Origin: Rhypophila decipiens | Taxonomy: Eukaryota > Ascomycota > Sordariomycetes > Sordariales > Naviculisporaceae | Length of the DNA stretch: 64,000 nucleotides | Assembly (NCBI GenBank): GCA_033297075.1 | Contig: MU858092.1 | Span: forward strand, 1-64,000 | Direction: 5' to 3' | Part shown: piece after piece, positions 1 through 64,000 of the stretch | Layout of the letters: every line of letters begins with the position of its first letter | Position numbering within the stretch: the first letter of the stretch is position 1 | The notes under the pieces: generated by a model | Databases searched by the model: none | What the model saw: only the letters and a program-made list of their open reading frames with translations | Told to the model about the DNA's origin: nothing | Made by a program: the position numbers and the translations under genes

Positions 1-601
1 ACCTTGGTGTGTGTGGTGGTATAGCTGGTAAGTAGACGCCTCTGCGATGGATCGGATGGTGATGATTGCTGACCTTGGTGTGTGTGGTGGTGTAGCTGGT
101 AAGTAGACGCCTCTGCGATGGATGGGATGGTGATGATTGCTGACCTTGGTGTGTGTGGTGGTATAGCTGGTAAGTAGACGCCTCTGCGATGGATCGGATG
201 GTGATGATTGCTGACCTTGGTGTGTGTGGTGGTGTAGCTGGTAAGTAGACGCCTCTGCGATGGATGGGATGGTGATGATTGCTGACCTTGGTGTGTGTGG
301 TGGTATAGCTGGTAAGTAGACGCCTCTGCGATGGATCGGATGGTGATGATTGCTGACCTTGGTGTGTGTGGTGGTGTAGCTGGTAAGTAGACGCCTCTGC
401 GATGGATGGGATGGTGATGATTGCTGACCTTGGTGTGTGTGGTGGTATAGCTGGTAAGTAGACGCCTCTGCGATGGATCGGATGGTGATGATTGCTGACC
501 TTGGTGTGTGTGGTGGTGTAGGATGTAAGTAGACGCCTCTGCAATGGATCGGATGGTGATGATTGCTGACCTTGGTGTGTGTGGTGGTGTAGGATGTAAG
601 T
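1..601 (+). repeat. 71-bp tandem array of intron-like units
   Basis: Eight full 71-bp units start at 1, 72, 143, 214, 285, 356, 427 and 498, and a ninth partial unit starts at 569 and diverges after about 601. Two versions alternate: A (GTATAG, later GGATCGGA) and B (GTGTAG, later GGATGGGA), in the order A-B-A-B-A-B-A. The last two units carry GAT in place of CTG before the donor. Seen directly: every unit holds TAG, a 3-nt CTG or GAT, then GTAAGT, and 40 nt into the interval the motif GCTGAC. This defines 68-nt intervals (28-95, 99-166, 170-237, 241-308, 312-379, 383-450, 454-521, 525-592) with the form of complete fungal introns, with the branch A about 22 nt before AG. The array is cut by the left window edge. 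Units touch each other without unique spacers. Confidence 0.95.
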
Positions 602-2257
602 GGATGTTTCCAGTATTATTTCGATAGTTTGCCAATCTAACCTCTCCCTGTCTTTAGGACTCTTGGACACGCCACCATGATTCCTCATTCGCTGCGAAGT
701 TTCATCGAAAATCGCTACGACATCGTTTCTATAATGCTATCTCATTCAATTCGACAGCCGGCCAGTCAATATTCCTCTTCCTGCGCCAGTGGCTTCAGAT
801 CTGCGACAAGGACCACCCTGAATGCCGTCGACAACCAGTAATGGAAGAGTTTTGGCCGAAGAGGGTTATCGATGTTCGTGACCTCCACAAACTAACCCTT
901 GTCGAAAATCAACGCCGGGGAGAAGACTACCTCGTGCTTTCGCACTGCTGGGGCCTTCCCGAAGACGAAGCTGAAGCGGAAAAAGAAAAGAACCGATTCT
1001 GCACCACGTCAAAGAATTATCAAGATCGACTGCGAGGTGTTAGCTACGACGAGCTACCGAAGACCTTCCAAGACGCAATCCAAGTGACTCGGGCACTTGG
1101 GAAAAAGTACCTCTGGATCGATGCTCTCTGTATCATACAGGGACCCGACGGCGACTGGGAGAGTGAGGCTAAGACCATGGCAGATATCTTCGCCTGTGCC
1201 TACTGCACCATTGCCGCAGGTTCGGCGCGCGGCTGGGCTGATGGCTTTCTGAACCTACAGTCGGATTCCGTGGATATTGGGGTACAGGCCGCTCCAAGCG
1301 CACCGACTTGTGCCTGTGACTTCGACAAAGACGTAGATGGGGGGACCTTGATGAAGAGAGCTTGGGTACTACAAGAACGGGTGCTGTCAAGACGAATCAT
1401 CCATTTCACTTCGGCACACACGTATTGCGAATGCGGAGATGGTGTGCGCTGTGAACAGTTCACAAAACTGAACCCGTAAGTCTATAGGATTGAGGATTGG
1501 ATATCACGAGTAGTACAGAGTCTGATCCCACTTTAGGCCATATAGGAAGCAATACTTCTTCCTAGATCCCAACTTTCCGAGAAGACTTTACGATTCCGGA
1601 TATATACGCACTCTCAACTTCGTTCAATTTCTGATCAGGAAGTATTCAACATCCGGCCTTAGTTATGCAACCGACAGGGACGTCGCAATTTACAGCCTGG
1701 GGGAGCGTATGGCACAAGTGCTAAATACGGAAATGAGATATGGGATCTTCCGTTGTTTTCTTAGTTCTCTTCTCCTGTGGAAGCGGGATGAGAACAAGAC
1801 GTCCCCAATTTCCTACCACAATCGATCTGTGCCATCATGGTCCTGGATGGCATACCCCGGAGGTCTTAATTTCATCCTAGATGCGAATAGCGATCTCAAG
1901 GTCCCAATGGCCGTGGATCTCGGGTTCATCAAAGATGGGAAGGCGCTGAATATCAAAGTGAGGAAGTTTTCCGGCGATTTTCGAATGGAAGATAAAGGGG
2001 AAGAATATGCTATTGTCGATGCGACGGAGCAAATAGGCTCTATATGGTTTGATGTGGCAGACCAGATCCAGCTCAAAGACTGTAATTGCTCTGTTGTTGG
2101 CATGGTTGGGGACGAGAGGAAGGAAGACGCTCGGAAGACTTACCACGTCCTCATTATTCGGGAGAAGGACGGGGACGGGGGATATGAAAGGGTAGGGGTT
2201 GGGAAGGTGGAAGCACAGTATGTCTCCAGGGATTGCGTTGCTGGAACGCTGTGGTGA
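593..2257 (+). CDS. HET-domain protein, 5' end off window
   Basis: Proposed exons are 593-595 (GAT) or further upstream micro-exons, 658-1475 and 1537-2257; the intron at 1476-1536 runs GTAAGT to CTTTAG and joins in phase. The frame is open from 658, so the ATG at 841 is not the start: the upstream residues FLRQWLQICDKDHPEC have the form of the conserved lead-in of HET proteins. The HET domain (heterokaryon incompatibility, non-self recognition leading to cell death) is visible as LVLSHCWG, then LPKTFQDAI, YLWIDALCIIQ, and RAWVLQERVLSRR. The C-terminal half carries VPSWSWMAY, also usual for the family. The family is named for vegetative incompatibility, but many members have no known role. 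The N-terminal part lies left of the window, reached through the intron-like array. No internal stops were seen in this portion. Confidence 0.8.
596..657 (+). other. Canonical intron at the end of the array
   Basis: A 62-nt intron starts with the GTAAGT of the last partial unit (596-601), has a CTAAC branch site at 637-641 and ends in CTTTAG at 657. The following exon opens in the HET reading frame at phase 0. So the donor that is repeated across the array is, in its last copy, the donor of an ordinary intron. Inference from splice motifs and phase; no transcript data. Confidence 0.75.
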
Positions 2258-2382
2258 GCTTCTTTGTTTCAGCTTGAGATTTCTTAACGAGAAGTGATGA
2301 ACCGAGTTTGGCTTTGCTAATAAATTTCAATTTATTCATATTTTTCACGTTCGAACGTAGGTGGGGCGATTAGATCAGAAAG

Positions 2383-2907
2383 CTAGTGGGGAAGTAGGTG
2401 CAATTTGGCTTTGTATGTCAACAGAGGGAAAGAACTCAATTTGATATCTAACTTTAAGCTCTGAAAGCAATCCCGGTCGCACCAATCCAACTCGGTATGT
2501 TTCTTCGGAGCATGGCGGCTGCGATGCGGTCGTGTTGCATTGTCAGAGCTCAGGGGCGAAATGGAGTCGACCAAGGAGTCTTCCTGGTTGGCAGCAGTTA
2601 ATGGAGAAGAGGTTACGAATGGCGACTCTGCTGTATCACCTGTTGGTGGCAGATTTGTTCCGGCCTGCGTCCCGTCGAGTGATATTGTATTCATGATGGA
2701 AGGTATGCTACTTTCATCGATAGGCTTCGAGATGCGTTGATTTTTCGATGGTGTCGATGAAGGCGCCCGGTTATCCCGGCGTGACCGCTTCGAAGGTGGT
2801 GTCGTGACCGCGGTCGGTACTGCTGCTCCGGAGTTCGGTCTCGGCAAGTAGGTGAGGTCGAGGACCCGGAGGGCTAGACAATTCGTATCAACTGTGCGGT
2901 CGGCCAA
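2383..2907 (-). CDS. Hypothetical protein, low complexity
   Basis: Uninterrupted 174-codon frame with ATG, tail-to-tail with the HET gene (125 bp apart). It is rich in Ser, Thr, Pro and Asp, has a basic patch KRSRRD near residue 41 and HRSRHAPKKH near residue 128. I recognise no domain. It could be a real small gene of the accessory segment, the decayed tail of the recombinase further upstream on the same strand, or a chance frame. Length and composition are the only support. Confidence 0.3.
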   Translation of the reverse strand: MADRTVDTNCLALRVLDLTYLPRPNSGAAVPTAVTTPPSKRSRRDNRAPSSTPSKNQRISKPIDESSIPSIMNTISLDGTQAGTNLPPTGDTAESPFVTSSPLTAANQEDSLVDSISPLSSDNATRPHRSRHAPKKHTELDWCDRDCFQSLKLDIKLSSFPLLTYKAKLHLLPH

Positions 2908-3539
2908 CTTCGCAGTGACGCCGAGAAAGGCCCCCGCCGGTGCTGGCGGTACTCCTCAAAATCAGTCACGTCACCGGGGTGCCTAGAATTAGCTAAAGTT
3001 AGATAACAAGCTGGGGTTTGGACACACCTCATTAGACTCAGTTTCTGGATGCTGATCTCCAGAGTGATCTCGACTGCAACAAGCTCTGCTCAGCGGCTCG
3101 TGGGGTGTAGGACTGGGAAGAGATGGTCGTGAAGCTGAACAAATTAATACACAGAAGAGCCCAGCAGCTTCGGCGAGGCGACATCAAGAAGTTGTCAACC
3201 CCATTGAGCCGGATGATTTCATCAATCTGAGGGCATGGTCTCATCAAGACCAATACGTTAAAAACGATCAGGAATTGCACTGCCGTGCAGGAGGCTCGCC
3301 ACTGCAAACTTGCCGGCTGGTTTCGGCTTCGACAAATTCGGGCTTGTGGTACGAACGGAGGAGCCACGATCAGTCATCATTTCAGACAGCATGCCTACAG
3401 TACGAATGGCGCAGCTACAAGTGGACAGTGTGACGGAAAGCGGGTTTACGGTACGGGAGGCGCAGCATCCACCGGGCGGCGTGCCGGAGTGTAGTCACGG
3501 AGCGGTGGGCGGCAGCGGCGGCAATCCGAGTCGACAACG
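2908..3539. other. Gap, no gene seen
   Basis: 632 bp between the hypothetical frame and the recombinase remnant. Short frames on both strands overlap each other and none looks coding. It may be decayed sequence of the same accessory segment. Confidence 0.5.
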
Positions 3540-5535
3540 TCAGGAGACGAGGAAGACGCGTAATTCTATCGATCTCAGCGAGCGGGAATCAAAGCGGGGC
3601 AGAAAAGCAGTTTGTTGGGAGAGGAGCGAGGAAGAATAGAAGCTGCGCAGGACGCAGACTACAAGGTATGCGAGGAGCATCTTGCCATACAAATTCCCGC
3701 TCTGGTCACCCCCAAGCCCATCTTGATGTAAGAACTGGCTAATGACCGCGCCTGCAGGCGCTGATATGCGACCACTGCCTTTCCCTTGAAAGGGAAGTAC
3801 TGACGGCAGACGTAGGTCAGCAGTTGGCTGGCCAACTTGTCTTCGGCGGTCCGCTTCCGCAAAATAAACCATTCGTCTCTCCTCTACCACCAGGTCTGCT
3901 AGGTAGTAGAGGAGATGGTTAATCCTTAAGCTGATCCGCTTTGTTTGGGGGGAATCGTGCGCGTATTTTTCTCTGACTTGCTTAAACTTTTTGCGGAGTT
4001 GGATCAAGTTCCGTCGTTGTTCGAACGACTTCAGGTCCTCGTTGGTAGGATAGATTGGGGCATTCTCGTCGCGCATCAACGAGGCAGAGAGTAGCCTCTT
4101 GTACAGATCATCATGATTACCCGCATTCTTGAACCAAAGATGATAGGTATGATCTCGTTTCGGAGGATACTCGGTTGGTATGATTTCTTGAACACACTTG
4201 TGGAATGGCCCAAGATGTAATCTCTTACGACTGGGCTTAAGGCACCTGAAAATCTGCGTCAGAATTTGATCGAAGGAATGAAGGTTCGAGTACATACCAT
4301 CAAGCTGCGCTCCAGCTCCCACCCGTAGTGAATATGGAAGCACGCTCTCTCTACTCCCCGCCACAAACCACGTACGTCTCCACAGCTCCCAGAATCGGTG
4401 GTAATTGATAGAGAAAATTGGACGCGCTTTCATATCGTCCTTCCACTCCAATGGAACGAGTTCTTGATCCTCCAATGTAGGCTTTTGTGTGAGTTCCTCT
4501 AATGATCCATATTGTGCGTGCTTGAACGCCCCGTCGGCAATAGCCTGGACCGCGACGAGAGAGACAAGGCAGATGAGCTGGCCAGGAACGGTAGTAATAT
4601 GAATATCGAGGCTTTATGACGTTGTTAGTGAATCGAATCACCGGGCCAGTTGTGTAAAGTTTTACCTACATATGAGTTTGGCTACTGCGGATAGTGTTCG
4701 TCTTTTGTTTGTTTTGGTGGATTGTGATTCTCGCAGTCAGTGCATTGGGTTGATTCGTGCCTGGAACGACGAACAATTGCACGTCCTTGTAAAGAATGTC
4801 CATGGTAGCTCCTGGTCTGAAGCCAAGGCTGCACAGCAGCACGAGGGAATGAAATGCAACACGTGACCTTGGATGACATGGACTGTCCGCTGCACGGCTC
4901 CAGAACATACTGAGGCACATCATGATATCATCACAAGTGGCTTCCTTTGTTGTGAAAGTCTGATCTCTAACTAAGCCGTATTTTTCTGACAGCTCTCCGG
5001 CGATCCACTGTAATGGCATTAGGTTGTGGCTTGTTTTCATAAGGGAGAGGGCAAGGAGCGCATATATTACGTACCTGAGATATGCGAGAGATGGGTCCTA
5101 ATTGGGCATTCGGGGTCTTACTCTGATTCAGAGACCACAGACATTTGCCTTCATCTTCCCTCCGCATTTTGTCGATGACCCTCTCATCAGCCGCTATGAG
5201 CAACAGCTTCCAAGATTCTCGAACGGTGAGGGCAGATTTAACAGAACGAGTGGATATTTATTCGAGCTCGGGATCAAGACAGGGCGCAATTTCTTCCGAG
5301 AACTTGACATAATTGTCAAGGAAGTCCCGAAATACTGCCTCTGGTTCGCTTTTTTGCAAGCAAAGCTGAACGAAAAGCGAGTCTGGATCAGGGACTTTTG
5401 TCGCGGCGCAAAAGTGAAACATGGTGTAGATGGCAACGAGAGACTGAAGGTGAAGGGTGCATCCTGTTCGGCCAGGGGAGCAGCCAGTATTTGTGTCCAG
5501 ACATGCATTATGGCACTAGTTGGTTTTATAATCAA
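3540..5535 (-). pseudogene. DUF3435 tyrosine recombinase remnant (captain-like)
   Basis: Minus-strand exons can be followed through three introns that fit in phase: about 5029-5095 (GTACGT...ACAG), 4612-4669 (GTAGGT, CTAAC, AAAG) and about 4225-4277 (GTATGT...TTCAG). Recognisable DUF3435/FluG-type blocks in order: DNYVKFSEEIAPCLDPELE, WIAGELSEKYGLVRD, FHSLVLLCSLGFRPG, ITIHQNKQKTN, PYSLRVGAGAQLDG, DYILGHSTSVFKKSYQP, RDENAPIYPTNEDL, and VVEERRMVYFAEADRRRQ. FRPG, LRVGAG, GHST and the Tyr of SYQP are candidates for the catalytic Arg, Arg, His and Tyr. Members of this family move the giant Starship transposons of Pezizomycotina. The copy is broken: an in-frame TAA lies at 5260-5258 and a frameshift lies between about 4138 and 4119. 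No convincing start was found and the 3' end is uncertain. Confidence 0.8.
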
Positions 5536-5943
5536 TGGCTTTGTTAGTACACCGTGGTATTCGGGCTCAATATTGTTGGCCTGGGTGTAGCGTTCGAGAG
5601 CAAGAGGTGTGAGACATGAAAGATGAAAAAAGACTTACGCGCCCGAACTTGCCCGTTTTGTGTTGGTCGTCAGACAACGGAGCCAATCATCTCACCGTTC
5701 GCGGATCTCGTCGTTGGTGCGGAGTCAGCATGCTCATTCCACACATAAGATGGCGATTAGTGGCTTATCTAAGGGGGGAGCAGACGGGACCCCGAGTTTT
5801 CCACCATCTATGGCCGTATGTGATAGTGTATGGTGTTGCTTGGTGTTTATATTTGGTCATGTCGAGATACCCGCGTTGGCTTGCACGGGAACCCAATAAC
5901 TAAAAACAGCAATCAACACCAACATGAACATATTCAACCAAAA
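5536..5943. other. Gap: possible mobile-element edge
   Basis: About 400 bp between the recombinase remnant and the 3' end of the Zn2Cys6 gene. Captain genes sit just inside the 5' edge of Starships and read inward, so an edge of such an element would be expected here. I could not identify terminal or target-site repeats by eye. Confidence 0.35.
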
Positions 5944-7754
5944 TCAACAAACCTCATCCCTCCTCCGAATACAGATTTCCAGCCCCCTAGCCCTCAACTC
6001 ATCCCCAATAACCCTTTCCATAACCTCAGCCCGCCTCCTACACCACCAGTAATCATCCGTCGGGAGCAAGACCCTCACCACACGATAAATATGCAACAAC
6101 ACCACCAAAGCCCTTGAATCCCCTGTAGAGATCAGCGGCAGAAACGGTCCAAAACAGAGCATGGGAAAGGTAAGTACATAGCGGACTATATCTGCTTTTG
6201 TCAGGGGTGCTCTCGCACTACTGTCTGGTGGTGGTGAAGAAGAAGCGAATTGACATGCAAATGCTCCGGCTGGGCAGGTACCCGAGGTCCCGCGCTCTTG
6301 GATGAATGCTATTGCGACTGCTAGTCTTGCGACCAGACGTTCGTAGGCTGCTCGTTGGTCGGCTTCGTCCTGTTGTTGTCCTTGGTTTTGGACAAAGGCC
6401 TCCCCGCTTTTGTAAGAATCCCATAAAGTGCGGACCTTGAACAAATTCCCGCCTTGGGAGCCTAGCGAGAGTGTTTCGGGGAGACTACTCGAGTTGTTAT
6501 CGTTGTTATCGAATGCCATACTCTGAGTAGTAGTAGTAGTAGGTGATGAGATACCGGGACTTTGGGAGACGGTACGACTCGACTCGGGCGTGTAAGCAGG
6601 GGAGAAGGCCCCCCGCCCCCCCTTGTAGCGCGGGTTGTCGTATAGATCCATGAAGCCCTGTGCGATTCGCTGCCAGCTGATCAGGCCCCGGGCGTCAACC
6701 TCGTCTTCTAGCGCCATGCACGGCTGGAGGACTGGTACCCGCATAAAGACGCTGTGGTTGGTTTGGAAGAGCGGCCAGGCCATGAAGAAGATTTGTCGGA
6801 CCCCGGTCGAGAGCCAGTAGAGCCGATCGGCCGAGAGGTCTAGGCCTTCTCCTGGTTGGTTGACGTCCATGAAAGAGAGGTCGCACCACATTAGATGGTT
6901 GATTAGGATGGCTGTGCCGAGGAGGGCATCGCAGTTTGTGGATGTTATTGGGTTTGATAGGGCTTTGCGGTATTCACGGAGGCTTCGGTCTAGGAGGGAG
7001 TAGTTTGCTCTGTGGTAGCGCGGTTGATTGGGGGAGAGGTAGGATTTGTGGGCTGCCGCCAGGGAGAGGACTGCATTTACTAGGTAGGTGTGTTGCTGGG
7101 ACTAGAAATACCGCAAGAGCATGTTTTAGCATTGTTCATGGTTATGGTTCAGGTAATGCCAGTGGTGTCGGGGACATACATGAAATGCCAGTTGAAGCAT
7201 GGTAGGCCAGATCTCCTGGAAACATAGCGTCGGTATGGTAAACCGCTCGAAATGGTGCAGAAGCTCCATGTGAAGCAGGTTGATATTGTCGACTGCTGCT
7301 GGTTGGCTGGCGGGAGCGACGGATGGCGGCCGGGAAGGGATGGACGGTGATGGTGACTGCGCCTGCTGCGCCTGCTGCTGCTGCTGCTGCTGCTGCTGCC
7401 GGTTTCCCTGTCCAGCAGGTCGTGGTGGCCTGTGGCGGACGCACGTCTCGTTGCGTTTGGTGCAGTTGCCGCATGGATACTCTTCGTCGCACTATCAAGT
7501 TGTATCAGTCAGTCAGTCAGCTTCCGGGGAACTTCATTTCCGGCCCCCGATTCGACCGCGGTGTCATCCAGCTCTGGGTATTGTTGGCTGCTTACTTTTA
7601 CCTTGCGTTGTTTGCATCTAACGCAGCCTAGCCTCGATTTCTATATCACATCAAATCACTTGTTAGCTTGCTCTCGTTCCCCGGCCCTTTCGGCGGCCAG
7701 TAGTAGCCACCACACATGGGCCCGTCGCACAAGGAATACTCCGATAACAGACAT
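5944..7754 (-). CDS. Zn2Cys6 fungal-specific transcription factor
   Basis: Exons: 7740-7754 (tentative, 5 codons), 7596-7640, 7180-7491 and 5944-7101, giving 509 aa. Introns run 7641-7739 (branch GCTAAC), 7492-7595 (donor GTAAGC, branch CTGAC) and 7102-7179 (donor GTATGT). The binuclear cluster is complete after splicing: GCVRCKQRKVKC joined to CDEEYPCGNCTKRNETC, with 2-6-5-2-6 spacing, and an intron falls directly before the third Cys. A Gln run from a CTG/CAG tract (about 7375-7401) follows, then HMELLHHFERFTIPTL and a C-terminal region typical of the DUF3468-type fungal factor domain. Expected role: nuclear DNA-binding regulator; targets cannot be inferred. The first exon and start are the weakest part; a different upstream first exon is possible. 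Confidence 0.85.
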
Positions 7755-9602
7755 GTCTTGGTAATGGTGAGCGTGGGGAAGGGGTGGGCGTACTCGATGT
7801 GGTCTTTTCCTTCGGGATATATCTTCGTCTGGCCCCACGGTCTGGATCGAGGGCCGTTCACTCCCGTTTTCCACCAGAAATGTGTTTGCGAAACCGGCGA
7901 ACTGGTTTGCCTCCATCGTCACACAACTCAGGGGCTGGGGGCAACGCCACTGGAACTAATATTCCTTTCGTACGACCCAACACAATACAACAAAAGGGGC
8001 AAGGTCTTCTTGGAGTAAACAAACACAAGAACAGGTAAAGCAACACAGCCGGAGATGACACAACAAGAACAGGTCCGAACTATTTCCTCGAGTGTGTCGG
8101 ACCGAGCCTCGCTTTGCTAGGTGGTCCTCGGATATGTTATACCTCCACGGGGATATAACAAGCCAACAACGACTCTATCTTGGCAACGGCCTTCAGCCAA
8201 GAGGGCATGGACCAGATGACGATAAGTTACCATTACTCGATGGTTGTTCAGCAGTCTTATCCCGAGGAAATGCAGTCACTATTACTCAAGGGGGTGAAAG
8301 AAAAGAAGTGAGCGACACAACCAACGGACTGAAGGAAGTCGCTTAAGGGACCAGTCACAGGTGAAACCGCTCTTTCATTATTGAATACTTGGTAATGAGG
8401 CACTACTTTGTCCCTGGTATTGCGTCCTGGTCCTGGCTCCGGTCATGGTGATAACGACAATTCTCCGAACGTCCACCACGTTCCGGAAGCGCGTCATCGG
8501 AAAGACCGTCGTTTAGACGTGTACAGCTTCCGGCGGTGCGGTGCGGCCAAGAGAAGTCGGGGTGGCTGAGGATCAAGCTGTTTGGGGCTGAATCGGTATT
8601 CTGTGCGTTGACCTGATGATTATCGCGCTTAATGTCGTCAATATCTGGATTACCAACCTATTTTGGTGCACGCTTCCTGGCTGTGGTACTTGATTACATA
8701 TTAATGGGTAAAACTGAGCGAGCCTTGTTGTGGTGTTGTTGAAGCTTGGTGTTGTGATTGTAGCGGTATGACTTAATAATCACTAATCAGCTTCCGATAT
8801 CTGCAACATTGATGACTGAGCACCTGGCCCTCTGTGGTCGGTTCGTTGCCCGAAAAGGCACAAGTGCTGGTTGATCTGGCAGTTCAGGGCATTGTCCTTG
8901 GCGAGAGTTGGAGACAAGTGCGCTATGATTGGTCTGCCGTGTGAGAATGGGGGTTTGTTTTCTCCTGGGACGCTAGGCCTAATCCTTTTCTCTCAAATAA
9001 GGTGGGAGGGTAGATCTCCGCGGTGACGCAGGCATCTCCAAGACACGAGAAAGATTCGCTGCTTCGCTTGCTCGCGTCGCTTTTAAGTCGGGAACTATCG
9101 CAGACTCGCAGTCGCTGTCTATTCTCTTTTATTGGCGAGGATGGCATGACGCAATTGAGGCTTTTTGGATATATTTTTTGATTGGGTTGTGGACATGTCG
9201 ATACGAACAGTTCTTGGATTTCATGACGCTTTACAGGAGGTCGTGGCTTTTTATCAACATGAAGCCGCAGCAAAACACCATCCATTGAGGCTGCCCTTGC
9301 CTTCGAGGTCGGAATATGGTGTAATCCTTTCCGAGAAATCACCGTTCATCGAGGTCGCCATGACGAGGAGGATATTGATAGGTCGTCGTCGGCTCACCGT
9401 TTATTTGGTCATCATTAATCCCCATACGGGGTTGTCAGGGCCAGCCTTGGATCTCGAGGGCACATGGGCGACAGCCTCTTGGATTCGGGAGAGAACGTTC
9501 ATAAGTATCGAGGAGGCCAACTAAGGATGCCGGCATGTCAATCGCTTGGACCCAGACCCATGAAACAATTGCGGCGAGATCGACCACCATGGCGAGAACC
9601 CC
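7755..9602. other. Intergenic, no gene seen
   Basis: 1.85 kb upstream of the Zn2Cys6 gene and downstream of the PDI-like gene. Frames of 80-140 codons occur on both strands (for example 8923-9342 minus and 9165-9524 plus overlapping each other), without recognisable motifs. Likely holds the promoter and 5' leader of the transcription factor. Confidence 0.6.
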
Positions 9603-10953
9603 TCACAATTCCTCATGCCCAGCAATTTTAATCTTCATGCCCGGATAACTCCGAATCGATATCTTCCTCGTAGCCGCCTTGGTCGGTTTCAGATCCTCAA
9701 AGGTAGTAGTAACCCCAGGAGGAGTCCACGGCTTGATCCTCCCCTGATAAACATCCAGGCCCCATTTCTGAATGGTACTCGGCGTCAATGGTTTATCCTT
9801 GGGAAAAGGATATATCCGATCCTTGGATAGCTGATGGACAGCGCCAGCTGGGAAACGGCCCTCTTCAAGCCCCAATTTGCCCATCAGCTCCGGGAATTCG
9901 AGAGGGTCGACCATGACTGATGTGAGAGAGTCATAGTAGTTCTTGGCGAACTTCAAGATGGTCTGTCGAAGTTCCTCTCGCTCGTTCTGGCTTTGTGCAA
10001 ATAGGTATACCATCGGCCATCCACGCTATAAAATCGTTAGCAGGTCTCTCCTCTCTATCTTGCAGCAGTGGGAGTGTCTTACGTCAAGAAGTCGTTGTCT
10101 GTTCAAGACGGTTAGATCCCCAAGAACTTGCCTCGATGCCTCTTTGATCCACGCTTCCAGTTTATCAGGCTCAAAATCCGAGCCAACCACTTTGTCACCG
10201 TCGATAGACCTGTAGCAGACAACCGCAGGGACATTCACGTCCTGAGACTTGGCGATTGATTGGTCAGTCACAATACCGAAGCGGAACTCGTCGCGATATT
10301 TCTCGGCCATTTTGGACAAGGCCGCCGCAGCGTCACCATTTGCCGAGTCTAAGAAGACAACGAACGCAACGTCGTCTGCTGATTTGAACGTCTCTAGATC
10401 TTCAACCGTGGATAATTCTGAGACGAGAGGCAGTTTCCTGCGGTTCACCCATTGGAGAATACTGTGTTTGTAGTCAGCATCTCAAGTATGCTCAACTTCT
10501 GGTTATTGTAAAGAAAGGGGCAACATACGATGCAGCCCTCCGTGGCCCCTGATATCGAGCAACGACCTGGCCAGACTTGAACAGCACAACAGCAGGATAT
10601 GAAGTAACGCCGTGTTTGTCACAAGCATCTTTGTGTGCCACACAATCGATGCTGATGAGCGTTGTTTCTTTCGCCTCACTAACAGCAGACGACCATTCAG
10701 TTCCCAGGGCATTTGACTTGGGTGTTTGAGCGGTGACTTGTTGACAAGAATTAGAATGAATTACCGTTTTTGTTGGCTGGACGGAACCATGGAGGCACTT
10801 ACAAGCAACGAGGACATCTTGATCCTGGCTTATCGCCAGTCGGAGGGCGTCACCGTCTTGAACATGTTGCCATCCTGCAACCGGTAATGAGAAGGCAATG
10901 ACACATGCTAGGCCGAGGAGTGTTCGGTATAATGGTGAAAGAGATGGTCTCAT
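9603..10953 (-). CDS. PDI-like ER protein without CxxC, ends HEEL
   Basis: Exons 10803-10953, 10529-10736, 10083-10461 and 9603-10025 (386 aa), all joining in phase; introns 10737-10802, 10462-10528 and 10026-10082. Residues 1 to about 26 form a signal peptide with a hydrophobic core. A thioredoxin-like domain follows: LVAF is kept, and so is the cis-Pro loop GVTSYPAVVLF, but the place of CGHC (residues 56-59) reads PKSN. Two further thioredoxin-fold stretches resemble b and b' domains (VAFVVFLDSANGD, PMVYLFAQSQNERE). The protein ends in HEEL, an HDEL-type ER retention signal. Known of the family: members lacking the active-site cysteines act as chaperones or binding partners rather than oxidoreductases. 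Inference: a non-redox ER folding factor. The intron at 10737-10802 falls just before the degenerate active-site region. Confidence 0.85.
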
Positions 10954-12354
10954 CGCTTTTGTTCGATAGGGAACCGGTGAAGATAAGAATCGTAGAACAG
11001 GAAGGAAGAAATGAGATATAAGATAAAAGAACGGGTCGCGGGAGGAAAGAAGTCACAAACATCTAGGGCTGCCCCTTCCTAATAATATATCACACTTCCA
11101 TTCTTTCGTGTCTAGATGCATAAATGGATGATAATTACCCCGGGTAGTCGCGATCGATCGTCATCGTCAACCATGCGTGCCATGACAGGTTAGGTAATAA
11201 GCAACGCGAGGTACTGTACTGTACAGATAGATGTCGCGATCCAAAAAACCAAACAGCCAATTTCCCAATTGCCATGTTCACCTACAAAACCTGTACTGCG
11301 TGAAAACAATCGCATCCAAATTGGTTCGTTTTCGCATCTTAACTGGGTGCTCGGAACCTACCCGAGCAATAAAAGATGGTCATATAAAATTTCCTGTTCC
11401 TGTTTTCTGGTTCCCGTGCCTTGATTTTCTAGTGTACCATTTGTGCAGCGTCGTTTCGGATAAAATCATACCCTACCAAATGGTCAATGGTGAATCTGTC
11501 CATCACATCCTGCCTTCTCGCAAAATGGAATTGGAAGAGACCGAGATGCACGAAGAAACAATGCTGGTGCGGAGCACACGAATTTAGTGATGGTTATTCC
11601 GATTCCCAGCCCGGTACTGTATCTTTATCAGCCGTACCGAGAGTTGTAATGCGTACCGGTACGGGTACAGAATACCCGAAACCCTAACCCTTATCGTCGA
11701 GCTTATCGTTACTTCAGCTCATCTCAGCTCCCCAAATCGTCGAGCCGAGAATTCAGCTGGGGCGGGTGAGTTGCTCGATATCCAAAATATGCTCAAGAAA
11801 CTGAATGAGACATAATGTCTTGGTCAAATAACCTAGGTCGCTAGTAGTACTTAAGCTCGAGAGGGTATCTCCCGCTCAGAATGATATTGCTCAATGAATC
11901 AACATCCCTCCCCAACATCCCCCCAAGAGTAAGACAACACAAACAGGATATCAATGTTATTACTCCATGTCTCCATCTACTCGACAAACCGCCTATTCAC
12001 TCCGTCCGTAAACCACCCAGGAATGGCCGACGGGCCCCATAAAGACATTCCAAGTGCAAACCCAAAAAGTACTACTACTCCTCCCTTTTTTGACAACAAA
12101 ATGCATCTATCGCCTATATCGTTCCGACCGACCAACCAACCCCGTAGCAACCAAAAACGCCGACCGAGGGCTGAAATAATGCGTGTGACATGATAAGAAG
12201 CTCCATTGGCTCCTCCGTATGCGAAAGCAATACAAAACAATCCGGTATGCAGTCGTGATGCCCTTTTTTGCCGCCCGTCTTTTCACTCATTTCCGCTATG
12301 ATTCAATACCAAGTTGATGTACAGACTTTCGAAATGAAAACAGAGAAAAACAAA
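10954..12354. other. Intergenic, no gene seen
   Basis: 1.4 kb: promoter side of the PDI-like gene and 3' side of the chromatin gene. Contains a short GTACCGGTAC palindrome near 11653 and two CCCTAA-like copies near 11681. No coding frame of note. Confidence 0.6.
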
Positions 12355-15300
12355 TCAGCCCCGACTGTGTCTGGCCTTCTTTTTTCGTGAGCCGGTGGAT
12401 TCGGCAGCTTCTGCAACAATAGCGGCCGACTCGCTCTTTCTCTTGGTCGGCTTTCTCGCGCGCACAGGGGCCGGTTGTTCAGAATGAAGATGGCCGAGTT
12501 GGTCCATAGCATCGGTATTATGCCAGCTGAGGCACCGGTATTTTGGTGCCGATACTTCGGGCGTGGGAGCCGCCGTCGTGCGTCCGCGGGTGCTCATCCG
12601 CTTGTTGGGCTTCTCGACGGGCGCAGGCGCTGGGGTCCCCTCTTTTTGGCTTTTATCGTCGTCTTCCTTGGTAGCACCTTTGGTGTTGGAGCCACCGACC
12701 GGCCCAATGTACGCCTTCCTGGCCTCCATATGTTTCGCAATGTTCTCACGGTTGGCGATAAGCTCTTTTCTGAGCTTGCCCTCCTTGAGCCCTTTATCAT
12801 TCAGCCACCCGAGAAGAGCATCAATCTCCTCAGGCTCTGAGTAAAAGCCCCACTGATAGGCATTGAACACGCTGGTGGGTCCCTCTTCCAGCTTCTTCCG
12901 CTCGGGAACAGTCATGTCGAACTTGGCCTTGTACTCGTCCTGCCATTCGGGAGGCATATCGATGTATCCTTCCCTCTCCAGCTCATCGGGACCTTGCACC
13001 CAGATGCAACCATTGGCATATTTGGCATGTGCAGTCGAGGACTCGGGTAGACCGGCGAAAGGCATACCGTTGCGCTCAAACCAGTAGTACCGGTTGAAGA
13101 AGCGGTCCTTGCCAAGGACACGCGTCCGATTGCAATCGTTCTCCCGAAGATCGTCGTCGATAACACCAATCTGCTTTTCGTAATCCGAGATGACCTTCTC
13201 CTTCGCCTCTATGTCCTTGAGGAGTTTGAGGAATTGCTTGGACTGCTTTGGAACCTTGGCTGCTGCTTCGGCCTTTTCCTTCCGCTCTTGTTCCAATTCA
13301 GCTTTGCGCTTACGTTCGGCGGCGCGGAGTTTTCCTTTTCGAAGAGCCCGGCCTCCTATGACACTTTCGTCGCCGGAATCGGGTACTTCTTCCGGCATCG
13401 GCGTGACATCTTCGAGGTCGGTCATGCTGACATCTCCATTGGTCTTGGCCGATTCCAGGGGCGGGCTAGGAGGGAGGTTATCCGGTAGCAAAATCTTGCG
13501 TTCCTCATTCAACGCCTTGAGCTCCTCGATGCTAATGACGGGAGTGGTTAGTCATGATCGGCCATCGTGTGTCCTGAAATTACTTACGCTTGCTTCCTGT
13601 TGCGTTGCAACTCTATCTTCTGCTTGCGATAATCCGTCATGGCAGTGCTGCACGTCTCCATGTACTCTCGGAAAGCCTTAGTCTCTGAGCACAGCTGGCA
13701 TATGATCTGCAAAGCCTGGATGCGGTAGTTGACATCAAGAGACGAATATCGCTCACGGACTGTCTCCTGGGTTGGTTGTTCAATCTCGGTAGGTACGAGC
13801 TGTTGCAAAAGCTCCTCGCACTTTTCTCTGCGCCGTTCTTTCTTGGACAATTGGTGGAGAAGCCCGACCATGATCATCTGCCAGCCGCCATCCTGTAGCT
13901 GTCGCTTCGCTAATTGCTCGATCCAGTTGTAGTCAGAGAGCAACTCCTCGGCGCGATGCTTGGGCGCATTTTCGGCCTCGAGAGCTTTGCGTTCCGCCTC
14001 TGCCTGCGCGGCAGCCAATTTCTCGGCTTCCGCTTTGGCCAAGCTTCTTCTAGTCGCACGGCCGGCGGGCTTGGGCTCCGGTTCCGGAGTCGGCTCTGCA
14101 CTTTCCTCCTCCTCCTCATCTTCATCGTCCTCGACTTCCAGCTCGGGTAGCTCTATTTGAGGTTTTCCCCCTTGGTCCTCAGCGCTCACAAGGATCTTTA
14201 GCACCGCACAGTGTACCTCGGTGAACAGCTCGACGGGGAGCTCTTCGGATGCGATATGGAGAGCTTCCACAAAGTCGTCGAACGTGAAGGAGTCGAGTTG
14301 GAGAACTTCCACATACACATTCAGGGTATCCCATGTTTCCAGCAGTGGGCCGACCGACTTCATCAGAATCTTGGCACCGAATGGATGTTTCAAGTCCGGC
14401 TCAACATCTACGGGAGGATCGTTGCAAAAGTACTTGAGCTTAGGTCTAACACGTCCCTGAGGTTGGAGCTGCAGGTCATCGATGGGGCCTTTGGGAGGGG
14501 GAGGCGGCGGTGGGGGGGCCTGGATCTGAGGTTGCTGTGTATAAATGTGGTGCATTTCTTGGTTTGTCCGGAGAGACAGAGCCATGTGCATTTGGCTTCC
14601 AGGGAGCGGCATGTGGACAAAGCCACCGGGCTCAATGCCTGGGAACCCGTTCGGCGACTTGTGCTTGGTACCGTTGGCTTGGTTATGGGCTTGTTGTGCT
14701 TGCTGTGCCTTGGACTTGTGACTCTTCGGAGCAGGCTTTAGGTCTGGCAGCCGGACCGGACCAGTAGGGCTCATGGAATCCGGGGTTGGATGAGGTGAGA
14801 CTTGCTCGCCCATGGACTGCCTCTTTTGGAGGGCAAGCTTCTTTCGTTCGGCAAGCTTGGTTTCATGCCGAAGAGCTTCGGGGACCGTGGTGGAGATGTT
14901 GTACCGCCGTGCAACATCCGGCTTGACGATCCATGGTGCTCCGGTCCAGGCTTCTCTCGACGTTGTCCCCTTGAGAAACGACCGTATGACTGACTTTGTA
15001 AACACCTTGCGATCGCGGGATATTTGGGTTTCGTCGCACACCGCCTCCTCGCCAGGCCGTTCGTCCAAGCTGACAAAGTATCGAGCACGAGGCGGCGCGG
15101 CCGTACCATCGGGAAGTGTCTTGCCACTAAATATCGCCTTGTCCCTAATGACGCCATGCAGTCGGTCTCCCGTCATCATGTTGACAATGACGGCTTCGTG
15201 TGGGTAGTAGTCAGTCTTGAAATCGTCGTAGACCTGGTCGACTAACGTGTCGATTCGGGACGTCGTTTTGAACTGAACCTTTCGTAGGACCGGCCCCTTG

Positions 15301-15893
15301 AGAGCTTCGGGGAATGCCTGCTCGATTTCTTCGGCATTTGCTTGCTGTAATGCCAAGGTCAGCAAGTTTTGCGCCAAATCGAACCATGGGTTACAAAGCA
15401 GCCAGAAATGGTCGCCATACCTCGCTCCGAAGGGCATCAAAGAAGTTGAGGGCCGAATGGCCAGTGATGACGCATATAAACTTTTTCTAGAGAGCATAGG
15501 TGGTTAGAGACAGGCCAACTTGCGCCTTGGCGACTTTGATACTGGCTTCAAGTGCCTACCTGTTTATAAAACTCTTGCCTGTTCACGTGTCAGCTTTGGA
15601 TTCGGAAAAGGGGGCCTTGGAATAAACGGACCTGACCAGATATTCTTCATATGTCTTGAAGACCTCTCCGGTTTCTTTGATTGTCCAAACCTACGATATG
15701 GGTCAGCGGTGAGTAAGGGAATCTAGGCCTTTGGCCTAGGTCCAAGGGGGGGGCAATACATACCTCATCGTCAGGGCCAATGTCGTCCGGCACAGGCACA
15801 AGCTGTACCGGCTTGCGTTTATAAAGCACCTAGAAGTCGGGGTGAGCAAGAGGGTGGAAGTGGTGGAAGGATGGGGGAAGAAATACTTACCAT
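12355..15893 (-). CDS. itc1: ISWI-complex subunit, Itc1/Acf1-like
   Basis: Seven exons: 15891-15893 (ATG alone), 15764-15829, 15632-15690, 15560-15578, 15421-15486, 13588-15344 and 12355-13531; the joined frame is 1048 aa. The start gives MVLYKRKPVQLVPVPDD, and the WAC domain then reads WTIKETGEVFKTYEEYL, RQEFYKQ and KKFICVITGHSALNFFDAL. Further on are LRKVQF, a DDT-type region around TWDTLNVYVEVLQLDSFTFD (about residues 400-460), acidic and Ala/Glu-rich coiled-coil stretches, and WHIM-like motifs (RTRVLGKDRFFNRYYWF, WGFYSEPEEIDALLGWLN). The tail is basic (RKPTKRKSE, GSRKKKARHSRG). Such proteins pair with ISWI ATPase to space nucleosomes. Introns are 56-76 nt with GTAAGT/GTATGT donors and CTAAC/CTGAC branch sites. 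The five tiny 5' exons are predicted from motif and phase. Confidence 0.9.
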
Positions 15894-18539
15894 GGCTGGT
15901 GGTGGTCCCGTCAGAAGTCGATCCCAATGTCAATGGACAATCGAGAAAAGATGCTGCAAGGCTGATTATCAGCCTCGTGATCCGCAATATACAAGGGTAT
16001 AAACCAAGAGTACGACAGAGAAAAGGGTGTGGTGAGGGCGGCGGGATTGCAAGACGCGTCGTGGTGGATTTTGGAAGAAGCGGTGTTGTGACCGAGGTCG
16101 CGAGCAGTGGTGGTGGTGTTTGGGGGTGGAGAGTGGTTGAGCAGGGTTGTGGTTCGTGGGGACGGTCAAAGTGTGTGGCCCGTTGCCAGTCGCACGTAGC
16201 GGCTCATGGCTGGAGTGCTGGGGCGAGGGGGAGGGGGAAGACTTCCATCCGCCCACGCGGGAGGACGCATGGAAGAAAGATGGGAGCAGAAACTTACAGA
16301 GGAGGCTTAACAGAGAGTCAAATGCTAAGGAACTAAATGCAGATCGTGATCGCCTTCAATAGACAAGTTGACCGAGAAGATATCCAATCCAGGTGCAAGT
16401 TGAAGTTGAATTTGCGAGGAGTAGTTCAAGTCTCAGCCAAGCGCATTGAGACCAGACCGTGGACTCGATGAAGAAAAGTCGCGGTTGATGCGCAGAGAGA
16501 ACCAGAAGTGGTACACGAGGGATCACAGCGCGTGTAAAAATGAGAATTGGGAGAGATTGAGGGTGGCGGCGCGTGGTTGAGGTAGTGGGAGGTGAGAGTG
16601 GTCAGGGGAGTGGATGGATCCCGACCTTAAAAAAGAAGGGAAAGCTCCGGCTCTCCTCGTGCGCGGCACGTCGTCGTGCCTGGCTCCGCAGTATCAATAC
16701 CGTCCCCGTGAGTAGTCACTGGTCAGCGTAGTCGTTTGTCCCCCGTTCGAGGCGGGTTGCAGAAGATGTTGCTCGAGCTAAAGAGCTGAGTTCGTGTTTA
16801 AGGGGAAAGCTTAAAAGGGGGCACTTATATGGACGCGCAGGTGTGGCTTAACGATGCGAATCCATATCCTCGAGAAATGCGGATTGCGGGAGGAGGAAAA
16901 AGTTGCAACAAGGAAGAAGTTTGAGAAGGGCAAATCGGAAATGGGGGAGGGACAAGGTCGGCCGGTCGGCCCTAGGTGGTCAGTCAGTCGTCCCCCCCAG
17001 GTCCACGGGTGCGTTGGCGTGCTGGGTCTGGGTCCTGGCGTCCGGACCCGCCAGGCAGGGACGGCTTGCTTCCTGCGAAGCTCCGACCCAAAAAGGGCTC
17101 CTCCCCATTAAATACCCCCGACCGTCCCAGAAAGACTCTTTACCTGGTAAACCGACCCAGTTTCGATACTTCACCAACGTTTTTGTACTCGTTGTGTTCG
17201 CTGCATCCGGGGCTATCACCAGACACTTGAAGCATCAAAATCGGAAGAGTTTTCGTTTATCTGCAATCCCAAACGTTGTTTTGAAAATTTGCTTTCCGAA
17301 GGTAGGGGTCCCGCACTTTGGTCCCCCCAAATCGAGCCCCCAACGCGGGAGCGGAGGAGGAGGAGTGTACCACGAACAAACATGCACAGCTCTTTTTTCG
17401 AGGTACAATTAAACAGTTGCAATTTTAGGACATTTTCGGAACCACTTTTTAACGCCTAGCCGCACACCGTTTGTAGCGGCTCACCCTTTGACGTGAGTGT
17501 CTCCAAACAGCTGAAGTGAAACCATCCATAAGGAATAGAGCTGATATGATGATACAAGGAATCCTTCGTGATGCAGCTATCTCTTTGCTCTCTTCTCGTG
17601 AATTGACTTCTTTTTGTTACAGAAATACCCTGCCCAGTTCAGTTCCTTTGTTTTCTGACACGCGCCAGCTGCCCGCCTCCTCCCGCAGCAGGCGGTGCGG
17701 TAGACGGTGTGGAAGTGCAGCAAAGATGTTCCTTTCTCCGCAAGGTACAGCGCTAGCAGGCTCCGGGATCTCACTCAGATCTCCTTGACCATGCAAAACA
17801 GCAAAACAAAAGAAGCAGTCTGACGCCAGGCATTGAACGCGCCGTGCAGGAGGATTAGCAAAGACACTTTATATAATGAGTGTTTCTAGCATTTTTGAGG
17901 AGCGATGTGATTGATGTGATTGACGTTAACCCCGGAGCGAGCGGGAGGACGAGGTACCTGGGTACTTACAATAATTACTTAATCTACCAAGTACCGGCGC
18001 GTCGGTCATGGGTCCTAGTGCATTGCACGTGTTTGTTTTAATCACAACCAATTGGGCTGTTTGTTATTTTTCATCCCCCTGAATTTAAGGGGCTGGATTT
18101 TAGGGCTGAGGTAAAAAAAGGTCAATCGTATCTTGAAGTGTCAAATATGAATGGGATCGAGGATTTGGAAACTGGAGATGAGCCTGATGAGGACTGGTTG
18201 ATGACTCTCCTTCGGGCTCCTGCCACCAAAGATTTGGGCCCAAAAACAGAGCGGCCCGCGAATTGCGCCAAGAACCGAAGACGCCAAAAAAAGTTTCGCA
18301 TCAACACATTCTGCCGCTTCCAGCTGCAAGGCTGACAAGCAACCGCCACACCGCCCGGCAGATCTTCGGCTGCGCTAAAAGCACAGTGCATAACACGGTG
18401 TGAATAGCGAAGTGGGCACTCATTTAGCGTACTGACACTGTGACTGAGTCTTAGTTGTGGAAGCAATTGCTCACTGGCTGCACTGCAAATCAAGAGTGAC
18501 GAGTTAAAAACAAAGTAAATTTAAGTTTATGTTGAAGCT
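15894..18539. other. Intergenic, no gene seen
   Basis: 2.6 kb: upstream region of the Itc1-like gene and 3' flank of alg8. G-rich stretches near 16040-16240. Several frames under 170 codons overlap on both strands and show no domain. Nothing else identified. Confidence 0.6.
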
Positions 18540-20193
18540 CTATGAAGTAAAGTAAACAACCATGAACCCAACCCAGCTGCCGACCACGCCGACCGCAGAG
18601 TAAGAGCTGGTAAACATGAGCGGCAGAAACTCGTAGCTCTTTCCAAACACAATTCCGTGGATGAGCGACGTGTACAGAATTAGAGGGATGCTGACGGTGA
18701 TATACAGTGTGCTGAGCCTGTCAAAGACAAAGAACCGTGCGGAGTGGGCAGCTGGTGCTAGGCGGTCGAAAGCCATCAAGAACATGACGAGCCAGAAAAT
18801 GGTGTAGATCGTCTTGATGGGAAACTCGGCCGGAGTGAATAGCAGCGGGAATAGAGACACGTGTCCGGCAACAGCCAGCGGCCGGAAAGCACCCAGGTGG
18901 CGCCTGTCCTTGAGCGCAATCAAACTGAACGGTATAATGACCAGCAGGATAGCCTTCTCGTGCACATGCCAGCCAAAGAGAAACGACGCATAGCCGCAGA
19001 GGGTGACGGCACCGATGAAGTTATCCCACGTCGGCCGAGTGAAGAGTTTCAGCAGAGGGATGGCTTGAAACAAGAGAGTCAGGAGAAAGCACACATTCGG
19101 GGCGATGTCTGGAAGGACGGCAAACGACGTGTCCCCGACAAGACCGCGTGTGACACTCTGAAGGGCGTCTGCCTTGACTGGGAGTCCAATTCTCGGCGCG
19201 AGCACGATCATAAGCCTATCTATAAAGGAGTAGATGGCCCACACATTCGGTGCCCAGTACGCATGGCAGAGGCCCCGCGAGAAGGGGAATAGCCGACTGA
19301 TAATCTGGGAAATTTGGCCTTTCAGTGCGAATGGTCCAAACGCGACGCCGAAGATTGCGATAATTCCGCTGCCCAGCTTCAGACAGTTGAGGAACTGAAT
19401 TTTGAAGATGGATTTCGGCGACAAGCAGTACGCCCGGAGCAGGAATACAAAGTAGGCCGGGGCGAGATAGAGGTAGATGTGCTTCATGCACAGTAGCGCA
19501 GCGAACACAAGGCCGCTCGTGAGCAGAGTCGACTTCTTCCGGGCCAAGACCAAGGAGGCGATCAGGATGCCATACATACAGCCATTGTATTGAAAATGGA
19601 TGTGGTCGATAATGAGGAGCCCGGGCGAAAGCAGAATCGAAATCGCGGCCGTTTGAGCTGCCCGTTTGGAAGTGCTGCCATGGGCCGAGTCCACGAACCT
19701 GGATAGCTGTTCGTTAGCTCCCTCCTACACAAGCTCCAACCGATCTCGGGACCAAGACCAATCCATACATTTGTAACGCATACACCAGGAGAAGCTCCGT
19801 GATGATGACGGTGAAGCGCTGAAAGTAGATGGTCTGCCAGCTGTCGTACTCGAGGTTATATACACGAAGCATGGCCGGATCGACCAGCTTGGCCACCTGG
19901 GACATGACCCATTCGAAGTAGGCAAAGAAGGGCGGGTAGTCGAGCGTCCATTCTGACGTGTTTTCGTAGTACCATTCCCACAGAGGAAGAGAGTTGGTGA
20001 TGGCCAGCCAATTGCGGTGGACTTCGAAGTCGGTCGATTTGCTATTGTTGTCGAATTGTCAACAAGAAGATCATTATGCAGCTTTTGGAAGGATGCGATG
20101 GGAAACTGCTTACTATGCGGGAAACAAGAGAATCTTGAATGCGGCGGCGACTATCGCGCATTGCGCGAGGGAAGGGTAAATCTCAGAAGCCAT
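18540..20193 (-). CDS. alg8: ALG8 alpha-1,3-glucosyltransferase
   Basis: Exons 20114-20193, 19769-20041 and 18540-19698 (503 aa) with introns 20042-20113 and 19699-19768, both in phase. ALG8 adds the second glucose to the dolichol-linked N-glycan precursor on the luminal side of the ER, from dolichyl-phosphate glucose. Seen: N-terminal hydrophobic stretch [12 protein letters not shown], then [54 protein letters not shown] and [12 protein letters not shown], all hallmark ALG6/ALG8 loops, with many membrane segments between. HIHFQYNG and [10 protein letters not shown] point to ALG8 rather than ALG6. Length agrees with the family. It is divergently arranged with the L-type lectin gene. Confidence 0.93.
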
Positions 20194-21164
20194 TGCAACA
20201 TGTCGGGGAGGCCATTGATCGCAGACTCAGACTCCTATTCAACATGCGCTCTCAGGGGCGCTGGAGACGACGCTGTTCCAATTCCATGAGCTGTTGTTGA
20301 CTTGTTGTACGGATACGGAGTACGGGGTACTCCACAGCTTCAAGTGTTGAGTGGGCCGGACAGATTCGTTAAAGTTGGAGAAGGACAGTCCCTGCCGTGC
20401 CACAATGGCATGGTAAAAGTACGGAGACGCCACAGCGATCTGCCTGAAAAGGTATGTACACACAAGCCACATTCCCCGCAGGTCAACCCCCTGCTCGTTT
20501 CTGGTAGCCGACCCGACTCGAGCTTCTGCAGGGACTGTGACTTCTTGACAGTTTCAGGCCAGCAAGCTGTTGTTTTCTGTTCCTGGAGCTTCCAGACAAG
20601 TGCATGTCTCACTCTCGAGCTCCCACAACCTAACCCACGGAACTTTGATTCCGTGGCCAGACGGAATTCTGTTTTCTTTCATCCGGTCTATCCAATTATA
20701 TCTTTCTACTTGTCCCGTTTTTATTCTCTCTCGTGCAATTGACTTGTTTGTTCAAGGGTGAAGCTCTTTTGTTTTCCAGGTACCTGCCCGGTACAGTACC
20801 TTTCCCCACATTGACTGGCTCCAACGCCTCTTTCGATAGCCAGCGGCAAGCTTGGTTGCAAAGTGTCCTCAAAACCCAGGCGAAGAGGAACACCGAGGAG
20901 GTGCACCATAATCAGCCGGTTTGAGGCGGGAGAAACAAGTTGGGAAAAACTTACTATACGACACGTTGGTATTTTTTGGACTGCAACTCTCACCTGAAGT
21001 TTTATCTTTTTTTCTTCTCTCCACCAACCACCGTGTTGCGAAATACAGCGCCATTTGTTGTGCTTGTGTCTGGTAGTATCAACCGACACTTATACAACGT
21101 CCACCATCTTGATACCACACACAGCCAAAGCAACACAGGCACGGGCAAACAGTGATTGCCCAAT
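20194..21164. promoter_or_regulatory. Shared divergent promoter region alg8 / lectin
   Basis: 971 bp between the two start codons, presumably holding both promoters. Contains the repeated motif ACGGATACGGAGTACGGGGT near 20308 and pyrimidine-rich stretches. No convincing coding frame. Co-regulation of two secretory-pathway genes from one region is an inference from arrangement only. Confidence 0.5.
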
Positions 21165-22603
21165 ATGCGCTTCTCGCTGAGCGCAGCTGTGCTCGTGGCC
21201 GGCGTAGCCCAGACGAATGCGCAATACCTGGTAAACGAGCTCAGTTTTGGATATGGAGTCAGGTACAGCTTTCCCCCATGGCGCAAAATCCCCACGACAA
21301 CTTGAACCACCTCACTAAACAGGTCTTCTTCTCCGTATCTAGGATAGCTCCCGAGGGACAGAATTCGATCCCCAACTTCAGCTTGTCTGGCAAGCCTGGC
21401 GCCCCCGAACTTCTCTCGAATAAAGTGATCCTCACCCCGCTTATGCCGGGGAACCAGCGCGGCGCTGTCTGGGCGGACAAGACGGTGCAGCACCAGAACT
21501 GGATCACAGACGTGGAATTCCGCGCGAGCGGGCCCGAGCGAGCAGGCGGCAATCTCAACATCTGGCTCGCCAAAGATGGGCCTCACGTAGTAGGGACATC
21601 TTCCCTTTACACTGTCAGGAAATTCGAGGGTCTCGTGTTGGTGGTCGACCAGCACGGGGGCACCAGCGGCATGATCCGAGGCTTCCTCAACGACGGCAAC
21701 ACCGACTACAGCGTCCACCACAACGTGGACGGCCTGGCCTTTGGCCACTGCGTATTCCCTTATCGCAATCTGGGACGCCCGGCCCAGATCAAGCTCCGTC
21801 AGACCGACGCCAAGTTCAGCGTCGAGGTCGACAGCCACCTCTGCTTCGAGAGCGACAAGATTCGCATCCCTGCAGGCTACAACTTTGGCATCACCGCGGC
21901 CTCAGCCGACAGCCCCGACTCGTTTGAAGTGTTCAAGCTGGTCGTTCTCACCGAGGATAGCAAGACGCACGGTGGCAGCTCCGGCCACGAGGGCTCCTCC
22001 GGCTATGTTCAGGCTAATGACCCCCCCAAAAGGGACTACGCCCGCTCTGGTCAGGCCTCCAACACCAACAACAACAACAATAATAACAATAACCAACAAG
22101 TCGACGACCCGTATGACCAGAAAATCCCCGACGAAGAGGCCGACAAGATCACCTCGTCCAAAGCCCAGTTCGCCGATCTACACAACCGCCTACAATCCGT
22201 CAACCACCACCTATCAACCATCTTCCGCCAGCAAGCGCAATACCAATCCGTAGGCGAGAAACGGCACGAGGAACTATCCATCATGATCGGCGAGCTCAAG
22301 GGTCTTATGTCCAAGCTCGACACTATTTCGTCTCTCGAAAACAAGATTACAAGTCTGGAGAACGACATCAAGAGCGTGAGGAGAGACGTATGGAACAAGG
22401 TCCAGGATTCCGAGAACGCCGTCAAGAACCACTTGACAGACAAGCATGCCGATCTGCATGAGCATGTCGAGGACAAGCTGAAGAAGCACGTCGGCGGGGG
22501 ACACACCAAGTTGATTTTCTTCTTTATTTGCGGGCAGGCGTTGCTTGCGGGCACGTATGTTTGGTATAAGCGGAGGAGGAGCATGCCTAAGAAGTACTTG
22601 TAG
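21165..22603 (+). CDS. L-type lectin cargo receptor (ERGIC-53/Emp47-like)
   Basis: Exons 21165-21262 and 21343-22603 (452 aa). The start at 21165 is chosen because it gives a signal peptide (MRFSLSAAVLVAGVAQTNAQ), and the intron 21263-21342 (donor GTACAG, acceptor TATCTAG) restores the frame to SFGYGVR then IAPEGQNSIPNFSL. The lectin domain (about residues 25-260) includes GGNLNIWLAKDG, FEGLVLVVDQHGG, GFLNDG and YNFGITAAS. An Asn-rich run follows near residue 300, then a coiled coil (LENKITSLENDIKSVRRDV) and one membrane span (LIFFFICGQALLAGTYVW). The tail ends KKYL, a dilysine KKxx retrieval signal. Expected role: type I receptor carrying glycoproteins between ER and Golgi. Convergent with the downstream aminopeptidase gene. 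Confidence 0.9.
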
Positions 22604-23424
22604 TGTAGATACCTTTTTTTCTGTCTTTCTTTGATGTTGGTTTTGGGTTTCTTTTTGGTTGGTAGTTCTGGGTTTTCCCATTTATGAGAGCGTTAAAACT
22701 CTGTTGATTTTATGGCATATTGTGGAAGGGAGGAAAGAGGCGCGGAAGACGGACGTGTATGTAAATATGAAGAACAGCTTGAATGATGAATGATAATTAT
22801 CATGGCCAATCTCGTTTCAGACTGTCAGATTGGAACCAGGTGGTTCTTTTTGTTTGCCCTTGTGGCACTTGGTCCTGGTAGTAAATGTCGCTTTTGCATC
22901 TCTTGGGTACACCTTTCACGGTCAGAAAATGTGGTATGGTTCAGAGGACAAAGGGAATACTACAGCAGCAACATCAAGATACACAAACTGATTCTCATAC
23001 CGTATCATGGATATCAAATATGCTTAATAAATCTGTCGTCTGTCTGCCTATTTGTCTGTACTGCTAGCAACGAAAAAAGAAAAGCCACGGAGACGAGTCT
23101 TCCATAATGAAGAGCCAAGAAAAAGGAGGAAAAACAAGACACTCCCTACCATACCCAGTCAACCAGTCAATCATTAACCACAGTGTACCAACCCAACCCA
23201 AACCGTCTATCAAACAATCATTGCCGAACCAGTTTCCTCGGAATCCGAACCACACACTCACTCAGAATTAACCTGGAAACCCCGAGTCACATAAACAACC
23301 CCATCAATCCGATTCTTGCCCACAACCATTTAACCACCAAAGCACACTCCAAGGACAAAGCGAGACTACCATTCCCATTCCCAAAACTCCATAGAAGCGA
23401 TTCTTGGCGAGACATCAACTACCA
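22604..23424. other. Convergent 3' flanks, no gene seen
   Basis: 821 bp between the stops of the lectin and aminopeptidase genes. AT-richer than the surroundings; no coding frame with recognisable content. Confidence 0.6.
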
Positions 23425-25433
23425 CTAACCATTGATGATCTTCAACATGTCGTCGCCCTTGGGAGCACCCGTCAGATTCTCATAGCCCGTATTAGTGACC
23501 AAGATACAATCCTCTATCCGGACACCGCCAACATCCCAGTACTTCTCCAGGACCTTGGTGTTGATGTACTTGGCGTGGAGTGGGTTATCGAGGAAGTAAG
23601 CCTTGATATAATCCTTCGAGAAGTAACTGTTTCGAACATATCTCTGATTAGTAACATGGCCAGGGAATATGGGGCCAGTCCCAAAACTCACATGCCAGGC
23701 TCAATCGTAACAACCATGTTCTTCTGCAGCGTCTGACGACTCTTGTACGGCGGCCTAACCGTGACAGTATCGCGGTACATTATACTCAGCATCTCGGGGC
23801 TCATCCACTCCCTCTTGGACGAGGGACCGTTCGAACGGCGTTGCGGTCCAGCCTTGCTGTAACCAGAATATCCTCCCAACAGACCAGCGCCAGCAACGCC
23901 AGCCGTCGCCGAGCCGACGAGCAATTTTTCATACCCGCTGACATCGTGGACCTCCAACCCGACGTGATGTCCCAGTCCATGGGGAAAGAAAGCAGCCACG
24001 GTGCCCTTGTTAAAGATCTCGGATGCAGTCCCGTTGTGGAGGATTCCCAGCTTCAGCAGCTCCGTGACCGCCACTATGCAGGCATGCAGATGCAACGTGT
24101 AGAACACCACGCCGGGCTTGATACGCTCGATACACTCCTCCTGCATGCGCTGGACAATGGAGTAAATGGCCTGCGCCTCGGTCGAGAATTTCCCGTCAAT
24201 GGGCATCGTGCGAGTGATGTCGCTGGCATAGCAATTCCATTCGCAGCTGGCATCAATTATAACCAGCTGCTTCCCTTCCAGCTGCTGATTGTTGTCCACG
24301 TAGTGAAGGCAGCTGGCGGCAGTCCCCGACCCGGCGATGACAGGGTACGCTTGGTGTTTTGCGCCCTGGGCCAAACAAAAGCCGCGGAAGATGGCCTCAA
24401 TCTCGCGCTCGTTGCTCAGACGCTTGAGGCGCGCCAGGATGGCTCTGTGAGCAGCACTGGAGATGGTATTGGCGCGACGGATCATGGAAACTTCGTACTC
24501 GGTCTTGATGACGCGGGCGGCATCGATGGCGGGCCGGAGTTTTGACGTGTCGATCTGGATAATGCCCTTGGTGGTGGTGAGTGTAGGGGCTTGCTCAGGG
24601 TCCAAGACGTAGAGGGTGCTCCCCGGGCTGAGGCTGCGAGAGAAGAAGCGCTCCAAACCATTAATCAAGCGCACGTCATCGACTGCGGTGATGGTTCTGT
24701 AGTCCTCAATGCTCGGGGTCTTACCAAACCAAAGAGCCGTCTTGGGGTCATTGTATGGAATCCAGAGAACGAGGAAGTCACGGGTTATGTCGTATGTCAC
24801 TGCGCAGCCAGGGGTCTCGGCGCCAGTGAGGTAGAAGAAGCTGCAACACAAATCAGAAAATGTCGCTATTGACGAGGTAAAAGAGGAGCGCATACTGCCG
24901 CCGCTGACGAAAGGCCGGTCCCATATCAGAGTATTCATAGAGCGTCTCCTCTCCACCTGGGAGATAGATGAGCCCGCTCTGCACACCAAGCTCTCTGGCA
25001 ACCTTTTGTGCATGTTCCTTGGCTTCAAGCGGTCAGTGAGCAGTCCGAAGTGAGCAGGATAGGATGACTTACCAGGAAACTTTCCGGCGCTTACCCAACT
25101 TTCAAAAAGGGGCTTCCCGGTTCGAACGGGCGGCTGCGTGGCCTTTGGAATGGTGGATGTTGGTGATGGCGGTTTGGGTGCAGCAGTTGGGGTCGTGATG
25201 GGGGCAGGCTTGCCGTCGGCCGGTTTCGTCTCTGAAGAGCTGACTGGCTTCTTTACCTCAATAGCCCTGTGAGTGAGTGTAAGCAATGGCTTCTCTCGAT
25301 CCGGAGACCCTGGACATTCATTCTCACAAGCCAGGAATAAGGATGATCAGCTTCTTAGGATGATTGAGAGAAAATGAGATACTAACAGTGCATCGAACTC
25401 GTCAACGAGGACGAAGTCATGTTCGACCTCCAT
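23425..25433 (-). CDS. Xaa-Pro aminopeptidase / prolidase (M24B)
   Basis: Exons 25387-25433, 25073-25266, 24896-25022, 23692-24840 and 23425-23626 (572 aa), all in phase. Start gives [20 protein letters not shown], the usual beginning for fungal members. Later blocks: [38 protein letters not shown], then the pita-bread metalloenzyme core with ligand regions [39 protein letters not shown] and [12 protein letters not shown], which supply the two Asp, one His and two Glu that bind the metals. It removes residues in front of proline in small peptides, probably in the cytosol (no signal peptide). Odd: a Pro/Thr/Ser-rich insertion of about 60 residues after IEVKKP, and another of about 50 between the HDVSGYE and RPPY motifs. 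Confidence 0.92.
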
Positions 25434-27522
25434 CTTGATATGGCCGTCTTTCCGCAATTCGCTTGCCCTCGGTGGGTGGCTCAATCGTCCTTGGGTATTG
25501 TCCGCGGTTTGTTCGGTATGAGGATATGATGCTGTTATCGATTGACACTAGTTCGAGAGCAACAGAACGATGAAAGAAGTGCGTAACATTTGCTTTCGTC
25601 GTGATGAGGGGCAGTAACAAACCAACGGCTGTGTGAGATGTATGGAGACCTGTCCTGAATGGATGTGGTGAGGGGTGCTGTTGAGTTGGTACAGCTCGTC
25701 TGTGGCTTCCAAAGAGACGTGGGTGAAGATATGGGGACAAAGCACAAAAGAAAGAGCAAAAAATAGATGGTGGAATCGAAGTCAACGACCTGTTCCTTGG
25801 TCAGATTGAATCCGTTATTGGCCTGGGTGTTTGATGAGTGATGAGGGAGGTGAGGTTGGCTTGTTCCCGTCGGTCTGCTTGGATAAGCTCGGCCCAATAC
25901 AGGCAGCCCAACAGCTTCAGCAGCGGTGACCTGACGGGGTGAGTGCTGGTGTTGGTTCGGTGGAGAATGCCGGTTTAGGGCCGTACGGGGCGAACGGGAC
26001 GGAGAACACTTGGACTCTGTAAGCCTCACCGCCGGTCTTGTGGCTATGACGCTCCGTGCCTGATGGGAAAGCAGGCGGATGATACCGATCGATTTTGTCG
26101 AGGTCTGATATTGGCCAATTTCCCAAGGGAGCGAGTGACTGCTAAATGAGGATTAAAATGTTGGTTTCACCCAAAATTGTTGTCCGAAGGCGGCCGGACA
26201 AAGGAATCAGTCAGTCGGAATCGAGCCAGCCACTGGAACGGGAGTCGACATATGACGGAGGCTTGTTATTGGGGGCCTGAGCACAACAGGCGCGGGAGCG
26301 GACCAATCTCTTTGCAATTAAAAGGTACCCGAGGAAGGCGGTTGTGGACCCGGTCAGCAATCTGTCTTGTACGTCTCTCACGGTTTACAGAACTGGGCGA
26401 GAGAAATAAACTGTTGAAGAAAGTATGTCGTGTTATCAATCAAGTAGCTTAGCCCCGCTCGAGGATTGTGCTGTACTACATATGTACGGATACAGTATCA
26501 ACCCTGCGGGGAAACAATGTCTCGAATAGGCAAGCGGGGAATTGACTCTTATCGTTTCGGAGTTGAGACTTGAGAGACAGATGGGGATTCGCTGATCTAA
26601 TCTTTCTTGCTGAGAGTTGTTGAAATAAGAGAGAGGGGATAACCATGTGGAAGCCTCAAGCTTGTGAACTCTCTAATGACTCAAGCCGTTTCCGAATCAT
26701 CGGGTCGGGAATTTCGTTGCCATATTTCTATGTAATTTGGGCACTCCCGTGTTTACCTTATCATACTGTATTGTACGTATCGACTTACACGTGAATGAAC
26801 AGCGGGCCAAGACGAGATCCTTCTTAATGACTTGAGCTGCAGAGCTCGATGTATACCTATCTCATCATTACGTACTTTTTTGCATAAACCGCAAGCCAGA
26901 TATGGCACACGGTGACACGAATAAAAAAAGTATCAGGGCATGACGTCTGAACTTTGAAGAAGTCTAGTTGTTCAGCTAAAGCATGTGCTACTGTATGATG
27001 TTGGTTGGTATCGGTACTAATACGGATTTCCGTACACACATACAAGTATCGTTAGCACCAGCCCGATATCGTCTTGCATTCCTGCATCACGACTATCACT
27101 TAGTTGCCAATCGAGTCAGCTAAAAGATTTAGAGTTCTAGTGCCTTAAAGTCAAGTGATTCAGCAGGAGTTCAGTAAAACCAAAAACAGCTGCTAGTTCT
27201 CAGACGGTTTCCATAGGTAGAGTTGTACTCCCCTCAGCCCCTTGAAATTGTCTGGCAATCATGGATCTATGTAAACAACTGTTCTAAAAAGGGCATAGTT
27301 ATATCATCTACCAAACAGACAAAATCCCAAGCCTTCGTTTGCTCTCCATGATCACATGGCTTTCCTGGTCTGCATTCGTAGGCATCAATTATCTCATCTC
27401 TCAGAGCCCTCAAAACTTGCCAGCCAGACATGCCCCTCTTCCCAGGATATAAGCAAGACTTCCGGCCAAAACTTTCAACCGAGAGGGGATGGCGACAGCA
27501 GAGATGAGTTGAGCTTCCAGCG

Positions 27523-27700
27523 TAGCTCAACGGTCAGCTGCGGCGACTCAAGTAATTCCTCTGTACCCCTCCGGCCTGCAGCATCCTTCCGCCCCCCATG
27601 TGGGCGGGAGGGTGTCGGTTCGATTCCGGGCACGATCAATAAAAAAAAAGCCGAAAGAGGCTTTTCTCGAGGCACCGCCGGGTGCCTTGAGTTTTTGTCT
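27523..27700 (+). ncRNA. tRNA-like A/B-box segment, possible Pol III relic
   Basis: A B-box GGTTCGATTCC is at 27617-27627, preceded about 94 bp upstream by an A-box-like TAGCTCAACGG at 27523. A short hairpin GGCACC-GCCG-GGTGCC at about 27671-27686 and T runs follow. The T-arm pairs at four of five positions, but the expected acceptor stem does not form (no partner for CACGATC), so this is not a working tRNA as read. Either a tRNA pseudogene, a SINE-type relic, or chance. Confidence 0.25.
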
Positions 27701-27745
27701 TTTTTGCTTCCTTACTTACCTACCTGTCCTAAGTACATGTAGGTA

Positions 27746-27811
27746 GGGAAATGTGTCAGGTAGTGTAGGGAAATGTGTCAGGTAGTGTAGGGAAATGTGT
27801 CAGGTAGTGTA
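27746..27811 (+). repeat. 22-bp tandem repeat, three copies
   Basis: Unit GGGAAATGTGTCAGGTAGTG plus TA, beginning at 27746, 27768 and 27790, with a partial copy after. Copies look identical, suggesting recent slippage. Confidence 0.9.
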
Positions 27812-28593
27812 GGTATGTCGGTATAGATCTACCGACCCATCGACATCATTGTGTATTTTTTAAGATATGCCTGCCTATCCGACCCTCATTGGGGACAAAG
27901 GATGGATTCTATGCCTAACCAGTAGGAGGTCTATTAACCCCAGTTGTTGTTCCTTTTTAACCCAATATCCTGTTCCAGTCCAGCCACACCAGTTTTGTTT
28001 TATCATGTCCGTACCGAGAAGTGTACCGTTCTCCTTCATGGTCGTCTTCTCAGAAGACATCTCTCCCGCAGGGAGGCACAAGAAAAATGAAACAAAAGCG
28101 AGAGAATGAGAAGGAAAATAAAACGAAAGTAAGTATAGGGGTATCATAAGCTTCATCCAAAAACAAGAAAATAAAGCGACCGTAAACCGTGTAATGAACC
28201 CGCCGGACCCAAATTCCAAGGCCCATTCCGTGTATATTTTGTCCCAAATGTTGCTGTGTAGGCAATTCCAGCGCTGGAGGTCGTTCGTCAGGTATCGAAT
28301 CGAATCGTGTCGTCGTCTTCGTGCCTTCCCGTGCTCTCGTTGCTGCCGGTGTGTAGATGGGCCAATAATGCCGGCGACCCACCCACTGCTCGACCGATGG
28401 CCGACTTGCCGTTCCCTTGATTCCTCCCAGATAAAGGCGTTGCGTGTCGTGACTTGTCCCTCCATTCCCCTTAGTTTCGACCAGTACCCAATCTCCACTC
28501 CTTCAATTCCACCTCCTCACGAGTTTGTAATAACACTTTTTTCTCTTCCCTCGCCCCAAACTCAATTTCCCGTCCAGCAAGTGCTCAACTTCC

Positions 28594-31500
28594 TCAATGA
28601 AACCCGCCGCCCATAACATCCCAATCCCCCTGCCCTTGCCCCTGCTGTTGCTGCTGCTGCTGTTGTGCCTGGTGCTGCTGCTGCAACCTCAAAAGATGCG
28701 CATGGCTATACATCTGCGTGGCAGGATCAATCCTATGATGCTGCTGCTGTTGCTGATGCATTCCTCCCGCGGCGCCAGGATGATGATGTCCCCCAGGCAG
28801 GTGTCCAGCCTGCGAGACCAAATACGGCGGAATCGGCCCCAATAACTGCCCCTCGATATCATCGTACAAATTCGGCATATAAAACTGCATGGCCGCCGCT
28901 GCCTCGGGTGTTTGGCTCCCTGCCCCTGGTGGATGTGATCCACCTCGGCCTTGCGGATCCAACAACGGTGGTTGACTCGGGTACGCGAATGGGTCGGCAG
29001 AGGGAAACATCATCGTCTCGAGTTTGTATAAGCTGCTTGCGGAACTGCTCTGTGGTGTTCCTACCTGTCCCGGTCCGTAATTTCCTCCCTGTCGTTGCTG
29101 TTGAGAACCACCTGCACTGCTTGCATCTGACCCTGCTGCACCGCGCATAGACATGTCCAGTGGCAAAAGATCTTGCAAATTCGCCGGATAGCCTTGCCCC
29201 GGTAAACCGTTTTGCTGTTGTAGCCCGATCGTATCGAACGAAGTCGTCCGCTGCGGTGGCCGTTTTACTTCCCTACCTCCTCCGGCCCTTTGGCTCGAAC
29301 TGCCACTGCTGCTGCTGCCCGCCGCCTGAAGATGATGAGGTCGGATTAGTTCTTCTGAGCGTCGCTGTTGGGGTATCATTCCCATGCTAGTCACCCCCGG
29401 GTGAGGAGCAGCAGAAGCGACACCACCTTTTGCCGCGGAAGAAGAAGAACCAAGTGAGACTCCTACCGCTGCTGCTGCTCGTTTCTTTGAGGGCGTCGGT
29501 CTGGCGGCCATCTTTTTGAGTCGTTCGGGTATTTGGTCGAATACAACCTAATAAGCGTCAGCACAACCACCCAAACAGTGTCATAAGTAAAACTGACATT
29601 GAGGGCGCTAGTAATCCGATCGGCACTCAAGCTCCGTTGAGCAAGCTTAGCAATGACTTCTTTTCCTGCTTGCGCGTCCGCCAAAATCTCGGCCGTGCCA
29701 GCTTTATCCGGATTCTCGAGCACATAAAACACCAGCGACAAGATGGCAAAGAATTCGGCATATAAAATGAACCAGTAAGGGCCGATCAAAACCGCTTGCT
29801 TCTGAATCTCGATGGCAATGTGGATGATGTTTCGTGAGACGCTGATCCCCGCCGCGGCGCAGTTATAATACCTGTCGTCGATCTTCTTGCCGGCTGTTAA
29901 TCTCGGGGAGACGTAATGCAGAAAAGGGCGGTAGAGCATCATTTGCACGTGGGCGTATCCGAAGCGGAGGAGGGTTCGTACACTATTTGTGTTAGCATCA
30001 TCACTACAGTGAAGAAAGGGGGCGGAGTAAACAAACCGAATAACCTCCATCGGCCCCTCCGAACTAGGCCGCCAGTAAATAGGCAACTGCTCGTACCACT
30101 CGGCCAGATCCCGCTCAATCTCTTTAATCCGTGCATAACTGATCATGTAGGTTGCGTTTGGCGCGGCGCCTTCGACAACACATTCCTCGACCCCTTTTAG
30201 CGGGTAAACATACTTGATAACCTTGGCCAAAATAAACATCAATTTATTATGCGCATTTGAACCGGTCAAAAAAGATGGTGTCCCGGGGGGCGGCATGATG
30301 ATGGTTTCGGTGGTGATATACTCGTCGTCGACCTCGGTAGGCATAGGCTGATCAATATCCTCGTCGTGCAACAACAAAGGAAAGCCCAAGATGGCAGAGA
30401 CGTAAATGTCCATCTGTCGTACCGTGTGGAATACCCTTCGCCGAGTCTCGTCTTCGATGGGGTTGATCTTTGCGTGGGACAAGTGCCGATGGAGGCCCAT
30501 GCGGAGGGACGATCGCAAGGCGATCCCGAGAAAGGCGTAGCACCCCGACATGTTGGAGGTTGCTTGGAGGAAGAGGATCATGAACAAGAGCGCCTGGAGG
30601 GAGGTCATGTCGCGGCATTCTGCTATGTCTTGGAGGATTGAGCGCGCCGAGGTGTAGTATTTTGCTCTGATTCCAACTCACTCACTTAGCATTTAGTTTT
30701 TTTGGGGGGGGGGGGATAAAAAGGGGGCAAGGGGAACAGGTAGGTCGTACCCTTCTTCCAAAGCAGATTTATAAGATATCGGTGGTCCAGACGGGTCATC
30801 TTCCGACACGTTATACATGCAACCCAACGCCATGACGCTGTATAACAGCCCCAGAAACCTGTGCTCTTCATTCCCCCAGCTGTCTTGCGGTTTCTCATAT
30901 AACCTGTTTAGCGTCTCGTAAAAAGTGGGGATGTGTACCAGTCTCAAGACACAAGTCGCGCAGTTGAGGGTGTAGTAACACAACGTCCTGACTTTTTCTT
31001 GCGGCGGGAGGTCGTAGATATTTGGCGTTGATACGTTTGATGATGATGCTGGGTTGGAGGTATCCCATGGTGAATTCGCCGCGCTGGAACGGGGTGAGTC
31101 CAGGGTGAACATGCCCGCTGATTTTGACGGGCGAGGCAGGAAGGGGATACGATAGTCGTTCCCGAGGATGCCGCTGAAATGCTCCTTCATGCGGCGTAAA
31201 AAGACGGCGCCCGAGGAGATGCCGTGAAAGTCCCATTCTCCGCCTTCGTTGAGCTCCAACTGGCCGATTGTCTCGATCATGGACATTATTTGCGGGTCTG
31301 AACTGCTACCGCCTTGCGGGTCGTGCTGGTTTTGGTACTGCTGGTCCTGGCTGGTCGAGGTAGTTGCTGAAAGTTCCTGCTCGGCTTTTAGTCTGGCCGC
31401 TTTGGCTCGTGCTTGCTCCCTGGTGCGAAATTCTTGCTGCACGGCTGGGTCCAGGTCTGGGTCGGTTAGGTCTACGTCTGGGATGAATTTGCGGAGAAGG

Positions 31501-32155
31501 CTCTCTGCCCTTTGCAGCCGGGCTTCTAGGGCCTCGATGTACTGCGGTGCTGGGTTTCTTCGGCGGTTCGAAGGCTTGTCGTAGGTGCATTCTGGGCGAG
31601 TTGAGAAGTGTTAACAAGGAAAAGAGGAAAGATCAGGACGGCTTGGAAAGTGAAGCAGGAAATAGAACGGTAAAAGCAAACATGACGACCGGGAGGTAGG
31701 TAAGCAGAGTAAAACAAAACAGTTTTCGAGAAGAGGGTCGTGTTACCATAGCTGTACACAGAACAGTGAGTACAGGGCTGTTTGCCGTCGCACTTGATCT
31801 TCTTCCTCCGGCACTCGTCGCACGCTCTCGTGACTCTTCGACGTTTTTGGACCGGCATACTGGGGGCAGCGTTCTCAGAGTCCCCTTGGGTGGTGCCTCC
31901 TTCAGACTCTGGCTTCATGGAGTCGTCTCCTCCGGCCGTGACACTCTCTGACGGAGAGCCTTGGTCTTGGACCGAGACGTCAACCGACTCGTCGTCTGAC
32001 ATGTTGACTGTGTTGCTGTATCCTGATGATGCGTTGGGCGAGGTGATGTCCTTGGTCCCGGTGTCTGCTCTAGATGGCAGTTTGGATGGTCGTGAGTAAG
32101 GTCGAGTTGTTGTTGAGCCGGCACGCTTGTCCCCAGTGCTGGTCGTATCTGGCAT
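28594..32155 (-). CDS. Zn2Cys6 transcription factor, Gln/His-rich tail
   Basis: Five exons: 31747-32155, 30751-31591, 30037-30666, 29598-29982 and 28594-29547 (1072 aa), all phases fitting. The cluster RACDECRRKKIKCDG then KQPCTHCSVYSY and ECTYD has 2-6-5-2-6 spacing; the intron 31592-31746 splits the codon before the last Cys. A linker and coiled coil (IEALEARLQRAESLLRKF) follow, then a fungal_trans middle region: FLGLLYSVMALGCMYN, AFLGIALRSSLRMGLHRHL, DETRRRVFHTVRQMDIYVS and LLHDEDIDQPMP. The last 300 residues are disordered and rich in Ser, Gly, Gln and His, with Gln runs from CTG/CAG tracts at about 28640-28770. Start 32155 is the first ATG in frame. It resembles regulators of carbon or polysaccharide use in filamentous fungi, but I cannot assign the ortholog. 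The 84-nt intron 30667-30750 holds a run of about 13 C on the coding strand. Confidence 0.9.
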
Positions 32156-35100
32156 TCTTTTGCTTATTGATGCCAAGGTGGTATGCGCAGGGCAAGAGGG
32201 GTTGGTTCAAAGTTGTCTAGGTATCCAAGTCTCAGATCCTTCTGGTCCTTTGCTTTTGCTTTTCCTTACTGTTTAGAGTGCTGTCTGGGACTCGATCTGC
32301 ATGTATTGGGGCGGGGTGTCCTGCAGAGTTTACAAAAGGAGCTGATCTGGCAACCAGATTTGTTTTCTTCCTCTCTTTTCTATCCCATGGTAAAGACAAG
32401 ACTGGTATCCGTAATTGCTATCAGGCAGAAAGGGGGTTCCTTTCCGAGATCAACCCGAAGAGACCCAAGTGACAAGAGACGCAGTGCTTGCACATGCCCT
32501 CCTCTGGGCTAACCAGAGGGAGGAACTGCTGAGAAGTTGGATACGGCTCTGGGAGCCCTGGTCAGTTTCGCGTCCACAGCCGTTCCTCAGCGGATTGCCA
32601 ACCCAAGAATCCACTCTTGGCTTGCTCCGCTTAGTCCAGCTAGGATCCTTGGGGGTCGTCGCCAGGTCTTGGTATACAGATCTGTACAAAGTCGCAGACG
32701 AGGAGACTCGAGTATGGCACGGTGAGAGGCACGGTTCTGCCCACCTATAACATATGGCAACCTGAACCTCTTGATGAAATACGACGAGACAGAGCTTGCA
32801 CTGCACAGGCATCTGCTTGGGAATACGGACATAGACGTGTAGACCCAGGGAGAGGGAGAGACGAGCAAGAGAGCAGGATGCCGCCTGAGTTGGTCGTCCT
32901 GTGGAACCGCTAGGGCGTCAAAAAGAATGGATAGCGAACGGCCGGGCAGACAAGGAGCTGCGTGCCGGTGCCGAGTCGGTGCCCAGGGACTGTGGGATAG
33001 GGTGTGGATTGTGGACAAGGCGAGCAGGGGTGCCCCTCAGCACGTTGGCCGAAAAGTTAACCCGCCAAAGAACGACAACACAACCATACCAGACCACCGG
33101 AATTCCTACGGAATTCCTAACTGCTTGTTATCCCAGCATGCCACTGATTACTGATAGAAAAAAGAAGTAGCGAAGCTGTTGTCTTGGTTCAAACCCGCAT
33201 ACTATCCGCAGTTGATGTCTCTTGACGGAATGGAAGGCGAACCCCCTCGAGCCTGCTGAGTTAAAACATCTTCCAAATCAGTCAGCCTGGGCAAACCGAA
33301 ACCGAGAAGTACCCGGATATGGCTATGGGGAGGGCTGGTACACGAAAACCAGCTCTCGCTTACGAGCCAGGTACAGAATACCGTATTGCTTCTGGCGCGG
33401 TGTTCGGAAGAGAGCGTCATCTGTCCAGTAGAAAATGTCTGAGAGATGTCTATAGGATACGGGTAACTGGCTGACCATTACCACCTGCTGATTGGGTCCT
33501 CGTCCGACATCTGCCCTGCTTCGTACGGGCAATAGATGGTCACAATGGGCATGTCAAAGAGTCAGATCTCCAAAAAGTGTCGATAGCACCTCTGCCGCAC
33601 CTACCAGGGGCCCAAGATACGGGGGGGAGGCTCCGTACCCCTGGAATCGATCCTACACTACAGAATGTTTGACATATGGGTGTAATCGATTTAGTTTGAG
33701 ACCCGAGAAAACGAGAGATCTTAACGCCAACGAGGGTAGCAAATGGGACGATTCCTCTTCCTCAATAAATGAGGGCGACGTAAGACGATGGAGAGTACCA
33801 ATAAGGAGGGGTTCGTGCGGGCGGAACGACGGGACAATCGACTTTGGATCAAATCGTGGGCGTCTCCGCAGCCACGGGTATTATGGAAATAGATACCATG
33901 CCGAACATAATTACGTAGTTGGAGTCGCCAGAGTGTGACGGGGCGGCTGACGTGGTGGCTGCCACGATCAAGCCTCGACAATCGATATTGGAAGATTCTG
34001 AATCTGGGGCATATGGCCATCTCATCTCGCATTGTCGCTATTTGCCATTTGCTGCAGAATTTTCCAATGTTTTTGTTCACGAGAGTCGCTTCAGAGGGAG
34101 AATCAACTCCGAGCAGCCAGGCATCCCTGGGAGGAGAGGTGGAGTAACTCCGTACCTTGACGGTCCGCACCCTGAGGTTCCTGATCCTCTAGGCTGGCTC
34201 CGGCTAGGACATCTGTGGTTTTTTTTTGGCGGTTCCATCCCTACCCACCCACTGCAACAAAATGCATGTGCTTGCTCTTGTGCAGGGGACAGCCAGACTA
34301 TTGACCCGAAAGCGGCAAAGCGTCGATAACAGTTGAGCAGAGAAAAGGTAACGCCGTGTAAGGCGGCTTATTTCCGAGAAGGAAGTTGCCGGCTGCTCCT
34401 TTCTATAGGCCAGCCACAGGCTTTTATTTTCCCATAAAAAGCCAGGATGCTAGACAGCAGCCGAGGGTTATAGCCAACCGGAGGATGAGCGGTGGGGAGA
34501 GACAAAAAAAATACGTATCCAATACGAAAAAGGGGGATTCGAGAAAAGCGGAAGAAAAATTTCTACCATTGTGTGTGTGCGTGGGTCCCATCGGCAACCA
34601 TGGGCATTTGTAAGTGTATGGTGGACCGAATCTCCATCCAACGGGTTGATGGTAGAATGAAAGGTCATGGAATCCGGAAGGCCTATCACCAATGAGCTTT
34701 CTTCATCAGCTGGCAGTGGACGTGGTAAGGTTGTGTCCATATCGTGTGCTGAATCATAACTCGAGGGAGCAATGCATAGCGCTGTGCAAGGGCACGCCTA
34801 TTACTACCGCCCGACCCAGTTGATACATCCGAGTCGCAAAAGTACCGACAGACGGCGCCTCTTCGGGCTGCTGACCGGAGCAGACGAATCATGATAGGCT
34901 GCAGGGCGACCGCTCGGCGTTTCAGTCATAAAGACGGACAAGCACCGTCCCGGGAACTCGCCCGACGATTCCACCGTTTCTTGGGCTATTATCCGATGCT
35001 GTCAGCGAAGGTGAGACCGTAGAAAGATGTTACTAGCAAGGCACCAATGTCTTGAGTTCATAACGTGGCATGTGCTGTCAAAATGTCAGACTGTTTCGTC

Positions 35101-37481
35101 CATGATTTTTCGAGAGGGGGAGAGTCCCTTGTGAGGGGCATGAGCCAGAGAATAAGGGGTCATCGAATTACTGGCGGGGGAAATAATAGGCATCAGTTGC
35201 GAATACTACGTCTTGTGATTGGCGGAGAGCCACATCGGATTCAACTTTGTCGTTTTCTGGGAGGTGAAAATGGCAGCGAAAAACAGGGGACCTTTCTGTG
35301 ATGTCGTAAAAGATGGGGAAGGCTTGTAGGGATTTACCGCAGCCAACCATGCCAGCCTCCTAAAGTGGGCATCAGGGGAGCATCCGGCTGCCAAAGGAAG
35401 GATCGTGGTGCACAAGGCCTGCAGAAGCCACCAAGGCAAACAGGGTATGCTAAGAGCTTGGCCAACGTCATTGTGCATTTCAAGAGCGCCGCTTACCCAG
35501 CCGGGGGTTCAAAATCAGCCCATAAGTACAGATCCCGCTCTTGGCGGTTTTGTTCCACAGCCCCCCCAATTTTTGTCATCCAAATCCACCTGCAAAAGAA
35601 ACCCAATCACGAATCACAAACGAGACAGCGCGAATTTTCCGAACTCCGGTTCCGCGAGTTGCTTCGACACGGAGCACCCAGAAAAGCCAAGTAAACCTCG
35701 TTTGAAATCAGTAACATTTACCGAGAATAGTAGGGCATGTTGAGAAAAGGCAATGCCAATGCTGGTCCACCTTCTCGTTTCGTAGATGCGACCTATCCGA
35801 AAAAGGATTGCCCCTCGTCGTCGTTATCGAATTCCACCACGGCACTACGGGCTCCCCGCCGAAATAAATTGACCAAAATCCTATCAACCCTGTCGTGGTA
35901 CCGCTTAAGGTAGGGAGCGCATAACGTGATTGTGTAATATATTTCATAATTTGGGGTGATACGAAACTTTGAACCGATCGGGTGATTTGAGCGTGCAGCG
36001 CGCAGAGCATTATCCCTGGAGGAGTTGAACTTTTCTCACACGTTTCCAGCCATTTTTGTTGTGCGGTCCTATCCGTAGATAGACAGCCAAAGAGTTTGGC
36101 ATCCAGCTCTTGCGCAATGCGCAATGTGTCTCAAAAGTCGAGGTTATCACGAATCTCAGGAGTACCTCTCAGTATCAGGCAAGCTTTGTCCCTCAGACGA
36201 CTGTAACCCCCCTTTCTGAGGCTTGCTCGTTCAATGTTGGGCAAGGTATCCGTATTAGTTACTACTACTATGCAGCGTAGGTCCGACTACGGATAACGTG
36301 GAAATCCTTCGCTTTCTTCTCTCCCTCTTCCATACAGCGCACTATTCCTAAATAACCCTATGCGCCTTTGGCCTTAACTGGCAGCTCTGACTCTTCCAGG
36401 GCCTGTAATAGGATCATCAATGTTCAGCACACGATTGCCTGTTGACATCCCGCTCCTTATGCTAACAATTCAACATCATTGTGTCTTTGGGCACACTGAC
36501 ATCGACTTGGGCGGGTCTCGGTTTCGCTTCGAACCTATGCCGTCTCGAGTGCCCGGTCCGGGACAGAAAGGTAAATTTGGCGTATCTGCTCAACGTCTCC
36601 TCTCACCTCGAGTCAAGGCCCGAAGCAAGCCGGCTATGAAGTTGCGGAGGACGTCCCTTCCCTACAAGGCACCACATGCTTCCAGAGCTCATGTGCCTGT
36701 TTCACCGCCCATCACTGTATCCACAGCTCCCATGACTAGCTCCACTCCACTGTGCTTCACCAGGGCTGGTGCTACCGCTAAACCATGACACCATGCCTCA
36801 TGTCCCTGATAGGAAAGAGGTCGCGTGTCCCTCTCCGATTCCCATATCAAAGCTCGCAGGACCCATTTAGATTATGACAGAGACCACATTTTGCTGTCTT
36901 TTTTTCCCGAACCGAGACTTGTGCCCATTTGACCCCGGCCCAGGTTGCACGCGATTCGGGTACCGCATCGTGTAGTCTGTATGTGTTCGGAGGTCGCATT
37001 CCTCACCCTCAGCTTGTTTCGCCATCCCGTGACGGCCCGGTCAGCCTCGTGCGCCTCATCTGGGGCAATCCATACTTTGCCATGCTTCTTTTGATCTATT
37101 TTTTGAGCCCCTATCGTGGGATAAGCTCGTGCTTCCAAGATGGTTGACCCCTTACCCACGTACGTCATTTCATCCGAGACCCCTCCTGCTCTCCTGCATG
37201 GACTACCCCACCTTTTGCTTGGAGCTCTGACCACCACAAACTTGAGAGCTCTGGCCAGTCACAAATGGTCCTGCCAATGCTGCTGAAAACTGCTGCCCCA
37301 CCTTTTAGGAGGTTGTCTGTCTGCCTGCTGCGGGGGTTGCGATTTGGGGACACTTCAGGTCTCCATCTCAGCCTCGATCCGCGTTGCTGCATTGAGCTCA
37401 CCACACGCCATCAGCCTCGCTAATTCACGACATCAATAGGGAATTATCGTCAGATAGATCCCCCTTGGCATCACGGAAAAT
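32156..37481. other. 5.3-kb gene-poor region
   Basis: The longest stretch without a recognisable gene. It is bounded by the 5' ends of two divergent genes (the large Zn2Cys6 factor and csn1), so part is promoter and long 5' leader. Many frames of 60-150 codons occur on both strands, none with a domain or convincing composition. No transposon ends, tRNA or long repeats seen. Confidence 0.55.
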
Positions 37482-39205
37482 ATGGCGGACCCTATGATGA
37501 TCTACTTCACCGCGGTTGACAACCATGGCGGCATCATCGTCCAAGGTAGGTCAACTCTTCCGTGCCCCCGCTGCCACCCTTGAGCCCCTCCTGATCTGCT
37601 ACCTTATCCAGTAGTGACAGCTGACATATCCGACTAGGCACCCCCAAGTTCGACCTCGACCTCTATATCCAAAACTATAAAGGTGAGGTTCTGGATCTCC
37701 CGGTTGGATTCCCCGGCTGTTTCTCTTAACCTGCATTCTAACCATTTCCCAAAGGCCGCACTCGGTTTGATCGTCTGTTCCTCATCGGCCGCAGCTCTGT
37801 CGCACTATGCGTTGATGCTCTGAAAGCCGCAGTCGCCGAGGCAAAACGCGGTCGCGATGTGGGGAGATATCGGGAAGCTGTCGAGAGCCTCCGTCTGGCA
37901 GCCCCAAATGAGCCTGAAGCGACCTTTGACCAGGCCTGGATCGACGTCACCGAGACCAGTAATCGGAATGAGACACATCGTTTGACTACTGAGCTAAAGG
38001 GCTACAAGAACAATCTCGTCAAAGAGAGTATCCGGGTATGTAACCTCAGTTTTATTTGCTAGCTTTTTCCTCAACTCCTCCCTTTCCATAGCATCAACAT
38101 AGTCAAAGATTTTGCCTCGATACCTCACTGACCCTGGAATTTACTCATCAGATGGGTAACGAAGATCTCGGGAAACACCTAGAGAGCATTGGCGACCTAA
38201 ATGGTGCGGGCGATTCGTTCAACAAGATGCGGCCCGACGTGATTACTCCAAAGCAAATCATGGACGTTGGCAAACATTTGGTCCGCGTGTCACTTCAGCG
38301 CCGCGAGTGGAGTTTGACCATGGCTCATTTGAACAAGATGGGCGGTGTCCAGCTCCCGGATGACGACCACACTTTGCAGACGTACATCAAAGTTGCACAG
38401 GGAATTGCCTTCCTCGGCCAGGAGCGCTTCCAGGAAGCCGCCATGTCCTTTCTGCAAGCAGACTCTGAAGTTGGCAGTAGCAACTACAACGAGATCGCAA
38501 GCCCCAACGATGTTGCCGTTTATGGAGGCTTGCTAGCTCTGGCATCGATGGATCGCGACTCTTTGCAAGAAAAGGTGCTCGACAATGCATCGTTTCGCAC
38601 ATTCCTGGAACGTGAACCTCATATCCGCCGCGCAGTCACACAGTTCGTTAACGGCCGCTACTCTGCCTGCATTGCCACGATTGAGGAGTATCGAACCGAC
38701 TACATGCTCGACATATATCTCCAAAGACATCTCCCCAAGATCTACGGAGCAATCCGCAGCAAGTGTATCATTCAATATTTGATACCCTTCTCCCGCGTGA
38801 AACTGGACACCATGCAAGCAGCATTTGGGACCTCAGAGAAGCCCATCGAGGGCGAGCTCGTGGACATGATCAAGGCTGGCACTCTGGATGCTCGGATCAA
38901 CACCATTGACGGGGTATGTTGGACCAATTTGTCGAGGAAGGAGTCTCACATCTGCTAACCGCTGTGCTCAACAAATACAGCTCGTCACGGTAGCCACGCC
39001 CAATCCCAGGCTCAAGATGCAGAGAGAGGCTCTCGAGACGGCGCAGAATTACGAGAAGCAGGCGATTGACCGACTCCGTCGGATGGGCATAGCCGCGGCG
39101 GATCTCGAGTACAAGGGTCAGCGCAGGGGCGGATCAGTCAGCAATCTCATGAATTCAGGCCCCTCCTTCCAGACTGAGCTGTCGTTTGACGAATCTATGG
39201 GTTGA
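37482..39205 (+). CDS. csn1: COP9 signalosome subunit 1
   Basis: Five exons: 37482-37545, 37638-37682, 37755-38035, 38152-38913 and 38981-39205 (458 aa). The start MADPMMIYFTAVDNHGG and all four introns fit in phase. Helical TPR-like repeats with LGKHLESIGDLNGAGDSFNK and TPKQIMDVGKHLVRVSLQR are typical of CSN1/Rpn7. A PCI domain follows (FRTFLEREPHIRRAV, IYGAIRSKCIIQYLIPFSRV, MIKAGTLDARINTIDG), and the C-terminal helix includes RRMGIAAADLEY. CSN removes Nedd8 from cullin-RING ubiquitin ligases in the nucleus; in filamentous fungi it links light and development. Convergent with prp18. Confidence 0.92.
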
Positions 39206-39949
39206 TGTCGGAGTTTTGGCCCGAGCTCACGGATTAGACTATGATGACTGAGGAAACACAATAAGGGCAGGAATGCATATTGATCAAGCGATAAACTGGG
39301 AACGAATGGAAAACAAACTGGAGTTTTGGGAGTAGCATATCAGGCAGGTCTTTATCTCACATGGATCCAGCCCTTTATTTGTGGGAAGGAGCTCTGGTAT
39401 TACTTCGTTTTGGGCTTTCTATTCGACCTGTGTTTAATGTTAGAGAGGGTAATAGATACACCATATCATTTCAAGGCATTGTGAGACCCTCTCGTCCAGC
39501 TCAGGTGGATGTGCATCGATGTCCGCATGAGCTGACGATGGCTCACTTTTTGGTGTGTTTGTTATGTGGATATGACATCGAAAATCAGGCCTCTGAAAGA
39601 TGTCAGACTTCAGAATGTTTGCCGTGGATCTCCAAGATATCACGTCGTGAAAGCCTGGCGGCCACCCATTGCCCCAGCTCGAGGAGTATACCAGGTAAGT
39701 AATTGGTCGACTCGTGATGTATAAACCAAGTACAGCACAGAATTATATACCAGAAAGGGACGACGCAGATGCTAGAATGGTACAGAAAAAGGGTATCGAT
39801 AATTTTAGTACCACTCCATACTCACTATCCCATGTCAGTTACAAGATTGATTCTGCTCTCCATTCCCACATACTCCCTCTCTACTATCATCTCCCACCAC
39901 CCAGATAACAGCAAATCAAATCCTGCCCCACCTCCCTCAGCGAGGTCGA
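39206..39949. other. Convergent 3' flanks csn1/prp18
   Basis: 744 bp between the two stop codons. No recognisable gene; overlapping frames of 60-113 codons have no motif. Confidence 0.6.
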
Positions 39950-41074
39950 TCAACCCATCAACTGCCTTATATCCGTCGGCGGCCACCTAACCTGCGCAAA
40001 CGTCAAACACCTCTTAATACTCTGCAGATACTTTCTAGTAACCTCTCCGCCCATGATATGCCCCTTGGCACCATCATGCAGCTTCTCTCGAGCACTACGC
40101 TCATGGATACCCACCATAGTGACACCAATCGGCCACGCAGCTTTACCGATACTCAGCCTCAAATACCCATCATTAGCATCGACGTAGCGCCTTTCCTGCG
40201 CAGCAACAACAATCTCGACAATCGCGGCCAGAATCTCTTCGTCTAGGTCTCCTTTTTCGAATTTTCTGAAGAGGGGACGCATGGTTTCTTTGGAAGATAC
40301 CATGGCGTTTCGTGCTGCCTGGCCTGCAAAGGTGTCGCTGTTTTGTTCTTTGGCCAGGGCGAGTTCCCACTCGCGGAGGACCATGTTGAAGTAGGAGGAT
40401 AATTGCCTGTATAAGAGGCGTCGGGATTTTTTGTCGGATAGGGGCGGGACGGTGGGGGAGAGTTTCATTTTTGCCTCGGGGACGGGGAGGAGGGTTGTTT
40501 CGATTGGGCCTGTCGCCGTCTCTAGACCTAGTGTGATTTTGTAGTAGCGCTTTTTGCGGTCCGAGAGGGACTCGCCGAATAAAAGTGCCGGATGGCCTAG
40601 AGACCGAAGTTTAGAGGTGAGGTCTTCGTCTGACAAGTCGGGCTGGTTGTCGAGGTCGAGGTCGAGGTCTGAGTTGGTCGCTTCGTCATCTTTGTCTTTG
40701 GAATCGGCATCGGAATTTTGGTTGGGCGGGATCTCGGGCAGACCGAGGCGTTTGCGACGTTGACGTTCTTCCTCGGCTTCTCTGGCTTCTCGTCGGAGAC
40801 GTGATTCCTCGGCTAGTCGTTGGCGTTTCTCCTCGCGGGCTTTGGCCTCTTCTTCTGCTTCCTCTTCGCGCTTGCGCTTCTGGGCTGCTTTGGCTGCGCG
40901 TTCTTCTTCTAGACGTTTCTGCTCGGCTAGGTAGGCGGCTTTGCGTTGTTCTTCTGCTTCGCGCTTGCTTATGAATTTGGGGGGTGCTGCTGCTGCTGGT
41001 TTGGAATCTGTCGTTGTTGATGTTGGGCCTTTCTTTTTGGCGATTTCCTTGGACATGAGCGCGGCGAAATCCAT
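39950..41074 (-). CDS. prp18: Pre-mRNA splicing factor Prp18
   Basis: Single exon, 374 aa. Begins MDFAALMSKEIAKKKG, with a highly charged Glu/Arg/Lys helix (about residues 40-115) and the PRP4-like motif RRKRLGLPEIPP. The C-terminal Prp18 domain is clear: YFNMVLREWELALAKE, MRPLFRKFEKGDLDEEIL, AAWPIGVTMVGIHERSAREK and the final stretch GGEVTRKYLQSIKRCLTF. Prp18 acts with Slu7 in 3' splice-site choice in the second step of splicing. Head-to-head with sap18, sharing 539 bp. Confidence 0.95.
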   Translation of the reverse strand: MDFAALMSKEIAKKKGPTSTTTDSKPAAAAPPKFISKREAEEQRKAAYLAEQKRLEEERAAKAAQKRKREEEAEEEAKAREEKRQRLAEESRLRREAREAEEERQRRKRLGLPEIPPNQNSDADSKDKDDEATNSDLDLDLDNQPDLSDEDLTSKLRSLGHPALLFGESLSDRKKRYYKITLGLETATGPIETTLLPVPEAKMKLSPTVPPLSDKKSRRLLYRQLSSYFNMVLREWELALAKEQNSDTFAGQAARNAMVSSKETMRPLFRKFEKGDLDEEILAAIVEIVVAAQERRYVDANDGYLRLSIGKAAWPIGVTMVGIHERSAREKLHDGAKGHIMGGEVTRKYLQSIKRCLTFAQVRWPPTDIRQLMG

Positions 41075-41613
41075 TTTCGGTTTGTGTCCCTTTTCTTTCC
41101 GGGGGTGCTTTTGGATGTTTTGAATACTTCGTCTAGAGGTTTGGTTCCTCTCGGTCGTTCGTGGTAGGAGTCGACGAGGTTGAAAAGTGTCGAATTCGGG
41201 TTGAGGTTTCCAGATGCACGAAAATGCGGGATGAGGTTGAAAGCCAGAAATTCAGCCGTTGAGGTTCCACAGGCCTTTTTGTACCCTGTAAGGCAAAGGC
41301 AGGGATCACTAGCGCTGTTCTCAGGTGAGGCTGGGTTATCAGCAGGACCCTCTCTCGTACCTCAACGGCCAACCTCGAGAGCTCCTTCTTTGAATCAACC
41401 CCATTGTCAAGTCTTGAACTCGGTTTCAATTCAGTTTTTACCATTATTGATGGAACATTTTGCATTCATCGTCTTGACCCCGTCAAACATTCACAGCTTC
41501 TTCTCATCCATACATACCATACTACTCACTTAGCTTCTTCTGATAATAAGCTTCTGGTCGTTTCGCTCTTATAACAGTTCCGTTCCAAGAATATCGCGTC
41601 CCCACCGTCCACC
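41075..41613. promoter_or_regulatory. Shared divergent promoter region prp18 / sap18
   Basis: 539 bp between the two starts. No other gene seen. Presumed to hold both promoters; specific elements not identified. Confidence 0.5.
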
Positions 41614-42482
41614 ATGACATCGTCACGAACGCCGGTCGACAGAAACAAAACCGCGCCCTTCCACGTCAAAGTGTTCTACAGAACCCTTGCATATCTCAGG
41701 TACGTACCGGCGGTGTCTACAATTTTACTCAAAGATGTTTAAAATCTGATCATTACAAAACATTTCTATTCAATCAAACATGTGTGTTTCCCTTTGAACC
41801 TAACAAACCATCATCTCTTTCCCTCAACAGGACAGAAGAACTCCTCACAGAACCTCTCCCCCTCCACTCACAAATCTTCGCATGGCGAGACACCACCCTC
41901 AAAGAAATAGCCGAGGACTTGAGCTTCGACGAGCTTGACATCCTCCCAAACCCATTCATCGGCATACGCCTCGAGTTCCGCCATGTCTTTCAGACTCCGC
42001 CTGGGCCCAACAACCAAGGTGGTGCATTGACGCATCGATACATCGGGAGTTTTGTATTCGGCGCCGGAGGGCCAGGTGCAAGTGCCGAAGAAGGCTGGGA
42101 CGGCATCAGTCACGATTCCAAAACTCTACAGGATATACGGTTTGTCCAGGGCGACATGTTGATCTGCGCCATCATGCCGCCCGATGAAGAGAGCGGTGGT
42201 GATGTGGTGCGTGCTAATACCGCGAAAGTCGGGAGGGGGAAGGGGATTGGCGAGGCGGGAGGCGTTACTTTTGACTACCTCCCGTCGTCATCTGCGTACG
42301 GTCACCGAACAGCCAGGCCCCTCGGATCAGAAGGGAGGGCGGCGGGACCTTCCGGGCGGGGCTTCAAGGACCCTAGGAACAGTTATCGACCTAGGCGGGA
42401 TAATGTTCCAGACCAAAAGTGGGCGAGGGGTGAAATACCGGACTCGCAAGGCAGATTTGAACAGAGTGAGCGTTGGGATTAG
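41614..42482 (+). CDS. sap18: SAP18 family protein
   Basis: Exons 41614-41699 and 41831-42482 (245 aa); the 131-nt intron (GTACGT...CAACAG) joins in phase. The ubiquitin-like SAP18 fold is seen from TAPFHVKVFYRT and PLHSQIFAWRDTTLKEIAED to DILPNPFIGIRLEFRHVFQT, then RYIGSFVFG and DSKTLQDIRFVQGDMLICAI. SAP18 belongs to the Sin3 histone deacetylase corepressor and to the exon-junction ASAP complex. The last 80 residues are Gly/Arg-rich and disordered (ARPLGSEGRAAGPSGRG). Confidence 0.93.
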
Positions 42483-42860
42483 CCATCATGGAGCGCAGTT
42501 TAGTTTGGAATTTATACCCGTTAAGCCTCTGGCTGTTCTCCTTTTGTCTTCTTTTTTCATGGTTACCGTTCATTTCTAGGAAGTGAACGATGGTGAGATG
42601 GTATGCTAGGTAGCAAAAGTGACGGTTCTCGGCCACGATGACATGTCATTGTCGGAAGAAATATCAAATTGGCATGAAGACCGTTCCTGAGTAAATGCTT
42701 TGTGTTTGTTTGTTTTTCGTCCACGCGCATTCTTACAGCTGCGCCTGTATCATCGATTGGCCTGTGTCTCCATAACGTCTATAGGCAGGGCCCTTTATGC
42801 ACACATCTCCCACCCTCTTTCTTTAATCTTCGCCCGCAAGCTCATCATATCAATCTCCAT
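42483..42860. other. Convergent 3' flanks
   Basis: 378 bp between the stops of sap18 and the complex I subunit gene. No gene seen. Confidence 0.6.
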
Positions 42861-43632
42861 TTAGTACTCGCGCATGTCATCTCCCCTGCGCTTGGCCCGA
42901 AAATCCCACTTGCCCTGTTCGTTTCCAAACCATCCAGTTAGTGCTTGTGTAAAATCCGATATGGTTGATAAGTGATGAACAGTGGGTGAACATACGTCTG
43001 TGGAGTAGGCCATGGCGGTGAAGATGCTTGGGACCACGACGACGAACATGGTTGTTATAAAGGCCGTTCTGGGTGTCCACCTGAAGTATCTGTAGCGGTT
43101 GTTTCTGACATCTGTTTTTAAGCCATGACGTTAGAACCAGAGAAGTGACCGTGCATTTATGTATCAGGGTTCCATCGTCGCCCAGTCCTCGCCACGGCCC
43201 TCCCAGCCCCCTTTGCCCAATTCCATCGTCTCTGTCTGAGGCTCGTCGTCGTGGTTTGGTACATATTGCCTAGAACGATATGGTACGTCGCAAGTCTGAC
43301 ATGGAAGGATTGGATCCATTGCATATACGTTCCACGAGTCGACTGAGGTTTTTAGTGTTCGGTTGCGGTTGCTGGTCGGGCAATGGAGTCGTCGAGAGAA
43401 GGAAGAACGGGTTCGGTGACGTTGGTAACCGGGAGAGAGCACACAGAGGGACGAGAACAGGCGTCGCTTATCTATCTGCTGGGCAAATAAGAAGCGTAAA
43501 GAACAACGTACTGTAGGCCTTGGTGAATGCCGGGTCAAATTTGACCTCTATATTTCGAGTCTTGTTAGTCTGGATCGAGGAGGAGGGAAAGCGGTTGGAT
43601 AATTACGCACTGAAATGCTCGAGATCCGCCAT
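42861..43632 (-). CDS. Complex I B15 (NDUFB4)-like subunit
   Basis: Four exons: 43611-43632, 43512-43547, 42996-43111 and 42861-42914, joining to 75 aa. The parts read MADLEHF, KVKFDPAFTKAY, NVRNNRYRYFRWTPRTAF, ITTMFVVVVPSIFTAMAYS and GKWDFRAKRRGDDMREY. The FRWTPR box, one membrane span and the basic KWDFRAKRRGD tail match the small B15 accessory subunit of mitochondrial NADH:ubiquinone oxidoreductase (inner membrane, peripheral role in the proton-pumping arm). No exon alone exceeds 40 codons. One intron, 43112-43511, is 400 nt, far longer than the others; no second gene was found inside it. Confidence 0.8.
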
Positions 43633-45767
43633 TGTATTTGATCAATGATTTCGCTCGCTCGTTCTCTGGCACGACGCGGGTTTCGATCGTGTAGGAGATG
43701 TGTGGTAGGGAGTAAGGAGTGGAGAGGATGTTGTCGCCGGCGAGATCAACAAGTGACGAGCTTCAATTGATGTCCGCCCGCATTGACCAGCAAGCCTAGC
43801 TTGTCCTGTCTTGGCGCGGACTAGTGGACCGAGCTTCCTCAGCTTGCGGCTGACAAAGCGGATGCCAAATCACATGACCGTGAAGCCTGAAGATCAGCCG
43901 TTGAGCGGGCCAAGAAAAGCTTATCAGCGATTGAGTCGGTCTCGGAACGGGACGTACCATTTTGTGACCGTGGTCTGGATACGTACGGAACACTCCGTAC
44001 GGAGTAACCCGTACTGAGATGGATTCTTCCACCGGACTTTCTCTATGCAACAGAGAGGCAGTGTCTCGTCACACCGCCTCAATCTTCCTTTCATAAATTT
44101 ATTGGCTGGGGGATTCAGTGGTAGCCTGGTAAAAGACAGAAGAAGTAGTGTTTCTGCAAATCGCGGGGAAGTCAGTCAGCCAAAGTCCGAAGGCCTTCAA
44201 GTTTGCGACAGTGAGAAATCCAAGTGGGAAAAAACGGTTCTGAGCGCCTTGGCGAACTCATACCGGGGTTTTTGATTCGCACTTTACTTAGCCATTAAAC
44301 AGTTCGTATAAACATGCCTCGTTCGTTCTCAGATCTGCCTCACCCTCCGGCCGAAGGACCCTTGAGAAATCAGGCTCTGAGCCACTGTCCTCATAGCCCC
44401 TGGAAATCCACCAGAAATCGTACTGACATGCTGGCTCTGTTTAAACCATTGCGATCTCATAATATTCCCTATACCCACCCGATCATCTGGGCATCACATG
44501 CAATTGTGTCGTGGATCTTGGCTGTATCAATACCGGTACTTGTCCGCAGTTGCCGGGAACAGCATTTTAGTGTGTTTTTATCGTCAAAGGAGAGGACCAA
44601 ACATCTAGAAGCCCTTCTTAAATTCAAAGCCGTTTGCAGTCCCCAATTCGTTCACGCAATTCAAGAAGCTCATTGCTCGGACTTTTCATTACACAGGCCA
44701 GAGGAGATAAGCCCCGAATCACAGCAAGAACTCCCCAATCTTACACGATGTAAAGAGGCTCTGCAGCCCCCAAACCCCACATGTGGGCAGTGTCTCTACA
44801 TGTACATACTCTTTAGCCCAGGTCACACAACGTCTGGTTGGCCTTGATGGCGTTTCAGGGGTATTTCGTCTCTGCGATCCTAATTAAGCAAGTCCATGTG
44901 AAGACCGAGTTTGATGACTTTTTTTCATGGTGTATTCTTGTACGTATTACCAACTGGATGTAAAGACACCTCAGTGCGTCAAGGGCGTCTAAAACACTCA
45001 AATGCGCAGCAACACCGCTTGTTTGGAAAGGAATGCAGCAAATATTTGTTCCAAGGATCAGGAGACTAGCCTTGCTAGCATTGAGGCTGAATACATACTC
45101 AGCGTTTTCTCTCCTTTTTCTGTACGCACTCGTCGAAGCCCAACAAAGGACCACTTACACAGTTACGGTATTATTACCGTGGTTACAATAATCGCCCAGC
45201 CACGTTCTGTAACGGCCCAGCTCGTTGGAAACATTACAATACCGATTCATTCCTTACTAAAAGCAGTCAGCAACCCGCCACTTGACCACTCTATCATATT
45301 TTTCCTTATAATCGTTACTGTTTCAAATTATAATTATCGCCCATCTCATGTAATCCCATTTATCTCGTGGCCTTGCCTCCACGTTTGAAACATTACCCTC
45401 ATGTTGATCTTGGTGCTACTTTGATCCTCCCTGCCAATATATTTCGTACCTAATGCGCGTTGGGTACTCTGCTCCGAGAAAGCCGAGATTTCCACCCCTT
45501 TTGCCTCGGTGCTGTTTTGCGTCTTCTTATTCCTTCTTTCGATTATATTTCCCCAAGAAGGATATCATTTGCCCTGATTTCTCAAAACGCAATCTGAGAA
45601 ACTTGTTGGTGCTTGGAAAATTGTTGGATTTCAAGTGCAAGCAGTCAGGGTCTACCCAATCCCAGGCTATCCTCCCTCCACTCTTTGGTCAGCCTTGCAG
45701 AGCATGAGCACGCCCTCTTGACCCCGGATCTCACGTCCACCGTCATTACCAGATCTTGTTCCTGAAC
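43633..45767. other. Intergenic, no gene seen
   Basis: 2.1 kb upstream of two divergent genes. Contains the perfect palindrome ACTCCGTACGGAGT at 43992-44005. The 177-codon frame at 44314-44847 shows no domain and is not called. Confidence 0.6.
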
Positions 45768-48590
45768 ATGGAAGATCCCAGGCCATTGGGCCCCATGTCC
45801 ACGGGCCTCGTCATCAACCACCATGACGGACTGGCTGATACAAACACACTGGTTGGTGAGGCACAAACACAACATGTGCCGGTTGAAGCAGATGCGTCGG
45901 CCGTCTTACATCAATTGCCAACTGGCCAAGACCAGGTTTGTGCCTTGCAGCCGTCAGACGGCGCCGATGAGAACGACGACTACGGCCAAGACGAACTCGA
46001 CGATTGTATATACGGCGACCAGGATGACGCCCAGTCGTTTATCCAACCGGCCATCAGCCCAATGGCAACCCGCCTCACCTCACCCAAGACCCCGGCTGCT
46101 GAGAAGGCGGCGGCCATGGACCCAGTGTCCGGAGGGGGTCTTTTTGACGAGCTGGAACCTCAAAGTGGGCGGGTAGCCCAGTCCCAGCAAGCCACATTGA
46201 GTTGTGATATCTCTACCTCCCAGCCCTCTCCCAGCTTGCAAACCATGCATCAAGCCGAGAGTTTTGCCATGACTGCCACCCAGACATCACAGATACAGTC
46301 CCAATCGCAGCCGCGGTCAACGTCGACATCGCTGGCTTTGCCCACGCCATGGAGGGCTGGACCAAAACACATGATCGTCACGGAGCCAACGACAGGCCGG
46401 TCGGCTATGTCAGGTGTCTTTGGAGGCCATTCAAGAGCCAGTCGGTCAGGATCCATTGGAGAAAATGCGCTCAAGAGGCTGTCGAAAGCCTTGCCCTCAA
46501 TCTCAATACCAACACCATCGTTCTTTCTCTCGGGGCAATCCCAAAAGGACGATCCGACGGTGCAGGCTCAAAAGTCGGCACCTTTCTTCGTACCTGCGCT
46601 TAACCGGCCAATCCAGCCTGTGTATCCTCTCGGGCCTACTAATCCAAGAAGTCCAGCGTCTCCAAGTCCATCGTCTAGAATGTCATTGGCGCTCCGCAGA
46701 TCCACCTCGGACGACTCACTTCTCTATCACTCCCTGTCCCGGGTTTCTTCTCTGGGGGACGATGATCGGTTTGTCAATATCAGGGAGCAGGTCAATTCCC
46801 GATTCAAGGCGATCAAGGACAGCTGGGACGGGCCTTCATTCAAGCTGCCGCAATTTCCAAGTATGCACTGCTCTAAACCGGCTTATTCTCAGACAATTGT
46901 GAACACACACTGACACACGGCAGACATCTTGAACCCGCCCCTGAAGAGATTTGCTGACCTAGGACCCGACCAATATCGCCCAAATGGCTTCCAAAGTAGT
47001 CAACAACGGGCGGCACTCCGTGACAATCTCTCGCCACTTGACTCTGTTTTGGAGACTCTGACTGGCGATATCGTGGTCATGGGCGGCTACCGGGGCTCGA
47101 TCCTTCGCTCATCGCATCCTCCGTATCGTCAGCTCTGGGTGCCTGTCAAGGTTGGCTTGAACATGCGCAAAGTAAACATGGAAGTAGCGCTCGATCCCGA
47201 GGACGAGGAGAACATGGAGGAGCACATCTTTGCTTCGGGCATGCTTCAGAACATAGGACCCGTGGACATCTCCAAGCGGCTGTTCAAGAAGCTGAGGGAG
47301 TGCGAGAACGCAAGGACGGGCAAGTTGAGGGTCCACGATTATGGCTACGACTGGCGACTGAGTCCCCATCTCCTGTCTCGGAAACTGGAAAGGTTTCTCG
47401 AGCGGCTTCCGTGCAATAAACCCGACGTTCCTACAGAGAAGAGAGGCGCGTGGGTCATATCGCACAGCTTGGGAGGACTGATCACACGCCATGTGGTCAA
47501 CCAACGACCAGAACTCTTTGCGGGCGTGGTGTACGCCGGCACTCCGAGCCGATGCATAAACATCCTAGGACCGATCCGCAACGGCGACGCCGTCCTACTA
47601 AACGAAAAAGTTCTCACAGCGCAGGTCCATTTCTCGCTCCGGACATCGTTCATCTTTTTGCCCGAGGACGGCTTCTGCTTCGTCGACAAGCACACCAAAG
47701 AAGAATACCCCATCGACTTTTACAACGTTGATGACTGGATCAAGTACAGGCTGTCGCCTTGTGTCTCTGAGCCAATATTACCTCCCTTGTCACGAAGCAG
47801 CACCTTTAGTTCCTTCCTGGCACTGACGGATTCACTTCCCAGTCTGCCTCTGCGGGCTAGGAGCGGCAGCCAGCTGAAAAAGGTCGGACCCGACACTTAT
47901 CAAGGCCACGGCGGCAAGGACAGGACCTTAGCTCCTCAGATGGGATCCTCTTCGTCCGTCACTACTTCCAACGGAACCGGCGCTGCTCTTCCCGCTGGCA
48001 ATATCAACATCAACTCCAACGCATACGCACAAAACGCAGCTCTTCCAAGCCATACATACCCCAATACAAACAACAACGACAGCAACTCTTCCCTGGCACC
48101 CAAAGACTCACCTACCAGCTCCAACTCAACAACACCACCGTCCACCTCCCCAACAAAATCCTACTTCTTCCAACAAAACCAAAATAACCCAACCCTCGCC
48201 AAAAACCTAACCTACCTCTCCCGAACCCTCCAACAAACCAAACAATTCCGCGCCGAACTAGCACATGACAAATCCCACCAAGAACAGAATAAATACCCTC
48301 CCCTGTCCCTAATCTACGCCAAAGACATCCCCACAGTCTACGCAGCCCGCGTCCAAGGGAGGGAAGGTATCCCCTGCGCAGACGCCTATGACGATCTAGT
48401 TTTCCGCAGCGGGGACGGCGTGGTCCTCTCCAAAGAAGCCATGCTCCCCGATGGGTATGTCTTGGTCAAGGATGGGAGGATATGTACCGACCGGGGACAT
48501 GTTACTTTGCTGGGGGATTTAAATGCTGTGGGACGGGCACTTGGAGCGGTTGTGAGGGGGCGGGGGAAGGGGATTGGTCTTGGGTCTTGA
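45768..48590 (+). CDS. LCAT-like alpha/beta hydrolase
   Basis: Exons 45768-46860 and 46924-48590 (919 aa); the 63-nt intron joins LPQFP to NILNPPLKRFADLG. The first 350 residues are disordered (Ser/Thr/Gln/Pro-rich, SQIQSQSQPRSTSTS). The catalytic part starts near residue 400 with DIVVMGGYRGSIL and LWVPVKVGLNM, then DYGYDWRLSPHLLSRKLE and the nucleophile elbow WVISHSLGGLITRHV (Ser about 546). VYAGTPSRCINILGPIRNGD follows. After a long disordered insertion, FRSGDGVVLSKEAMLP supplies the probable Asp and GHVTLLGDLNAVGRAL the probable His. The family includes lecithin:cholesterol acyltransferase, PDAT and related lipases. No signal peptide is seen, so a cytosolic or membrane-peripheral lipase/acyltransferase is likely; substrate unknown. 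Confidence 0.85.
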
Positions 48591-49525
48591 CTAGGTAAAT
48601 TGACTTTGATTGCGGGAACAGGTTAAATTCTTCTTTTGAGAAACTCCTTCCCAATAAGAAGAGGGCGAAATTTGTTGGTTGAAAAAAGGGTTACTGGAAT
48701 ATGATACCCATTGAGGAAAATCTTGTAAAATGGGCACAAACATCAGTACCAAGCCTATCATATCATAAAAATAAGAGCCCCACGGCAATATCTAGATGGA
48801 TATTTATCTTACCAGAACAAGCAAGACCTTGGGGTCTTGAAAAAACGACCAAACAGGGACCCCATGGATTATGATATAAATTGTAGTATGGCATGGACTC
48901 CGACAGATATTAGAGGCTGTCTGTACTACTCTACACGCTCTTGATCAGATTTATTCCACCGGGCCTTGAATAAAGACCTACCTCCCTACACATAAAACAC
49001 CCAATATCGTCTTATTGTCGTCCGTAGATCACGTCGATATTTCCATGACAAGATCCATTGTTTATTTGGTTAAGTAAGGCCTTTGGCCATGTCACATTAA
49101 CACGACATCGCTTGTACTCGTTCCGTTGGATTCTTCCCTCTCTTGTGCATATTTAGACCGATGCTGTACCATGATATGCTCTGTTGTGCTATGGGTGTCG
49201 TGCCATGTTCCTTTCAGGGCCCAAACTATCCGAGCTGCAATACTGCCCAATCCAATTACCCTCCTGTATTACATCATCGCCGCCGTCCTATCGAATGGCG
49301 GTGTAATAGCTTTGAAGGAAAGCAATAGCTCCCGAACAAACTTAGCAAGTCTATCCACGGTCCTTGTATGCCACCGTTTACTTATACAAACATCCCATCT
49401 AATCAACCGGTAATTTGGCAAAGAAAGTATTCTTAAGTGCCCGATAGCCTGACCTGCAAAGAACCGTATACTAATGACAGGATAAAACATATAATCTCCA
49501 TGAGAATTTGTCTCCCAGCTGCTAC
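48591..49525. other. Convergent 3' flanks, no gene seen
   Basis: 935 bp between the LCAT-like and MIF-fold genes; AT-rich, only short overlapping frames. Confidence 0.6.
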
Positions 49526-50854
49526 TTAGTCACCAGACACAGTGGGCAGCGAGTTACGATATGCCGACTTTGTGGTGTTGGATCGACCAAACATGGCAGC
49601 GACGAAGCTCTTCTTCCTCTTAGCTTGCTTCTCTTGCGCCGGTGCCGGTCCCGAGGGCGATGTCGGGGCGGTGCTCGCGGTCGGGGTCGGGGTTGGGGAG
49701 GCCATCGAGACAGGGCGAGCGTGTTTCCCCGGTTGATTATGCTGTCCTTGTTGCGTCTGGGCTCGCTTAGCTTCCGGTTCCGCTGGTGACGTGGTTGGAT
49801 ATTCTGGGACAGTCGCGAGCACTTCGTTGGCGCTTCCAGGGGGTGTCAGTTCGGGCTGAGGTTGGGGACGGTTCGACGGGTTTGGTTGGCGGAAGCTGGG
49901 AAAGGACTTTTGAGAAAAGTTGGTCAGTGAATTGGCTTACGAGATTCACCGGTATCACAAGCGGATATCATGAGCCTCGTTAACATATATGGGAGGGCCC
50001 GTAACCAACCTTGACACCGAGCTTGCGAGACTTTCTTCTAAAGAGAGAGCTGTTGCCTTCGTCTCCTCCGGTTGTCGGCGAAGAAATCCCTTGACTCTTC
50101 TCTGCCTCCTCAATCTCCCCGGCGACCGTGTTGCCGTTACTGGCCAGATGCTCATCATTAGTGGGAACAAATCGAAGCAAGCCCCTGGAAGGTGCCACGC
50201 CCAACACATCCTCCATGTGTCGCTGGATCAAGGCAGCATTACGCTTGTTGGTTGTCGGCTGGAGCTGAGAAGGAAGTGCTGTGATGGACATGATATAGGC
50301 AGGGTCAAGACTTCCCGCGTAAAGCATGCAGGTACTGTGGTGAAGGGAGACCACTATCGAGGTAACTGGGCGTTGGTAGCGAGAAGACAGGAGGTACGAA
50401 AGCTCGGTAATGAATGAAAACTCGTCGTTAATCTATTTATCAAGCAGGAAAATCATCAGTCGGGGCTCTATTGCCAATGACACACGAAGGGAGAGGTTCA
50501 TTGCCATACGATCACGTTCGTCTTGACCTCGGCCAGCACCATTGAGTCTCCGTATATTCTCTCTTTCACATGACTTGTCTCCGACATGGCAAAGGCGTCT
50601 TCAAAGAAGTTGATGTTGCTGCGTTGTTTGGCCAATTCAGGTTTCGATCGAGGTCTAGGTGGCTGTTGAGCTGCATCGCCAGGAAGAGGACGGTCAATAT
50701 CTCGCATGAATTTGTTTCCATTGACGAGAACAGGCTTGGGAGTTGGTGACTTGGGGTTCTTGGCTGCTCGCTCTGCGAACGAGAGGTTCGTTGCGCTGCT
50801 GGAAGCCGCCGAGCCCCTGTCGCCGACCGGAGATGCTTGAGCTGACCGACTCAT
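49526..50854 (-). CDS. MIF-fold (tautomerase-like) domain protein
   Basis: Exons 50510-50854, 50010-50432 and 49526-49906 (382 aa), in phase; introns 50433-50509 and 49907-50009. The first 80 residues are disordered and Pro/Ser-rich. The macrophage migration inhibitory factor-like domain (about 85-220) shows FFEDAFAMSETSHVKERIYG, ELSYLLSSRYQRPVTSIVVS, HHSTCMLYAGSLDPAYIMSI and QPTTNKRNAALIQRHMEDVL. The rest is low complexity, ending with a basic patch KRKKSFVAAMFGRSN. In animal MIF the catalytic residue is Pro1 freed by Met removal; here the domain is internal, so classical tautomerase activity is not expected. Confidence 0.85.
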
Positions 50855-53328
50855 CGCGTATCGTGAAGGGCCGAGGTCTTGTGATGGTTGCAGAGAGAGG
50901 TAAAGGACTGGATTGGCGTTGAGTAGTCGATACCAGCTTTCTAGTGGTAAACGAGTACACGTTCCGTCGCAAGTGGGAAATGATTGTGGTAGGAGTCTTG
51001 TTCCACGAGACGTTTCAACTGACGTCTAGCAGGTGGTTGATGACCTCTTGATCTGGTGTCGAGAGGGAGCCTTAGCCGTCAGCTGGTGCAGGGTTCACGC
51101 CGTCTTCTCTACCCGTGACCGGTTCTCCTCGCACTGAATCCGCAGAGCAAGGGCCAGCAGTACTTCTGGAACGCCGAGGAAAACGCAGCAGTCCGAATGG
51201 ATCTGTCTGCGAGATTCGAGTACAAAGGACGTATTGTTCAGACCAGACGTGAGCAGGAATCGTAAGGTCGGCAGTGGGTATGGACAATGGACCCTGGATT
51301 AAAGAACCATGACCGCTGTGGCGATAAATATCTCCAGAGTTCTTGCTGTTTCGTGGTGGAGATCTGGAGCTTCGGCGACGGCTTGAAATGAAGAAGAGAA
51401 GGAACAAGGCAGGATGACGTTTTAGAGGCAATGGGCCGTACTTGCCTCCTGAGCAGAGCGGGTCTGGTAACCCACGATCGAGGTCAGAAACAGGAGGTGT
51501 AATCCGATGTCTCTTTCCCCAGATCAAGATTGGGCAGGAAACCCGAGCGAGATGAGACTGAAGACAAAGAGTGAGACAGCGTGGTACGAGCTCAAGCCAA
51601 AGGAGCACTGGCGAGATTGAGCTTGAAGAGGAGGCGGTTTGGCTTTATGAGATGCGAACGATGAGCAGGTTCCCATATTTTTGTTTGCTTTCTTGCAGTG
51701 TAATCGTAGTACAGATATGAAAAAGCGACAGGTACTGCCTGGTGGATAATCTTCACCTTCCACTTTTGTGAGTGTGAAGGGGGCAAACAGAGTACTGCTG
51801 TGCGTATCTGTCTCGCATACGGGCGGACCCCGTGACACAAACCTGCGATATGAGCCAAGGGTCCAGACTACCACCTCCTCGATACTTGCCGACCTCATTA
51901 TTTGCTTGTAACTAAACGGTATTCTTGAAAGGGGCAACTCGTCATGGTGGATATTCTTCAAGATAAGGCTGTCAACAGGCCAGGGAAGATGCATAGAGAC
52001 GTTAGCCCACTTGAGCCTCTGGGGCACATCCCATCTGACATGTGCGAGATCAAGAATTCTTGAGATTTTACCACCAAATCGGAGAGATTTGAGAAATACC
52101 AGATGATCTGAAAACTGAGTGACAGAGACGGGTGACTGCAGCTATCAGCTACATCTCGTGTTCATGTGTGACCGGTCGAATGCTGTACGACCGGGGTCTT
52201 GTGCTATTGGGAGAGAGAGTAGCTGACAGCTGGGCTATTGCCCTCTTGTGTATGTGGAAAGATAGCGTGGAACAAAGGAAGAGGGAAATGAATTGCATAT
52301 AGTGCCATGCTGGGATCCGGATGGTTTCAATCTCAAAGACCAGGAACCAGCGCGGCTCGCATCTTATTGAGTACATCTGATAACGGCGAGTCCCTTAAAG
52401 AGCGAGCCATGCCAGGCGTGACGCGTATTGCCATGTGAGTCCTCAAGGATTTGACTGGTGATGGCGGTGTACGGATAGCATATCCGAGTCTCGAGTAGAT
52501 ATAACTTCTGCAGCTCGCTAAATTGAAGTCGTGGACAGATACGTACGTGGGGGTCCATTGGTATCTACAAGTCTGCGAGATCTTGACAGAAGTTGCCGCT
52601 TATCCATATTGAGATAGGCATTAATTCCCATCGAATGTCGATTTACTCGCTGGAGGTTAAAAAGAAGAACAAGGGAGTGGTTTGCATCCGTAGAGAATGA
52701 GGATCAAGGGATAAGGGCTGAATGAAGGTCAGGCAACAGCCGCCATTTGAAGGGGAAAAAACAAACGGGTGCTTGCTGTAGCTGGGAAGTCGTAACCGGG
52801 AAAATATCCCGCCTCCTTCCTCTGAACCGGGACAAACATCTATCTGGGTTTCAGCCACCGGGAAAAGGAGACCATTGATACGCAGGGCGGGTATGTATTT
52901 TCTAACTGCAAGCCAACTTATCACGTGGCTGGATTTAGTGTTCAACCTTTGTGTCACTCAATCAAGCCTCAAAGCCGCACCCAGTGCCAGCTAGAACAGT
53001 GGTGCGAATCTTCATCGCTTTCGACTTGGCTAGGCATGGCAATGGCGGTTGAACCTCCCGCTACTGTTGATGACTGGTCTTCAGCTTACACCAGAAAGAA
53101 AGAAATCAGCGGAAGGGATGTGCACCAGGTCGTGATCGATGTATTTCAGAATTTGTATCTTACTCCGTAAAAATGTACATTAACCAACCCAACCGAACCA
53201 GCCAGCCATTAAACCATTCCCTCATTTCTTGAGTACAGTACTCTCTTCCCCCTTATTTGCATCTGCCTTTCTCATAATCACCACCCAACCCGTTAGTCCA
53301 TTGGATACCCATACAACTTGGCTCACGT
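50855..53328. other. Intergenic, no gene seen
   Basis: 2.5 kb. Minus-strand frames at 51072-51608 and 51524-52027 overlap each other and show no domain; probably promoter and leader of the MIF-fold gene plus flank of the next gene. Confidence 0.55.
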
Positions 53329-54048
53329 TCAAGCATCCAAAACAGGGCTCCCCTTCCTCGCTGCACCAGAGTAAGAAGAAGTATACTTCTCAACCTTCAT
53401 CTGATACCCAGCCAGCCCCAACGCAGCAGCTTCAACAGGGATCAACAAGATAGCGAGATATAGCCCGCCCTCGCTCTGGCGACACAGGGTACCCCAGTGC
53501 GGAGTCACATCCATGGAGACATCCCTCCACCTGCAGGTCCACGACAAGAATGTGTCGACCTCTTCTGAGGCGTTGACCGCGTAGAAGAAGATTATTGCTA
53601 TCAGGGATACTGTGAGGCCGATCAAGGGGGCGGCGAAGGTCACTGGGGTGTGGATTTTTCCGCGGAGCTGTACAAGAACAATGTTAGGAATTGGCTAGGG
53701 CATTGGTTTTGAAGTGGGATGAGAAGGACGTACGCTAGACACCTTGCTACAGGCCAACGCAGCGAGGTTGGTCACCATGACGATGGCACTTCCGACAACA
53801 AGAGCGACGGTAGGTCGAATGTTGAACTCGCTAGGCCAGAGGGAAGGGAAGACCTCGACGTCGGAAGAGATCTTGGTGTCGTCGTATGTGCGTAGGGTAT
53901 TGCCTGAGACGCCTAGGATCGTGATGGCCATGAGGAGAGATAGCACGGTGGCGCCTATCCGGGCGCTGTCGACCAGGCGAGCTTCCCGGATCTTGGACCG
54001 CAGGTGCTGGTCCCGGGAGTCGGTCTCGAATTCGGAGGATGAACCCAT
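53329..54048 (-). CDS. Four-pass membrane protein, unknown
   Basis: Exons 53734-54048 and 53329-53667 (217 aa); the 66-nt intron (GTACGT, CTAAC, TACAG) joins SKVSS to LRGKIHTP. Four hydrophobic stretches are clear: GATVLSLLMAITILGVSG, TVALVVGSAIVMVTNLAAL, PLIGLTVSLIAIIFFYAV and LYLAILLIPVEAAALGLAGY. The loop between spans 3 and 4 has two Cys (SWTCRWRD, GTLCRQSE) that could pair. The layout resembles fungal MARVEL/SUR7-like plasma-membrane proteins, but I do not recognise a named family. Confidence 0.75.
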
Positions 54049-55938
54049 TTTTGCTTTTGTCTTGAGTTTGATGTAGGTTGGTTGGGAGCTCTGCTCGATT
54101 GTCCTGTCGGGTAGGAAACACTCCTGTCGTATGGAATATAGAAAGAGGGTATCAAGTCGTGAAGAAAAGACGAAACAAACGACAGAGAGGGGTGTCGATC
54201 ACCAGGACGGATGCAAGTAAATGGACAAGAAGAGAAACACACCAGATCGGTAGAGGTAGGGTAGTAGGATCAACCACGAACAAGAAACAAAACTAAAGGG
54301 CTGAGGGGCTTTCCTCCCGAACCACCAAAAAGGAGAAACAACTTGATACTTATTCTCGAAGATGGGTGAGGCCTGGTTGGCCTAGCCTAGCCTAGCCTGC
54401 CTCCCCCACACCTTAACTCTTTCTCTAACCGCCATGCAGGACAAGTGTGTGTGTGTGCATATGTGCATGTCTGTGTGCTATTCAGGGACTGATGAACGCT
54501 CGTTCGCCCGACACGCGCATAATCCCCAGCCGCCCCTGGCAATGGCATCCAAGTATACCTGGCAGGCGTATCAATCATACCCTCCCGCTTGTCTATTTCG
54601 TGTTTCTCCGTCCCAGTGCTGTAGGACAAAACGGAACTGAAGTATTATAGACAGGGGTGGTGAGAAGGGTTCGGACTCTTACTCGAGTGCCGATGAGATT
54701 GCGACCTTGCCTTGGTGAATCACTGACCAGGGGCCGGGGTGAGGGTTCATGATGCGTGATGCCCTGTCCTGCTAATAGCTAGACGGCGACTCACTGCAGG
54801 CACTTGTCTGCTTACACGCGCTGAATGCCAGTGTCAGAGCAGCAGCGCATAACCAGCGCAGCGTCATGAAGGCAACCCCAGACAACGGAGCACGAAACAA
54901 AAAATGCTGCTGCTGTCCACAACCCAAGGGGTCTTGCCGCGATAGTTCATTCGGGTGCATGCTTGGTAGTATTCCAGACAAGCGCGATAGGAGCAAGCTA
55001 TGCAACTCCAAAGTCGGGATGATGGACGACAAACGTGAAGATGTGAATCTATGTGCGGAATAGACATAGATCTGCGGTACGGGATAAAGAGGTGGTCAAA
55101 AATAGAGGACCGTTCCATGCAGGCGATTGGCTGATCCCTCCATGCAGAGTACCTAGGTCCGGGCGGTTGGAAGTCTTGACATTCTCAGGGCTTCATTTCC
55201 CCCAAAAGAGGGTGCCGGGATCAACGGGAGTGGCAGCGGCACATTTCGTCGTTGGCCGCGCTAACAGGTCCCGGTCGCTTTTTCTGTCCTGGCCGGGGTG
55301 TCGAGTGGAGTGACAGGGGTATCGGCGCTTAGGTCAAATCGGGAGGGAAAGTGATCGCCGGGTGCAAATGCCGCCAATCACCGTTGATGTTTCAGGTTTT
55401 TCCCCCACAGCTAAAGAAACATGGGGCAGGTGCAGTGGCGCCAGTTAGCGCCTGCGCTTCCCGCTGGAGACTTGCTTTCTTTTTCCCTAACATTTGGAAT
55501 GTTCCTCTTCCAGTGGATGGCTGATGAATGGAAAACTTCCATGGAATGGGGAATTAAGGACCTGCTTCATCTTATCCGGTCCCTATCACGACATTCACGA
55601 TGACTTTCTGCATGATGGTCCGATGTATGCGTTGAGGAACCTGAATGGGCTAATCACAACTCTCAGGGATTCTTTTGCGAGATGTTCTCGAAACAGCCAG
55701 TCTTGGCTACCATAACTTGCTTGCTTACGGATACATTGAGTACTGGCTGTTTTCCAAGAACTCATTTCTAGTCTCCTCTCGAATGATAACCACCGCCAGA
55801 TTTTATTTCCAGGTTTCCGTACCCAAGATGTAAGAACCTCCGAGTCTCGAGCAAACAGCCATCTTCCTTTTCTGCACGCTCTTCTGTACAAGACATCACG
55901 TTCTACCCCAACTCCACCGTCTATTTTGCCCAGCAACC
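54049..55938. other. Intergenic, no gene seen
   Basis: 1.9 kb. Holds a GT-rich simple-sequence tract near 54444-54478 and four short GCCTA copies near 54380. No gene recognised. Confidence 0.6.
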
Positions 55939-57324
55939 TCACTCACCACCCCCATCGCCGGCAAGTGCTCCCACCACAACTCCAGGGGTAGCCTTAGTCT
56001 TGGTAATCTCAAAAAACTCAATCAACCCCTTGACGACAACATCAACATTCATATTCACTTGCGGCATCTTATCATAGCTCCCCTCCTTCATGATCGCCAC
56101 CAAGGCAAGGAACCTATCCACTTCGCGCAGCATGATAGGCCTCTGCTGGTCGGCCAGCACCATCCCGCTCTCGGCCCACTCGCAGGCAATCTGGGACTCA
56201 ATTCCTTGCTTCCACGGCGCGGCCTCGACCTTGTCCCTCCACTCGTCTGGTCGCTTCCAGCTACCATAGACTTCCGTAAAGTCGATGATAACGTCCACGT
56301 AGTCGGAGCAGATTTCGTACGAGGCCATGTCCTCGGGTGTGTTATCTGTCGCAATATAAATCTTGGTGTTGACGTCAAATAGGTATGCCTTTTCAAAGCG
56401 GCATGTGCGGCAGAGGTTCGTCAGCATCGCCTCCAGCTGGCCCAGCCTAGGGATCAGCTTCTGGATGACTTTACTAAAGGCCTCGAAGATGCTGTGGTTG
56501 TAGATGCTGGTAAGGTGGAAGTTGACGGGCGCGTTTTCGACCCCTTGGTCCGAGAGCTCGTCTTGGATCCGGATGGTCACGTCGCGCTGAATGTCGAGCT
56601 TGTAGTCGTCGCTAAGACCGTCGACCTTGTGGATAAAGACCTCAATATTAATGTGGGGATATCCACGCTGGAGGTGGAGGATGGTGTTGTTGAGTCGGGC
56701 CACAGCCTCGAGATAATCGTCTTGGGCATCGATGACCCAGATTAAGGCGCCAATCTCGCCAAAGATGGCATCCATATCGAAAGTAAAGTTGGGGTTGTCG
56801 AATATGTCGATCTGTCCGGGAAAGTCCCAGACCTGAAAGTCCATAAAGGAGCTGTAACATGCGTCAGCAAATCCAAGCTCGCCGGAGCTATTGCCACATT
56901 CTGTTTACTCACTTAAGTGAGTCCTTTTGGATCCTAGCCGTCGACTCGAGAAATAGCGTCTCCTGTGGAGGTAATTTGTGGAATACCACACTCGAAATAG
57001 AGGACTTCCCGCTCCTATACCCATCAAAGCAAGATTAGCGACATCCTCTTGCAAAATTGTCCGTGGAAATGAATACCTTCTTTGGCCCATCAGCAACAAT
57101 CTCGGTTTCCCTTTCGTTTGCGGCACCGGACTTTGTCCAGCCGGAGCTTTGCCGCCATCTTTTTTCTGAACTCGCTGTCGATTCTGCTCATAGACACGTT
57201 CAAGATTTAGCACTGCTGGACTTATCCATCTGACGAGGCCTCGACGGGGTGGCGGTGTTTGGGGTTCGACACTGTGGGCAGGTCTGGAATCAACACCCCC
57301 GTTTCGCTTGGATGTAGAGGGCAT
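55939..57324 (-). CDS. gtr2: Rag GTPase Gtr2 (RagC/D-like)
   Basis: Exons 57077-57324, 56913-57014 and 55939-56851 (420 aa), all in phase. Start gives [18 protein letters not shown], an N-terminal extension before the GTPase. G1 is split by the 62-nt intron: LLLMGQRR then [16 protein letters not shown]; next come [14 protein letters not shown] and [12 protein letters not shown] (G3), [12 protein letters not shown] (NKxD replaced by HKVD, as in RagC/D-type proteins), then the C-terminal roadblock half ([20 protein letters not shown]). Gtr2 pairs with Gtr1 at the vacuole and relays amino-acid signals to TORC1. Confidence 0.93.
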
Positions 57325-59977
57325 GATGTATAATAGGATAGTGAGATTGGGAGTGAGAGTGCTCGCATTGACAAAGTCCACAGGCGAGGAAAGTCGGCAA
57401 GTAGGTGAGGTCTCTTCTTCCACCTCGGTCAAGATAGCCAACACTATTGGCGAACTCTCAACCATATAAAGTAAAAAACCCTCGGAAAGTGCACCACCGA
57501 CTGTTTGCAATCGGGAAGAAACCCCCCAGGATTGGTTACCAAGGAAAGCCAGCCGCAAATTTTCAAGTAAAATCACGGATGACAGCCGCTCTTTGACCGA
57601 GACACCAACCGTTCCCGATGTCTCCCGTTAATCTCTTGTAAATATAAACCCAGGTTCACAATGACCGCAGTGCAGTGAAGCTACCACGCAGGTGGGACTG
57701 GTCAGGTCACCATCGGCGAGGCAAGTCACAGCTGCCAACGATGTCTTCGCCCGCCATCTCCAGTAGTGGGCATTTGTCTGTGAAAGTCACACGCAAAACT
57801 TTTGGGAAGTTGACGAGAAGTGCGATCAGAGGGGAAGAAGATGCCGCGAAATTGTTCAATGAGAGATATGAAGACTGTTTCCACAGGAGAAGGCAAGAGA
57901 AGGGAATTGGAAATCCCACAGAATCAGGGTTTCTTTTCCCATCTGACATCGTCATCTTGTGGTGGCACAGTTATATAATAGTTTTGGAATTTATTTGTGG
58001 CCCGGCGGTGAGCGAGCCAATCCCCAGGGAAGAGTGAGTCAAGGGGCCAGGCAGGCAAGTCTCGGGCTTTTTGGGTCTCTTCTCTCTCAAATATCATCTC
58101 CATTGCACGACTGCCTGCCTGCGCACGGCTAGTGATGACCAGTGGCACTTGCCTGACTAGGGGAGGAAATATTTCATGGGATTTGATCGACAGCTGAGAT
58201 TGATCCCAGAAACCATCTTGGTGAATAAGTGCCGCTGTCTTCGACGAGCCTGTGGCCGGAATGATGAAAAGTAAACCAAAAAGAAAAAAAGAGGACAAAA
58301 AGCTCGACTCGATGAATGACTTCATATGATGGGTGTGACGCAAAGTCTTGTGAACTCAAGTCCCGAGAGACAGGAAGAAAGGTATACTTCAGCGCGGAAT
58401 GTGATGTATGTTTCGTGGATGGGGACAATAAGTGACTTTGAAGATATGCCTAGTCTTATGAGTGTTTGTAACACCTCACCACCGACGTATCCGAGAGCCG
58501 CCAGATCAGGTTCCGCGCTTGCCACGGCAAAGAAAAGAATGCATGTGGAAAGGTAAACTAAGAGTGAGTAATGGAATATCATACTCACATCCATATTGCA
58601 CGGTATATCGAAAGCCGCCTCGGATGACTTTCACCACCAACTCACTCACACAGCTGAGCTAGAGCAGACTGTGTGTTGCGCGAACATCCGCCCTTGATCC
58701 TCCCATGAACCTTCAGTAAAAAACTTGTCGCAATGTGGTATGGTGTACGTTTGTGTCCCCTTGCCCGCACTTCGATGAGATGAAGGCCGTGTCGGCGGGA
58801 ATTATTGATCTCGAATTCGTCCGGTGTGTAACAGCGAGGATGATCCTCAAATACCTCCGATGCCCCGAGGAATGAACAGCTCGATCTGACGATTCAGAAG
58901 ACTGGTTACCGGCTTGATGGCGTCGAAAATTTGGGCTGCCGACGAATGAGAAGAATGGCGTAGCAAAATGGAGAATGAATCAAATGTTCCAATTCGTCCT
59001 CATTGGGTGTATACCTCAAGGTGTCGATGGGCACAATCAATCAGAGCGTTGTGCACTGTGTTCTCTTCTCTCGCATTGATCGCCCTGTTTTAGTTTTGCT
59101 TTTCGTAAGACTTTGGTCTATGTAGGTCAGTTGGAATTAGGCACGTATGAGTGCTGTGTTCTTGACCCCGTCATACCCGAGGAAAGTCAACGAAGGGTGC
59201 CCTGGTGGATAATGAGGTGAGAGGTTGATGCTTTCCTTCTCCACAGCAGTATTTCCCGTCCCCACGGCTGTCAAGCTCACCGAAGCGGTGCGGGGTGCCC
59301 AAAACGGGTCGGCGATCGCAGGACCCCGCTTGATCGCCTATTGCGCTTAATGAAGGCCTAGTTCTAGCCAGTCCTGATTTGGTCTTGGCGACTGCTGTAT
59401 TTTAACTTCCACCTTGACCTTGGTGATGATCACCTTCCGCGTGATTAAGGACTCATCATCCATTTATACCGACTACCTCCCAATACGTTCTCCGGTTAGT
59501 TTATACTCTATACACTGCTGAAATTGCCCTCAGATGTCACCGAGGAAATTCTCTCGAGGCAAGCAGCAGAACCAGTACCTGGCACACCCAACCGCGTTGA
59601 GTCTGTCGGATCATTCTCGACCCCTTCTACCATCAATATCACAGGTTTCGAACCCTGCCAGAGTCATGACTGAAGTCAACATTTCTGCGTCGATTCTAGC
59701 AGTAAATTCCATTTCATGGCACTGCATGCAACCTTCCGCGTTGCTCTCTCCGCTCCGGTGACAAGTTTCACAGCTCTAGCTTTGTTCAACCGTGAGTTGG
59801 CTGAAAATCCATCCACGACTCCATGTCATGGATGCTTTTCCCCCTCTTTCCTTCATCCCTTGCTCTGCTTGTTTTTCCAACGGAATCTCTTTGAACCCAA
59901 CTCGTTTGGCCTTTTTCATCGCCAAAACATCCCACGCTTTCCTGACATTCCGACCGTGAACTCTCAGCCGATCCAAA
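57325..59977. other. Intergenic, no gene seen
   Basis: 2.65 kb. A minus-strand GGTTCGAAACC at 59645-59655 resembles a B-box but has no foldable tRNA around it. Short overlapping frames only. Confidence 0.55.
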
Positions 59978-62621
59978 ATGTCGCTATGCAGTGCCTGTGC
60001 AGAACACTTCAACTTCTCTCATCCCAATATCATCGCACAGATAAAATATCTCAAAGAAAAAATGTTTAAGTATGCATCCCGCCATCCGGAACATTTTTAT
60101 GAGTCTGAGGTGGATGTCTTGCGCCGTGAACTCGAACGATATCAGCAAGAGGTATCAACTGCCCAGGCTCTAGGGGTAGAGTCTCGCCATGAAGTCTCAT
60201 GGCCAAAACCCTGGGCAGAAGAAGAATTTGATCATCCTTCTTTTATAAGCGCGGAGAGGATTTGGGTGTGGGGGGGGGTTCCGGGGACGGCGAGATTAAC
60301 CGTACATATGGGCAACTTGAGTCTTCCAAAGATTGCCGGATGTGCATTGTGTTCTTGTCGGTGACACAGTATGGATCGAAGACAAGAAGAGTCCAGATCA
60401 ACACCAGTGCAAACATTAGGACCTGGTGGGGGGTGGCAGGCGGTAGTTGCCAACCACTCGCATTGTTTATCAGCTCTGGTGATGCCTATTTTGACTGTGA
60501 CGACCATTTCGACTTCAGACTGAAGCTTACCATGCATTGCGGTGGCACTGGTATGTTCTTTCGTTCTCCGCGGCTTCATTTTGGCGCTTCCGCTAACTTA
60601 TGTCGATGTTCAGGTCTTCCGAGAGGTCTTCCGAGGATACCCACCAGCCTGTCGACTGAGGACCCGTCTTGCACCGAGTTTCTACTTGGGTCGCTCTCGA
60701 ACTGTCTTCTCAACCATCGGCGGTGCGAGAATCGCCCGCTGGACGCTTCGAGCCAGGTCGACGACTCATGGATGCCGAGCAGGCTGCTTGATATCCGCCT
60801 ATTGCCTAACAGAGACCCAGACTTCATTCTCCTCGTCGAAAGGGATGATATCCAGAAACCGAATGGAGTGGGTGAAGAGTCCCAAGTACAGTACTTCACC
60901 CTCAGTCATGTGTGGGGAAGTTCCAGGCCCGCACATCTTACCCAAGCCAACTATGACGACAGGAGGAAAGGAATAAGTTTGTGTGAGAGGTGAATCATGG
61001 ATAAGATCTCTACGGAGCTAAGCTAAGATGTACCGAGCAAGGGGGAGCGCAGGCCATTTATATGGCCAAGTGGCAGTGCTGCACCTACTGCTGCCTAGGG
61101 CAGTACAAAGGAGCCCAGGCAACAGTTTGTATGAGCTCCCCAGGTGTTTTAGAGACGCGGTAAAGGTGGCTCGAGACTTGGGGGGGAGATATTTATGGAT
61201 TGATGCGTTGTGGTAAGTGATCGAATCCAATGGCTGCAGCTCCTAGGCTTACCTTGTGCAGTATTATTCAAGATTCAGCAGATGACTGGGCATCTGAATC
61301 TGCCACTATGAACGAAGTCTATATCAACGGTGTATGCAACATCGCTGCTTGCGACATTCAAGATTCGAATGATAGCTTGTTCTCCACCAGAGAATATCCC
61401 CAGAGCGGAACCGCAATCATTCAAAGACGAAAGTTTATGAGAGGCGATTCCACAGAAGACGTGGTGTTCACTGTCCTGCCAGACTGGCCAAGATTTATCT
61501 GGGACTCATGTAACCTTTACCGCAGGGCATGGGTGATACAAGAACGACGCCTTAGCCGACGTGTCATCCACTTCTCCCAGTTTCCCGTTTGGGAATGCAC
61601 CGTCCGGACCGCCACGGAATTCGAGGAGATGGAACGAACGTCAGCTGGTGTGGAAACTTCTGTCATTCTACTCGATGACCAGAACGAAGTTCGAAAGCAA
61701 CGGGATCAACACATGTTGTTACCTCCCACACTTGAAGTTCAGTCTAGTATCAACTATGAGGAAACGATGAAAGGTTTTTATGTCGGTCGGTGGTGGTTAC
61801 TACTTGAGTCGTATTGCAAAGCTTCACTGACTTAACAAACTGACAAACTCGTCGCTATAGCTGGGATGGCAAAGGCCTACTGGCCTCTCGTTGGAAAAGA
61901 GAATCGCTACTACGCAGGCATTTGGGGAGGGAAGTACTTTCTTCTGGGTCTTCTCTGGCGTTCATCAAAGGATTCTCCTCGTAATCGATTGGACGAGGAT
62001 GGTGTTTATATAGGTAAGCCCTTCCCCTTCTTTGTCTTTCTTTCTCCTTGTTTTTTATATCATGTAGCGCCGACATTCAGAGAGCGAGCGGATATCTGTG
62101 TGGACGATGGCTGAACCAAACTTAACATACCGATATCAACTCTGCTGACTAGCATTTGGACTGGTAATTCTTCAGCGCCTTCTTGGTCATGGGCCAGCAC
62201 GACCGGAGACTTATATATCATAGATCCCTGGTGGCGGGCTGAGAGGACTAGTATCGTGCACACCTTGGTCGAGTTCGTTTCGTGCCATGTCATCCCTAGA
62301 CATGGCGATGTCTTTGGGCAGCTTTCTGGAGCAGAGCTCGTGCTCAAAGGGACTCTCTTTAAAGTTGGGGAAGATCATTCTCGCAGAATCAGGTACGACC
62401 ATGAAGAAGAGGATAGCAGGGGCGAGGATAGTCAAGTTTATTTTCTTCCTTTGCTAGATTGCGTTGCCAAAGAACCGCCCGACTTCAGATATCGAGCGGG
62501 GCTTATACTACGGTTGGCTGAAAACCCTGCCGGCGAGCGGCCAAGATATAAGAGAGTCGGGGTCGTGCCCCTTTTACTTCGACATGTGGGCAGGAACTAC
62601 CGATTTCTCGACGATGAGTAA
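59978..62621 (+). pseudogene. HET-domain gene, probably broken
   Basis: Start MSLCSACAEHFNF. Exons that fit: 59978-60550, 60614-60980, 61126-61212, 61262-62013 and 62176-62621. HET motifs: QYFTLSHVWGSSRP, LPRCFRDAVKVARDLGG, YLWIDALCIIQDSADDWASE, RAWVIQERRLSRRVIHFS, DKLVAIAGMAKAYWPL and PSWSWASTTGD. Two lesions are seen. First, at a run of nine G (60270-60278) the frame of MSLCSAC ends and the downstream part (GEINRTYGQLESSKDCRMC) lies one base off. Second, an in-frame TAA at 61833-61835 interrupts the conserved block before DKLVAIAG. A 145-nt intron-like interval (60981-61125) lies in the domain between two copies of a 12-bp repeat. A gene caller could bridge the TAA with a 100-nt intron (donor near 61771, acceptor 61860), which would delete conserved residues. 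The interval 62014-62175 may hold a small extra exon (APTFRERAD). Confidence 0.75.
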
Positions 62622-62985
62622 TGGGATATACTGGAAAACCTGCACACCAGTGTGGGCAAAGGTGAAGGGGAGTTGATTACAATCATATGATATGGTTCGC
62701 GTCATGGGCCTAACACGGCAGGTCTGTGATCGAGGTTTACGAGTATTCTTTTTTCTTTCCTATTCTTTTTCTCCATACCCTTGAGTTAATATATATGGTC
62801 AGATTGGACGATGATATGCCTCAGCGCGGTACCCCTGGCAACACGAATAGGTGTTCACAGGTGAACGTGCTGCACCGCAAACAGTCAATAGCGGAGCACC
62901 CCCGAGTCCAGTCATGGACATGTAACTGCAGTCTTGTAAATCATCGGTCGCTAGTCCGAAGAAGTCGATTCAATAATCCCAAGGT
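62622..62985. other. Convergent 3' flanks
   Basis: 364 bp between the second HET gene and the AT-hook gene; nothing else seen. Confidence 0.6.
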
Positions 62986-64000
62986 TTACCCGGGCTTACC
63001 CCCTCGCCGAGGACGACCTCGTGGCCGTTTCCCGGCTGCTGCTGCAGCAGTCTCCGTTGCATTTCCATCGACCGCGGCAGCCGCCGCCCTGACTGTAGCA
63101 CTCCTCCCTTTCTTTCCCGAGGAAGCAGCCGGCTTTTTAATACCGCCGTCTTGCGTCTTCCGCGGTCGACCCCTTTTCTTAGGGCCGTCGGCGACCGAGG
63201 GTGCATTGCGTGCAGCTGGAGGCCCTCTCGGTCTGCGAGTCCGCGTTTCCTTAGGGGCGGTCACCGGTGAAGGTTTGGTATTCCTTGCGGCTGTCCTTGT
63301 GCTGCGCCGTGGTGTAGCCGCAAGCTCTGCCTGCTGGGACCGTTTGCGTGGACGTCCACGGCGACGTGGCGGCGAACTGGGGGGCTGCTCCTCCACCTCC
63401 TGCAACAAAAGTTGGTCTTCAGGTTCAGCTGCAGCCCCCAAGCGGGCGTCCTCAGGGGCATCAACAGGCTTAAATACACCGCCGAAAAGATTCCATTTTG
63501 GCGGCGAGTCCCTTTGAGGGGGCAGTTTTGGTGGTGAATTGGGACCAATGGCTTCGAGAGCGTCTGCCTCGGAGGGCGTAAAGTCTAGGTCATCTGTGTT
63601 CAAGGGCGTCAGGTCTTCTTCGGGCTCCGGTGAAGGGCCCTCGTGAGGCCATTTCCACCCAGGTCTCCAGTGGCCTCTTTCTTTCCACCACTTGACTACC
63701 TGATCGTCTCCGTCTGGGTTCGGGCGTCCCCTTTGTTCTACCGGGATGCGATCTTCTCTCTCCATAAATTCAAACTTTTCGACCTCCCAGATGAACCAAG
63801 GCCTGGATATAATGAACGACTCGGCCTCAGAGGCGGAAGAATCGTCCCGCAGGTGCGAGCGCGGAGGAGGCGGGGCGCACTCGCCGTACCCGAGGTTCCT
63901 CCGGAGCTGTACCGCCCGGCTGATCGGGTGCCGCGGGTCTGAAGAAGGCGGATCGGCGGTAGACTGCCACTTCCACTTCCAGGTCCTGACGTTGTCGTTG
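62986..64000 (-). CDS. AT-hook protein, 5' end off window
   Basis: The minus frame is open from the stop at 62986 to the right window edge, beyond the ATG at 63765: upstream residues SFIISRPWFIWEVEKFEF are in the same frame, so the true start lies to the right. The visible 338 residues begin with a Trp/Lys-rich stretch (RTWKWKWQS) and WWKERGHWRPGWKWP, then acidic and Pro-rich parts. Three AT-hook cores follow: RRRGRPRKR, KKRGRPRKT and RPRGRPRRG, with Ala runs between. AT-hooks bind the minor groove of AT-rich DNA. Nuclear DNA-binding role inferred; family not recognised. Confidence 0.7.
   Translation of the reverse strand, partial: NDNVRTWKWKWQSTADPPSSDPRHPISRAVQLRRNLGYGECAPPPPRSHLRDDSSASEAESFIISRPWFIWEVEKFEFMEREDRIPVEQRGRPNPDGDDQVVKWWKERGHWRPGWKWPHEGPSPEPEEDLTPLNTDDLDFTPSEADALEAIGPNSPPKLPPQRDSPPKWNLFGGVFKPVDAPEDARLGAAAEPEDQLLLQEVEEQPPSSPPRRRGRPRKRSQQAELAATPRRSTRTAARNTKPSPVTAPKETRTRRPRGPPAARNAPSVADGPKKRGRPRKTQDGGIKKPAASSGKKGRSATVRAAAAAVDGNATETAAAAAGKRPRGRPRRGGKPG

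Follow-up and report, generated by a model that had tools for sequence, protein, structure and literature searches.

A tandem array of near-identical intron-like units at the 5' edge of a Rhypophila decipiens HET-domain gene suggests amplification of a first intron in place

Introduction

The multiplication of introns has long been a puzzle, and living intermediates of the process are rare. In 2007, Zhuo et al. reportedly traced human introns to tandem arrays. In the dung fungus Rhypophila decipiens, a 71-bp tandem array occupies positions 1 to 595 of the window (the whole stretch of 64,000 nucleotides that was analysed), and a separate 62-nt intron then leads into an exon of an intact HET-domain gene. 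The question raised by this locus is whether the array is a repeat that splicing passes over as a whole, or a first intron that was multiplied in place and is removed largely copy by copy. Near-identical complete introns arrayed in one gene would be an intermediate state of the kind that is rarely seen. Such an array would allow testing of the ordered splicing, skipping and retention of successive introns separated by one-codon exons, and of copy-number effects on protein and expression. In the HET gene family, selection is believed to favour variation between individuals, and an array in a gene of self/non-self recognition could show how introns multiply in place.

Results

Complete intron units repeat head to tail at a contig end

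Tandem repeats were called with TRF, which reported 8.3 copies of period 71 with 96% matches over window positions 1-592. Each of the eight complete 68-nt stretches listed in Table 1 begins with a GTAAGT donor, contains the branch site GCTGAC and ends with a TAG acceptor; donors recur 71 bp apart, and a ninth one opens the last intron. In all eight stretches, 21 nt separate the branch A from the A of the AG that closes the stretch. Upstream of every donor stands TAG plus three nucleotides, which are CTG seven times and GAT twice. The final 62-nt interval carries TCTAAC and TTTAG and leads into the HET exon. An earlier note on this DNA had described this geometry, including the exact 3-nt spacers, and all its elements were located; its proposal that any spacer can be kept or skipped without loss of frame is likewise borne out by spacers of exactly 3 nt.

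Table 1. Features of the array and of the adjoining HET gene (window coordinates)
Feature	Position	Strand	Basis
3' end of truncated intron unit, acceptor ATAG, cut by contig end	1..24	+	
Micro-exon CTG, 3 nt	25..27	+	
Intron unit 1, 68 nt, GTAAGT / GCTGAC / TAG	28..95	+	
Micro-exon CTG	96..98	+	
Intron unit 2, 68 nt	99..166	+	
Micro-exon CTG	167..169	+	
Intron unit 3, 68 nt	170..237	+	
Micro-exon CTG	238..240	+	
Intron unit 4, 68 nt	241..308	+	
Micro-exon CTG	309..311	+	
Intron unit 5, 68 nt	312..379	+	
Micro-exon CTG	380..382	+	
Intron unit 6, 68 nt	383..450	+	
Micro-exon CTG	451..453	+	
Intron unit 7, 68 nt	454..521	+	
Micro-exon GAT	522..524	+	
Intron unit 8, 68 nt, one further substitution	525..592	+	
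Micro-exon GAT	593..595	+	
Last intron, 62 nt, GTAAGT / TCTAAC / TTTAG	596..657	+	
HET gene exon, codons 1-61 before first in-frame ATG (841)	658..1475	+	homologue conservation
Intron between two HET exons, GTAAGT ... TTTAG	1476..1536	+	P0001 has same spliced sequence across junction
Last HET gene exon including stop codon	1537..2257	+	

The GT donor, CTRAC-type branch site, AG acceptor and usual spacing of U2 spliceosomal introns in Pezizomycotina are thus all present in 8/8 units and in the 62-nt intron. The outer donor of a [D]-type stwintron is split by an inner intron, and here every GTAAGT is contiguous. Recursive splicing at a zero-length site would place AG directly against a donor, and here a 3-nt spacer intervenes in 9/9 cases. 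The zero-length pattern itself has at least one match in the genome (at contig C317), as has its control.

Among the first six complete units, two forms take turns: units at distance 2 are identical and units at distance 1 show two differences, which makes a 142-bp dimer the unit of recent repetition. Only 6 of the 71 columns vary across units, and three of these are the micro-exon. What sets the last two complete units apart is mainly their micro-exon, GAT instead of CTG, and they may be the oldest edge of the array. Between the 62-nt intron (596-657) and the unit, no relation was detected, an equally high score being reached by 897 of 2000 shuffles.

Window base 1 is also the first base of contig C48 (228,124 bp). 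Because the contig end truncates the array, eight copies are a minimum, and since the contig begins within the array, exon 1 is absent from the sequence; for the same reason, the copy number may reflect an assembly error. Elsewhere in the window, two other tandem repeats were seen, one of 22 bp at 27739-27813 (3.5 copies, 98% matches) and a short one, CTG/CTGCGCCTG, at 7357-7399.

The array lies within the HET gene

The gene at 658-2257 encodes a HET-domain protein with an intact downstream open reading frame. Its product matches the public R. decipiens model P0001 at 100% over 88% of the query (rounded figures, one residue difference being seen), and Pfam HET (PF06985) scores 93.5 bits on P0001 against a cut-off of 22.5. 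The exon is open in the HET frame from 658 onwards, in phase 0, and its first in-frame ATG lies at 841, where P0001 begins without codons 1-61. These codons are conserved in homologues, with 68% identity over 60 aa in P0002 from Immersiella caudata (the best), 62% over 58 aa in P0003 from Podospora didyma and 56% over 59 aa in Apodospora peruviana. As 61 conserved codons precede the ATG at 841, translation must begin upstream, which places the array within the gene. The placement of the array inside a HET gene, as claimed in the earlier note, therefore stands, and the HET start codon at or after 658 that the note named as refuting it is contradicted by these conserved codons.

An ATG start inside the array that uses its donors is excluded, since each donor is preceded in the HET frame by TAG plus 3 nt. 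This leaves two options, use of the acceptors beside the donors or a donor upstream of the array, and both keep the frame. With all nine visible micro-exons kept, the protein would read LLLLLLLDD ahead of DSWTRHH.

Exon 1 itself could not be located in the assembly: a search for DNA encoding WIH[DY]xF gave one match, at contig C36, which has an in-frame stop just upstream and was judged to be due to chance. For the R. decipiens paralogue P0012, no separate close locus was found in the assembly, the best match beyond C48 being at C238 (56%). On that contig (locus L045 of genome G000, 3058-3816), a HET relative shows 58% identity to residues 268-512 of the array-bearing gene; no match to the N-terminal half occurs in the 5 kb examined, and it is perhaps a truncated copy. 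The window also holds a second, weak HET-protein match at 61257-61652 (+ strand, 33% identity). At 3540-4613 (- strand), an open reading frame shows a weak Pfam match to DUF3435 (27.2 bits, cut-off 25.8), which we take to be the domain of Starship captain recombinases; HET genes are frequent Starship cargo. This reading frame is not among the 20 matches of a genome-wide search.

The strict intron pattern was found only in the array

The genome (45.7 Mb in 408 contigs) was searched with patterns whose counts are lower bounds. The exact pattern of intron, 3-nt exon and donor (GTAAGT-N25..55-CTRAC-N8..30-AG-NNN-GTAAGT) gave at least eight matches, and 8/8 of those counted lie inside the array; over the same 45.7 Mb and with the same lower-bound counting, the opposite strand and a reversed control gave none. 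Chance expectation was estimated from 20,000 tandem arrays built from dinucleotide-shuffled units, with patterns that were picked after the unit was seen. A strict intron arose in 6 of the 20,000 shuffles, and a strict intron followed by a donor within 6 nt in 2. A loose intron definition was satisfied by 2,894 of them, and only the strict signals are therefore informative.

No copy of the unit 3' end was found outside the array with a fixed 28-base and a degenerate 27-base pattern, each allowing up to three mismatches and each giving at least eight matches. With the degenerate pattern reversed as a control, 3 chance matches arose, which puts the three-mismatch limit near chance level. A scan of window positions 1-700 against Rfam (E up to 1) gave no match, and a structured or known RNA was set aside on that result; a snoRNA, suggested by neighbouring TGATGA and CTGA, was dropped on spacing.

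The unit resembles sequence at the exon 1/exon 2 junction of homologue models

We read the first 75 residues of each of the best 120 of 2,775 homologues, and the N-terminal patterns for exon 1 and for the unit peptide were drawn up after this reading. Among these 120 proteins, 20 match the exon-1 pattern. The closest of them (P0002, P0006 and P0011) read MASxSAQxxxWIHDDF and then xSWTRxxD; in P0003, P0007, P0026 and P0034, additional residues separate WIHxxF from the W of SWTR. Another 17 of the 120 hold MDEMVMIADLGVxGG or a variant, the first copy of which falls within residues 1-9; a related motif is found in two more, P0089 and P0108. This peptide is the array unit read in one frame (ATGGATCGGATGGTGATGATTGCTGACCTTGGTGTGTGTGGTGGTGTAG), in which the branch site GCTGAC reads A-D. 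Some homologue models begin inside unit-like sequence (MDEMVMIADLGVCGG...). The two sets overlap in P0108 only, among the best 120 of 2,775.

P0032 from F. solani (exon-1 type) and P0023 from F. oxysporum (unit type) are alike from TTWERR on within the N-terminal part compared. Judged by such pairs, the models either skip the unit by splicing or begin within it, which is what an intron separating exon 1 from exon 2 would produce. The Triangularia verruculosa model P0005, which reads ADLGVYGGVAWLERSGN, has GTAG-compatible residues directly before exon 2 (GGVAWLERSGN), and one unit runs straight into the next exon; being known as a protein only, it may have further copies upstream. P0043 (Canariomyces) shows the same GGVAW, and its model then jumps to the HET core. 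A composite search for such N-termini returned 8 proteins of 30 candidates, none of them new to the 120 homologues.

Judged from these protein models, the unit probably goes back to an old intron at the exon 1/exon 2 position, and it would correspond to intron 1 of the array-bearing HET gene. The earlier note had described a minisatellite that expands as introns; the resemblance to exon 1/exon 2 junction sequence in other fungal models makes a chance minisatellite improbable. As a side observation, the HET models P0004, P0005, P0009, P0012, P0037 and others appear to start inside an intron. Their true start is probably a short upstream exon of the MAS...WIHDDF type, and the N-termini of such public models are likely misannotated.

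Protein models hint at arrays in other fungi

The model P0029 from Fusarium falciforme (Hypocreales) opens with nine diverged units read as protein, 22-25 aa apart. In 9/9 units, A-D stands at the branch place and the residue after I (A, G, D or V) has codons that start with G, compatible with ATAG. At 7 of 8 joints, [CGS][KE]W is compatible with GTRAGTGG, and one joint has no donor-compatible reading. The residues between the branch, acceptor and donor places vary. This reading would imply a 69-nt intron with spacers of 3 or 6 nt, multiples of three that are not independent evidence since the making of gene models favours them. Used as a query, the repeat region of P0029 found only P0029 itself (E up to 10, 7,998 candidates scored).

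In Pleosporales, P0108 (Phaeosphaeriaceae) has four A-A/T-N motifs at irregular spacing (15, 17 and 36 aa), directly after a W-K-D-x-x-F segment that resembles exon 1, and P0089 (Macroventuria) has one such motif. An expression for branch, GG/AA and acceptor, composed after the N-terminal units were seen, matched the 120 proteins (61,818 residues) 13 times, each time in an N-terminal unit. A looser branch/acceptor expression gave 148, of which 129 fall outside the unit-bearing N-termini and mark it as unspecific.

With splice sites read back from amino acids, we regard an array in Fusarium falciforme as probable and one in Pleosporales as possible. The HET relatives in the R. decipiens genome gave isolated matches to the intron expression only (9 regions, in a list of 89 match rows).

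Discussion

A first intron probably copied in place

The explanation that we favour, with moderate confidence, is that the first intron of the HET gene was amplified in place by tandem duplication in steps of 71 or 142 bp, that the copies are spliced largely singly, and that each may optionally add one codon. The first step would have been a tandem duplication that took in intron 1 and 3 nt of the adjoining exon, and further duplication or unequal exchange, lately in two-unit steps of 142 bp, would have expanded the array to at least eight copies that each retained the full set of intron signals. The pre-mRNA would be cleared mostly by intron-definition splicing of 68-nt introns, with several sometimes skipped together; stepwise removal is to be expected since each intron is complete and short. 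For each CTG or GAT retained in the mRNA, the protein would gain a Leu or an Asp after the WIHDDF-like exon 1 and before DSWTR, with the frame unchanged. A copy left unspliced would bring a translation stop, and longer arrays may in this way lower productive expression. The anatomy of the array is observed, whereas the identity of the unit as intron 1, the use of the internal sites, isoforms, copy-number variation and a dose effect are inferred.

Two observations argue for amplification in place: signals are complete in 8/8 units, and their exact geometry is matched only within the array in 45.7 Mb. In addition, conserved coding sequence without a start codon flanks the array downstream. Intron gain by tandem duplication is recognised by head-to-tail copies of local gene sequence, and such copies are found here, in the TRF repeat and in the resemblance of its unit to homologue junctions. 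Other considerations weigh against it. Skipping of the whole array as one intron keeps the frame and matches the protein length of several homologues, three-nucleotide exons are hard to define, and a 3-nt spacer is frame-neutral with a chance of 1 in 3. Moreover, conservation of signals within the array proves nothing, because the units are near-identical through recent duplication. The additional residues in four exon-1-type models, the single P0029 joint with no donor-compatible reading, the irregular motif spacing of P0108 and the failure to locate exon 1 in the assembly count against it as well.

These objections lead to the strongest competing explanation, which we consider less likely though it deserves serious weight: a single long intron containing a minisatellite. 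The donor of exon 1 would join the last acceptor (592 or 657), the internal sites would be bypassed and the protein would be unaffected. Such splicing yields exactly the WIHxxF-xSWTR structure of homologues such as P0002, P0006 and P0011, and it fits the general knowledge that 3-nt micro-exons are poor exons. However, the intron would span more than 650 nt, and splicing would have to ignore eight perfect GTAAGT donors together with eight complete branch/acceptor pairs whose spacing is ordinary for fungi. Intron-definition splicing in fungi favours near pairs, which also counts against it.

It is improbable that the array lies outside the protein-making transcript, either upstream of the true gene start or in a pseudogene broken at its 5' end. 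The public start at ATG 841 would agree with this, as would a contig that ends in the array with no exon 1 in sight. Against it stand the conservation of the 61 preceding codons with full-length homologues, an intron end (TCTAAC ... TTTAG) just 5' of the conserved block, and the intact reading frame downstream.

Still less probable is that the unit is an alternative coding N-terminus (MDxMVMIADLGV..., MDEMVMIADLGV), conserved as a peptide, and that the array repeats a coding exon. The early position of the unit peptide in the 17 models speaks for it, together with the nine copies in the single F. falciforme model P0029 and a between-genus similarity that is high for an intron. In the array, however, this reading ends in TAG at the unit acceptor; the residues of P0029 vary where splice sites allow and are fixed or codon-limited at the branch and acceptor places, and at one and the same junction, P0032 has exon 1 and P0023 the unit. 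In R. decipiens itself, a coding repeat is ruled out by stops in all three frames of the units and by a period of 71, which is not a multiple of 3.

Finally, an introner-like element (a mobile intron family) that was inserted and then locally duplicated is hardly credible, for although similar 3' intron ends can be read in HET models of several orders, the R. decipiens genome gave no copy outside the array at up to three mismatches to either 3'-end pattern, and the same junction in homologues points to descent.

Returning to amplification in place, the protein models from other orders raise the further idea that this intron position is a recurrent site of amplification, at which an old intron, unusually conserved from branch site to acceptor, became an array independently or was retained as one in Sordariales, Hypocreales and Pleosporales, and where expandable exons of one or two codons would alter the N-terminal side of an allorecognition protein and the splicing load of its gene. 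We offer it tentatively and consider it rather unlikely. If it is true that several fungal orders carry arrays at the same position, they would form a natural repeat experiment.

Comparison with known systems

The published accounts cited here were compared in excerpt, and the likenesses and differences below refer to those excerpts. That new introns can arise by tandem duplication is accepted, as presented in a review (PMC3443670) and in studies of potato (PMC4974935) and Drosophila (PMC2891723). The likeness to our locus is that local duplication makes an intron from inherited splice signals, and in the potato RdRp case the duplication crosses an intron-exon border (PMC4974935). In these three accounts, one duplication gives one intron, typically from an AGGT exon piece, whereas the R. 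decipiens array repeats a whole intron plus 3 nt of exon at least eight times. Tandem repeats at exon-intron borders also make human introns, a minisatellite providing splice sites and being able to make alternative introns (PMC2812944). Those repeats concern human genes and cryptic sites; the array unit instead resembles a pre-existing fungal intron with a branch site and a one-codon exon. In Zymoseptoria, tandem duplication of introns within a gene accounts for less than 1% of single intron gains (PMC4457414). This provides a precedent for tandem intron copies in one fungal gene, but the description compared contains no multi-copy array.

In Ascomycota, stwintrons and introns removed in several steps resemble the array in that more than one U2 intron is taken out of a single stretch and exons can be skipped instead (PMC6616335, PMC12403724). 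Stwintrons are nested, however, and splicing of the inner intron restores the outer donor, whereas the array introns lie end to end with complete donors. As to micro-exons, a 3-bp hth exon exists in Drosophila (PMC7392893) and a 20-nt Xlr2 micro-exon is functional in Trichoderma (PMC11121469). Together with recursive splicing, they indicate that tiny donor-adjacent exons can be joined, but in these accounts they are single exons, in contrast to the expandable array of R. decipiens.

Among the open-access papers listed, we found no multi-copy array of complete introns with one-codon exons, nor one in a HET gene, nor such arrays at one position across several fungal orders. The making of introns by tandem duplication is established, and what appears new here is that complete introns stand in many copies with exons of a single codon.
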